Source: Myxococcales bacterium
GTDB lineage: Bacteria > Myxococcota_A > Polyangia > Polyangiales > Houyiibacteriaceae
DNA length: 46,160 nucleotides
Reading direction: 5' to 3'
Assembly: GCA_024640845.1 (NCBI GenBank)
Contig: JAHEEE010000028.1
Location: 1-46,160 of the forward strand
The notes under the pieces: generated by a model
Seen by the model: only the letters and a program-made list of their open reading frames with translations
The model's database searches: none
What the model was told of the DNA's origin: nothing
Shown here: positions 1-46,160 of the stretch, in pieces
How the letters are laid out: the number at the start of each line of letters is the position of its first letter
How positions within the stretch are numbered: position 1 is the stretch's first letter
Position numbers and translations under genes: made by a program

Positions 1-545
1 TGCTCCATCACCGGCTTCCGGAGGCTGTAGCGTTCGGCGATCTCGTAGGCTTCCTCGATTGCGTCGGCGGACCACTCCGACGTGCCCCAGTAGTGTGCCT
101 TGCCTGCCGCGACGATGTCGCTCATCGCCCAGACAGTCTCTTCGACGGGCGTGTCCGGATCCGGCCTGTGACAGAACAGCAGATCGACGAAGTCCAAGCC
201 CAGCCGCTCGAGCGAGCCGTCGATGGCATGCATGAGGTACTTGCGGTTCAGCGTGTTCTTGGTGTTGGGTCCCTCGCGTAAGCCCCAATAGAGCTTCGTC
301 GAAATCACGAACGACTCCCGGGGCCAGCCGAGCTCACGCACAGTCCCTCCCATGATCTCTTCCGACTTGCCGCCCGCGTAGACCTCCGCGTTGTCGAAGA
401 AGTTCACTCCTGCTTCCCAGGCAGCCTGCATGCACGCCCGTGCGGTGTCGTTGCCAAGCTGGTTGTGGAAGGTGACCCACGAGCCGAACGACAACACACT
501 CAGCTTGAGACCGGTGTTCCCCAGTCGTCGGTATTCCATATCCAT
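1..545 (-). CDS. Aldo/keto reductase, Kv-beta-like (3' end outside window)
   Basis: This is the N-terminal 181 residues of an NAD(P)H-dependent aldo/keto reductase; the C-terminus lies beyond the left edge. The protein opens [21 protein letters not shown], the typical first strand of the TIM barrel. It then shows the catalytic Asp/Tyr pair in [15 protein letters not shown], the Lys in FVISTKLYW, and the catalytic His in [15 protein letters not shown]. This layout resembles the voltage-gated K+ channel beta-subunit/YghZ branch that reduces aldehydes and methylglyoxal-type carbonyls; the substrate is unknown. The start at 545 is preceded by AGGGAGA; a second in-frame ATG lies at 539. It sits 30 bp downstream of the peptidoglycan-binding protein gene on the same strand and may be its last operon partner. 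Confidence 0.9.
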
Positions 546-575
546 GGCGTATCTCCCTGGCAAGGCGGCGTTTCG

Positions 576-2195
576 CTACTTGGGATTGCGGCAGGCCTCG
601 ATGTCGGCCTCTGAAAGGCCGAGCGCGTCTGCCGCTTCTTCGAGGTCCTTGGCAGTGGCGTCTGCTTTGTAGGCCTCGGCCGAGGCCTTCTCCACCTCGG
701 TCGATACTTTGGTGCCGCCGTACCGCGACGCGGAGTCCGCGGCGGCCTTCACGAATCTGCCAAACGCCCGCTTCTTCTTCTTGACCGCATCGATCTTTTC
801 CTGGAGGCACACCGCTTGGGTTTCCTCCAAGGACTGGGCGCTCGAGCTCGCGCTTGCGGCTGAGGAGCGTGCAGCGTCGCGCTTCGCGGCGAGAATGCCT
901 GCCAGTTGCGGGGTTGCTTCGCCGGTGACCTCGAGGTTGTTCTCTGCCTGAAACTTCGAGATCGCGACGACCGTCGGTGTTGTCAGCTCGCCGTGGGTGT
1001 TGCCTGGGTCGTAGCCGAGAGCGACGAGGTCGCGCTGAATCGATAGCACTAGCGGGTCGCCGTTCGAAGACGGCGCTACGGGAGCCTGTTTCAGGCCCGT
1101 CGCGGTTGGGAACGCCCTGGCGAGCCCGGTATTGACGCGTATGGCCCGAACTTGGGTCACCACATCCATCTCGCCGCTGTTGACCATCTTGCGCAACATC
1201 GCGATCTGCGAGCCGGCCATCCTCTCGACCTGGGCCCGCTGTTCCGGCGGCATCGTGGCAAGCTGCTCGTCGAGATCGGCAAGCTGTTTGCGCGCATCCT
1301 CCATCTGTTGCTGTTGGTCTGCCCCGAGCACTCCTTGCATGCGCACCATGCTCCGGTAGGGCATGTAGAGCGTGCTACCTGGCACCGTCCGATAGTCTTG
1401 GTCGAGCCTTTCGATGAAGATGTCGCGCGCCTTCTTTTCCTGTTTGATTACGCCCTCCATGCGCAGCTTCAGCGGGACGTGTTTCTCTGCGTCGACCCAG
1501 AGGCTCACGGAATGAACTGTGATCTCCTCGCCTTCTGCTTCCTCCTTGAGGTTCAGATCACTTGCGCGGACGTGAATCGCACGCCTCTTTCCGATGGACT
1601 CCTTGCCAACGATCTTGGCGCGCTTTCTGAAGAGCGCCATGCTCTTCGACAAAGCCGCCTCGTTTTCAGCGGCTCCCTCGGTAGCTGACGCTTTGCCGGC
1701 CGCCTCGCTGAAGTCAGCCATGCTGTTCATCATCGTGCTTGGATTCGGCGATGCCCAGGGCTCCGCGCTCGCCCCATCGCCCATCGCGCCGAGCATTCCT
1801 GGCGGAAGCCCCGCCTCGTTCATGCCTTTTTCGGTTTCATCGCTCATCGCCGAGCCGGTCCGTCTGAGGCCGTCGGAGTAGGCTTGCCAAGCTTCCGGCG
1901 GCATGCCTTGCCCGGCCTCCTGGCGGCGCTTCATTTCGTCGAACGGGACGAGGCGGAAGGTATCGATCGGCTTTCCGTTGGGCGCTTTCGTGGACACGCG
2001 CTCGTAGAAGAGGGTCGAATCGTGGCCCATCACCGTGATGTCCATCGCATAGTCCTCGACGCCTTTCGCGCGTTTGCTTTCCGCCTCCAACATCTTGTCG
2101 AGGAGGCCCTTCGCGCTTTGGGCTTCGGCGGGGCTTGCAAGGGCGAACGAGGCAACCGCGAGGAAGACAAGTCCGCGATGAACGATCCGATTCAT
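576..2195 (-). CDS. Secreted protein with C-terminal peptidoglycan-binding domain
   Basis: A 539-aa exported protein. Residues 1-25 form a signal peptide ending SPAEA-Q. The central 350 residues are not recognised; they contain the strand-rich stretch YAMDITVMGHDSTLFYERVS and later beta-rich segments that loosely recall LolA/outer-membrane-lipoprotein-sorting folds (inference). Residues about 380-437 are a PG_binding_1 domain (DPLVLSIQRDLVALGYDPG, then VAISKFQAENNLEVTGE), which usually anchors periplasmic proteins to murein. The Ala/Ser-rich, Lys-rich tail is probably helical and carries two Cys residues. I chose the ATG at 2195 because it directly precedes the signal peptide and has AGAGGA upstream; the frame stays open for 54 more codons upstream without signal-like sequence. 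It probably acts in the periplasm or cell wall. Confidence 0.8.
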   Translation of the reverse strand: MNRIVHRGLVFLAVASFALASPAEAQSAKGLLDKMLEAESKRAKGVEDYAMDITVMGHDSTLFYERVSTKAPNGKPIDTFRLVPFDEMKRRQEAGQGMPPEAWQAYSDGLRRTGSAMSDETEKGMNEAGLPPGMLGAMGDGASAEPWASPNPSTMMNSMADFSEAAGKASATEGAAENEAALSKSMALFRKRAKIVGKESIGKRRAIHVRASDLNLKEEAEGEEITVHSVSLWVDAEKHVPLKLRMEGVIKQEKKARDIFIERLDQDYRTVPGSTLYMPYRSMVRMQGVLGADQQQQMEDARKQLADLDEQLATMPPEQRAQVERMAGSQIAMLRKMVNSGEMDVVTQVRAIRVNTGLARAFPTATGLKQAPVAPSSNGDPLVLSIQRDLVALGYDPGNTHGELTTPTVVAISKFQAENNLEVTGEATPQLAGILAAKRDAARSSAASASSSAQSLEETQAVCLQEKIDAVKKKKRAFGRFVKAAADSASRYGGTKVSTEVEKASAEAYKADATAKDLEEAADALGLSEADIEACRNPK

Positions 2196-2493
2196 GAGCA
2201 CGGTCCTCTCGCCGAAGATATACCGTTTCTGCCGATCCTGCTGTGTTGGCTTGCTCGAGCGAAGCATTTCCTGCCTAAACAAGTGCCCATGGACCGGGCC
2301 CCTCATTCGGCGCAGGTGCCGAGAGCGCCGGTTGAGCGGCCTCTTCAGATGCATCAAATAGGTCGAAAAGCCTCAGCATGCTCGCTTCGCGACGCTATCG
2401 TCGCGCGCTGGCATCTGAAAAATGACTTCCAGTTACGCTGCGTTCCGGTCGACCTGCGGCGCGTCTGGTGAAACCGGACTTTGGTCGCAAATC
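2196..2493. other. Intergenic stretch upstream of the PG-binding protein
   Basis: This stretch of 298 bp lies between two minus-strand genes. The two reading frames that run through it show no recognisable protein features. It must contain either a promoter for the downstream gene or operon spacer; I see no convincing -35/-10 pair, terminator or repeat. Confidence 0.4.
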
Positions 2494-3606
2494 CTAGGAG
2501 CCTTCGCCGCCCCGGGGTGTAACGCCGGCGGGATCGATTGGAAGCGGCAAGCCGCTCGGCACTTCGAGTGGGCGAATCGCGCTGTTCGATTCATCTCTGA
2601 GTGTCTTATCGATGAAGAGCAAAATCAAACGAGCATCGTCGTCGGTGAACGGCAAACCGCTCTGCTCGAGCTCGTGCCGAACCGCGTCGGACATGAGCTG
2701 GATTGACCCGTTGTGAAAATAGGGTTCCGTCGCGGCGAGGTTTCGTAGCGTCGGAGTCCGGAATTCGCCACGGTCCTCTCCGAGCGCGGTTCGTTCCTCG
2801 AGCCCGTGGTCGACGACCCCGTCCACCTCGGGCACGTTGCGGTTGGCGAATGTCTCCGATTCGAAAAGCGGGGGTGCGTGACAATCGTCGCAGCCCATCT
2901 CGGCGAAGCGAAACATGCCATCGATCTGCTCGTTGTTCATCAGCCCGAAGCGGCCTTCCGCGTATCCGTCGTAGGTGGCTCGGTTCGAGACGAACGTTCG
3001 CTCGTATGCCGCGAGCGCCGCGCTGAGGTTGTCGATAGTGACCCCTGGATCTTCCGGGAACGCATCCGCAAAGCGCTCGACGTATTCGGGGATTGCCGAA
3101 AGCTCCGCGATCAAAGCTTTTTCGTCCGACCCGAGCTCCTGATCGTTCAATATCGGCATGAGCGCCTGCTCCTCCAACGTCTCGGCTCTTCCATCCCAAA
3201 GAAGGCTCGAACGGAATGCGAGGTTGAAGAGGGCGGGAGAGTTTCGTCGCAGTGTGTTGGGGCCTGCTCGCCGTGGTCCGGCGTCCAGGCCGGCGCCATG
3301 GCCGACGCCGCGAGGGATACCGTCGCCCATGCCCCAGAGCTCGCTGTGACAAGTAGCGCATGCGGTCTGATTGTCGATGGACAGCACTGGGTCGTAGTAG
3401 AGAAGGCGGCCAAGCTCGAGTCGCGCCTCTGGCACGTCGTTCATGATCTCGGGAAGGTCCGGGAACGCTTCGAGTGGCCATGGCGCGGGCGGCCGCTCCT
3501 GAATCGTCGGATCCTCGGAACGCGGCTCCGTTCCTGAGCCTCCGCAACTGGCGGCTAGCCAGACAAACGACAAGAGGCACACGCCCGCCGCGCTTGGTAC
3601 ATCCAT
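2494..3606 (-). CDS. Di-haem cytochrome c peroxidase / MauG family lipoprotein
   Basis: A 370-aa periplasmic di-haem protein of the bacterial cytochrome c peroxidase/MauG family, which reduces H2O2 or oxidises a partner using two c-type haems. Both haem-binding motifs are visible: CATCH at residues 83-87 and CDDCH at 239-243. Family signatures are also present: LGRLLYYDPVLS before haem 1, RNSPALFNLAF and LLWDGRAETLEEQA after it, and FRTPTLRNLAATEPYFHNGS in the C-terminal domain. The N-terminus has a hydrophobic segment ending LAASC, a lipobox with Cys21, so it is probably a lipoprotein. An upstream ATG at 3642 would add 12 residues; 3606 fits the lipoprotein signal better. It lies 51 bp after the TMEM175-like gene in the same direction. 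Confidence 0.92.
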   Translation of the reverse strand: MDVPSAAGVCLLSFVWLAASCGGSGTEPRSEDPTIQERPPAPWPLEAFPDLPEIMNDVPEARLELGRLLYYDPVLSIDNQTACATCHSELWGMGDGIPRGVGHGAGLDAGPRRAGPNTLRRNSPALFNLAFRSSLLWDGRAETLEEQALMPILNDQELGSDEKALIAELSAIPEYVERFADAFPEDPGVTIDNLSAALAAYERTFVSNRATYDGYAEGRFGLMNNEQIDGMFRFAEMGCDDCHAPPLFESETFANRNVPEVDGVVDHGLEERTALGEDRGEFRTPTLRNLAATEPYFHNGSIQLMSDAVRHELEQSGLPFTDDDARLILLFIDKTLRDESNSAIRPLEVPSGLPLPIDPAGVTPRGGEGS

Positions 3607-3657
3607 GCTCTCGGGCGGCCAGTATACCGGCCCTTCGCTCATCTGGCCCAGGGTGGC

Positions 3658-4299
3658 CTAGAGCCCGGATCCTCGGCCGGAGCGGAGAGGATCGCGAACG
3701 TAGCCGTAGAATGCAACGATGGGCACGACCAAGAAGCACACGATCCCGGCTTTGACGTCGATCAACGAAACCAGCACGGCGCCGACCAAGATCCCAAAGA
3801 AAAAGCCAAGTGCCACCCTGATTCGATGAGCGAGGGCCACCGTTTGTTGATCCTTGTGGGTCTCCGATTGGGCGGCCACGTGGCCCCACATCTGATGAAG
3901 AACCAACGCGATGACCAGATTTGTGAGAGCGAACAGCGCAACGATGCTCCATTCGTCGCGCCGAGCGCCCATCAGCTGAGTGACGAAAGGAAGCAGGGTG
4001 ACCGGCATGAGGAACCAGAGATTCATCAACATCATCGGTCGATCCATGCGCTTCAGGCTCCCGAAGAGGAGGCTGTGATGAAACCAGTACATCGCAACGG
4101 TCCAAAAGCACACGAAGTAGACGAGAATCTGGTGGACGAGCTTCTCGCGCATCGCGTCGAGCGCGGCCCCGCTGAGCCCACTCTCCGACGGGACCTCGAT
4201 TCCCAGAACGAGCAAAGTCATGACGACTGCAAACACGGCATCGCTGAGCGGAATCGCTCGGTCCAAAGGGAAGAAGCGAGGGAAAGGGTCGAATCTCAT
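3658..4299 (-). CDS. TMEM175-family (DUF1211) putative potassium channel
   Basis: A 213-aa integral membrane protein of the TMEM175 family; characterised bacterial members are 6-TM tetrameric K+ leak channels. The family hallmark R-x-x-x-F-S-D-A at the start of TM1 appears as RAIPLSDAVFAVVMTLL (Arg14, Ser19, Asp20), with the usual Phe replaced by Leu18. Six hydrophobic segments follow (for example ILVYFVCFWTVAMYWF, MLMNLWFLMPVTLLPF, GFFFGILVGAVLVSLI). The start at 4299 has AGGAG 10-14 bp upstream and is the Met just before the family motif; the frame is open further upstream but over the neighbouring gene. It begins 11 bp after the NlpE-like lipoprotein gene, suggesting co-transcription. Channel function is inferred from the family; the F-to-L change makes selectivity uncertain. 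Confidence 0.85.
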   Translation of the reverse strand: MRFDPFPRFFPLDRAIPLSDAVFAVVMTLLVLGIEVPSESGLSGAALDAMREKLVHQILVYFVCFWTVAMYWFHHSLLFGSLKRMDRPMMLMNLWFLMPVTLLPFVTQLMGARRDEWSIVALFALTNLVIALVLHQMWGHVAAQSETHKDQQTVALAHRIRVALGFFFGILVGAVLVSLIDVKAGIVCFLVVPIVAFYGYVRDPLRSGRGSGL

Positions 4300-4310
4300 G
4301 TCCTCAACTC

Positions 4311-4715
4311 CTACGGGCAGGTGTCGCCGGGTCCGAGCCGCACGAAGCGCGCGACGATCAGCATGATCTCGCGGCCCGCGCCGTCGAAGCGAGGCCTGTA
4401 GTCGATGCCGCCTTCCACGGTGACCACGAGCGGTGAGCCGCTTGGGACGCCGGACGCGAGATAGACCTCTTCGAGCGCCAGGTTGTCGCCTTCGTGGGCG
4501 ACCGTCCACTGTTCACCCGTCGTGCAGTCTCGAAAGGTGCCGATCGCACCCGACTGTGAATAGGTACCCCGAAGGCTCATCGTTCCGGAAGGAGAGGGAG
4601 GCCGCTGCGGGCGTTCGTCGGCCGCGGTTTCGGGCTCCTTGCCTTTTTTGCAAGCCGTCATCCCCATGAACCCGCAAATCGCGATGGCGAGGAACAGCTT
4701 CATCTGTGGCTTCAT
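4311..4715 (-). CDS. Small lipoprotein with NlpE C-terminal OB-like domain
   Basis: A 134-aa probable lipoprotein. Its N-terminus is a lipoprotein-like signal with MTAC around Cys22; Met at the -3 position is slightly atypical. After a Pro/Glu-rich linker, residues about 46-134 form one compact domain. Its motifs FRDCTTGEQWTVAHEGD, LALEEVYLASG, VTVEGGIDYRP and a final PGDTC match the OB-fold domain found at the C-terminus of NlpE-type copper/surface-sensing lipoproteins and in stand-alone lipoproteins. Two conserved Cys residues (in RDC and DTC) probably form a disulfide. GGAG precedes the start. It sits between the beta-barrel gene (15 bp upstream) and the TMEM175-like gene (11 bp downstream), so it is likely an envelope stress or assembly protein. 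The exact role is unknown. Confidence 0.75.
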   Translation of the reverse strand: MKPQMKLFLAIAICGFMGMTACKKGKEPETAADERPQRPPSPSGTMSLRGTYSQSGAIGTFRDCTTGEQWTVAHEGDNLALEEVYLASGVPSGSPLVVTVEGGIDYRPRFDGAGREIMLIVARFVRLGPGDTCP

Positions 4716-4730
4716 AGAGTCTCCATGTGC

Positions 4731-5435
4731 TCAGCGAAAGAAGAAGCCGAGGTAGGGCGTTAGCCATTGCTCGCTGCGCTGGAAAAAATTGCCCGGCCCA
4801 GAGAAAGAGTACTTCACGCCGAGGTCGATGTGCGCCCCCTGCCTGACACGAAAAGCGATCCCGGCCTTGGCGGTGAAACCAGGAGTGAAGTCAAAGACGT
4901 TCACCTGCACGCAATACCAGAAGTTGCATGCGGTGCCCGTCTGGCGGAAGTGCCACCAGTTGATGTCGAAGGTCATCGCCACGTAAGGCAAGACCAGGCT
5001 CTTGTTCGGAACTTGAACGCGGACTTCCGGCGCCGCGTAGAGGCGGGTGACGGGATAGCGTCCCGGGCTAGCGCCGAGTGGCAGATCAGGGATGTTGTTT
5101 CCGTCGATCGGGGTCCACATCGCGCCGAGGTCGATTCCGAACATCACATAACCCATGTCGTAGCCCCCAAAAAAATGCAGGTCGGCTCCAGGCCTGACGA
5201 TGCTTGTATCCGTATTTAGCCAGATCGGAACGCCGATGTTGAAGCCGCCTTGAAAGCCTCGATGGGCACTCACCTTTTCTTTGGGTTCCGGCTCTTTGGG
5301 CGGCGGCTGGTACGGTTGGTTCTGTGGAGGTGGTGTCGGATACGTGTAGTACTCCTGGGCCACCGCATGCTGGACGCCAAGGATCGTGACGGCCACCCAC
5401 GTGACGCCGGACAAAATGCTGAGCTTGCGACGCAT
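4731..5435 (-). CDS. Probable outer-membrane beta-barrel protein
   Basis: A 234-aa exported protein of unknown function. Residues 1-26 are a signal peptide (ending HAVA-Q), followed by a Tyr/Pro/Gln-rich linker to about residue 52. The remainder has alternating hydrophobic and aromatic strands (GGFNIGVPIWL, DLHFFGGYDMGYVMFGIDLGAMW, RLYAAPEVRVQV, LVLPYVAMTFDINWW) and ends in YLGFFFR. The aromatic-rich end is reminiscent of beta-barrel terminal strands, though the last residue is Arg rather than Phe. This pattern suits an 8-strand outer-membrane barrel. A GGGGGA element lies upstream of the start. It is the first gene of a tight minus-strand run with the NlpE-like lipoprotein and the TMEM175-like gene. 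Confidence 0.65.
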   Translation of the reverse strand: MRRKLSILSGVTWVAVTILGVQHAVAQEYYTYPTPPPQNQPYQPPPKEPEPKEKVSAHRGFQGGFNIGVPIWLNTDTSIVRPGADLHFFGGYDMGYVMFGIDLGAMWTPIDGNNIPDLPLGASPGRYPVTRLYAAPEVRVQVPNKSLVLPYVAMTFDINWWHFRQTGTACNFWYCVQVNVFDFTPGFTAKAGIAFRVRQGAHIDLGVKYSFSGPGNFFQRSEQWLTPYLGFFFR

Positions 5436-5505
5436 CGCGGCGAATCCCCCTAACGGACGCGAACCTACAATGACTTCGCACGTACGGCCACTATCGGTCG
5501 CAGCT

Positions 5506-6723
5506 CTACGCCCCGGAGCGACGGAGGACCTTTTCGATCCGCTGGAAGACGTCGTCGATGATCTTCGCTTGCGGCAGCAGTGTGATGCGGAAGTAGTTGC
5601 GGTAATCGACGTTGAAGCTCGAGCCGGGCGCCACGAGCACGTGCTGCGTCTCGAGCAGCTCCATCGCGAAATCCATGTCGTCGAAGTCGGGCAACTTGTT
5701 GGTGTCGACGCCGACGAAGGCGTACATGGAGCCGCCAGGGGTGACGAGTTTCAGGTACTCACTGGCCTCGACGCCCCTGATCACTGCCTGGCGGGATTCG
5801 TAGAGACGCCCGCCCGGGCGGATGAGCTTGTTCAGGCTCTGATAACCACCTAGGGCAGTCTGTACGCCCCACTGCCCCGGCACGTTGCTGCACAACCGCA
5901 ACGACGCGAGCAGATCGAGGCCGTTGAGGTAGTCGTGAGCGAGCTCGTTAGTGCCGCTGAAAACGACCCAACCCACGCGGAAGCCACAAGCGCGGTACAC
6001 CTTCGACAGTCCGCTGAACGTCCCGCACAGGGTGTTCTTCACCATCGGCGCGATGGGAAAGAACTCCGCGTCGTCGTAGACCATGCCGTCGTAGATTTCG
6101 TCACTGAAGATCACGAGATCGTGCCGTTCAGCGAGTGCGACCATCGCCTCGAGCACATCGCGACTGTAAACGGCGCCGGTCGGGTTGTTTGGGTTGATGA
6201 TGACGAGTGCGCGAGTCCGATCGGTAATCAGTTTTTCGAGTGCAGCAAGATCGGGTTGAAATTTCGCTTCCGGTGGGCAGGGGTAGTGCACAGCGCGGCC
6301 GCCGTTCAGTGTGACCGCGGCGGTCCAGAGCGGATAGTCGGGGCTCGGGATCAGCACCTCGTCGCCGGTGTTGAGGAGCGCGCGCAAGGTCAAGTCGATC
6401 AGCTCGCTGACGCCGTTGCCCATGAAGACGTGCTCGGCCGTCACGTTCATGACGCCGCGCTCCTGCTGCTGCATCACCACGGCTTCACGAGCGGGGAAGA
6501 TGCCCTTCTGGTGGCAGTACGCCTCGCTGCTTGGCAGGTTCTCGATCATCGCCATGCGCATGGTTTCCGGCGTTCGGAACCCGAACAATCCAGGATTGCC
6601 GATGTTCATCGAGATGATTTCGTACCCCTGACGCTCCATCTCGTGGGCGCGCTGCGCGAGCTGTCCGCGTATCTCGTAGCGGACGTCGTGGAGGCTGCTG
6701 CTGGTTTCGATTTCGGTGCTCAT
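5506..6723 (-). CDS. alaA: Glutamate-pyruvate aminotransferase (AlaA-like)
   Basis: A 405-aa fold-type I PLP aminotransferase, the same length as E. coli AlaA, which makes alanine from pyruvate and glutamate. Visible signatures are MNIGNPGLFGF near the N-terminus, the cofactor-binding VFMGNGVSELIDL, substrate/PLP residues in INPNNPTGAVYS, the Asp/Tyr pair in FSDEIYDGMVYDD, and the Schiff-base lysine in FSGLSKVYRACGFRVGW. It ends with a typical FRITLLP segment containing the carboxylate-binding Arg. The start at 6723 gives the family N-terminus; the frame is open for 74 more codons upstream but those overlap the crotonase relic and lack homologous features. The Shine-Dalgarno is weak. It stands 70 bp upstream of the beta-barrel gene and is probably a separate unit. 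Confidence 0.9.
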   Translation of the reverse strand: MSTEIETSSSLHDVRYEIRGQLAQRAHEMERQGYEIISMNIGNPGLFGFRTPETMRMAMIENLPSSEAYCHQKGIFPAREAVVMQQQERGVMNVTAEHVFMGNGVSELIDLTLRALLNTGDEVLIPSPDYPLWTAAVTLNGGRAVHYPCPPEAKFQPDLAALEKLITDRTRALVIINPNNPTGAVYSRDVLEAMVALAERHDLVIFSDEIYDGMVYDDAEFFPIAPMVKNTLCGTFSGLSKVYRACGFRVGWVVFSGTNELAHDYLNGLDLLASLRLCSNVPGQWGVQTALGGYQSLNKLIRPGGRLYESRQAVIRGVEASEYLKLVTPGGSMYAFVGVDTNKLPDFDDMDFAMELLETQHVLVAPGSSFNVDYRNYFRITLLPQAKIIDDVFQRIEKVLRRSGA

Positions 6724-6871
6724 GGGCTCGGCTCGATTCGAGGCGATCTCATGATGGACGGAGCCTGCCATGTCGAGCGGGCGCAGCGATTTTTGCCCGA
6801 ACGTGCTTGCAACCATCCCGATCTGGCAGGGCTGAGCGAGAACGACGGGAACACCGAAAGAAAAAGACCTC

Positions 6872-7057
6872 ATGTCAGCCTTACTCGTCGAGAGAAGAGG
6901 CGCTGTCGCAATCCTGGCCAACAACGATCCTTCTCGAAGCCGCATGTCGCTCGCCCTCGAACGGGAAGCCCTTCACGCAACGATCGGAGCGCCCGACCAG
7001 CAGGATGGCATCCTGGCTTTCCTTCAAAAACGGAAACCTGTCTTCAATCGCGAGTGA
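6872..7057 (+). pseudogene. Internally deleted enoyl-CoA hydratase relic
   Basis: A 61-codon open frame whose two ends look like the two ends of a crotonase-family enoyl-CoA hydratase. Residues 1-29 (MSALLVERRGAVAILANNDP and following SRSRMSLAL) match the first beta-hairpin of the fold, usually VERRGAVAILTLNNPERRNALS. Residues 30-61 (from EREALHATIGAPDQQDGI to AFLQKRKPVF) match the C-terminal helix region, usually DQREGMAAFLEKRKPxF. The roughly 200 residues that hold the oxyanion hole and catalytic acids are missing, yet the frame remains intact. I infer an in-frame deletion. The product cannot be an active hydratase. It lies antiparallel to, and just upstream of, alaA; no good Shine-Dalgarno is visible. 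Confidence 0.6.
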
Positions 7058-7066
7058 GCGGCGGGC

Positions 7067-7900
7067 TCATGGGCACGTCGTGTGCGGGCTCGTATCATCC
7101 CGTTCCGCGATCCACGCGATCCAGGCGCGGCCAGGCGAGTCAGCCGGCAGATTGTACGAGAGAAAGCCGTCCTTGCGCCCCGTAGGCGTACGGATCGTTC
7201 GAAGGTCCGAGGAGATCGCGACACTGTTCTCGGAGCCCGGAGGACCGTGGATCATGGGTTGTGTCCAAACATCGAACTTGGGGTTGTCGCCCCGAGCGAG
7301 GCCTCCCATCTTGCAGGCGAACCGACCATCGCAGTAGAGGTTGCCGACGGCGTGCATCTCGTTGAGGCAACCGCGCCCCTTACTCTCGTCCCCCGGAACG
7401 TAGGCGCTTCGATCCTTGGCCCAATAGCTGTCGGCCGCCTTGCATTTGGCCCATGTGATTGCGTTGCTCTCGCGAGACAGCTTGCCAACCGCCACCGGTT
7501 GTCGATCGCCCGTGTAGGCACACTCGATCGGAAACCCCTTGTCCTTGGGGCTTCGCCATGTCGGCGCGGCGGTTCCATTACACGTCGGTGCGAAGTGGTG
7601 AAGCGTCGTGGTGATGTCGGCGACGGTTTCTATGGTGAATTTCTCGAAAACTGAAAAGTGGAGGATTCTCACCTTGCCGTCCGTGACGGCGCCATCCTTG
7701 TCCAGCGGGTACTCGATGACCATGGAGCCCGGGAGTCCCTTCACGAGCGCGTCTCCTTTTCCAAGATACGTGTCGGTGAGTTGCAGCGAAGCGTCGACGC
7801 GATACGAGATCGTGCACCGATCGGATGCGTGAGCCGGAAGCCCAGCCAGCAAGGTCATCATGAATATCGAGACGAAATAGGGTCGCGCGAACATCGCCAT
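7067..7900 (-). CDS. Secreted protein of unknown function
   Basis: A 277-aa exported protein that I do not recognise. Residues 1-24 form a signal peptide (MAMFARPYFVSIFMMTLLAG then LPAHA-S). The mature part is beta-rich at first (CTISYRVDASLQLTDTYLGKG, GSMVIEYPLDKDG, KVRILHFSVFEKFTIETVADI). It also contains about ten Cys residues, spread as TCNG, ECAYTG, KCKAAD, GCLNEM, YCDGRFACKMGG and a C-terminal TTCP, so several disulfides are likely in the periplasm or outside the cell. Two closely spaced ATGs (7900 and 7894) could start it; neither has a strong Shine-Dalgarno. It diverges from homoserine dehydrogenase across about 120 bp. Confidence 0.65.
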   Translation of the reverse strand: MAMFARPYFVSIFMMTLLAGLPAHASDRCTISYRVDASLQLTDTYLGKGDALVKGLPGSMVIEYPLDKDGAVTDGKVRILHFSVFEKFTIETVADITTTLHHFAPTCNGTAAPTWRSPKDKGFPIECAYTGDRQPVAVGKLSRESNAITWAKCKAADSYWAKDRSAYVPGDESKGRGCLNEMHAVGNLYCDGRFACKMGGLARGDNPKFDVWTQPMIHGPPGSENSVAISSDLRTIRTPTGRKDGFLSYNLPADSPGRAWIAWIAERDDTSPHTTCP

Positions 7901-8014
7901 CAGGATCGCATGCTGGTCTCTTTCCGGGCACCCAGCCCGAACGAACGCTAGCATACAATCCAGGCTCGCTCGGCTTTTGGGAAGCATCGGAGCCGTGCTA
8001 CGGTGCCGCTCTCC

Positions 8015-8019
8015 GGAGG
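8015..8019 (+). promoter_or_regulatory. Shine-Dalgarno GGAGG fixing the hom TTG start
   Basis: GGAGG stands 5 nt before a TTG codon at 8025, which immediately precedes the conserved EREIRVGLCGCGVIGEG of homoserine dehydrogenase. This selects TTG 8025 over the in-frame TTG at 7977 and GTG at 7995, which lack comparable sites. Confidence 0.7.
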
Positions 8020-8024
8020 TTGGA

Positions 8025-9329
8025 TTGGAACGCGAAATTCGGGTTGGATTGTGTGGCTGTGGGGTGATTGGGGAAGGCCTCGTCAAGGCGTTGCATGAGC
8101 ACGCGGACATCATCCGTGCGCGGACGGGCGCGCCCATCCGACTGACCGCAGCAGCCGACAAGGACCCAGCGCGCCTCGATCTCGTCCGTTCGCACGATAC
8201 AAGCGTGGCGCTGCTCGACGATGCCTTCGAGATCCCCAAGCGCGACGACGTCGATATCGTGGTGGAGCTCATCGGCGGCGTCGAAGTGGCCGATCGCCTG
8301 GTCAGGGAAGCGCTCCAAGCGAAGAAGCACGTGGTCACCGCCAACAAGGCGCTCCTCGCCGAGCGCGGGGCTTCATTGTTTGCTCTCGCGGAAACCAATG
8401 GCTGCGACCTCTACTTCGAAGCCGCGGTGGCTGGCGCCATCCCGGTGATCCGAGTGATTCGCGAGTCACTGGCGTCCGATCGCTTTCTCTCCGTCCGCGG
8501 CATCATCAACGGAACGAGCAACTACATTCTGTCGAGCATGGCCAACGAGGGAGCCGCCTTCGAAGAAGCGTTGAAGGCCGCGCAGGAGGCAGGGTTCGCG
8601 GAGGCGGATCCGACGCTAGACATCACTGGCGGCGACGCTGGGCACAAATTGGCGCTAATCGCTGGTTTGGCGTTCGGCGCGCACGTGCTGCCAAGCCAGA
8701 TTCCGACCGAGGGCATCGACCAGGTCGATCCGCGGGACATTCAATACGCGCGTAACTTCGGTTATGTGATCCGGCCGCTCGCCGTTGCACAACGAGTGGA
8801 TTCAGGCGCGCTAGACCTGCGAGTCCATCCCGCGTTGGTGCCTCAAAGTGATCCGCTGGCGCACGTCGATGGCGCACTCAATGCGGTTGCCATTCAGGGT
8901 GAAATGGTCGGGCCGAGCTTCCTTTCAGGCCTGGGTGCTGGCGCGGCTCCGACTGCCACCAGCGTCGCAGGCGACATCGTCGACATCGCACGAAACCTAC
9001 TCGCAGGTGCGCCTATGAGAACTTGGTACCTTCCGGTCGAAGGCGAGCAACGAATTCAACCTCTCGCGGATCTGTCGTCTCGCTACTATCTGCGCTTCTC
9101 AGTCCGCGACGAGTCAGGTGTGCTTGCTTCACTATCGGGCAAGCTCGGCAACGCCGGCATCTCGATCGAGAAGATGGTGCAGGATGTCGAGTCGGGAGCC
9201 GAGGGCACAGCCACGATCGCCATACTCACGCATCGCGCGCGCGAAGGCGACTTAAGAGCGTCACTGGCTGCGATCGACGAGACCCATCTCACGACCGCAC
9301 CGACCCATCTCATTCGAATAGTCCAATAG
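8025..9329 (+). CDS. hom: Homoserine dehydrogenase with C-terminal ACT domain
   Basis: A 434-aa enzyme that reduces aspartate-4-semialdehyde to homoserine with NAD(P)H, the branch point to methionine and threonine. The N-terminal Rossmann motif is GLCGCGVIGEG; KKHVVTANKALLAE and YFEAAVAGAIPVIR are classic family motifs, GIINGTSNYILSSM is the substrate-domain signature, and FAEADPTLDITGGDAGHKLA carries the catalytic Asp/Lys pair. Residues about 352-434 (RYYLRFSVRDESGVLASLSG to the end) form an ACT domain, usually allosteric for threonine. I start it at TTG 8025 because of a GGAGG 5 nt upstream. The next gene begins 7 bp after its stop. Whether the ACT domain still binds threonine cannot be seen. 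Confidence 0.96.
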   Translation: MEREIRVGLCGCGVIGEGLVKALHEHADIIRARTGAPIRLTAAADKDPARLDLVRSHDTSVALLDDAFEIPKRDDVDIVVELIGGVEVADRLVREALQAKKHVVTANKALLAERGASLFALAETNGCDLYFEAAVAGAIPVIRVIRESLASDRFLSVRGIINGTSNYILSSMANEGAAFEEALKAAQEAGFAEADPTLDITGGDAGHKLALIAGLAFGAHVLPSQIPTEGIDQVDPRDIQYARNFGYVIRPLAVAQRVDSGALDLRVHPALVPQSDPLAHVDGALNAVAIQGEMVGPSFLSGLGAGAAPTATSVAGDIVDIARNLLAGAPMRTWYLPVEGEQRIQPLADLSSRYYLRFSVRDESGVLASLSGKLGNAGISIEKMVQDVESGAEGTATIAILTHRAREGDLRASLAAIDETHLTTAPTHLIRIVQ

Positions 9330-9336
9330 GAGGCAT

Positions 9337-9648
9337 ATGACGAAACGTTCGGTTTTGTTTTTCGCGGCGCTCCTGTCGCTTTGCTTGGTGGCGACTTCGG
9401 TGGCTCCGAAATCCTCGTACGGGCAGCAGACGGTGACGACCGACCCTCCCCCTCAGCCGAGCCCTCGGATAGAAGAGCCGTGTCCGAAGGGTAAGCGCGG
9501 CGGCGCCATTGGCGGCATCGTCGTCGGCAGCGTGTTTTGGTGGGTACTGCCGATGTCGATCCCCGTTCTCATCACGCAGGTCAAGAAGCTCAAAGCGCAC
9601 AATCGGGCGAAGTACGAGCGCCGTTGCCAGTACGCACCTCGGCAGTAG
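9337..9648 (+). CDS. Small exported membrane protein, unknown
   Basis: A 103-aa protein with a clear Shine-Dalgarno (TAGGAGG then CAT before the ATG), only 7 bp after hom, so it is probably co-transcribed with it. Residues 1-29 are a signal sequence (RSVLFFAALLSLCLVATSVA) ending near SYGQ-Q. A Pro-rich linker follows, then a glycine-rich transmembrane segment (GGAIGGIVVGSVFWWVLPMS, continuing IPVLI), and a short basic tail. The Gly-xxx-Gly pattern suggests helix packing. I do not recognise the family, and its link to homoserine metabolism may be only positional. Confidence 0.65.
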   Translation: MTKRSVLFFAALLSLCLVATSVAPKSSYGQQTVTTDPPPQPSPRIEEPCPKGKRGGAIGGIVVGSVFWWVLPMSIPVLITQVKKLKAHNRAKYERRCQYAPRQ

Positions 9649-9655
9649 GCTTCTC

Positions 9656-9670
9656 GAGTAATACTCTTTT
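9656..9670. terminator. Weak terminator-like hairpin between convergent genes
   Basis: GAGTA-A-TACTC (9656-9666) followed by TTTT lies in the 38-bp gap between the small membrane protein gene and tetR, which converge here. The stem is short (4-5 bp), so this is only a candidate. Confidence 0.3.
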
Positions 9671-9686
9671 GCTGTTGGGGTGGAGA

Positions 9687-10304
9687 TCAGCGCTCGAGCA
9701 ACATGAGGTTCGCAACAGTCTCCGCGTGCGTTTCGATCATCGTCTCCTCCAACGGATCTCGTCCCGTGAGGCGTTTGCACTCTGGCGCGTGTGTGAAGAT
9801 GAGCGACGTCGCTCCGATCAGCGCGTAAAAGAGATGCACTGGTGACGCTTGTGGGAGCACGCCCGCCGCCTGTGCACCGCTGACCTCGGTGTTGAAGAAC
9901 TCATACAACGGCGCGATGTGCCGATCGACCAGCCATTGCGTACGGTGCGAGTCAGCTTTGCCTTCCTGCACCATGAGTCGCATCTGTTCGGGATGAAGCG
10001 CCGCGTATCGAACGAGAAAGTAGATCAGCAACCGCATGCGCGTTCTCGAATCCGCGTCTGCGAGCACTTCAGCCCTGAGCTCGAGCTCTTCTCGAAAGCC
10101 TCCGAATAGGGAATCGAGCGCGGCCTTCCAAAGATTTTCCTTGCTGCCGAAGTGGTATGTGATCAGCCCCTGATTCTCGCTCGCGAGTGTCGCGATCTGT
10201 CTCGTTGAAGCGCCCTCGTATCCGTCGCTTGCGAAGGCCTCGATCGCCGCGGCGATGATTCGCGCCTTCGTGGAACCGCGTATTTCCTCGGTGATTAGAT
10301 CCAT
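9687..10304 (-). CDS. TetR/AcrR-family transcriptional regulator
   Basis: A 205-aa TetR-family repressor. The N-terminal helix-turn-helix is recognisable: STKARIIAAAIEAFASDGYE, then GASTRQIATLASENQGLITYHFGSKENLW at about residues 31-59, ending in the typical YHFGSKENLW recognition-helix/loop segment. The C-terminal 140 residues are helical and would form the ligand pocket and dimer interface (FLVRYAALHPEQMRLMVQEG; HLFYALIGATSLIF). It is divergent from the membrane protein/FAD hydroxylase operon, with an AT-rich 88-bp gap containing a palindrome, the classic arrangement for a ligand-responsive repressor of its neighbour. The ligand is unknown and probably a pathway substrate or intermediate. 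Confidence 0.93.
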   Translation of the reverse strand: MDLITEEIRGSTKARIIAAAIEAFASDGYEGASTRQIATLASENQGLITYHFGSKENLWKAALDSLFGGFREELELRAEVLADADSRTRMRLLIYFLVRYAALHPEQMRLMVQEGKADSHRTQWLVDRHIAPLYEFFNTEVSGAQAAGVLPQASPVHLFYALIGATSLIFTHAPECKRLTGRDPLEETMIETHAETVANLMLLER

Positions 10305-10338
10305 GGCTTCAGTCGACTTATCTCAGATATTTATTCAA

Positions 10339-10365
10339 TTGACAAGTAAACAAAAATAATATTAT
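10339..10365 (+). promoter_or_regulatory. Candidate promoter for the 10393-14473 catabolic operon
   Basis: TTGACA at 10339-10344 is a perfect -35 box. TATTAT at 10360-10365 is a 5/6 match to -10, with a 15-bp spacer that is slightly short. It overlaps the palindrome at 10361-10378 and precedes an AGAGGA Shine-Dalgarno and the ATG at 10393. Confidence 0.5.
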
Positions 10366-10378
10366 TCATACGAATAAT
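10361..10378. promoter_or_regulatory. Palindromic candidate TetR operator
   Basis: ATTATTCAT-ACGAATAAT is an 18-bp near-perfect inverted repeat (8 of 9 positions match) in a short AT-rich island, overlapping the candidate -10 of the operon. Its size and position between a tetR gene and the operon it faces suit an operator for the regulator at 9687-10304. Confidence 0.55.
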
Positions 10379-10392
10379 AGAGGAAACCGCTC

Positions 10393-10857
10393 ATGACAAC
10401 TGCCGCCACGAAATCGTTCCGCATCGCCCAGGTGCTACTTACGCTCGGGGTGCTCGAGTTCTTTGGCCCGATCGTCCGAGACACGAGTGTAACGCACCTT
10501 CTCAATCAGGCTTGGGTCGGACACGCGCGTTTCCATTTGGCGTGGGCTCTCGTGTTCACGGGGTTGTCGGGTATCTGCAACCTCTACCTGATCTGGTTCC
10601 GGCGGCCCCACCGGATCTCGAGCCTGTACCTTTCCTGGGTTTGGCAGGCTTGCAACATCCTCGGGTTCTGGGGCGCAGTGATTCTCGAACGCGCCTACGG
10701 CGGTTCGATCGTCGATCCCGAGTTCCACTTCAAAGTCCTCGGCATGAACGAGAACATCTTCGCGTTCGTCGTCCTCACGGCAGTTCTCGTCATCAACATT
10801 GCCTACCTCAAGCTGAGGCTAGAGCCTTCCATGGCCTCCGAAGCCAGGGCGGGATGA
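10393..10857 (+). CDS. Four-helix integral membrane protein, unknown
   Basis: A 154-aa membrane protein with four hydrophobic segments: FRIAQVLLTLGVLEFFGPIV, ARFHLAWALVFTGLSGICNL (running into YLIWF), LSWVWQACNILGFWGAVIL and IFAFVVLTAVLVINIAYL. It has an AGAGGA ribosome site and is the first gene downstream of the tetR-facing promoter. Its stop overlaps the start of the FAD hydroxylase (ATGA), so the two are translationally coupled. A job in substrate uptake or in holding the pathway at the membrane is plausible but only inferred. The topology resembles small DoxX/DUF-type 4-TM proteins, but I cannot name a family. Confidence 0.75.
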   Translation: MTTAATKSFRIAQVLLTLGVLEFFGPIVRDTSVTHLLNQAWVGHARFHLAWALVFTGLSGICNLYLIWFRRPHRISSLYLSWVWQACNILGFWGAVILERAYGGSIVDPEFHFKVLGMNENIFAFVVLTAVLVINIAYLKLRLEPSMASEARAG

Positions 10858-12647
10858 CGGAGCTCGACACGGAGGTGCTCATCATCGGAGCTGGGCCTTC
10901 GGGGATGGTAAGCGCGCTGTGTCTCGCGCGTGCGGGCATTCGGAGCATCATCGTGGAGCGCGCACCGGGACTGTCGACCCATCCGAAAGCGCACGAGGTC
11001 AATGCACGATCCATAGAGATCTTCGAAAGCCTCGGTGTGACCATCGCGGAGCTCGAAGCCGAGGCCTCTCCTGCGCCCGACGCCGCGCGCGTCGTTTTCT
11101 GTAGAACCGTCAGCAAAGAGTTTGGCCGAATCGATCTGCTCGCTCCGGAAAACCGTCCCGAGAAGTATCAGCAACACGTCCGGGCAGCTCGGCCTTACCT
11201 GAACCTCTCGCAAACCGAGCTCGAGAGGAGGATCCTCCGGCACGTGCGGTGCACACCCGAGACAGAAGTTCTTTTCGAGCACGCATGGACAGGCTGTGAG
11301 CAGGGCGCGTCGGGTGTCACGAGCACGATTCACCGCCAAACTGACGACAGCAGGATCAGGATCCGTAGCCGCTACGTGGTCGCCGCGGATGGCGCGTCTA
11401 GTAGGACGCGCGCGGCGCTCGGTATCCAAATGGAGGGGCCCGAAAAGCTTCAGGACTTCGTCAATGCCTACTTCGAAGCTGACCTCAGCGGCCTAGTGAC
11501 CACGCATGCAAAGCTCTATTGGATCTTGCATCCCGAGGCCGCCGGCACCTTGATCGCGCATCACGTGGAAAAGCGTTGGGTCTACCATGTCCCGATCCAC
11601 ACCCCGTACGAGCGCCCGGAGGACTATACCGAGGACATCTTCATCGAACGGATCAGAAAAGCACTCGGCGATGCCGATGCACCGATTCGGATTCGCTCGA
11701 TCGGCTTCTGGCGAATGACGGCTCAGGTGGCCGAGCGCTTTCGTGAGGGCCGAGTCTTCCTCGTGGGCGATGCGGCGCATAGATTTCCGCCCACCGGCGG
11801 TCTCGGCATGAACACCGGCATTGCCGACGCCCACAATCTTTGCTGGAAGCTCGCGGCCGTGCTTACCGAGCAGGCCGCGGACACTTTGCTCGACACCTAC
11901 GAGCAAGAGAGGCGTCCGATTGCTGAGCTCAACTGCGCCGAGAGCGAGAAGAACTTCGACAAGATCTTCGAGGTGGTGGAGGCATTCGGGCTCCCAAGGG
12001 ACGGTTTGATGCGCTTGGCACGCCTGAAGAGGTCGACTCCATTCATGTGGTTACCGCCGTACTGGCAGCGTGCTCTTCTCGCACTGTTGTCCATCCCGGC
12101 GTCGAAGGCCCTTGCGAAATTCGACTCAGACCCGGCTGTACGACGTGAGGTTCTGCGACGGATCGCCGACCAGACGCCCCACTTTGATCGCATCGGCCTC
12201 GATATCGGCTACGTCTACGAAGAGGGTGCACTGGTCCCCGATGGCTCGGTCCTCCCGAAGCTCGAGGACGGCGTGACGCAGTATGCTGCGTCTGCCGCGC
12301 CGGGGGCGCGATTTCCCCACCTGTGGTTGAATCCGGAGCACACCCAATCCACCCACGACATTCTCGAATCGACGGGCTACACCTTGCTGTTGGGCGATGA
12401 AGGTGCGCGCTGGGAGACGGCGATTCGGGCGCTCGGCCCCTTGCGATCCAGCATGAAGGTCGACTCCCTCAGCGCGGTATGCGACGGGGCCACGGCATAC
12501 CGAGCTCTCCGAGAGATGTGCGGGATTGGCTCGCATGGGGCGCTACTAATACGGCCCGATGGCCATGTCGCTTGGCGTGAGTCATCGTTGACCGCGAGCC
12601 CCGAGGAGACGCTAAGACGGGTGTTCGAGGGGTGTCATATCCAATGA
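10854..12647 (+). CDS. FAD-dependent aromatic-type hydroxylase (PheA/TfdB class)
   Basis: A 597-aa class A flavoprotein monooxygenase, a family that hydroxylates aromatic rings with NAD(P)H and O2. The FAD Rossmann motif is VLIIGAGPSGMVSAL (residues 8-22), the DG motif is VVAADGASSRTR (about 174-185), and the GD motif is VFLVGDAAHRFPPTGGLGMN (about 300-319). The C-terminal 130 residues include GALLIRPDGHVAWRE, the thioredoxin-like end domain seen in phenol hydroxylase and polyketide hydroxylase relatives. Its ATG overlaps the stop of the membrane protein gene, and its own stop overlaps the next start (ATGA), so three genes are coupled. The substrate is unknown; the neighbours suggest a cyclic compound that is later cleaved by the FAH-family protein. 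Confidence 0.92.
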   Translation: MTELDTEVLIIGAGPSGMVSALCLARAGIRSIIVERAPGLSTHPKAHEVNARSIEIFESLGVTIAELEAEASPAPDAARVVFCRTVSKEFGRIDLLAPENRPEKYQQHVRAARPYLNLSQTELERRILRHVRCTPETEVLFEHAWTGCEQGASGVTSTIHRQTDDSRIRIRSRYVVAADGASSRTRAALGIQMEGPEKLQDFVNAYFEADLSGLVTTHAKLYWILHPEAAGTLIAHHVEKRWVYHVPIHTPYERPEDYTEDIFIERIRKALGDADAPIRIRSIGFWRMTAQVAERFREGRVFLVGDAAHRFPPTGGLGMNTGIADAHNLCWKLAAVLTEQAADTLLDTYEQERRPIAELNCAESEKNFDKIFEVVEAFGLPRDGLMRLARLKRSTPFMWLPPYWQRALLALLSIPASKALAKFDSDPAVRREVLRRIADQTPHFDRIGLDIGYVYEEGALVPDGSVLPKLEDGVTQYAASAAPGARFPHLWLNPEHTQSTHDILESTGYTLLLGDEGARWETAIRALGPLRSSMKVDSLSAVCDGATAYRALREMCGIGSHGALLIRPDGHVAWRESSLTASPEETLRRVFEGCHIQ

Positions 12648-13618
12648 AAGCCGCGCTCATCTTCGTGATTTTGCTTCTGATCGCCGCCGTCGCGTTGGTG
12701 CTCTACCTGGTGCGGCCCTTGAGGCTGAAACCCACACCCGCTGACTTCGATTGCTACGACCTCGGTCAGGGGGCCTACGTGCCGCTCGACCTGCCGGTGC
12801 AAGCGTTCGGCGTCGGTCTTTCCTATGCGGGACATATCGAGGAGACGGCCTCCGAGTTCGATCCCGAGGGAGCACCGCCCGTCTTCGAGAAGCGACCCAG
12901 CGCGACGGCGCGAACCGGCGCCGAGGTCCACCTTCCAACCGCGGAGGAGTTGATCGCGGCCGCGGCCGCCGTCGAACCCGGTCTTGGCGCCCCGCTTCGC
13001 GCGGACTTTGCCGATCTATCGCCGCTGCTGGATTACGAGGTCGAGATGGGCTTCGTGCTGCTCGAAGACATCGACCCCACACAGCTCGACGATCCGACGT
13101 TCGCCCCACGACTCGGGTACTTTATCGCCAACGACCTATCGGCCCGCTCGATCGCGATCCTCGGCGAAGGGCGCCCCAATCGACTCGAGTACTGGGGGAT
13201 TTCGAAGAGCTTCGCCGGCTTCATGCCAGTCGCCGACCGCGCTTGGATCCCCGAAGTGGCGAGCCCGTCAGGGATCCCTTGTGTCGAGATCGAAACGCTC
13301 GTCAATGGGGAGCTTCGGCAGCGTCAGTCGACGAGCAACATGATCTACACGCCTGTAGACATGCTCCGTTTCATACACTCGGCCTTCCCAGACGCACCAC
13401 TCGTTTCGCGGACCATCGTGCTCACCGGCACTCCAGGTGGTGTGGCGATGCAGACCCCGCGCTGGTTGGTCCGCCTCGCTGACCTATTGGGCTTGGGCCG
13501 CTTCAAGAAGCTTTCGGCAAAGCTCGGCGGCGATCGATCTCGCTTCCTCGAAATCGGCGACACCGTTACAGTGCGAGGGCAGGGGCTCGGCGAGGTCAGT
13601 GTAACGATCGGGCGGTGA
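12644..13618 (+). CDS. Membrane-anchored fumarylacetoacetate hydrolase-family protein
   Basis: A 324-aa FAH-superfamily protein, a metal-dependent family of C-C hydrolases, hydratases and decarboxylases acting on 2-oxo or 1,3-dioxo acids from ring cleavage. Family motifs are visible: LLDYEVEMGFVL (metal Glu residues), GYFIANDLSARSI, YWGISKSFAGFMPV (catalytic Lys area), VNGELRQRQSTSNMIYTP, TIVLTGTPGGVAMQTP and LEIGDTVTVRGQGLG. Unusually, residues 1-27 are a single transmembrane helix (LIFVILLLIAAVALVLYLV), so the enzyme should be membrane-tethered. The ATG at 12644 overlaps the FAD hydroxylase stop (ATGA); a GTG at 12632 is an alternative start. It probably acts after the hydroxylase in one pathway. 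Confidence 0.88.
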   Translation: MKAALIFVILLLIAAVALVLYLVRPLRLKPTPADFDCYDLGQGAYVPLDLPVQAFGVGLSYAGHIEETASEFDPEGAPPVFEKRPSATARTGAEVHLPTAEELIAAAAAVEPGLGAPLRADFADLSPLLDYEVEMGFVLLEDIDPTQLDDPTFAPRLGYFIANDLSARSIAILGEGRPNRLEYWGISKSFAGFMPVADRAWIPEVASPSGIPCVEIETLVNGELRQRQSTSNMIYTPVDMLRFIHSAFPDAPLVSRTIVLTGTPGGVAMQTPRWLVRLADLLGLGRFKKLSAKLGGDRSRFLEIGDTVTVRGQGLGEVSVTIGR

Positions 13619-13690
13619 GCCCATTGTTGCATATGGATGAGGGCTAGCGTCGTGACGCGGCCTCTCTTCTCGGCGAGAAAGTGAGGATCC

Positions 13691-14473
13691 ATGAGCGCTT
13701 CGGCAACCAGAGAGCGACGATCGAAGGGCATGCACCTACCCGCTTCACCCCATGGCAGGTTTCGAGAGATCTTCGACGGTATTTGGTTCATCCGCGGCGG
13801 CATCAAGATGCCGATGCTGATGCCGATGAAGATCGGCCGCGCGATGACCGTCGTTCGCGGAGAGGACGGTCTCGTGATCTTCAACAGCATGCGACTGTCG
13901 GAAGAAGGTTTGGCCGAGCTCGAATCGCTCGGAGAAGTGAAGCACGTGGTTCGACTCGCGGGCTTTCATGGGCGCGACGACGGTTTCTATCGCGAGCGGT
14001 ACGGTGCTCAGGTCCATGCCGTGGAGGGCCAACTCTACACGCGCGGAATGAACCCGCAGAAGGCCGACCCCTACATGGAGCCTGATCACTGGCTGACCGA
14101 GGAGTGCGCGCTTCCGATCGCGGACGCCAGATTGAAGGTCTTCGCGTCCTCGAATCCGCCCGAGGCGATCTGTCGCCTCGACCGAGAAGGCGGCATCCTG
14201 ATCTCCGGGGACTCGCTCCAGCATAGTCCTGAGCCGGACGAGTATTACAACTTTCCCGCGAAGCTGATGATGAAGCGATTCGGGTTCTTCAAGCCGTACA
14301 ACGTGGGGCCGGGTTGGCTACAGTTCGCGCGCCCCTCTGCGGCTGACGTTCGCTCCATCTTGGATCTCGAGTTCCAGCACGTGTTGCCGGGACACGGCGA
14401 CGCGGTCATCGGCGGCGCCAAAGAGAAGTATCGCACCCTCATCGAGGGCGAGCTCAAGGGCTGCCACCCATAG
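13691..14473 (+). CDS. Metallo-beta-lactamase-fold-like protein, degenerate metal site
   Basis: A 260-aa protein whose strand order and motifs recall the metallo-beta-lactamase superfamily (DUF4336-like). It has an early substrate strand (DGIWFIRGGIKMPMLMPMKI), AMTVVRGEDGLVIFNSMRLS as the first beta-sheet, RLAGFHGRDDGFYRERYGA where HxHxDH is expected, GGILISGDSLQH for the bridging Asp strand, and HVLPGHGDAVIGG for the final His strand. The canonical HxHxDH is reduced to H-x-x-D-D, so metal binding is uncertain. The start has GTGAGGATCC directly upstream. It is the last gene of the rightward operon, 72 bp after the FAH gene, and converges on the SDR gene with a 24-bp gap. Confidence 0.7.
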   Translation: MSASATRERRSKGMHLPASPHGRFREIFDGIWFIRGGIKMPMLMPMKIGRAMTVVRGEDGLVIFNSMRLSEEGLAELESLGEVKHVVRLAGFHGRDDGFYRERYGAQVHAVEGQLYTRGMNPQKADPYMEPDHWLTEECALPIADARLKVFASSNPPEAICRLDREGGILISGDSLQHSPEPDEYYNFPAKLMMKRFGFFKPYNVGPGWLQFARPSAADVRSILDLEFQHVLPGHGDAVIGGAKEKYRTLIEGELKGCHP

Positions 14474-14497
14474 CCCTCGTGAATGCAATGGCTCCCT

Positions 14498-15361
14498 TCA
14501 CTTGGTGGGCTCCGGGTTCGCGCGGGCGAGGATGCTCTCAGTCCGGGTTTGCAGCCGCGCGTCGCTGTTGCCTTCTGTCGAGAGGATCCAGAAGCGGTCG
14601 TTCCGGATCCCCTCGATCGCCATCTCGGCGACCTCCTCGGGCTGCGTCAGTTTGAATGCGATTCCCGCACTTTCTGCGAGCGCCTTCATGTCGACGTAGG
14701 TCGCAGGAGCTTGGCCCTCGATGCGAAACGCGTCTGGGCGTACGCGGTCCGAGTTGAGGATGTTCGTGTTGACCAGGTGCGGACCTGGAAAGAGAAGATG
14801 AGCGCGAAGCTTGGCCCCTTCCAAGAGGAACTGGAAGTGGAGCACTTCGGTCAAGCTGGTGACGGCGGCCTTGGACGACGCGTATACGGGCGTCGTCGGT
14901 AGAGACGCGATCCCGCCGTTAGCGGAGGAGGTGTTGATGACGTGCCCTTCTTCACCGCGCTCGAGCATGGTCGGGACGAACGCGCGAACGCCGTTGGCCA
15001 CGCCCAGGACGTTCACCGCATAAGTCCACTGCCAATCCTTCTCGGGGAGAGTCCAGATCCGACGCTTGGCTTCCTTGATGCCGACGCCGGCATTGTTGAA
15101 CAGAAGATGAACGTTGCCGTAGCGCTCGAATACACGTTCGGCGAGCGCGTTGACGGACTCGCCACGGCTGACGTCGACCTCCATGCCGTCCACCGCCAGA
15201 CCGCGTTCTTCGAGCTCGGTACGGGTCTTGTCGATCGACTCGGCATCGACGTCCGCGATGACGACCTGGGCGCCCTCGCCCGCGAGCTTGGCGGCAATCG
15301 CGCGTCCGACGCCGCTCGCGCCGCCCGTGATGACCGCCACCTTCCCGCCCAAGTCACGCAT
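14498..15361 (-). CDS. Short-chain dehydrogenase/reductase
   Basis: A 287-aa classical SDR that oxidises or reduces an alcohol/ketone with NAD(P). The cofactor motif is TGGASGVG (residues 12-19), with Asp37 in VVIADVD pointing to NAD preference. NNAG is at 89-92, the catalytic Ser is in NTSSANGG (about 145), and YASSK (Tyr160, Lys164) completes the triad. The length is somewhat greater than the usual 250 because of a C-terminal extension that includes TQPEEVAEMAIEGI. It starts 2 bp after the stop of the acetoacetate-decarboxylase-like gene and is the last gene of the leftward operon 18360-14498. It probably handles a hydroxyl group introduced by the Rieske oxygenase or FAD hydroxylase. Confidence 0.93.
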   Translation of the reverse strand: MRDLGGKVAVITGGASGVGRAIAAKLAGEGAQVVIADVDAESIDKTRTELEERGLAVDGMEVDVSRGESVNALAERVFERYGNVHLLFNNAGVGIKEAKRRIWTLPEKDWQWTYAVNVLGVANGVRAFVPTMLERGEEGHVINTSSANGGIASLPTTPVYASSKAAVTSLTEVLHFQFLLEGAKLRAHLLFPGPHLVNTNILNSDRVRPDAFRIEGQAPATYVDMKALAESAGIAFKLTQPEEVAEMAIEGIRNDRFWILSTEGNSDARLQTRTESILARANPEPTK

Positions 15362-15363
15362 CG

Positions 15364-16194
15364 TCAGGTGCCCCTTTCGGAACCGAGAGGGATGTCGATG
15401 CCCTCTTGCGGTTCGTCGTAGCGCTGAACGAGGAACGGACGGAGCCACTCACCGGGCACGGAGCAAAGCACTTTCCCACTCGTGCGGGACGAGCCTTCTG
15501 CGAGCTCCATTCGGAGGAGCCGCTTGACGGGTACGTCGATGAGTGGATCGTAGGATGATTCACGCAGGATGATTCGGCCGCCATCGATGCGCTTCACCGA
15601 GAAGTAGTCCCGCTCCCAGGTGAGCAGCGTCAGGAGCACTTCGCCGTCGAATCCGCCATTGTCGCTGTCCTCTGGGACGGCTGCGGGCAGGGCTTTGTAG
15701 CAGTAGAAGTACTCCGTGAATTGCCTCGGGGAGCCCGAGGGCTCGCCAACTTCGCCGTCCAGCTCGAGAAAGGTGACGCCATGCCGAGTCACCTTTGCAT
15801 TGATGTGGTTGCCATCGAGTGAGAATTCCGTGGCGGCGATCTTCTTCGGTTCGCCGTATTTCTCCCGGCCGCCGATGACCACGAACTCCCCCTCCATCGG
15901 CATGGCGATCACGTAGTAGCCGAAGCGATCTTCGTAGCTGCAGGCGACTCCGACCGTCGCCGCTCCGATCTCCACGATCCTATCGTCGGACAGGTGCATG
16001 GCGACGTTCGCGAACTGTACGAAGACTTCGGGTGAATCTGCGGGCTCGAGCGGGCGAGGCAAGAGGGCCCTCGCGATCTCGGGCTCGGTTTCGTAGAACG
16101 CGCGGATTGATTGGACCCTGTGCCGGATCTTCGAGCCCGAAGGTCTTGCGGGTCCCTTCTCGGACTCGTCTTTCACGTACCTCAGGCGCGCCAT
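15364..16194 (-). CDS. Acetoacetate decarboxylase-family protein
   Basis: A 276-aa member of the acetoacetate decarboxylase superfamily. The key stretch IGGREKYGEPKKIAATEF (about residues 107-124) places Lys117/Lys118 where the Schiff-base lysine of acetoacetate decarboxylase lies, and the preceding YYVIAMPMEGEFVVI is the family's beta-barrel core. Members that keep the lysine decarboxylate beta-keto acids or act as aldolase/dehydratases. It overlaps the amidohydrolase gene end by 13 bp (start 16194, with CAGGAG upstream). It is part of the Rieske/amidohydrolase/ADC/SDR operon, where a Schiff-base decarboxylation or retro-aldol step would be plausible. The exact reaction is not readable from sequence. 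Confidence 0.85.
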   Translation of the reverse strand: MARLRYVKDESEKGPARPSGSKIRHRVQSIRAFYETEPEIARALLPRPLEPADSPEVFVQFANVAMHLSDDRIVEIGAATVGVACSYEDRFGYYVIAMPMEGEFVVIGGREKYGEPKKIAATEFSLDGNHINAKVTRHGVTFLELDGEVGEPSGSPRQFTEYFYCYKALPAAVPEDSDNGGFDGEVLLTLLTWERDYFSVKRIDGGRIILRESSYDPLIDVPVKRLLRMELAEGSSRTSGKVLCSVPGEWLRPFLVQRYDEPQEGIDIPLGSERGT

Positions 16195-17408
16195 TGCCCA
16201 GACTCCTGACTCGCCTCTCCGACGAACAGCCTCTTCTCCGGACCCACTCGAGCTGCGATCGGGCTGAGTGCCGCCTCGTCGAGGCCGTAACACTCGACGG
16301 CGTTCGCCCCGAGGAGCTTCGTGAGCTCGACCTCGGGGATACCGGTCATGTACTTCAACATCTTTTCACGGGTGTTCGGCCAGCTCCCCTCTGGGTGCGG
16401 GAAGTCGGTGCCCCACATGATGTTGTTCATGCCGATCTCGTGCCGCACCGCCATGCTTCCTTCGTCGAAGAGCGCCGAGGCGCTGAGCCAGCAATTACGC
16501 TCGAAGTACTCGCTCGGCTTCATGGAGAGGTTCGATCGGAAGTCGCCCAGCTTGCCGCTGGTGTGCTTCACCGATGCGCGCACATCCATCATCTCTAGCA
16601 TCGATGGGACCCAGAACTCGCTCACTTCGGTGAGGCAGTACTTGAGCTTGGGGAACTCTTCGAAAACGCCGCCGAAGATCATGTGCCATAGAGGCCTCGC
16701 CGCCCACCATGCGAACTCGACCAAGAACACGCCCATGGCCCCCGGGAGCTCGAAATCGTAGTCTGGCGCCGGCCCCGAGTGGTTGTGCACGACCATTCCG
16801 CGCTCTTCGCAGGCTCTCCAGACCGGATGGTACTTCGGGTGGTTGTATGGGGCGTAGTCGCCCATCAGCGCGGGGATGAGGATGCCCCTCAGCCCACTGT
16901 CGTGCGCCCACCTCACCTCTTCGACGGCTTGGTCGACGTCGTAGAGCATCGGCACGATCGCCAGGCCGATACGACGAAGCGGCGCCATCTGGCAGAACTC
17001 CGCGATCCATCGATTGTGCGCACGCGCGCCAGCCCATTGAAGCTCGGGATCCACACCCCAGGGTTTGAGGCCGAGGCCAGCCCCGAATGGGGGGGCGTTG
17101 CGCTCGGTGATTCCATCGGGAAACAGCACCTCCGCGGTCACACCGTCGTCGTCGATCACCTCGATGCGCAGATCCGAGTCCCAGGCAGCAGCGAGCTTGC
17201 TCTCGTTTTCGGCGCGCCACTTCTCGTTGAAGTCCTCGACGAGGAAGTCCTTCTCACGGGTCGCCCTAGCTGCAATTTCCGCGGCAACCCGCTCCGCGAA
17301 CGCCTCGCGGTACTTCGGGTCCAAGTAGTCCCCGTACTTTTCGGGTAGCAGCCCTGCGTGGCCGTCGGTCGAAACGATGAGAAACCGGTCTTCAGTGGGC
17401 GTCGGCAT
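16182..17408 (-). CDS. Amidohydrolase-family (PF04909-type) TIM-barrel protein
   Basis: A 408-aa amidohydrolase_2-type TIM-barrel protein; relatives are metal-dependent decarboxylases and hydrolases such as ACMSD and gamma-resorcylate decarboxylase. The N-terminal metal motif is VSTDGHAGLLPE (Asp15, His17). Others are VVHNHSGPAPDYDF (metal His), FWVPSMLEMMD, and MWGTDFPHPEGSWPN (metal-binding Asp). The many Trp residues (NRWIAEFCQM, WWAARPLWHM) suggest a hydrophobic pocket. The start at 17408 gives a family-like N-terminus. It overlaps the Rieske gene end by 17 bp and the ADC-like gene start by 13 bp, so all three are tightly coupled. Ring-acid decarboxylation or C-C hydrolysis fits the context but is inference. 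Confidence 0.88.
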   Translation of the reverse strand: MPTPTEDRFLIVSTDGHAGLLPEKYGDYLDPKYREAFAERVAAEIAARATREKDFLVEDFNEKWRAENESKLAAAWDSDLRIEVIDDDGVTAEVLFPDGITERNAPPFGAGLGLKPWGVDPELQWAGARAHNRWIAEFCQMAPLRRIGLAIVPMLYDVDQAVEEVRWAHDSGLRGILIPALMGDYAPYNHPKYHPVWRACEERGMVVHNHSGPAPDYDFELPGAMGVFLVEFAWWAARPLWHMIFGGVFEEFPKLKYCLTEVSEFWVPSMLEMMDVRASVKHTSGKLGDFRSNLSMKPSEYFERNCWLSASALFDEGSMAVRHEIGMNNIMWGTDFPHPEGSWPNTREKMLKYMTGIPEVELTKLLGANAVECYGLDEAALSPIAARVGPEKRLFVGEASQESGQWRA

Positions 17409-18360
17409 GGCTCTCGAAGAAGGAACTGTACCACTTCCGGACTTCCCCGATCGGCCCGTCTCCGTCCGCCAGCATCGGCTCATCGCGCCAGCGCTTGTTC
17501 TCCCAGATCGCGACGTCCTCGAAGTATCCATCGCGAGCTGCAGCGACGTGTGCCTCGAGAACTTGAGGTGGAAGGGTTACTCCTTTGCCGGTCTTGAGCA
17601 TGACGCCAAAACGAAGAAGGAGCCGGTCTTGCTCGACAGGGATGTGGGCGTTGATCAACACCATGTCGTATGCCCATTCAAGGCGCGTGAACTGAATTGC
17701 GGGACCGTGATACGTCGCGACCGAAACGACCGGGATTGGTTCGTTCTTCAAGTTGTGACCGCGTCCCACGGTGCGTTGGGTCGCGCGTGGTCCGTCGATG
17801 ACGACTTCGAAGTCGTCGATCAGAGTGTTGTGCACTGGCAGGAAGTGGGCGAGGTCCGCGATGTTCTCGATCACCTCCCGTGGCTGGGTGGCGATCTCGA
17901 TCTGCGCCCGTTGAAGGGGCGTCCAGGCCGGGTCGTCAACCTCCTCGATGATGGGAACCTCGTATTCCGGCGCGGAGCCCTCGGGACCGAAGTACGCCAA
18001 GACCATCCCACTGTGCTCCTGCACGTGAAATGCGTCGACCGCCGCACGAGGAGGTATGCGTGATGCGTATGGAACCTTGGTGCAGCGCCCCGAAGCCCCG
18101 AAGCGCCACGCGTGAAACGGGCAGATGATCTCGTTCCCCTCCACCCGGCCGCCATAGCCGAGGTGTGCTCCGAGGTGTGGGCAGTGCGCACCGAGCAGTG
18201 TGGCTCGACCATCTTCGCCCCGAAAGATCACGAAATCCTTGCTAAAATAGCGCAGCGGCTTCACCTCGCCGCGCCCCAGCTCAGCGCTCCAGCAGATCAG
18301 GTACCAGCCTCTGGCGAACTCCGCCGAGGGCGCAACGTCGCGTTTTCGGGGCTCCTGCAT
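17392..18360 (-). CDS. Rieske non-haem iron oxygenase, KshA-like
   Basis: A 322-aa terminal oxygenase. The Rieske [2Fe-2S] ligands are Cys60-Pro-His62 and Cys80-Pro-Phe-His83, embedded in FRGEDGRATLLGAHCPHLGA and IICPFHAWRFG. The catalytic-domain mononuclear iron site follows as ENIADLAHFLPVH (His172, His177). The spacing and the sequences RGWYLICW, VPYASRIPPRA and GMVLAYFGPEG resemble KshA (3-ketosteroid 9-alpha-hydroxylase) and the sterol 7-desaturase group, which accept large hydrophobic rings. No reductase or ferredoxin gene is adjacent, so its electron partner must be elsewhere. It heads the leftward operon and diverges from the hotdog/LysR pair across 78 bp. The substrate remains inference. 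Confidence 0.92.
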   Translation of the reverse strand: MQEPRKRDVAPSAEFARGWYLICWSAELGRGEVKPLRYFSKDFVIFRGEDGRATLLGAHCPHLGAHLGYGGRVEGNEIICPFHAWRFGASGRCTKVPYASRIPPRAAVDAFHVQEHSGMVLAYFGPEGSAPEYEVPIIEEVDDPAWTPLQRAQIEIATQPREVIENIADLAHFLPVHNTLIDDFEVVIDGPRATQRTVGRGHNLKNEPIPVVSVATYHGPAIQFTRLEWAYDMVLINAHIPVEQDRLLLRFGVMLKTGKGVTLPPQVLEAHVAAARDGYFEDVAIWENKRWRDEPMLADGDGPIGEVRKWYSSFFESHADAH

Positions 18361-18398
18361 CCTCGAAGGATAGGCTTCGCCGGAACTCGGGGCTCATT

Positions 18399-18418
18399 AT
18401 GATTGACTATCTAATCAT
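18399..18418. promoter_or_regulatory. AT-rich inverted repeat, candidate LysR or TetR site
   Basis: ATGATT-N8-AATCAT, a perfect 6-bp inverted repeat in an AT-rich patch, lies in the 78-bp gap between the Rieske operon (leftward) and the hotdog/LysR pair (rightward). Its T-N11-A spacing resembles a LysR box, so the LysR protein at 19361 is the natural candidate to bind it. Confidence 0.5.
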
Positions 18419-18438
18419 TCGCGGTGTTTATAGTTGGG

Positions 18439-19356
18439 ATGTCGATTCACGAGGCATTGAGCCGCCTCATCACCGAGTTTGACGAAGTCCGAGACAACGA
18501 TGGCGCGGTGCGGGCGCGCGGATTGATGCGCTTCGGCGCCGCGCTCGAGGGACCACCAGGACGCCTGCACGGAGGTCACCATGCATTCGTCCGCACCCTG
18601 CCGATCGTGGAGCGGATCAGCGCGCACGAGCGAACCCGCACCTTTCCCTGTGAGATCGACGTTTCACTACAGCAAGGCCTCTTGCTCGAGAAGGAGATCT
18701 CATTCGAAGCTCGTTACCGCTCGGACGGCGGATCATGGGAGATCGACACTCGATTCGAGGGCACCGATCGTCTCTCAGCTCACGCACGTTCGATCGCGAA
18801 TCGACCTCTGTTGGATGCTACCGCCCTGGATCATTGGCGAGCGCTCTATCAAGCGTCGCTTCCTGGCGACAGTAGCTTCGAGATGTTCGGCTTTACCATT
18901 CACCTCTCGAGGGACGTTGCGTGGTTGGAGTGTCGAGACCCTGCGCGGACGCTTCCCGGGAGCCAGCACGCTGCGTTGGTCGAGCCCGATGGATCGCTCG
19001 GGCCGGCGTTCGTCACCACCCAACTGGACACGATCGGCGCGACCGCGCGCGGCGCCTTGATGCGTCACCCACATTTCACGACGCATATCGAGATCCAACT
19101 CGGCACCCGAAAGATCCCGGGAAAAACGCATCTCGTATGCATCGCCGATCGAACCCGTATCGAGGAGATCGAGGAGTCCGTCAGCGCGCCTGTAGAGCTC
19201 GAGGGCCGGGCGTATGGTACGGCTCGCTCCCCGGTCGTACTGGTCGATGCATCGTTCGAGCGCGCGTTCGCCACTGGATGGGTGACCGTCCACCCGGTCG
19301 ACCCCGCGAAATTCGAGGCGCTCCGGAAGATGCGTCGGATTCGAAAGGATTTGTGA
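18439..19356 (+). CDS. Probable hotdog-fold (thioesterase-like) protein
   Basis: A 305-aa protein of uncertain family. Near the N-terminus, RFGAALEGPPGRLHGGHHAF recalls the G-x-x-HGG active-site helix region of hotdog thioesterases/dehydratases, followed by strand-rich segments (IDVSLQQGLLLEKEISFEAR, SWEIDTRFEGTDRL). A second similar-sized half (residues 150-290: HAALVEPDGSLGPAFVTTQL and HFTTHIEIQLGTRKIPGKTH) suggests a double-hotdog architecture, as in acyl-CoA thioesterase II-like proteins. An in-frame GTG at 18424 is an alternative start. It diverges from the Rieske operon and is followed 4 bp later by the LysR gene, so it probably belongs to the same pathway, perhaps acting on a CoA thioester. 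Confidence 0.6.
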   Translation: MSIHEALSRLITEFDEVRDNDGAVRARGLMRFGAALEGPPGRLHGGHHAFVRTLPIVERISAHERTRTFPCEIDVSLQQGLLLEKEISFEARYRSDGGSWEIDTRFEGTDRLSAHARSIANRPLLDATALDHWRALYQASLPGDSSFEMFGFTIHLSRDVAWLECRDPARTLPGSQHAALVEPDGSLGPAFVTTQLDTIGATARGALMRHPHFTTHIEIQLGTRKIPGKTHLVCIADRTRIEEIEESVSAPVELEGRAYGTARSPVVLVDASFERAFATGWVTVHPVDPAKFEALRKMRRIRKDL

Positions 19357-19360
19357 CGCC

Positions 19361-20272
19361 GTGGGGTCGACCCGTCTCAGCGGCCTCAACCTCAACGCCC
19401 TCGTCGCCCTCGACGCGCTCCTGAGCGAGCGCAACGTGACGCGTGCCGCGCGGCGGATCGGCATTACCCAGCCCGCGATGAGTCAGTCACTGGCGCGTCT
19501 ACGTGCACTCTTCGACGACCCGCTCCTCGTCCGAAGGGGTCGCTCGATGGTGCTTACACCGCGCGCCGAGGCGATGCTGCTGCCACTCTCCGATGCCCTG
19601 CTTTCGGTCGAGCGTGCGCTCCAGCTCGGGATGGGGTTCGACGCGGCGACCTCGACTCGCATCTTCAAGATAGCGCTCACCGATCTCGGCGTCACGATGG
19701 TCCTGCCTTCGGTGCTGCGCGTCCTCGGGGAAGAGGCTCCCGGGATCCGCGTGCAGGTAGAGCCGTTCTCGGGAGGTGGGCTGTCGGAGAAGCTCTCCTC
19801 GGGCGAGATCGATCTCGTGATCGCCGTCTACCTCGGGTCAGCGGGCGGTCTTCGTCGCGAGACGCTGCTCGACGAAGACTACGTGTGCCTCGTTCGCCGC
19901 GGTCACCCGCTCGCACGGCGCAAGCGCGCTCGCATCGACGACTACGAGACCTACGGACACGTCGCATATACGCCGGTCGGCTTCGTACCCCGCCCGATGT
20001 CGCAGGCCGTCCCAGGGGTTGCATCCGCTGCGGGCATTCGCGTCTCGGTGCCATATCTGTTGGCCCTCCCGGACGTCGTCCGGCGCACCGATCTGGTCGC
20101 GACGGTCCCCCGCTGCCTCTTGTCTGCACCGATCGACTTTGACGGCGTCGCCACCATCGAGGCGCCGGCCGAGCTCCCTCGAGTCGAACACGCCCAGTGG
20201 TGGCACCCCCGATTCGACCTGGACCCGGCCCACCAGTGGCTGCGTCAGCAGGTGGGCGAGGCTCTCCGCTAG
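19361..20272 (+). CDS. LysR-type transcriptional regulator (NodD/LinR-like)
   Basis: A 303-aa LysR regulator starting at GTG 19361, 4 bp after the preceding gene. The winged helix-turn-helix is at residues about 11-65: LNALVALDALLSERNVTRAA, then RRIGITQPAMSQSLARLRALFDDPLLVRRG, with the characteristic PAMSQSLARLR recognition helix. The remaining part is a periplasmic-binding-protein-like effector domain (FKIALTDLGVTMVLPSVLRV; SSGEIDLVIAVYLG). The start LSGLNLNALVALDAL is typical of NodD/NahR/LinR-type regulators of aromatic or flavonoid catabolism. It probably controls the divergent Rieske operon through the inverted repeat at 18399-18418. Effector unknown. Confidence 0.93.
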   Translation: MGSTRLSGLNLNALVALDALLSERNVTRAARRIGITQPAMSQSLARLRALFDDPLLVRRGRSMVLTPRAEAMLLPLSDALLSVERALQLGMGFDAATSTRIFKIALTDLGVTMVLPSVLRVLGEEAPGIRVQVEPFSGGGLSEKLSSGEIDLVIAVYLGSAGGLRRETLLDEDYVCLVRRGHPLARRKRARIDDYETYGHVAYTPVGFVPRPMSQAVPGVASAAGIRVSVPYLLALPDVVRRTDLVATVPRCLLSAPIDFDGVATIEAPAELPRVEHAQWWHPRFDLDPAHQWLRQQVGEALR

Positions 20273-20395
20273 TCCGACTGGCAGGAGAAGCAATGCCCTA
20301 GGCATGGGTTCGCCTATATCCACAATGGTGAGCTGGCCCACATCGAGCGGAGCGTCGCCCATGCGGGTCGAAGTGAGAAACAGGCGCCGGCACCC

Positions 20396-20401
20396 TATAC
20401 T
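20396..20401 (+). promoter_or_regulatory. Candidate -10 box (TATACT) near the WcaJ-type gene
   Basis: TATACT lies only 12 nt before the ATG at 20414. If used, the transcript would have an almost absent leader; no Shine-Dalgarno or good -35 is visible upstream. Low confidence. Confidence 0.25.
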
Positions 20402-20413
20402 GTTCGGCTACCG

Positions 20414-21832
20414 ATGACGAACGACAAACAAACAGGATGGGGCGGTGCCTCCGACGCCGAGCTTGCGCCCCTCATGCGCCTGGTCGATCTGATCTTAATC
20501 TACGTCGCGCTGTGGTTGCCGATCTATGCGCGGGGGCAGGTCTGGGACCAGAAGGCCTGGGTCGCGGCGACGATCGCGGCGGTTCTTTTCCTCGTCATTG
20601 GTCAGTCGCTCAGCGTGTATCAAAGTGCGCGCGGTGCGCGCCTTCGCGCACAGCTCCTGCGCATCTGGTGGGGTTGGATCGCCGGTGTCGTGCCCGTGCT
20701 CCTGTTCCTTCTGTTCTTGTCCAAACGATCCGAGGATTACTCTCGGATCATCGTCTCGTCGTGGTTCTTGATCGCGCCGTTTCTGATCTCGATGTGGCGG
20801 ACGGGCGCGACGCTGCTCCTTCGGGAGCTCCGCGCCCGAGGGTACAACACGCGGGCGGCCGCGATCGTTGGGATGACCGAGCTCGGTGAACAGCTCGCCA
20901 TGCAGATGAAGTCGGTGCCGTCGCTCGGGCTTCGCACATATGGCTTCTACGACGATCGAGACGAAGAGCGCTGTCATCCCATCTCTCCTGAGCTCGGTAC
21001 ACGCGCCGGCACGCTTAGTGATCTGGTGGAGGCGGCCAAGACAGGCGAGGTCGACCTCATCTACATCGCTTTCCCACTCCGCGCCGAGCCGCGGATCAAC
21101 GAGCTCCTGCGGCAGCTGTCCGACACGACTGCCTCGGTGTATCTCGCAGCCGATTTCTTCGTTTTCGATCTGCTTCATACGCGCTGGGTAACCTTGGGTG
21201 GTGTACCGACGATGAGCCTCCATGAGACGCCCTTCTACGGCGTCGACGGATGGCTGAAGCGCCTCGAGGACATCGTGGTCGCCAGCGCGATTCTCATGGT
21301 GATCGCCATTCCCATGCTCATCATCGGCGTGTGCGTGAAGCTCACCTCACCCGGTCCCGCGTTGTTCAGGCAGCGCCGCTATGGCCTCAACGGCGAAGTC
21401 ATCGACGTGCTCAAGTTTCGAACCATGACGGTCACCGAAGACGGTGACGAGATCAAACAAGCGACCAAGAATGACCCGCGAATAACGAATTTCGGCGCGT
21501 TCCTACGACGCACCAACCTCGACGAGTTGCCGCAATTCTTCAACGTGCTCGGCGGCAGCATGAGCATCGTCGGTCCGCGACCGCACGCCGTCGCTCACAA
21601 CGAGCTCTATCGCAAGAAGGTGCGGGGCTACATGCTCCGTCACAAGGTCAAGCCGGGTATCACTGGCTGGGCGCAGGTGAATGGCTGGCGCGGCGAGACG
21701 GATACGCTAGAAAAAATGGAGAAGCGGGTCGAGCACGATCTCGACTACATTCGTAATTGGAGCTTGCTGTGGGATCTGCAGATCATCTTGATGACCGTCT
21801 TCGGATCTCGGGCGTGGCGGAATGCGTATTGA
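20414..21832 (+). CDS. Undecaprenyl-phosphate sugar-1-phosphate transferase (WcaJ/WbaP type)
   Basis: A 472-aa polyisoprenyl-phosphate hexose-1-phosphate transferase that puts the first sugar on the lipid carrier for exopolysaccharide, capsule or O-antigen synthesis in the inner membrane. Four N-terminal TM helices (from IYVALWLPIYARG to IAPFLISMW) are followed by a Rossmann-like middle region (AAAIVGMTELGEQLAMQM). A membrane re-entrant segment (IVVASAILMVIAIPMLIIG) leads into the catalytic domain. Catalytic signatures are SPGPALFRQRRYGLNGE, DVLKFRTM, RRTNLDELPQFFNVLGGSMS, IVGPRPHAVAHNE, KPGITGWAQVNGWRGET and the C-terminal DLDYIRNWSLLWDLQIIL. Its stop abuts the Wzz-like gene. No glycosyltransferase genes follow directly. 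Confidence 0.94.
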   Translation: MTNDKQTGWGGASDAELAPLMRLVDLILIYVALWLPIYARGQVWDQKAWVAATIAAVLFLVIGQSLSVYQSARGARLRAQLLRIWWGWIAGVVPVLLFLLFLSKRSEDYSRIIVSSWFLIAPFLISMWRTGATLLLRELRARGYNTRAAAIVGMTELGEQLAMQMKSVPSLGLRTYGFYDDRDEERCHPISPELGTRAGTLSDLVEAAKTGEVDLIYIAFPLRAEPRINELLRQLSDTTASVYLAADFFVFDLLHTRWVTLGGVPTMSLHETPFYGVDGWLKRLEDIVVASAILMVIAIPMLIIGVCVKLTSPGPALFRQRRYGLNGEVIDVLKFRTMTVTEDGDEIKQATKNDPRITNFGAFLRRTNLDELPQFFNVLGGSMSIVGPRPHAVAHNELYRKKVRGYMLRHKVKPGITGWAQVNGWRGETDTLEKMEKRVEHDLDYIRNWSLLWDLQIILMTVFGSRAWRNAY

Positions 21833-21836
21833 ATGC

Positions 21837-21843
21837 GAGGAGG
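21837..21843 (+). promoter_or_regulatory. Strong Shine-Dalgarno GAGGAGG choosing the wzz-like TTG start
   Basis: GAGGAGG lies 7 nt before TTG 21851 and downstream of the alternative ATG at 21833. It therefore favours initiation at TTG, 18 nt after the stop of the WcaJ-type gene. Confidence 0.6.
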
Positions 21844-21850
21844 CCGAACC

Positions 21851-26141
<4,291 letters not shown>

Positions 26142-26150
26142 TCCCGTAGT

Positions 26151-26183
26151 AGGGGCTCATGCCCTTCTTTGGGAGTGAAGGGC
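26151..26183. terminator. Overlapping alternative hairpins between icd and ALDH
   Basis: AGGGGC-TCAT-GCCCTT (26151-26166) makes a terminator-like stem followed by CTTT. The same GCCCTTC (26161-26167) is also the left arm of a perfect 7-bp repeat with GAAGGGC (26177-26183). The two hairpins are mutually exclusive. It sits between the stops of the convergent icd and aldehyde dehydrogenase genes and could end both transcripts. Confidence 0.45.
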
Positions 26184-26213
26184 TTGGTCATGAGTCGGCT
26201 CCTGCAGTTGTCT

Positions 26214-27650
26214 TCAAGGCTTGTACTTGATCGTCAAATCGATCATCTGCTCTTGTCGGCCCGTGTACGGCGGATAGAAGATGTGAAGCAGCGAGAACCA
26301 CGGGTTGACGTGAATCGGCCGCATCTTGCTGAATTCCACGAAGCCCTCATAGCCATGGTAGTGGCCCATACCGCTCGCGCCGCTGCCGCCGAAAGGCAGG
26401 TCGTGCTGCGCGACGTGCATGATGCAGTTGTTGATGGTGACCCCGCCCGAGATCGTGTTGTAGATGAGCTTGTCCTGCTTGGCTCTGTCCTTGCTGAATA
26501 CGTAGAAACCGAGCGGACGGTCGCGGTTCGTGATGTAGTCGATTACCTCGTCGAGATCGTCGTAAGCCATCACAGGATAAAGCGGACCGAAGATCTCTTC
26601 CTGCATGATCATCATGTCGTCTGTGACATCGAGCACCAGATGAGGCGGGAGCTTGCGCATGACGTCGTTGAACGATGAATCCGGCACGAGCGGCACGATG
26701 GTAGCCCCCTTGGCCTCAGCGTCGTCGAGGGTCATCCGTAGGCGTCGATAAGACTTCTCGTCGATGATCGACGTGTACGACGGGTCGTTCGTGTCGGGGT
26801 AGCGCTCAGGCACGAGCTTCTTCGCGGCTTCCACGAACTGGTGGAGCTTGCTCGTGGGAACGAAAAGATAATCCGGTGCGAGGCAAGTCTGGCCTGCGTT
26901 GATGAGCTTCGAGTACATGATCCGCGACGCGGCCTCCTCGATGTCGAAGTCGTCGCAGATGATCGTCGGAGACTTTCCGCCGAGCTCGAGGGTGACCGGT
27001 GTCAGGTTTTCGGCCGCCGAACGCATGACCGTGCGGCCGACGTCCGCCGAGCCTGTGAAACACATGTGATCAAACGGAAGGGTGCTGAAATCGCTGGCCC
27101 GCACGCCGGGGAGAATTGCCACCGTGTCTTCGTCGTACGCCTCGCTGAACTTGTCGGCCAGAAGCCGCGCGAGGTTCTGTGAGTTCGCTGCCATCTTGAT
27201 CATGGCGCGATTTCCGGCCGCGAGAGTGCTCGTCAGCGGGCCCATCGACAGGAAGAGGGGGTAATTCCAAGGCGAAACGATGCCGACGACACCCTTTGGC
27301 TGCGGCAGGACGCGGTTGTGACCGGTCGCAAACAGCACCGACACGTGCCGTTTCTGCGGCTTCATCCATTTTCTGAGCCTCTTCTTGGTGTCGCGGATGC
27401 CATCGACGATCGGAAAGATCTCCAGGATCTTCGATTCCTCCGCGCAACGGTGGCCGAAGTCTTTCTGGATCGCTTCGACGATCGCCTCGATGTTGTCGAC
27501 GAGGATTCGTTCGAGGGCGGTCAGGCGCTTCTTGCGCTCGTCGAGGCTCGGGTAGGGGTCGCGAAGGTAAGCCTCTTGCTGAAGCTGAAAGACGCGCTGC
27601 GCTTCGTTCTCGACGAGCTCGATGCGGCGGAGTTGTGCTGTCTGGGCCAT
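26214..27650 (-). CDS. Aldehyde dehydrogenase (coniferyl-aldehyde dehydrogenase-like)
   Basis: A 478-aa NAD(P)-dependent aldehyde dehydrogenase. The general-base Glu222 lies in VTLELGGKSP, the nucleophile Cys256 in NAGQTCLAPDY, and GIVSPWNYPLFLSMGPLTST plus FTGSADVGRTV form the cofactor site. Features such as KKRLRKWMKPQKRHV, the APDY after the Cys, and the C-terminal HDLPFGGSGASGMGHYHG are typical of the coniferyl-aldehyde dehydrogenase/class-3 fatty ALDH branch, often found with aromatic or long-chain aldehyde metabolism. The start at 27650 precedes the conserved part; upstream codons lack features. It converges on icd and diverges from the membrane glycosyltransferase-like gene. The natural aldehyde is unknown. 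Confidence 0.92.
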   Translation of the reverse strand: MAQTAQLRRIELVENEAQRVFQLQQEAYLRDPYPSLDERKKRLTALERILVDNIEAIVEAIQKDFGHRCAEESKILEIFPIVDGIRDTKKRLRKWMKPQKRHVSVLFATGHNRVLPQPKGVVGIVSPWNYPLFLSMGPLTSTLAAGNRAMIKMAANSQNLARLLADKFSEAYDEDTVAILPGVRASDFSTLPFDHMCFTGSADVGRTVMRSAAENLTPVTLELGGKSPTIICDDFDIEEAASRIMYSKLINAGQTCLAPDYLFVPTSKLHQFVEAAKKLVPERYPDTNDPSYTSIIDEKSYRRLRMTLDDAEAKGATIVPLVPDSSFNDVMRKLPPHLVLDVTDDMMIMQEEIFGPLYPVMAYDDLDEVIDYITNRDRPLGFYVFSKDRAKQDKLIYNTISGGVTINNCIMHVAQHDLPFGGSGASGMGHYHGYEGFVEFSKMRPIHVNPWFSLLHIFYPPYTGRQEQMIDLTIKYKP

Positions 27651-27784
27651 AGCCCGCTTATGTAACGCTACCGCGGCGCCCGTCGCAACCCCACCGCCCG
27701 ATGCGCTCGTATCCGGTCCTGGGCTCTCGGCCAATCGCGCGAGAATTCCCAACGAAAGAGCCGATCCCGCGGATCGAAGGAAAT

Positions 27785-29449
27785 ATGACCCGACTTTTGC
27801 CGCAGCTATACTCGGCGACTGGGTCGGTGAGCACGAAGGTCCAAAGCGCGCAACGAGCCGAGCTATCGGCCGAGCACACCTCGCTGCTGGTCCTTTTGGC
27901 AGCGTGCGCGGCCCACTATTGGATCTGTGTCACGCTCACTTCCGAGATCGCGCTCGACGTCGATCCGATCAACCTGCTCTACGGGATGCGCGAGTTCAAC
28001 ATTGCGCACCATGCCCCCCACCCGCCTGGGTACCTGGTTTACGTATGGCTGTTGAGGGGCCTTCACGCGGTCGTGGGCGGCGATTCATTCGGCACGGTTC
28101 AACTTCTGGCGCGCTTGATGTCGACCGCGACGATTCCGCTCGTGTATCTAGCGGTCCGGCTCATGCGTCCAGCCGACGCCTTCGCCGCCGGGTTCGCGGC
28201 GATTCTCACGGCATTTCATCCGTTTCTCATCTACCATGGTGTCGACGCGCAGACGCATACATCGGAAGCGTTTGCTGCTGCCCTGCTTCTGGTCACGGTC
28301 GTAGCGTACCGGCGAGCTCCGTCCCCCCGATTGGGTGCTGCGATGGGAGCCGTGCTGGCGCTCGGGAGCGCTTTTCGACCGAGCTTCATCATCGCGGGGA
28401 TCGGACCCATCATCTGGGCGGTCGGATTCCGACGCTTGTTTCACCTCTGCGTCGCAGGCGCGGTGAGCGTCATCGGAGCGCTCGCCTGGGTCATCCCGAC
28501 CTTGAAAGCGAGCGGTGGCTGGGCCCGGTGGCGAGCCGCGCATGATGCCCTCGTCGGGCAGACTTTCATGCGGACCAGCAGCCCATTTAGCGATGAGGCG
28601 ATCACGGAGTTCGTCCGGTACAGCATGCTGAGCACGGCGTTTTGGTTGCTGCTCGCCCTCGCGCCTGCGATCGTAGCGATTGCGGCACGCGGCGGAAGAC
28701 AGAATCCTCGGGACGCGGCATACAAAGAGGCGCGCGCAATCGCGTTTTGGAGTGCGGCCCCAGCGGCGGTCTTCTACCTCGGCATGTTCTGCTCGGAGCC
28801 GGGGTACCTGCTCGGCTTCATTCCCATGGTCATTGCGCTGACGGCCCTCGTGGAAGCGCCCGAGCCGTCGCGCATCAGGCGACGCCTCCCGCTCGCGCTG
28901 GCGGCCGTGACTCAGCTCGCCATCCTCGTCATGCCGGGGACCTTCCGCCACATCGGCAAGATTCCCTCCATTCCGGAGCTCGTGCATCGCGAGATCTTGT
29001 ACCGGACCGTGTTCGAACGGATCGCTGCGCAGCTTCCCGAGGACGCTCGCATCCTCTACATCACTGACTACCCGGATGTCGTTTTGAGCCGCCAGCTTCC
29101 GGTGCTCCGTCCTTCACTTCACTCGATGATCATTCACTCCGAGGACTGGTCCGGCTTCGAGGAGACTTCTATCGGCTACGCAACGCAGGACGACTGGATC
29201 CCGATTCCCGGGCCGATCCTGCTGCAGAAGGGGCCGCCGACCATTTTGGAGCTGCCCTTTGCCTACGACTACGTCGTAATCGATCCGATTTCGAGCTCGG
29301 GTCTTCGCGACGAGTTGCGCGGGCACACGATGTGTGATGTGAGCGACGAAGACGGCGAGATTCGCGTGCTTTCGGTGGCCAAGTGTTTTCCGGACGGCAT
29401 GATCGAAGTTCACGGGCAGGGCGTGCGATTTCAGCTCCCCGATGGCTAA
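27785..29449 (+). CDS. Multi-TM GT39-like protein, paralogue A
   Basis: A 554-aa inner-membrane protein resembling lipid-dependent GT-C glycosyltransferases (PMT/ArnT-like). It has about nine to eleven TM segments, with an acidic first loop DVDPINLLYGMREFNIAHHA directly followed by PHPPGYLVYVW. The Asp pair there is where GT-C enzymes keep their catalytic acid. Other marked segments are GVDAQTHTSEAFAAALLL, ALGSAFRPSFII, TSSPFSD and SEPGYLLGFIPM. The C-terminal 150 residues are a soluble domain. GAAGGA precedes the ATG at 27785. It is clearly paralogous to the protein at 29446-31062, which it faces tail-to-tail; the stop codons overlap. It may glycosylate an envelope polymer; the substrate is unknown. 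Confidence 0.75.
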   Translation: MTRLLPQLYSATGSVSTKVQSAQRAELSAEHTSLLVLLAACAAHYWICVTLTSEIALDVDPINLLYGMREFNIAHHAPHPPGYLVYVWLLRGLHAVVGGDSFGTVQLLARLMSTATIPLVYLAVRLMRPADAFAAGFAAILTAFHPFLIYHGVDAQTHTSEAFAAALLLVTVVAYRRAPSPRLGAAMGAVLALGSAFRPSFIIAGIGPIIWAVGFRRLFHLCVAGAVSVIGALAWVIPTLKASGGWARWRAAHDALVGQTFMRTSSPFSDEAITEFVRYSMLSTAFWLLLALAPAIVAIAARGGRQNPRDAAYKEARAIAFWSAAPAAVFYLGMFCSEPGYLLGFIPMVIALTALVEAPEPSRIRRRLPLALAAVTQLAILVMPGTFRHIGKIPSIPELVHREILYRTVFERIAAQLPEDARILYITDYPDVVLSRQLPVLRPSLHSMIIHSEDWSGFEETSIGYATQDDWIPIPGPILLQKGPPTILELPFAYDYVVIDPISSSGLRDELRGHTMCDVSDEDGEIRVLSVAKCFPDGMIEVHGQGVRFQLPDG

Positions 29450-31062
29450 CGGCCCCCGCCCTCTTCGTCCCCCGCGACTTCCATTAGCCGAAGCTCGAGG
29501 CCATCGAACGCCACGCTGCCTCGCGCTAGGCAAGGTGTCGGCACGATGACCGTTTCGGTCACGTCCCGAGCGCGCCGAACTGGGCAATTCGATTGCTCAG
29601 CCATCTGCGTCTGGAAGTGAGGTGGCAGCGTACCGTCGAAATAGACCCCGGCATAGGCGTTCGTAGTCTTTCGCGAGCTCCGAGCGTCCGGAGCACCGAA
29701 GGCCTCCGGAATCGGAACCGAGTCGACCTCGGTGACATAGGTGAGCGCAGTCTGCGCAAACCAAGGTCTGCGACCGTCGTGAATGAGCAGAACGTCGACG
29801 CGCGGCTCGAGCATGGGAAGCTGTCTCCCAACGGTGATATCCGGATGGCCGATGAGAACCAGATATCGCCCGTCCGCGGGCAGCGCGCGCTCGATGTGGT
29901 CAGCATAGGCAAGCCCGAGGTCAGTGCGCTTCTTCCATTCTGCGACTGAAGGTACTTTGAGGACGTGCGGAAGGAGCGGAATCGCCCAGCAGGCTAGGGT
30001 GGCGAAGATGGCCATCGCCGCGGGCCGGGCGCCCTTGGTGCCGCCGCTCAAGGTTCCGACGACGAGGGCCACCGGCGGCAGCAAAGCCGCGAGATAGCCG
30101 GGCTCGGAGACGAATGTGACCGCATAGTATGCGATCGCTAGGCCGCCTCCGAAGAACAGCGTCCCCTTGAGCCAACGACTGCCAGGATCCGCGCCAAGGG
30201 GCGGGTCCTTTGGTGTGCGACTCGCGTAGCTGACCGCGAGCGCAACGAGGACCGGAAGCACGGCCTCGAACGTCCACAGGCCGAGCGATATCTGGTTCGC
30301 CCACACCAGCGAGTCGACCGCCGAGTCCGAGAATGGGCTCGAGGTCAGGACGAACCCATGATGCACGAGTCCGCGGGTCGCGGCGCGCCAGGCATCCCAC
30401 CCCCCAGACGCGACGACCGTTGGCATGACCCAGCCGATGGCGCCCAATATGCTCGACACTCCCGCGACCGAAAGATCGGCGAAGTGGCGCAGCCCGATCG
30501 TCCATACGATCACCGGGACCCCAAACACGATGAACGAAGGCCTGAGTGCCGAGCCAAACGCGAGGATCAGCCCCAGGGCGAGCGCTCGTTGCCATCCAGG
30601 CGCCTCTCGATAGCGAACCGCGCCCCACAGGAGCAGTGCGGATGCAAACGCTTCCGAAGTGTGCGTCTGTGCATCGACCGAGTGGAACACCATGATCGGG
30701 TGCAGCGAGATGACGAGGGCCGCCCAGCCAGCCGCCCCGTCGGGAAGCTTCATTCGCTTTGCCGTGGCGTAAACGGTCGCGACGGCAGCCAACGCGAAGA
30801 GAAGGGAAACCAACTGCACCGTGGCGAAGCGATCGACGAGTGCATCGCCGGCTCCAGTCAGGGCGTGAACGGCGCGGAGGGTCCAGACGTAGACCAGGTA
30901 CCCGGGGGGATGCGGGTTGAAGTGCGTGATGTCGAACCGATCCATGCCATAGGCCAGATTCATCGGGTCGGGGTCGAGCGCGACCGCCCCGACGCCGAGC
31001 CACCACGCAAGCAGATGCGCAGTAATTGCCGCCCCGAGCAATCCACGATTCACCGAAGCCAT
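29446..31062 (-). CDS. Multi-TM GT39-like protein, paralogue B
   Basis: A 538-aa integral membrane protein with the same plan and many of the same motifs as the convergent gene at 27785: DPDPMNLAYGMDRFDITHFN then PHPPGYLVYVW, SVDAQTHTSEAFASALLL, GSALRPSFIVFG, TSSPFSD and SEPGYLAALLPPVAL. The acidic first loop suits a GT-C-type glycosyltransferase using a lipid-phosphate donor. The C-terminal soluble part has ALPADGRYLVLIGHPDITVG followed by RQLPMLEPRVDVLLIHD, matching the paralogue's ARILYITDYPDVVLSRQLPV. Its TAG stop overlaps the other gene's TAA stop in CTAA at 29446-29449. AGGA lies about 8 nt before the ATG. It diverges from the GH3 gene over 173 bp. Confidence 0.75.
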   Translation of the reverse strand: MASVNRGLLGAAITAHLLAWWLGVGAVALDPDPMNLAYGMDRFDITHFNPHPPGYLVYVWTLRAVHALTGAGDALVDRFATVQLVSLLFALAAVATVYATAKRMKLPDGAAGWAALVISLHPIMVFHSVDAQTHTSEAFASALLLWGAVRYREAPGWQRALALGLILAFGSALRPSFIVFGVPVIVWTIGLRHFADLSVAGVSSILGAIGWVMPTVVASGGWDAWRAATRGLVHHGFVLTSSPFSDSAVDSLVWANQISLGLWTFEAVLPVLVALAVSYASRTPKDPPLGADPGSRWLKGTLFFGGGLAIAYYAVTFVSEPGYLAALLPPVALVVGTLSGGTKGARPAAMAIFATLACWAIPLLPHVLKVPSVAEWKKRTDLGLAYADHIERALPADGRYLVLIGHPDITVGRQLPMLEPRVDVLLIHDGRRPWFAQTALTYVTEVDSVPIPEAFGAPDARSSRKTTNAYAGVYFDGTLPPHFQTQMAEQSNCPVRRARDVTETVIVPTPCLARGSVAFDGLELRLMEVAGDEEGGGR

Positions 31063-31235
31063 GGAGCGATCCTAGCTGGAACGTCCGTCGTTGGTCGCAT
31101 TCGCGCTCGAGGAGACGCGATCCCGCATGGCATCGTAGGCTGCGCCCTGGAAGCCCTGAGCTTGGCGATGGGCTGTTCCAATCCACCTGAGCCTCGGGCT
31201 TCACAAAAGCGCCAAATCGGCTAGCTTTCGGCCCC

Positions 31236-33299
31236 ATGACACTTCGAAAGCTTAGCCTGGTCTGGATTGTTCTCGCGGCGGCGTGCAGCAGCAATGATAG
31301 TCCCGACCTCGAATCGCAGGTCGCCGAGCTCGTCTCGCAGATGACGCTCGAAGAGAAGGTCGCGCAGATGGCGGGTACGACGCCGCTTCAGGGCGCGTAC
31401 GGGAGCGAGCTCTGGAACGTACCCGGTGTCGAGCGACTTGGCGTGCCTCCGTTCAAGATGTCCGATGGACCGCGTGGGGTCGGCGTTGGCGATGGTCGAA
31501 CCGCGTTTCCAGTCGCGATGGCGCGCGCCGCCAGCTGGGATCCGGATCTCGAGCGCCGCGTCGGCGAAGCGATGGGTCGCGAGCTTCGGGCGATCGGGGG
31601 CAACGTGCTCCTGGCTCCCGCGATCAACAACCTCCGGCACCCGAGTTGGGGGCGCTCCCAAGAGACCTACGGCGAAGACGTGCATCTCCTTTCGAGGATG
31701 GGCGTTGCCGCCGTGCAAGGGATTCAGCGCTACGTTCTCGCCAACCCGAAGCACTATGCCGTCAACAGCATCGAGAACACGCGTTTCGAGGTCAACGTCA
31801 CGGTCGACGAACGGACGCTCCGCGAGATCTACTTGGCGCATTTCCGCGCTGCCGTGGATGAAGGCGGCGCAGCGTCGATCATGAGCGCGTATAACTCCGT
31901 CAACGGTCAGTTCTGCGGGGAAAACGTGACCCTTCTTCGCCGAATCCTCAAAGAAGAGTGGGGGTTCGATGGGTTCGTCCTCTCGGATTTCGTGTTCGGG
32001 ACGCATGACGACTCCGCCGTGAACGGGCTCGACATCGAGATGCCCTTGGCCAACAAATTCAAGGGGCTTCTCGACCAAGTGCGCTCCGGCGCCGTGCCTG
32101 AAGAGGTGGTCGACGAAGCCGTGCGGCGAATGGTTCGAAAGAAGCTGCAATATGGGCTCGATCAACCGAGCCCGGTGGACGAAAGCGTGGTCGAAAGCGA
32201 CGAGCATTTGTCGGTGGCCCGAGAAGCGGCCGCCGAAGGCGCCGTGCTGCTCAAGAACACCGGCGGCGCATTGCCCCTCGATCCAAGCGAGGTGGCACGG
32301 ATTGCCGTCGTTGGGCTGCTCGCAGACGAGGCCAACATCGGCGACACCGGAAGCAGCAGCGTGCGTCCGTCGTTCGTGGTCACCCCGCTTCAGGGCATCC
32401 GAGAAGCGCTCGGCGATTCTGTCGCGATCGACCACATCGATAAGAACGTTCTCGACCCGCAGGATCTCGCGACCATCGAGGCCGCCGACGCGGTGATCAT
32501 CGTCACGGGACTCACGGCGGAGGACGAGAGCGAGGGCCTGCTCGGTCCCGGGGACCGGGTCGACCTCGGCCTCGGGCCCCAGCGTACACAGTTGATCCTC
32601 GATGCGGCGGGGGCCAGCGAGCGCGCTGTCGTCGTCCTCGAAGGAGGGGGAGCCATTACGATGGGAGACTGGCTTCCGGAGATCGAGGCGCTCCTCATGG
32701 TTTGGTACCCGGGTCAGATGGGTGGTCACGCCATCGCGGACCTACTGTTTGGCGACGTGAATCCTTCCGGCAAGCTTCCGCTCACCATTCCAACCGATCT
32801 CGATCAGCTACCCCCCTTCGACAACACCTCGCTCGAGGTCACCTACGACTACTTCCACGGGTACCGCTACCTCGACCGAAACGGCGATACGCCGGAGCTC
32901 GAGTTCGGGTTCGGGCTGAGCTACACCACGTTCTCCATCGACAATCTCCGCATGGATCGCGCCGAAGCTGGCCCAGGGGACACGGTCACGTTCACTGTCG
33001 ATGTCACCAACACCGGTGTCGTCGCCGGGGCCGAAGTCGTGCAACTCTACGTCACGTATCCCGACTCCGCGGTCGAGCGAGCCGAGCGGGAGCTCAAAGG
33101 CTTCACGAAGGTGGAGCTCGAGCCCGGCGAGACACGCGCGGTCGACATCAGCGTTCCGGTGAATAGCCTTGCGTATTACGACGTGTCGCAATCGGCGTGG
33201 GCGCTCGAAGACCTCGAACACGCAGTGCAGGTCGGCGTCTCGTCGCGCGACCTGCCCCTGTCGACGACACTGAGGGTCACTGGGAGCCCCGCACTGTGA
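31236..33299 (+). CDS. Glycoside hydrolase family 3 lipoprotein (beta-glucosidase-like)
   Basis: A 687-aa GH3 enzyme that probably removes beta-linked sugars from oligosaccharides in the periplasm. The lipobox LAAAC (Cys17) marks it as a lipoprotein. Domain 1 has MSDGPRGVGVGDGRTAFPVA, NVLLAPAINNLRHPSWGRSQ (running into ETYGED), PKHYAVNSIENTR, AASIMSAYNSVNGQFCGEN, and the nucleophile Asp251 in GFVLSDF. Domain 2 has AAAEGAVLLKNTGGALPLDP and VWYPGQMGGHAIADLLFGDV, then NPSGKLPLTIP. The C-terminal fibronectin-III-like domain includes FGFGLSYTTF and GAEVVQLYV. Its stop overlaps the next gene's start (GTGA), so it is translated together with the alpha/beta-hydrolase lipoprotein. No strong Shine-Dalgarno is visible. 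Confidence 0.94.
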   Translation: MTLRKLSLVWIVLAAACSSNDSPDLESQVAELVSQMTLEEKVAQMAGTTPLQGAYGSELWNVPGVERLGVPPFKMSDGPRGVGVGDGRTAFPVAMARAASWDPDLERRVGEAMGRELRAIGGNVLLAPAINNLRHPSWGRSQETYGEDVHLLSRMGVAAVQGIQRYVLANPKHYAVNSIENTRFEVNVTVDERTLREIYLAHFRAAVDEGGAASIMSAYNSVNGQFCGENVTLLRRILKEEWGFDGFVLSDFVFGTHDDSAVNGLDIEMPLANKFKGLLDQVRSGAVPEEVVDEAVRRMVRKKLQYGLDQPSPVDESVVESDEHLSVAREAAAEGAVLLKNTGGALPLDPSEVARIAVVGLLADEANIGDTGSSSVRPSFVVTPLQGIREALGDSVAIDHIDKNVLDPQDLATIEAADAVIIVTGLTAEDESEGLLGPGDRVDLGLGPQRTQLILDAAGASERAVVVLEGGGAITMGDWLPEIEALLMVWYPGQMGGHAIADLLFGDVNPSGKLPLTIPTDLDQLPPFDNTSLEVTYDYFHGYRYLDRNGDTPELEFGFGLSYTTFSIDNLRMDRAEAGPGDTVTFTVDVTNTGVVAGAEVVQLYVTYPDSAVERAERELKGFTKVELEPGETRAVDISVPVNSLAYYDVSQSAWALEDLEHAVQVGVSSRDLPLSTTLRVTGSPAL

Positions 33300-34435
33300 T
33301 TCGCAGGCTTTTCGCATGGTGCGTTGCCGTCGCACTTGGCGCCTGCAGCAGCTCGAGCGCGACGACCGATTTCGTCGATCCGCCGGACGAGCTCGGCTCC
33401 TTTGCCGTCGGACACTCGACCGCGGAGTTGATGCGTGGCGACCGCGAGATACACGTCGACATCTGGTATCCCGTCGACGGAAAAGACACCGCCGGCGCAG
33501 AGCCACGGAGGTACACCTTGTCGGGGCCGCTCGGTCCGGTGTCCGACGTTGCGCTGGCCGATCCGCCGGTTTCCTCTCGCTCGGAGCAACCGCTGCTCGT
33601 TTTCTCGCACGGCTACGGAGGCATCAGCACGCAGTCCGTAGGGTTGATGGAGACCCTCGCAAGTCACGGGTTCATCGTTGCCTCGCCCGAGCACACCGGA
33701 AACTCGCAAGGGTCTTCCACCGACTCGTTCGACGAGGCGGCCGCCAATCGCGTCCCGGACGTCTCCTTCGTCATCGATTCGATGATCGCGCGAAGCCAAG
33801 ACCCGGAAGACGCGTTCCACAATCGGGTTGACGGCTCACGCGTCGGCGTCCTCGGACACTCGTTTGGCGGCATGACGGCCATCGGCACGGCCGCCGGGTG
33901 GGCAGGCGCCGAAGCCGACCCGCGAGTAGCCGCGATCCTCCCAGTGTCCGCGGTCATCGACAAAGAGCTTCAAAGCGACGAGCGAAGCTCCCCGAACGCC
34001 GGATTCACCCAGGCACAGCTCGAAACGATCACCGTGCCCACGATGCTCATGGGCGGCTCGGAGGACGTGAACGTCTTCCCCGAGAACAACGCGATTGCGT
34101 TCGAGCAGATCGTCAATGCGCCGCGCGTCTACCGAGTCGACATCCTCGGCGCGACCCACACCCATTTCGCAAACGTGTGCTGGATCGGCAACTACTTGAT
34201 CGGCATCGGAATCACTCAAGAAAGCTGGCCCGGCCTCGGGGCCGAGGACCTGCTCGAGCCGTACGAAACCACCTGCGGGCCTGACGCCTTCCCCATCGAA
34301 GAGTCGGACCGCCTGGCCAAGCTCTACACCGTCGCGTTTTTCAGGCGCCACCTGCTCGGCGAGGTCGGGTACGATGCCTACCTCACGGCCGCGTTCGCCG
34401 CGAGCGAGCCAGCCGTCGACTTCTTTCGAAAATAG
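33296..34435 (+). CDS. Alpha/beta-hydrolase lipoprotein (PAF-acetylhydrolase-like)
   Basis: A 379-aa alpha/beta hydrolase starting at GTG 33296, whose codon overlaps the GH3 stop (GTGA). The signal region ends LGAC (Cys17), so it is probably a lipoprotein. The nucleophile elbow is GVLGHSFGGMTA (Ser189), the oxyanion loop VFSHGYGGISTQS, a likely acid is in MGGSEDVNVFPENN, and the catalytic His is in LGATHTHFANV. The arrangement (FSHGYGG, then SPEHTGN) resembles bacterial platelet-activating-factor acetylhydrolase II-like/dienelactone-hydrolase-type esterases. Coupling to a GH3 enzyme suggests removal of acyl or acetyl groups from a polysaccharide, which is inference. Confidence 0.87.
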   Translation: MIRRLFAWCVAVALGACSSSSATTDFVDPPDELGSFAVGHSTAELMRGDREIHVDIWYPVDGKDTAGAEPRRYTLSGPLGPVSDVALADPPVSSRSEQPLLVFSHGYGGISTQSVGLMETLASHGFIVASPEHTGNSQGSSTDSFDEAAANRVPDVSFVIDSMIARSQDPEDAFHNRVDGSRVGVLGHSFGGMTAIGTAAGWAGAEADPRVAAILPVSAVIDKELQSDERSSPNAGFTQAQLETITVPTMLMGGSEDVNVFPENNAIAFEQIVNAPRVYRVDILGATHTHFANVCWIGNYLIGIGITQESWPGLGAEDLLEPYETTCGPDAFPIEESDRLAKLYTVAFFRRHLLGEVGYDAYLTAAFAASEPAVDFFRK

Positions 34436-34468
34436 GACAAGCGGGTCGCGTTCCATCCAGCGATCGGC

Positions 34469-35185
34469 TTAGCCTGAGCTCGGGCGATCAGCCTTCGACG
34501 TCTTTTCCGCGTCGCGCAGGCGAGATTCCGCATCCCGCCGTTTCGATTCAGCTTGTTCGTGAAGCTGCATGGCGCCCTTGAGGTTCTCGATGAGCTCGGC
34601 TTGGTCGCGAAGGCTCTGGTTCAGGTGATTGGTGATGACGTCCACGCTGATCACGGCAATCCCTGCGAAAACCGCAAAGATCGCGGCCACTCGAAGCCAA
34701 TTCATGAAGACCGTAGGATCGTAGAACCTAGTTTCGACCTCCGCGTACCCGAGTGAGAGGACAGCGCCTACACACAACAGCGTGACGAGATTCACCGCAA
34801 GCGTAATCAGCGTGATGCGGCGCCCGAATAACACGGAGGCCATGACACTCTGGCCGGCAAGGATCAGCGCCGGTGCGGCGAGGTACCCGACCGTCAGCAA
34901 CGAAATGACGCCAACGACGTAGAGCAGCGAAAGAAACCCGAGCGCACGCACCGGGTAGGACCAACGCCTCGCGATCAGCAGGATGATGAATCCTCCGTAG
35001 AGCAAGACAGAGCCGCCGACGATACGCCACTCCTCGAAGGCGAGCGCGTCGACGAGGGTGCGAACAAAGGCAAGCCCGCCTACGACGACCGCAAAGAGCG
35101 TAGCCGCATTCAGCACCTCGACGCGGAATGCCCGCGCCTCGCCGACGATGTCGCGATCAGGTGAGAGCACGTTGTTCAAGTCCAC
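34469..35185 (-). CDS. Kinase-less 6-TM sensor-like membrane protein
   Basis: A 238-aa protein with six TM helices (e.g. LFAVVVGGLAFVRTLVDALA, IVGGSVLLYGGFIILLIARR, LLYVVGVISLLTVGYLAAPA, LITLAVNLVTLLCVGAVLSL, LRVAAIFAVFAGIAVISVDV). This is followed by a coiled-coil stretch (LNQSLRDQAELIENLKGAMQ and the charged SKRRDAESRLRDAEKTSKAD). The layout matches the 6-TM input domain of hybrid histidine kinases, but the protein stops where the PAS/kinase domains would begin. I start it at GTG 35185, just before MDLNNVLSPDRD; this start is uncertain. It is the last gene of the minus-strand trio with the methyltransferase and GT4 protein and converges on the hydrolase gene. Confidence 0.65.
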   Translation of the reverse strand: MDLNNVLSPDRDIVGEARAFRVEVLNAATLFAVVVGGLAFVRTLVDALAFEEWRIVGGSVLLYGGFIILLIARRWSYPVRALGFLSLLYVVGVISLLTVGYLAAPALILAGQSVMASVLFGRRITLITLAVNLVTLLCVGAVLSLGYAEVETRFYDPTVFMNWLRVAAIFAVFAGIAVISVDVITNHLNQSLRDQAELIENLKGAMQLHEQAESKRRDAESRLRDAEKTSKADRPSSG

Positions 35186-35253
35186 CGCCGCGCAGCCTAC
35201 CCCGTCCGAGCCGGGCGCTCCACCCCCGTACGCGAGGGACCCGATGCGGGGGC

Positions 35254-35976
35254 TCACGATTTGCGGAGGACCATCACCAAGAACCCGCCGAAGTATCGCC
35301 ACGGCGAGCGACTCGCGAGTCGCTCGGCTCTTCGAAGGCTCGGCCCGAGCCACGGGGCGCGGTGAACGGCGGCGAAGGGCGTGAGCACGCGAAGGCCATA
35401 CACGTCGACCAGCTCGGCTTCCACAGGTATCAGCGAACGCAGCGTGCGGGGGGAGTCCCAGCGCGTGAAGACGTCGGCTTCCGTGCGAGAATCGCTGATC
35501 TTTCGGGGCCAAGCGGCTCGTTTCGCGAGGTAGCGAAGGCTCCAGGGGTTGTAGAGCTCGAGCAGCAGGTGCCCGCCCGGGCGTGTCACGCGCGCGGCCT
35601 CTTGGATGGCTGTCTGCAAGTCCTCGACGTGGGCCAAGACCTTGAAGCTGCAGACGAGATCGAATGCATCGTCGTCGAAGGGGAGCGCGCATAGGTCGCC
35701 GATTCGCACGTCGAGGCCGCGCGCTCGGGCCCTTTCCGCCATGCCCTCCGAGATGTCGACGCCGATCGCCTCCTTTGCGACCTCGGACAGTCGCGTCAGA
35801 ATGCGTCCCGTCCCGCACCCGAGCTCGAGAATCCGAGCCTCGCGCGCGTAAGGCGTCGCGATCTCGATCTCGAGGTCGTCGATCATCTGGTGGTACGGTG
35901 ACTCCCGACCGCGGTCGTACGAGCCGCTGAAGTCGTCGTAGTAGGCGCGAAGGTCGCGATGGGGGTCAGTGGGCAT
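35254..35976 (-). CDS. SAM-dependent methyltransferase (class I, Methyltransf_11)
   Basis: A 240-aa class I methyltransferase. SAM motif I is ILELGCGTGRIL, motif II acidic residue is in AIGVDISEGMAERARARG, GDLCALPFDDDAFDLVCSFK is the adenine/post-II region, and VTRPGGHLLLELYNP is motif III. The family includes small-molecule and sugar O-methyltransferases. The start at 35976 overlaps the end of the GT4 gene by 11 bp, so the two are coupled, and the sensor-like gene follows 68 bp downstream. Given the glycosyltransferase neighbours, a glycan or lipid-linked sugar may be methylated; this is inference. Confidence 0.9.
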   Translation of the reverse strand: MPTDPHRDLRAYYDDFSGSYDRGRESPYHQMIDDLEIEIATPYAREARILELGCGTGRILTRLSEVAKEAIGVDISEGMAERARARGLDVRIGDLCALPFDDDAFDLVCSFKVLAHVEDLQTAIQEAARVTRPGGHLLLELYNPWSLRYLAKRAAWPRKISDSRTEADVFTRWDSPRTLRSLIPVEAELVDVYGLRVLTPFAAVHRAPWLGPSLRRAERLASRSPWRYFGGFLVMVLRKS

Positions 35977-37033
35977 GAAGCGCCTCGTACAACCCCTCGT
36001 ACTCCGCCGCCACCTTGGCTGGCGAGAACCGCCGAAGCACCAGCACCCGCGCCTCTCGTCCAAGCGCCTCCCGCGTTTGGTCGTCCCCGCTCAACGCTTC
36101 AATGGCGGCTGCAAGTGCACCCCCGGAGGGCTCCACCGCAACCGCGGCGCCATCCTCGGCGAGCTCTTCGGCGGGCGTCCCTTTTCCAACCAGCACCGGA
36201 CGGCCCATGCACATCGCTTCGAGGGCGACGAGGGGATAGTCCATCTTGGCGTAGGGTGAACGGTTCGGGAGCACCGTGAAGTCGCTGAGGGCGAGCAGCT
36301 CGTGAATGTCCGGCGTATCGCCCAGCCAACGAAGGCGCGTGTCGATACCCCAACGCCTTGCCTGGTCGATGAGCGCGGCACGCGCGGGACCGGACGCGCT
36401 CGTCTTGTCGCGGCATGCCATCAACAGCAATACATCGCGGCGGCCGTAGGCCGCCAACCCCTCGAGCGCGACTTTCGCGCCGCCGCCGTGCTCGAGGTCG
36501 CCCGGGTAGATCCAGATTTCGGCGGATTCGGGTACCCCGTGTTTCTCTCGAAACTCGCCGCGGTCCGCCGCGCTTGGCTCGGGCAGAGGCGGCAGCGACG
36601 GAGGGATGAGCCGAAGGGATGCGTCGGACGCGCCCGAAGCTTGAAACCGATCGTGCGCGAGACGGGACAGCACCACCGTGACGTCCGCGAACACGAGCTT
36701 GTCGAGCGCTGCCCCTTCTTTCGGGAGGCTGCACACCGTGTGAACCGTGGGCACGCGTCGAACCGCAGCCGCGAACCGGGCCGCTCGGGAGCTCTTGCGG
36801 TTGGGCGCGAAGAAGAAATGCCAGATGTCCGCCTTGGCGTCCCACAGCAGATGGCGCAATACGCCGGCGTTTTCTCTGAGACCGGGCGAGAACGAGGTGG
36901 CTGGCGCGTCCCGCCGCTCGATCAGAACAGGTCTGTGCCGTCCGAGGTGTCCGATGATGTCGCGGACGAGGTTCTTGCTGCTGTCGTTCCATGGCGGCGC
37001 CACGGGTTTGGACACGAAGAGAACGTCAGCCAT
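35966..37033 (-). CDS. GT4-type glycosyltransferase
   Basis: A 355-aa GT-B glycosyltransferase. The N-terminal domain (MADVLFVSKPVAPPWNDSSK; ADIWHFFFAPNRKSSRAARF) is variable. The C-terminal nucleotide-sugar domain shows EIWIYPGDLEHGGGAKVALE, RLRWLGDTPDIHELLALSDF, then TVLPNRSPYAKMDYPLVALE and AMCMGRPVLVGKGTPAEELA, which contain the EX7E-like GT4 signature. An in-frame ATG at 37066 exists, but 37033 gives a normal N-terminus. It diverges from the GT2 gene across 80 bp and is coupled to the methyltransferase (11-bp overlap). Its role in surface glycan assembly is inferred. Confidence 0.87.
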   Translation of the reverse strand: MADVLFVSKPVAPPWNDSSKNLVRDIIGHLGRHRPVLIERRDAPATSFSPGLRENAGVLRHLLWDAKADIWHFFFAPNRKSSRAARFAAAVRRVPTVHTVCSLPKEGAALDKLVFADVTVVLSRLAHDRFQASGASDASLRLIPPSLPPLPEPSAADRGEFREKHGVPESAEIWIYPGDLEHGGGAKVALEGLAAYGRRDVLLLMACRDKTSASGPARAALIDQARRWGIDTRLRWLGDTPDIHELLALSDFTVLPNRSPYAKMDYPLVALEAMCMGRPVLVGKGTPAEELAEDGAAVAVEPSGGALAAAIEALSGDDQTREALGREARVLVLRRFSPAKVAAEYEGLYEALHAH

Positions 37034-37074
37034 TGCGAATCGGGTTACGCCCCAGCCGTATGGCATGCAAGGGC

Positions 37075-37103
37075 TTGACCGCGCGCGTGCGAAACGATAG
37101 CCA
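37075..37103 (+). promoter_or_regulatory. Weak candidate promoter for the GT2 gene
   Basis: TTGACC at 37075 and TAGCCA at 37098 have an ideal 17-bp spacer, but the -10 match is poor. It lies in the 80-bp divergent gap between the GT4 and GT2 genes. Confidence 0.2.
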
Positions 37104-37113
37104 CGGCGTGCGA

Positions 37114-37938
37114 ATGCTGAAAGGCCGAACGATCGCCGCGGTGGTGCCGGCTTACAACGAGGCAGAGCTCATCGGCGCCACTCTCGAGTCGATTCCGGCG
37201 TACGTCGACGAGGTCATCGTCGTAGACGACGGGAGCACGGATTGCACGGCCCATGCAGCATGTGCGTGCTCTCGTCGCTTCGAGCTCGTCGCGCATGGTG
37301 CCAATCTCGGCGTGGGTGCCGCCATCGCGTCGGGCTGCACGCTTGCGATGGCACGAGACGCGGATGTGGCTGTCGTGCTGGCCGCTGATGGGCAAATGTC
37401 GCCCGAAGATCTGCCGAGCGTGCTCGCGCCGCTCCTCGACGACCAAGCCGACTTCGTGAAAGGCGACCGCCTCGCGTGGCCGAGAGCGATAATGCACATG
37501 CCGCTCCATCGTTTTGCCGGCAACCACGTGCTCTCGTGGCTCACGCGCCGCGCGTTGGGAACACGTGTCGCGGACTCGCAGTGCGGCTACGTCGCGCTCA
37601 ACCGTTGCGCCCTTCGGACGGTGCGCTGGGAGGGGCTCTGGAAGGGCTACGGCTATCCAAACGACTTGCTCTCGGAGATCGTCGGACAAGGCCTTCGCAT
37701 GACAGAAGTCCCGGTGCGCCCCGTGTATGGCGAGGAGCGAAGTGGCATTCGCCTTTGGCACGCGCTGCTGATGATCCCCTTCCTGATCGCGCGCGCATGG
37801 CTCCGCCGGTCGAGGTGGGGTGCTATAGAGCGACCATGGCCGACATCGACATCTTCAACGGTGATGCAGACGGCATCTGCGCGCTTACCCAGCTCCGCAA
37901 CGCCGACCCACGACGAGGCACCCTCATCACAGGCGTGA
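37114..37938 (+). CDS. GT2-family glycosyltransferase (DPM1-like)
   Basis: A 274-aa GT-A enzyme like dolichyl/undecaprenyl-phosphate sugar synthases. Visible motifs are VVPAYNEAELIGATLESIPA, EVIVVDDGSTDCTA (UDP-binding Asp pair), VVLAADGQMSPEDLP (DxD-like), ADFVKGDRLAW and RVADSQCGYVALNRCAL. A single hydrophobic segment (LWHALLMIPFLIARAWL) follows at about residues 220-236. The last 34 codons overlap the next gene by 103 bp and encode a Ser/Thr/Pro-rich tail without conserved sequence; functional sequence seems to end near SRWG. A GTG at 37108 could also start it. It may supply a lipid-linked sugar to the GT-C-like proteins upstream in the window. Confidence 0.85.
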   Translation: MLKGRTIAAVVPAYNEAELIGATLESIPAYVDEVIVVDDGSTDCTAHAACACSRRFELVAHGANLGVGAAIASGCTLAMARDADVAVVLAADGQMSPEDLPSVLAPLLDDQADFVKGDRLAWPRAIMHMPLHRFAGNHVLSWLTRRALGTRVADSQCGYVALNRCALRTVRWEGLWKGYGYPNDLLSEIVGQGLRMTEVPVRPVYGEERSGIRLWHALLMIPFLIARAWLRRSRWGAIERPWPTSTSSTVMQTASARLPSSATPTHDEAPSSQA

Positions 37939-38795
37939 AGCGAGATATCGAGCTGGTAGAAAAGGTCGAGGTCTCGGTCGGTGACCGAATCACTGCGCTC
38001 GACATCAGCTTCGACAAGAATCGTGATGGCGTCTTGAAGGCGCTTCGGGCGGGTGCTGAGGTCTTCTACGTCGACCACCACTTTGCTGGGGAAATCCCCG
38101 AGCACGAGAAGCTGACGACGATCATCGACACCGATGCGAACGTATGCACGAGCCTGCTGATCAACGGCTACTTGAAGGGGGCGTACGTCGAGTGGGCGGT
38201 CACGGGCGCCTTCGGGGACAACCTCAAGGCAAGCGCGCGCACGATTGCCGAGCCGCTCGGCCTTTCGGAGGCGGAGCTCACGCTCCTCGAGAACCTCGGC
38301 ACGTACATGAACTACAACGGCTACGGTTCGTCGCTCGAAGATCTTCACTTCACCCCTGCCGACCTCTTCGAACGCGTCCGGCCGTATCCGACGCCGTTTG
38401 CCTTCGTTCAAGACGCGGCCGAGACCTTCGAAAAGCTAGAGACCGGGTATCGCGCCGACATGGCGTCGGCCGCCTCGGTGAAGCCGACGCAGGAAACGGA
38501 GCGCGTCGCGGTGTTCATCCTGCCGGACCAGGCTTGGGCTCGCCGCGTCTCCGGCGTCTACAGCAACGACCTCGCCAACGCTGCACCTGCCCGGGCGCAC
38601 GCGGTGCTCACGGAGCGCGCCGACGGCACGTATCTGGTGAGCGTTCGTGCCCCGCTCGACGACAAGCAAGGCGCCGACGAGCTCTGTCGCAAGTTCCCGA
38701 CGGGGGGAGGACGCGCGGCCGCTGCGGGCATCAACGCGCTGCCGGGCGACCAGCTGGATGCTTTCATCGACGCGTTTTCGACCGCGTATGCCTGA
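37836..38795 (+). CDS. DHH-superfamily phosphoesterase-like protein
   Basis: A 319-aa protein of the DHH superfamily (RecJ/NrnA/PPase group), whose members are Mn2+-dependent nucleases or phosphoesterases for nanoRNA or cyclic dinucleotides. Motif I is IFNGDADGICAL (Asp10, Asp12), motif III is VFYVDHHFAG (Asp80, His81, His82), and Asp56 in ITALDIS fits motif II. The C-terminal DHHA1-like domain has DELCRKFPTGGGRAAAAGIN, the GGGR-type binding motif. The start ATG at 37836 precedes motif I and lies within the GT2 reading frame, giving an unusual 103-bp overlap. The protein is shorter than RecJ and close to NrnA size; the substrate is unknown. Confidence 0.85.
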   Translation: MADIDIFNGDADGICALTQLRNADPRRGTLITGVKRDIELVEKVEVSVGDRITALDISFDKNRDGVLKALRAGAEVFYVDHHFAGEIPEHEKLTTIIDTDANVCTSLLINGYLKGAYVEWAVTGAFGDNLKASARTIAEPLGLSEAELTLLENLGTYMNYNGYGSSLEDLHFTPADLFERVRPYPTPFAFVQDAAETFEKLETGYRADMASAASVKPTQETERVAVFILPDQAWARRVSGVYSNDLANAAPARAHAVLTERADGTYLVSVRAPLDDKQGADELCRKFPTGGGRAAAAGINALPGDQLDAFIDAFSTAYA

Positions 38796-38882
38796 CGACG
38801 ATCAACGTCGAAGACGGCGACCGACAACGTCGATTCCCAGCCCGGCACCGGTGACAGCCCCAGAATGCGCGGCGTTTTCGGT

Positions 38883-38898
38883 TGGCACGGGACGCGCT
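38883..38898 (+). promoter_or_regulatory. Candidate sigma-54 promoter (-24/-12)
   Basis: TTGGCACGGGACGCGC has GG (38884-38885) and GC (38896-38897) separated by exactly 10 nt, as required by RpoN promoters. The -24 element TGGCACG is perfect, while the -12 element is GCGC rather than TTGC. It lies about 35 nt before a small gene with a good ribosome site. Confidence 0.35.
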
Positions 38899-38933
38899 TT
38901 CTCAGTGGCTCATCTCACCAACAGGAGCCACCG

Positions 38934-39110
38934 ATGCAACACCAACAAACTTCCCAGATCGTCGATGCTCTGATGGGGGCGCATGAGGTTGAGGCTGCAC
39001 GCGGCTTCCGGGGCCGGTTGGGCCAACTCGAGCTAAGCGTCGAGCAACAGGAAGACTGCGCCATGGACGGCCGACCACGCGAGGAGCCCCGACTCGTTCA
39101 CGCTTCGTGA
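38934..39110 (+). CDS. Possible 58-aa small protein
   Basis: A short reading frame with an AGGAG Shine-Dalgarno 6 nt before its ATG and a candidate sigma-54 promoter just upstream. The product begins MQHQQTSQIVDALMGAHEVE and is rich in Arg, Glu and Gln, with a helical N-terminal half and a basic, Pro-containing tail. I do not recognise it, and it has no signal peptide or TM segment. Only its ribosome site and position support it; it could be chance. The surrounding 38796-39253 stretch (458 bp) otherwise holds only regulatory-looking sequence before the P450 gene. Confidence 0.35.
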   Translation: MQHQQTSQIVDALMGAHEVEAARGFRGRLGQLELSVEQQEDCAMDGRPREEPRLVHAS

Positions 39111-39234
39111 GAGGAGACCCTCGTTTTCGCACGCTTGAAGAACAGCCTCGAAGCCGGCGAATGGGGCATCGGCTGCCTCCGTTCTTGAGAGCTAAATTAC
39201 AAACTGTTAACTTGCGCCGCTGAAGGGAAAGAAG

Positions 39235-39254
39235 TTTACTTTATGTTAAGTAAA
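39235..39254. promoter_or_regulatory. Perfect inverted repeat ending at the P450 start codon
   Basis: TTTACTT-tatgtt-AAGTAAA (7-bp perfect arms) ends at the A of the P450 ATG. A related GTTAACTT lies about 25 bp upstream in the same AT-rich patch. A repressor bound here would block transcription or translation start. Confidence 0.55.
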
Positions 39255-40666
39255 TGATGCCTTTGACCGACCCGCCTCGCACAGCTCCCACGAGGCCCAT
39301 TCCTTCCCACACGGGGCACTGGCTTTGGGGTGGAACCTTCGACTTCCAGAACCGGCCGGCCGAGTTCGTGCTCGAGGGCCACGAGAGGTACGGGGACATC
39401 TTCAAGACGCGCGTCGTCTATGGACACTCGTACTTCATTCGCGACCCCGAAATCGTCAACGCGGTCAACGTCACTCACGCCAAGCACGTCTCCAAACCAA
39501 AGATCGTCAAGCAGATGTGGAAGCCGTTTCTCGGGAACGGCCTCGTCCCGAACGACGGCGAATCGTGGAAACGCCAACACAAGCTCATCATGCCGGCGTT
39601 TCACAAGCTGCGTATCGACGCCTATGCGCCCACGATGGCGGAGTACACCCGCGAAATGGTGTGCGGTTGGAAGGAAGGCGAGCAGCGCGACTTCCGAAAA
39701 GAGGTGATCGACCTCGCGCTACGCATCGTCGCGAAGACCCTCTTCGACACCGACGTCGCCGGTCACTCGCAGACGATCAACGACGCGATGATAGACATCA
39801 GCGAAGCGTTGATCGACCACGCGCAGACACCGATCCCGACGCCCCGTTGGTGGCCGAGTGAGCGCAACCGTCGCATGGTGCGCGCGCTCGACGCGATGGA
39901 CGACGTCATTGCGCGTCTCGTCGCTGCTCGCCGAAAAGAGAAGAAGGACCGCGGCGATCTCATGTCGCACATCGTCTTCGCAACAGACGAACAGGGTGGT
40001 ATGTCGGAGAAGCAAATGCGCGACGAGCTCATGACCCTGATCTTCGCCGGGCATGAGACCACAGCACACACGCTGACGTGGGCGTGGTATCTCCTCGCGA
40101 AGAATCGCGACAAGCTAAGAAAGGCGCAGCAGGAAATCGACGAGAAAGTAGGCGGCCGACCGATCGGTGTCGACGATCTCCGCGGGCTCCCGTACCTAGA
40201 GATGTGCCTCAAGGAGTCGCTCCGCCGTCTGCCGGCCGTCTGGATCTACGCGCGCGAGGCGAAGACCGAGCTCCACGTTGCCGGTTATCGGATACCCAAG
40301 GGCGCCATCCTCGCGGTTAGTCCTCTCGCAATCGGGCGCAACGAGAAGTACTACGACAACCCCCTCGAGTTCCGCCCTGAGCGATGGACCCGGGATTTCG
40401 AGAGGCAGCTCCCACGAGGGGCGTATGTGCCCTTTGCGGCGGGCCCGCGTGTCTGCCTCGGCAAGCAGTTCGCGATGATGGAGATGCGTATCGTGCTTGG
40501 GACTTTGATCCAGAACGTCGACATCAACGTCCTCGAAGGCTTCGAGCCAGACCTCTTAGCTGAGCTCTCTCTCAACCCCGGTGAACGCGGGATGCAGATG
40601 AAGGTACATTTCCGCAATCGGATCAATCAGCCTGCCGAAATCACTACGCTTTTGGCAAAGCGATGA
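39254..40666 (+). CDS. Cytochrome P450
   Basis: A 470-aa soluble bacterial P450. The haem-binding loop is YVPFAAGPRVCLGKQFAMME with Cys401, the I-helix oxygen-activation motif is LIFAGHETTAHTLTW, the K-helix ExxR is in CLKESLRRLPAVW, and the meander region is PLEFRPERWTRDFERQLPRG. The N-terminal GNGLVPNDGESWKRQHKLIM and PAFH are typical of the CYP102/CYP4-like bacterial branch that oxidises fatty acids, terpenes or alkanes. No ferredoxin or reductase gene is near, so electrons must come from elsewhere. The ATG at 39254 (followed by another ATG) lies at the edge of a palindrome; no normal Shine-Dalgarno is seen, so initiation may be unusual or weak. Confidence 0.95.
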   Translation: MMPLTDPPRTAPTRPIPSHTGHWLWGGTFDFQNRPAEFVLEGHERYGDIFKTRVVYGHSYFIRDPEIVNAVNVTHAKHVSKPKIVKQMWKPFLGNGLVPNDGESWKRQHKLIMPAFHKLRIDAYAPTMAEYTREMVCGWKEGEQRDFRKEVIDLALRIVAKTLFDTDVAGHSQTINDAMIDISEALIDHAQTPIPTPRWWPSERNRRMVRALDAMDDVIARLVAARRKEKKDRGDLMSHIVFATDEQGGMSEKQMRDELMTLIFAGHETTAHTLTWAWYLLAKNRDKLRKAQQEIDEKVGGRPIGVDDLRGLPYLEMCLKESLRRLPAVWIYAREAKTELHVAGYRIPKGAILAVSPLAIGRNEKYYDNPLEFRPERWTRDFERQLPRGAYVPFAAGPRVCLGKQFAMMEMRIVLGTLIQNVDINVLEGFEPDLLAELSLNPGERGMQMKVHFRNRINQPAEITTLLAKR

Positions 40667-40675
40667 TGTTATTTA

Positions 40676-40687
40676 TAGAATATTCTA
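40676..40687. repeat. Perfect 12-bp palindrome after the P450 gene
   Basis: TAGAATATTCTA is a perfect palindrome 10 bp beyond the P450 stop in an AT-rich patch. It could be an operator for the following small gene. Confidence 0.45.
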
Positions 40688-40699
40688 GATATAAGCCTT

Positions 40700-40786
40700 G
40701 ACGCATTGCGTCGTTATACACAGACTTGAGGAAAGAACCGGCAGGTTCTGCACCCCAGCAAGGCCGGAGCCGGATCAATTGGGGGT
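40700..40786 (+). promoter_or_regulatory. Hairpin-dense leader before the 50-aa membrane peptide
   Basis: Three stem-forming repeats lie in 87 nt: GACGC-ATT-GCGTC (40700-40712), AGAACC-GGCA-GGTTCT (40734-40749), and CCCC (40753-40756) able to pair with the GGGGG Shine-Dalgarno (40781-40785) around an inner GGC-CGGA-GCC loop. Pairing the ribosome site with CCCC would control translation of the peptide at 40792. No known riboswitch class is recognised. Confidence 0.4.
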
Positions 40787-40791
40787 TTCCC

Positions 40792-40944
40792 ATGACAACC
40801 GAGCTACTCATCGTCATCATGTCCATCGTCGCGCTCCACATTGCTGCCCTCGTCGGCGGCGGGATGGCTCTCGGCATCATGAGGATCTTCGGCCGCAAGC
40901 CGCCGAGCCTCCCGACCGGCGACGCCGCAGACACGGCCCACTAG
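40792..40944 (+). CDS. Small single-TM membrane peptide (50 aa)
   Basis: A 50-residue reading frame with GGGGG 6-10 nt before its ATG. Residues 2-32 are strongly hydrophobic (TELLIVIMSIVALHIAALVG then GGMALGIMRIFG), followed by a short polar tail (RKPPSLPTGDAADTAH). This is a typical small integral membrane protein. I do not recognise a family. It lies between the P450 and the minus-strand DsbA-like gene, which it meets tail-to-tail 3 bp away. The structured leader upstream suggests regulated translation. Confidence 0.5.
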   Translation: MTTELLIVIMSIVALHIAALVGGGMALGIMRIFGRKPPSLPTGDAADTAH

Positions 40945-40947
40945 GGC

Positions 40948-41643
40948 TCAGCACCAAGAGGCCTGGTGGCCTCGCTGCTCGATCAGCTCGCGAAGGTTTG
41001 CCGAGACGACGCGGTAACCGACGTTCCCGTAAAGCTTCTGCCTTCCCTGATTGAGGTAATAGGTCGGGCTGCCTTCGATCTTGTGCTGGTCGCGGAGCTC
41101 AACGTCTCGGCAGGCCTCGGCGAGCGCCTCGCCCGACTTCAGCTTGGCCTCGATTGCTCCGAGAGGTACGCCCGCCTCGACGAGTACGTCGAGCAGCACC
41201 CCGCGATCCGAGATATCACGCGCGTGCTCGAAGAACGCCGCGCGAACGCTCCAGATCGCGTCCTCGAAGAGCGTGCGCCCGCTGCGCTCGTCTCGATGTT
41301 CTGCGCTCAGGCTCCCCTCCTCTTGAAGGAGACGGACCGCGCAGAGCATCTCGTGCGCGGTCGCCGAAGTCGTTGGCGCCACTTCGTCCCAAACCCGTGC
41401 GTCGATGGTCACGTGCGGAAAATCTTCGGCGACCTTGCGTATGTGCGCACCGAACCCCGCGTATCCACCGCGTTCCTTCCAACCCTCCGCGATGCGATGG
41501 CGCGTAGACCCGAAGACCGGGATGAACTGGTACTCGAGCTCGACCGAGTCCGCGAACTCTCTTCGGAGCTCGTCGAGGCGCACTTCGGCGACGTACGCCC
41601 AGACGCAGAGGATGTCGGACACGTAAGAGATTTGAATCGTCAT
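40948..41643 (-). CDS. DsbA/FrnE-like thioredoxin-fold protein lacking the second Cys
   Basis: A 231-aa protein of the DsbA-like/FrnE (2-hydroxychromene-2-carboxylate isomerase-like) family. The active-site strand reads ISYVSDILCVWAYVAEVRLD: Cys13 remains but the second Cys of CxxC is Ala16. The helical insertion domain follows, and KIEGSPTYYLNQGRQKLYGN contains the conserved cis-Pro (GSPTYYLN). Members act as oxidoreductases or glutathione-dependent isomerases; a monothiol site favours the isomerase/transferase type (inference). The ATG overlaps the zinc-ribbon gene's stop (ATGA), so it is coupled to that gene and, further upstream, to the rhodanese. Confidence 0.85.
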   Translation of the reverse strand: MTIQISYVSDILCVWAYVAEVRLDELRREFADSVELEYQFIPVFGSTRHRIAEGWKERGGYAGFGAHIRKVAEDFPHVTIDARVWDEVAPTTSATAHEMLCAVRLLQEEGSLSAEHRDERSGRTLFEDAIWSVRAAFFEHARDISDRGVLLDVLVEAGVPLGAIEAKLKSGEALAEACRDVELRDQHKIEGSPTYYLNQGRQKLYGNVGYRVVSANLRELIEQRGHQASWC

Positions 41644-41855
41644 TCGTACACCATGTAGAGAATGCCCGCGATGAAGAGCAGGGCGAAGACGACGAGCCAC
41701 TGGCGCCAAATGTCGCTCTGGAGAGCCGAGGCGTCGGCCGGCTCGACAGCCTCCGTGCGGGTGCACTTGGGGCAACGCGGGTCGTCACCCGCGTCTTCGG
41801 GGGTGAATTCGTAATCGCAATCCGCACAGATGTAGCTAGCCGACACGCCGTTCAC
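41640..41855 (-). CDS. Small zinc-ribbon protein with C-terminal TM anchor
   Basis: A 71-aa protein starting at GTG 41855, whose codon overlaps the rhodanese stop (GTGA); an alternative GTG lies at 41846. Two CxxC knuckles, Cys10-x-x-Cys13 in YICADCDYEF and Cys28-x-x-Cys31 in RCPKC, form a rubredoxin-type or zinc-ribbon motif. The C-terminus is a transmembrane helix (WLVVFALLFIAGILYMVY). The spacing resembles FmdB/rubredoxin-like knuckles that bind Zn or Fe. It is sandwiched in a coupled three-gene unit between the rhodanese and the DsbA-like protein, all probably in thiol or sulfur chemistry at the membrane. Confidence 0.7.
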   Translation of the reverse strand: MNGVSASYICADCDYEFTPEDAGDDPRCPKCTRTEAVEPADASALQSDIWRQWLVVFALLFIAGILYMVYE

Positions 41856-42199
41856 CACCGATTGATGCTGCCCAAGTCGTGTACCTTGCTGAAGCCGTTG
41901 CTCTCGAGGAGGCGCTTGGCCATCGCGCTTCGGCCGCCGCTTTGGCAGTAGACGACAATCTCGCGATTCCTGTCTCCAAGTTCGTCCATGCGGCTCGCAA
42001 GCTCTTGTATCGGGATGTTGATCGAGCCTTCGATCGCGCCGTCGGCGTACTCGCCTTCGCTTCGGACATCGACGAGAAGGGCGCCGTTTTCCACGAGCGC
42101 GCGAGCATCTGAGCTCGAGACGCGGATCGCCGTGAGCTTCATGTAGAGCACGGCCACCACCAGGATCGCGAGGACGGCGAGGATGATCTTCGAGAGCAT
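41852..42199 (-). CDS. Membrane-anchored rhodanese-like protein
   Basis: A 115-aa single rhodanese domain tethered by an N-terminal TM helix (IILAVLAILVVAVLYM). The catalytic Cys85 lies in VYCQSGGRSAMAKRLLES, and LVDVRSEGEYADGAIEGSIN is the family N-terminal motif. Such proteins carry persulfide sulfur. Its stop overlaps the start of the zinc-ribbon gene. The direction is opposite to glnS, 130 bp away. No clear Shine-Dalgarno is visible. Confidence 0.9.
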   Translation of the reverse strand: MLSKIILAVLAILVVAVLYMKLTAIRVSSSDARALVENGALLVDVRSEGEYADGAIEGSINIPIQELASRMDELGDRNREIVVYCQSGGRSAMAKRLLESNGFSKVHDLGSINRW

Positions 42200-42329
42200 G
42201 GCCGAAGGATACTGCCACCCGTTGTCTGCGCCAGAGGCGAATCATCTCCCAGTCTTTGCGGAGATCGGCGGCGTTCTCGCCGACTGACGAAATGCGGCGC
42301 CCGGCGGCAAACCGCGCTAGACCTCCGGC

Positions 42330-44033
42330 ATGAACGAGCCCAAGGGCAAGGCCGAAGGCCAAGAGAACGCCCCCAACTTCGTGCACGATTTGGTCCGCGA
42401 GGACCTTCGCACGAACAAGCACGGCGGGGCCGTCGTGACGCGCTTCCCCCCCGAGCCGAACGGCTACCTCCACATCGGGCACGCCAAGTCGATCTGCTTG
42501 AACTTCACCACGGCCGAGCTTGCCGAACGCGGCCGCTGCCATCTGCGCTTCGATGACACCAATCCGGAGGCCGAAGACACCGAATACGTCGAATCGATTC
42601 GCGAGGACGTGCGGTGGCTTGGGTTCGATTGGGGGAGCCACGAGTATTTCGCATCCGATTACTTCGAGCGGCTCTACGACTGTGCCGTGGATCTCATCAC
42701 GCGCGGCCTCGCTTATGTCGACAGTCAATCACCCGAGGAGATCCGCGAGGGGCGCGGCGATTTCTACAAGCCCGGCGTGAACAGCCCGTTTCGGGATCGG
42801 AGCGTCGAAGAGAGCCTCGATCTCTTTGCGCGGATGCGCGCCGGGGAATTCGACGAAGGAGCGCATGTCCTTCGCGCCAAGATCGACATGGCGTCGAAGG
42901 ATGTGAACCTCCGTGACCCGTTGATGTACCGGATTCGCAAGGTCACCCATCACCGCACCGGCGACGATTGGTGCATCTACCCGATGTACGACTACGCCCA
43001 CCCGATGTCCGATGCGTTCGAGGGGGTCACGCACTCCGTCTGCACGCTCGAGTTTGCGCACCACAACCCGCTTTATCAGTGGTTCGTGTCACACTTCAAT
43101 TTCGACCCCGTTCCCCGACAGTACGAGTTCGCGCGCCTAAATCTCACGTATACCGTGATGAGCAAGAGGTTGCTCAAGCGGTTGGTGGAAGAAGGCCACG
43201 TCGGCGGGTGGGACGACCCTCGGATGCCGACCATCGCGGGGATGCGACGGCGCGGCTACACACCGGCTGCGATTCGGCGCTTTGCAGAACGAATCGGCGT
43301 CTCACGCCGCGATAGCATCGTCGACGTCGGTCTCCTCGAGCACGCACTCCGGGAGGATCTCAACGCAACGTCGCCGAGAACGATGGCGGTGCTTCGTCCG
43401 CTCAAGCTGGTGATCGAGAATTTCCCCGAAGAAGACCAGATCACGGTCGACGCGCCGTTCAGCCCGGACGATCCGAGTTTCGGCTCTCGCACGCTACACC
43501 TAACGCGCGAACTCTTCATCGAGCGTGACGACTTCATGGAAGAGCCGGTGAAGAAGTGGTTTCGGTTGGCACCCGGTAAGGAAGTGCGGCTCCGCTATGG
43601 TGCCCTGGTCACCTGCACCAACGTCGTCAAGAACGATGCGGGAGAGGTGGTAGAGCTTCATTGCACATGGGACCCAGAGTCCAAGGGCGGCAATGCGCCC
43701 GACGGTCGGCGCGTGCGTGGCACGATTCACTGGGTGAGCGCAAAGCACGCCGTCGACGCCGAGGTGCGCCTCTACGACCGGCTTTTCAACGAAGAAAACC
43801 CGCTCGACGAGTCCCACGATGGGGAGTTTACCGACCGCATCAACCCGGGGTCCCTGGAAGTGTTGAAGCACGCCAAGCTCGAGCCGAATCTGGCGACGCG
43901 TAGCCACGGCGAACGAGTGCAGTTCGAGCGGCTCGGCTACTTCGTCGTGGATCCCGACAGCACCGCCGAGCGCCCGGTCTACGACAGGACCATCCAGCTC
44001 AAAGATTCCTGGTCAAAGAAAAAGGGTCAGTAG
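42330..44033 (+). CDS. glnS: Glutaminyl-tRNA synthetase
   Basis: A 567-aa class I aminoacyl-tRNA synthetase charging tRNA-Gln. The HIGH motif is YLHIGHAKS (His48-His51), preceded by TRFPPEPNG and followed by LRFDDTNPEAEDTEYVESIR. The KMSKS-type motif is YTVMSKRLLKRLV at about residues 273-285. GWDDPRMPTIAGMRRRGYTP and the C-terminal anticodon-binding beta-barrels (PFSPDDPSFGSRTLHLTREL; LRYGALVTCTNVVKNDAGEV) complete the enzyme. The length is close to that of E. coli GlnS. The protein is GlnRS rather than GltX, as judged by the C-terminal domain type. Its stop lies 8 bp from the convergent Rieske gene's stop. Confidence 0.97.
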   Translation: MNEPKGKAEGQENAPNFVHDLVREDLRTNKHGGAVVTRFPPEPNGYLHIGHAKSICLNFTTAELAERGRCHLRFDDTNPEAEDTEYVESIREDVRWLGFDWGSHEYFASDYFERLYDCAVDLITRGLAYVDSQSPEEIREGRGDFYKPGVNSPFRDRSVEESLDLFARMRAGEFDEGAHVLRAKIDMASKDVNLRDPLMYRIRKVTHHRTGDDWCIYPMYDYAHPMSDAFEGVTHSVCTLEFAHHNPLYQWFVSHFNFDPVPRQYEFARLNLTYTVMSKRLLKRLVEEGHVGGWDDPRMPTIAGMRRRGYTPAAIRRFAERIGVSRRDSIVDVGLLEHALREDLNATSPRTMAVLRPLKLVIENFPEEDQITVDAPFSPDDPSFGSRTLHLTRELFIERDDFMEEPVKKWFRLAPGKEVRLRYGALVTCTNVVKNDAGEVVELHCTWDPESKGGNAPDGRRVRGTIHWVSAKHAVDAEVRLYDRLFNEENPLDESHDGEFTDRINPGSLEVLKHAKLEPNLATRSHGERVQFERLGYFVVDPDSTAERPVYDRTIQLKDSWSKKKGQ

Positions 44034-44044
44034 CCCAAGGGCTA
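44031..44044. repeat. Palindrome spanning both stop codons
   Basis: TAGCCC-AA-GGGCTA contains the TAG of glnS and, on the other strand, the TAG of the convergent Rieske gene. There is no T-run and the loop is only 2 nt, so terminator function is weak. Confidence 0.3.
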
Positions 44045-45190
44045 TGGCATGGCCTCGATACGGCGGTCGAGCTCGGCGTGGAACCACGCGATCGGGGTCT
44101 CTTCGACGCCATAGGTGAAGCGATCATTGGCGCCGCTTCCGAGGCCGCTTTGGATCTGTTCGCACACCCAGAGGTCTTCGCCCTTGAAGACGCCGTTCTG
44201 AATCAGCTCGTAGTTGAGCTCCCAATGCGCGCGCGCTTTGTCGGTCTGGGGCTTTTCCGGGATGATGAGGTCGTGCTCCCAGTAGATCTCGTCGAGCCCG
44301 ACTGGGTAGGCCGTCGCGCGGCTCACGAAGCCCGGCTGCGCAACGAAGATCGTGTTCGGGAAGAACACGTATGTTGGTGTGGCGATGTCTCGGAGCTCGC
44401 CGACCTTGCCGCTTGCCACCGCTTCGCGAAACCCACCTCGGCCGACCACGGCACGGACGTGCGGGCCCGCCCGCTCCGAATAGCTCTGGTGACCTTCGAA
44501 ATAGGGCCCGACGGTGTTCTTGTGAAGGTGCCTGACGTGGTAGCCGTCGAGAAATGCTTCCATGACGATCTTCCAGTTCGTTCGCGCCGTAGTCGTCCCG
44601 CGTCGAAAAACGACGTGCTTCTGCAGCTCGAGCGGCCCGAGATCGGGCTCGAGTGGATCGAGGAGGAGGTCGAAATCGTACTCGTGCCCCGGGGCGGCCA
44701 CGACCCACACCAAGCCGAAGCGCTCCGTCACCGGGAGCGACGTGAGCGAGAGCGCGGATTTGTCGAGCGACGGGAACAGCTCTTGTCGCGGCACGTAGGT
44801 GAGGCAGCCTCCGAGATCGTAGTTCCACCCGTGGTAGACGCACTGAAAGCCCTTCCTCACCTTGCAAAACCCCGGTTCCTCGATGAGTCGGGTGCCACGG
44901 TGACGGCAGACGTTGAGCATCGCGTGAAGCGTTCCATCACGTCCGCGGGCGACCAGAATCGGAACGCCGAGAGCATCGTGCACCAAACACGTCCCGGGCG
45001 ATGCAAGCTGACTGACATGCGCGATCGGGATGGGCAGCGAACGAAGGAGTCGTTTCTCCTGTTCGAGGCGATCTTTGTCCGTGTAGACGCTCGTCGGTAT
45101 GTGGAAATCGCCAAGCGTCGGGTCGGGACCTCGTTCGTAGACTTCGGCAAGCCTTTGTTGCAGGTGTCTGTAAATCGCTGGGTTACTCAC
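44042..45190 (-). CDS. Rieske-type ring-hydroxylating oxygenase, alpha subunit
   Basis: A 382-aa oxygenase starting at GTG 45190, whose codon overlaps the upstream transporter stop (GTGA). Rieske ligands are Cys95-Arg-His97 (MLNVCRHRGTRL) and Cys117-Val-Tyr-His120 (FQCVYHGW). The catalytic domain has TNWKIVMEAFLDGYHVRHLH with iron ligands His218 and His223. It ends with segments such as PGFVSRATAYPVGLDEIYWE. The architecture resembles aromatic-ring and quaternary-amine Rieske oxygenases; no beta subunit, ferredoxin or reductase is adjacent. Coupling to a BASS transporter suggests that it oxidises an imported organic acid. It is only distantly like the KshA-type Rieske at 17392. Confidence 0.92.
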   Translation of the reverse strand: MSNPAIYRHLQQRLAEVYERGPDPTLGDFHIPTSVYTDKDRLEQEKRLLRSLPIPIAHVSQLASPGTCLVHDALGVPILVARGRDGTLHAMLNVCRHRGTRLIEEPGFCKVRKGFQCVYHGWNYDLGGCLTYVPRQELFPSLDKSALSLTSLPVTERFGLVWVVAAPGHEYDFDLLLDPLEPDLGPLELQKHVVFRRGTTTARTNWKIVMEAFLDGYHVRHLHKNTVGPYFEGHQSYSERAGPHVRAVVGRGGFREAVASGKVGELRDIATPTYVFFPNTIFVAQPGFVSRATAYPVGLDEIYWEHDLIIPEKPQTDKARAHWELNYELIQNGVFKGEDLWVCEQIQSGLGSGANDRFTYGVEETPIAWFHAELDRRIEAMP

Positions 45191-46101
45191 GTCGCCTCCG
45201 GAATGGGAACCGGCCGCTTGGACCAATAAGTCGCGACGGTGAGGCCCGAGATCAAATGCCACACGCCCCACCAAGCCGCGATGATTGCCATACCGCCCAG
45301 GCCATCGAAGAACCCGAAGATCAAAACGAGGGCGAGCGCAGAGTTCTGAATGCCCACCTCGATCGAGATCGCCCGTGCGTCATATCGATGGCAGCCAAGG
45401 GCCCTTCCGCTCCAGTAGCCGAGGGCAAGACCGAGCGCATTGTGCAGGGCGACCGCCAGCGCGACGTATCCGACGTTCTGCAGGAAGTGCTGCCAGTTCC
45501 CGATCAGAGCGCCCACGATGAACAGCCCGAATGCGCCGAGCGAGAACACCTTCATCGGCAGTCGAAGGGGTGCGGCAAGAGCGGGCTTCTTCGCGGCGAC
45601 CAGCATGCCCAGCATCAGAGGCACGCCCAAGATGACGAGAATCGTCTCAAACAGCGCAAACGGGTCGAGGTCGACCTCGCGGAGGATCGCCGCAGTGTCC
45701 GGGTTGAGACCGCCCCAAAACGACAAGTTGGCGGGCGTCATTACGACGGCTAGCCCCGTCGAAATCGCCGTCATACTCACGCTGAGCGCGGCGTTGGCTT
45801 TCGCATGGTGCGCGAGGAAATTCGAGAAGTTCCCACCCGGGCATGCGGCGACCATCATCATGCCGAGCGCGATCGATGGCAAGGGATCGATGACCAGCAC
45901 GAGCACGAACGTCATTGCGGGAAGCAAGATGAACTGTGCTCCGAGGCCGATCAGCGGCCCGCGTGGATCCCGAACGACGCGCTTGAAGTCTTCGACACGG
46001 ATGTCGAGCGCCACGCCGAACATGATCAGGCCGATCAAGACGTTCAGCAGCGTCAGCGTCGCCGGGTTGAAGTTGAGGTGAACCTGGTCGACCGCTTCCA
46101 T
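45187..46101 (-). CDS. BASS-family (bile acid:Na+ symporter-like) transporter
   Basis: A 304-aa integral membrane protein of the bile-acid:sodium symporter family, with about nine or ten TM segments. The family core motif is MVAACPGGNFSNFLAHHAKA followed by NAALSVSMTAISTGLAVV, and the second crossover motif is SIEVGIQNSALALVLIFGF. These cradle Na+ in ASBT relatives. Members import bile acids, pantoate, 2-keto acids or sterol-like organic anions. The ATG at 46101 precedes the first TM; the upstream Met at 46146 would add 15 residues. Its stop overlaps the Rieske gene's GTG start, so transport and oxidation are coupled. The substrate cannot be read from sequence. Confidence 0.9.
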   Translation of the reverse strand: MEAVDQVHLNFNPATLTLLNVLIGLIMFGVALDIRVEDFKRVVRDPRGPLIGLGAQFILLPAMTFVLVLVIDPLPSIALGMMMVAACPGGNFSNFLAHHAKANAALSVSMTAISTGLAVVMTPANLSFWGGLNPDTAAILREVDLDPFALFETILVILGVPLMLGMLVAAKKPALAAPLRLPMKVFSLGAFGLFIVGALIGNWQHFLQNVGYVALAVALHNALGLALGYWSGRALGCHRYDARAISIEVGIQNSALALVLIFGFFDGLGGMAIIAAWWGVWHLISGLTVATYWSKRPVPIPEAT

Positions 46102-46160
46102 CGGGCGCTTCTGACTATCACATCGCGGCGCGCAACTACATGACAAACCTCTGGTATGCT

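Follow-up and report, generated by a model that had tools for sequence, protein, structure and literature searches.

Genes A and B, two convergently transcribed genes in a metagenome-assembled Myxococcota genome, are ancient paralogues encoding GT-C-like membrane proteins, likely of the inner membrane, and we put at roughly 80% the probability that they are such paralogues, that their split predates their pairing, and that B later came between A and a neighboring glycoside hydrolase (GH3) gene. Both lie in the stretch of 46,160 nt that we analyzed (the window; its genome is G000 and related genomes are numbered likewise), and their coordinates are collected in Table 1. The initial annotation had placed the genes on opposite strands with stops overlapping in CTAA at 29446–29449, and we read the same arrangement, with TAA closing A on the forward strand and TAG closing B on the reverse strand. 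The mechanical open reading frame of A begins at 27701; we used the ATG at 27785, as had been proposed earlier, and the G014 orthologue aligns from this same methionine. Aligned by BLASTP, the two window proteins are 41% identical over 454 aa (311 bits, E 1e-103), a likeness that, as sequence, is far beyond chance, and all five motifs previously listed as common to them (PHPPGYLVYVW, VDAQTHTSEAFA, RPSFI, TSSPFSD, and SEPGYL) were found in both. This likeness is at the protein level: we detected no DNA inverted repeat of at least 20 nt between A and B, as expected of an old pair. The 4-nt stop overlap itself is of a routine kind. Four tetramers, CTAA among them, permit a 4-nt convergent overlap, and a survey of 58 prokaryotes counted 1890 convergent overlaps, 1218 of them of at least 5 nt (PMC2174442), leaving about one-third below 5 nt by our own arithmetic from Tables 2 and 3 of that study. 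Nothing relevant on tail-to-tail glycosyltransferase paralogues emerged from a search of the literature.

Table 1. Coordinates of the A/B gene pair and associated features in the window
Feature	Position	Strand	Basis or remark
Aldehyde dehydrogenase (ADH) gene, left flank	26214..27752	-	retained together with A in G009 and G014
Gene A, GT-C-like membrane glycosyltransferase, 554 aa	27785..29449	+	ATG at 27785; PF13231 PMT_2 match; predicted model
A residues 58-60, DVD; D60 candidate catalytic base at tip of JM1 helix	27956..27964	+	alignment and model
CTAA, 4-nt overlap of A and B stop codons	29446..29449		read in sequence
Gene B stop codon, TAG	29446-29448	-	
Gene B, paralogue of A, GT-C-like membrane glycosyltransferase, 538 aa	29446..31062	-	PF13231 match; predicted model
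Gene A stop codon, TAA	29447-29449	+	
Stretch without counterpart in G009: B and about 150 bp upstream	29450..31210		end coordinate approximate
B residues 30-32, DPD; D32 aligns with A D60	30967..30975	-	alignment and model
GH3 glycoside hydrolase gene, right flank	31236..33299	+	directly after A in G009
GT2 protein, candidate maker of lipid-linked sugar donor	36991..37938	+	NCBIfam best match; syntenic in G009

The description of A and B as GT-C-like membrane proteins was supported by both family profiles and predicted folds. Each narrowly passes the gathering cut-off of Pfam PF13231 PMT_2 (29.0 bits for A and 28.7 bits for B against 26.1), the match spanning the core helices and leaving the C-terminal third outside it, and an NCBIfam scan of the two proteins found no family at its cut-off. 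We built AlphaFold models of A and B from nine relatives; mean pLDDT was low (56 for A and 64 for B) because only nine sequences were alignable, and the C-terminal third was poorly modeled. In structural comparison, the best match of the A model was Pmt4 (Z 17.5, rmsd 4.7, 339 aligned residues), with OST, ALG3, AftA, ALG6, and ArnT (Z 14.7) among the further matches listed. The best match of the B model was ArnT (PDB 5ezm; Z 18.2, rmsd 4.0, 299 aligned residues), followed by Pmt4 (Z 18.1) and then OST, and its first 49 rows were all GT-C proteins or PIG-U, the first other protein, an FtsW complex, scoring Z 5.8. Both models, of modest confidence, thus show the GT-C membrane fold, including its conserved helical core and the juxtamembrane helices.

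Comparison with known enzymes showed both shared features and differences. PF13231 gathers ArnT-like and PMT-like bacterial membrane glycosyltransferases, and both predicted folds match ArnT and Pmt4; the scores of A and B barely exceed the cut-off of that family, and neither has a characterized close relative. With the aminoarabinose transferase ArnT (PDB 5ezm and 5f15), A and B share a JM1-tip aspartate and a single-chain bacterial architecture, but their identity to it is only 12–13% and the acceptor of ArnT is lipid A; neither protein matched ArnT in NCBIfam up to E 1, and the neighbor genes that we scanned include no arn genes. Unlike A and B (∼540–550 aa), the protein O-mannosyltransferases Pmt4 and Pmt1-Pmt2 are ∼700 aa long; their acceptor is a protein, and identity to A and B is 10–12%. 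B is weakly similar to the putative glycosyltransferase family NCBIfam LA3751_2_3_fam (NF047440; LA_3751/LA_3752) at 17.1 bits and E 0.0019, far below the cut-off of 200, and A had no match to this family. A search of PDB sequences with the family profile gave no match.

The first juxtamembrane helix is tipped by an acidic residue in both proteins. In the models, the aspartate pair (ALDVD in A and ALDPD in B) directly precedes this helix, which covers residues 61–70 in A and 33–39 in B. The second aspartate of the pair (A D60, B D32) is unchanged in all 19 sequences covering the site, outgroups included; the G017 B genes are truncated where their contigs end and do not extend to this N-terminal motif. 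Because an aspartate at the corresponding position has been proposed as the base in PimE, ALG6, ArnT, and PglB (PMC12041525), the invariance of D60/D32 makes both A and B look catalytically competent. We propose that D60 and D32 would act as the base and that A and B are each, most likely, an integral inner-membrane enzyme, the side of the membrane being judged by analogy. In GT-C enzymes, the sugar comes from a polyprenyl-phosphate donor and is transferred at the periplasmic face. By the same token, A and B would most likely draw their sugar from a polyprenyl-phosphate carrier and pass it to an envelope acceptor on the periplasmic side.

The initial annotation had proposed paralogy, which a placement of A and B in separate distant families would have contradicted. 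In a tree of 21 proteins, they instead form sister clades (98/98) of six and three genes, respectively, with the next relatives, from G136 and G099, outside A + B. A of G000 groups with A of five other genomes and B of G000 groups with B of G017; in the alignment, identities are 59–81% among A proteins, 67–83% among B proteins, and 32–38% between the two types. The presence of G017 genes in both clades indicates that the duplication (or, alternatively, the gain of one type from elsewhere) predates the split of G000 and G017, and on this tree the A/B split is older than their pairing in G000. We considered and rejected gene conversion between the two G000 genes: 7 of the 70 residues specific to A of G000 are shared with B of G000, against 3–10 of 41–81 for other A genes. 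There is thus no excess of private residues common to the two, and a recent duplication has not been masked in this way. As a separate observation, the two B copies of G017 (L027:6097-7383 and L028:1-1287) show near identity in roughly their first and last 200 bases but only ∼75% identity mid-gene, and residue 109 is where both contigs break. The pattern resembles gene conversion at the ends or an assembly artifact of mixed strains.

Relatives of the pair were scarce. A-type genes occur in six of the 19 genomes of the genus (G000, G001, G009, G011, G014, and G017) and B-type genes in two (one in G000 and two in G017), and the tail-to-tail pair, whose conservation the initial annotation had suggested surveying, is present in only one of the 19 genus genomes and one of the 33 family genomes. 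Searches of the family genomes (E 1e-20) found neither A nor B in its other genera, a 377-genome sample of the phylum held only distant relatives outside the genus, viral contigs had no relative, and genome contigs searched with B alone as the query gave no match. In the searches made, the A/B family thus appears almost confined to one genus of uncultured Myxococcota. Four genomes (G001, G009, G011, and G014) have A without a detected B; these assemblies are 66–92% complete, and a B gene could lie elsewhere in them, but in G009 and G014 the syntenic site itself was directly seen to lack B.

These two genomes carry the locus without B. In G009, the gene order is that of the window minus B (ADH, A, GH3, an esterase-like gene, MASE11, GT4, GT2), and the stop of A is followed within at most 20 bp by the box AAATCGGCTAGCTTTCG, which is found ahead of the GH3 start in the window as well. 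In G014, A is followed by the GH3 start across a spacer of ∼85 bp that is unrelated and holds no B; a search of this spacer for a B remnant gave only chance-level matches outside the true flanks. The true start of the window ADH is probably at MAQTAQLRR, near 27648. In G017, G011, and G001, A is instead followed by a same-strand gene of 437–438 aa. This gene (L029, L032, L033) has a Lactamase_B_3 match, of metallo-beta-lactamase fold, in both copies scanned (L029 and L032), and together with A it makes a conserved gene pair in the three genomes. In G017, with A next to this metallo-beta-lactamase-fold gene, the pair of B genes occupies other contigs, among different neighbors, one before HlyD and ABC exporter genes and the other facing a DUF924 gene that adjoins a chorismate-binding enzyme. 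G015 (L092, G015:C248, 1-10500) keeps IDH, ADH, MASE11, DHH, and P450 in window order and has an MFS transporter in the ADH-MASE11 gap, with no A, B, or GH3; the same gap holds A, GH3, and the esterase-like gene in G000 and G009, with B in G000 only. The differing contents of the gap point to an interval of variable content between conserved flanks. In the MASE11-DHH gap, G015 has a Coq4-like gene where G000 and G009 have GT4/GT2.

Most likely, then, B joined a pre-existing A in a locus of variable gene content, and in the G000 lineage it would have been placed between A and GH3 by a later rearrangement or transfer. The direction of this change depends on the gene tree. In the ADH tree, G000 and G014 are sisters (100/99), which requires one gain of B or two losses, whereas in the A tree, G014 and G009 are sisters (99/98), making gain and loss equally costly; gain of B is therefore favored, though not proven. 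Pairwise identities over the same genes (window 26214-29449 against L030 and L031) are 91% for ADH and 71% for A between G000 and G014, and 83% and 81%, respectively, between G014 and G009. That the adjacent ADH and A genes disagree on relatedness suggests recombination at the locus, and the G000 copy of A may be a replacement. Fast evolution of A after the arrival of B was considered as another explanation and rejected, the A genes of G000, G014, and G009 being equally distant from A of G017 (61.4–61.5%); A of G000 is thus not simply faster, and its replacement is possible. An IDH tree built for the species order left most forks open and was spoiled by its G014 sequence, a composite of two fragments; the G009 and G014 assemblies yielded no rpoB domain, precluding an rpoB species tree.

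An ancestral adjacent pair in an ADH-A-B-GH3 locus, with B lost in G009 and G014, would need only one loss on the A tree, where these two genomes are sisters. We nevertheless consider it unlikely, as the grouping of G000 with G014 in the ADH tree requires two losses, the junction between A and the GH3 box in G009 is tight with no trace of B, and outgroup species carry another gene after A. Far less plausible is the reading given by the initial annotation, in which the pair stems from an inverted duplication of A at this site, with divergence afterwards. The sister clades, the adjacency of the genes, and their overlapping stops agree with it, but each clade contains genes of other species, placing the split before the pair, and across species the two copies are not each other's closest relatives, as an inverted duplication in situ would have them. 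The A genes of G009 and G014 have no adjoining B, A and B of G017 lie on different contigs with unlike neighbors, the A/B DNA inverted repeat is undetected, and the pair is confined to one of the 19 genus genomes, so that duplication in situ is tenable only in a remote ancestor, with one copy moved or lost in all other genomes. The end-to-end arrangement of A and B is a local and fairly ordinary accident. Tail-to-tail paralogues need not be the product of an inverted duplication, and here relatives with an empty site separate duplication from pairing, providing a small worked case of genus-restricted GT-C paralogues in uncultured Myxococcota.

Yeast Pmt1-Pmt2 is a heterodimer with specialized subunits, and some protein O-mannosyltransferases have been solved as dimers. 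A comparable functional heterodimer of A and B would fit their resemblance to these enzymes in predicted fold and the 45 positions fixed differently in the two clades, but it is highly improbable: A is kept without a detected B in four genomes (metagenome assemblies of 66–92% completeness), which argues against an obligate heterodimer, and the genes lie on opposite strands with no common operon. We regard as a similarly long shot a facultative heteromeric pair, in which B would retune the acceptor or donor choice of the pre-existing A and adjacency in the G000 lineage would have been selected for that effect.

Other sugar-related genes lie nearby. The best NCBIfam match of the GT2 protein is polyprenyl-phospho-GalNAc synthase, at 84.6 bits and below the cut-off of 370, a hint from sequence that this gene, 6 kb from A and B, could be their donor source. 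A GT4 glycosyltransferase gene (35966-37066, reverse strand) is divergent to it, and both are also present at the G009 locus; the mechanical 5′ ends of the two overlap, and the true GT2 start is probably later than the mechanical one. Further upstream, a forward-strand gene resembling polyprenyl-phosphate sugar-1-phosphate transferases (20414-21832; Bac_transf with a CoA_binding_3 domain) is adjoined by a gene for a 658-aa protein without clear family (21833-23809).
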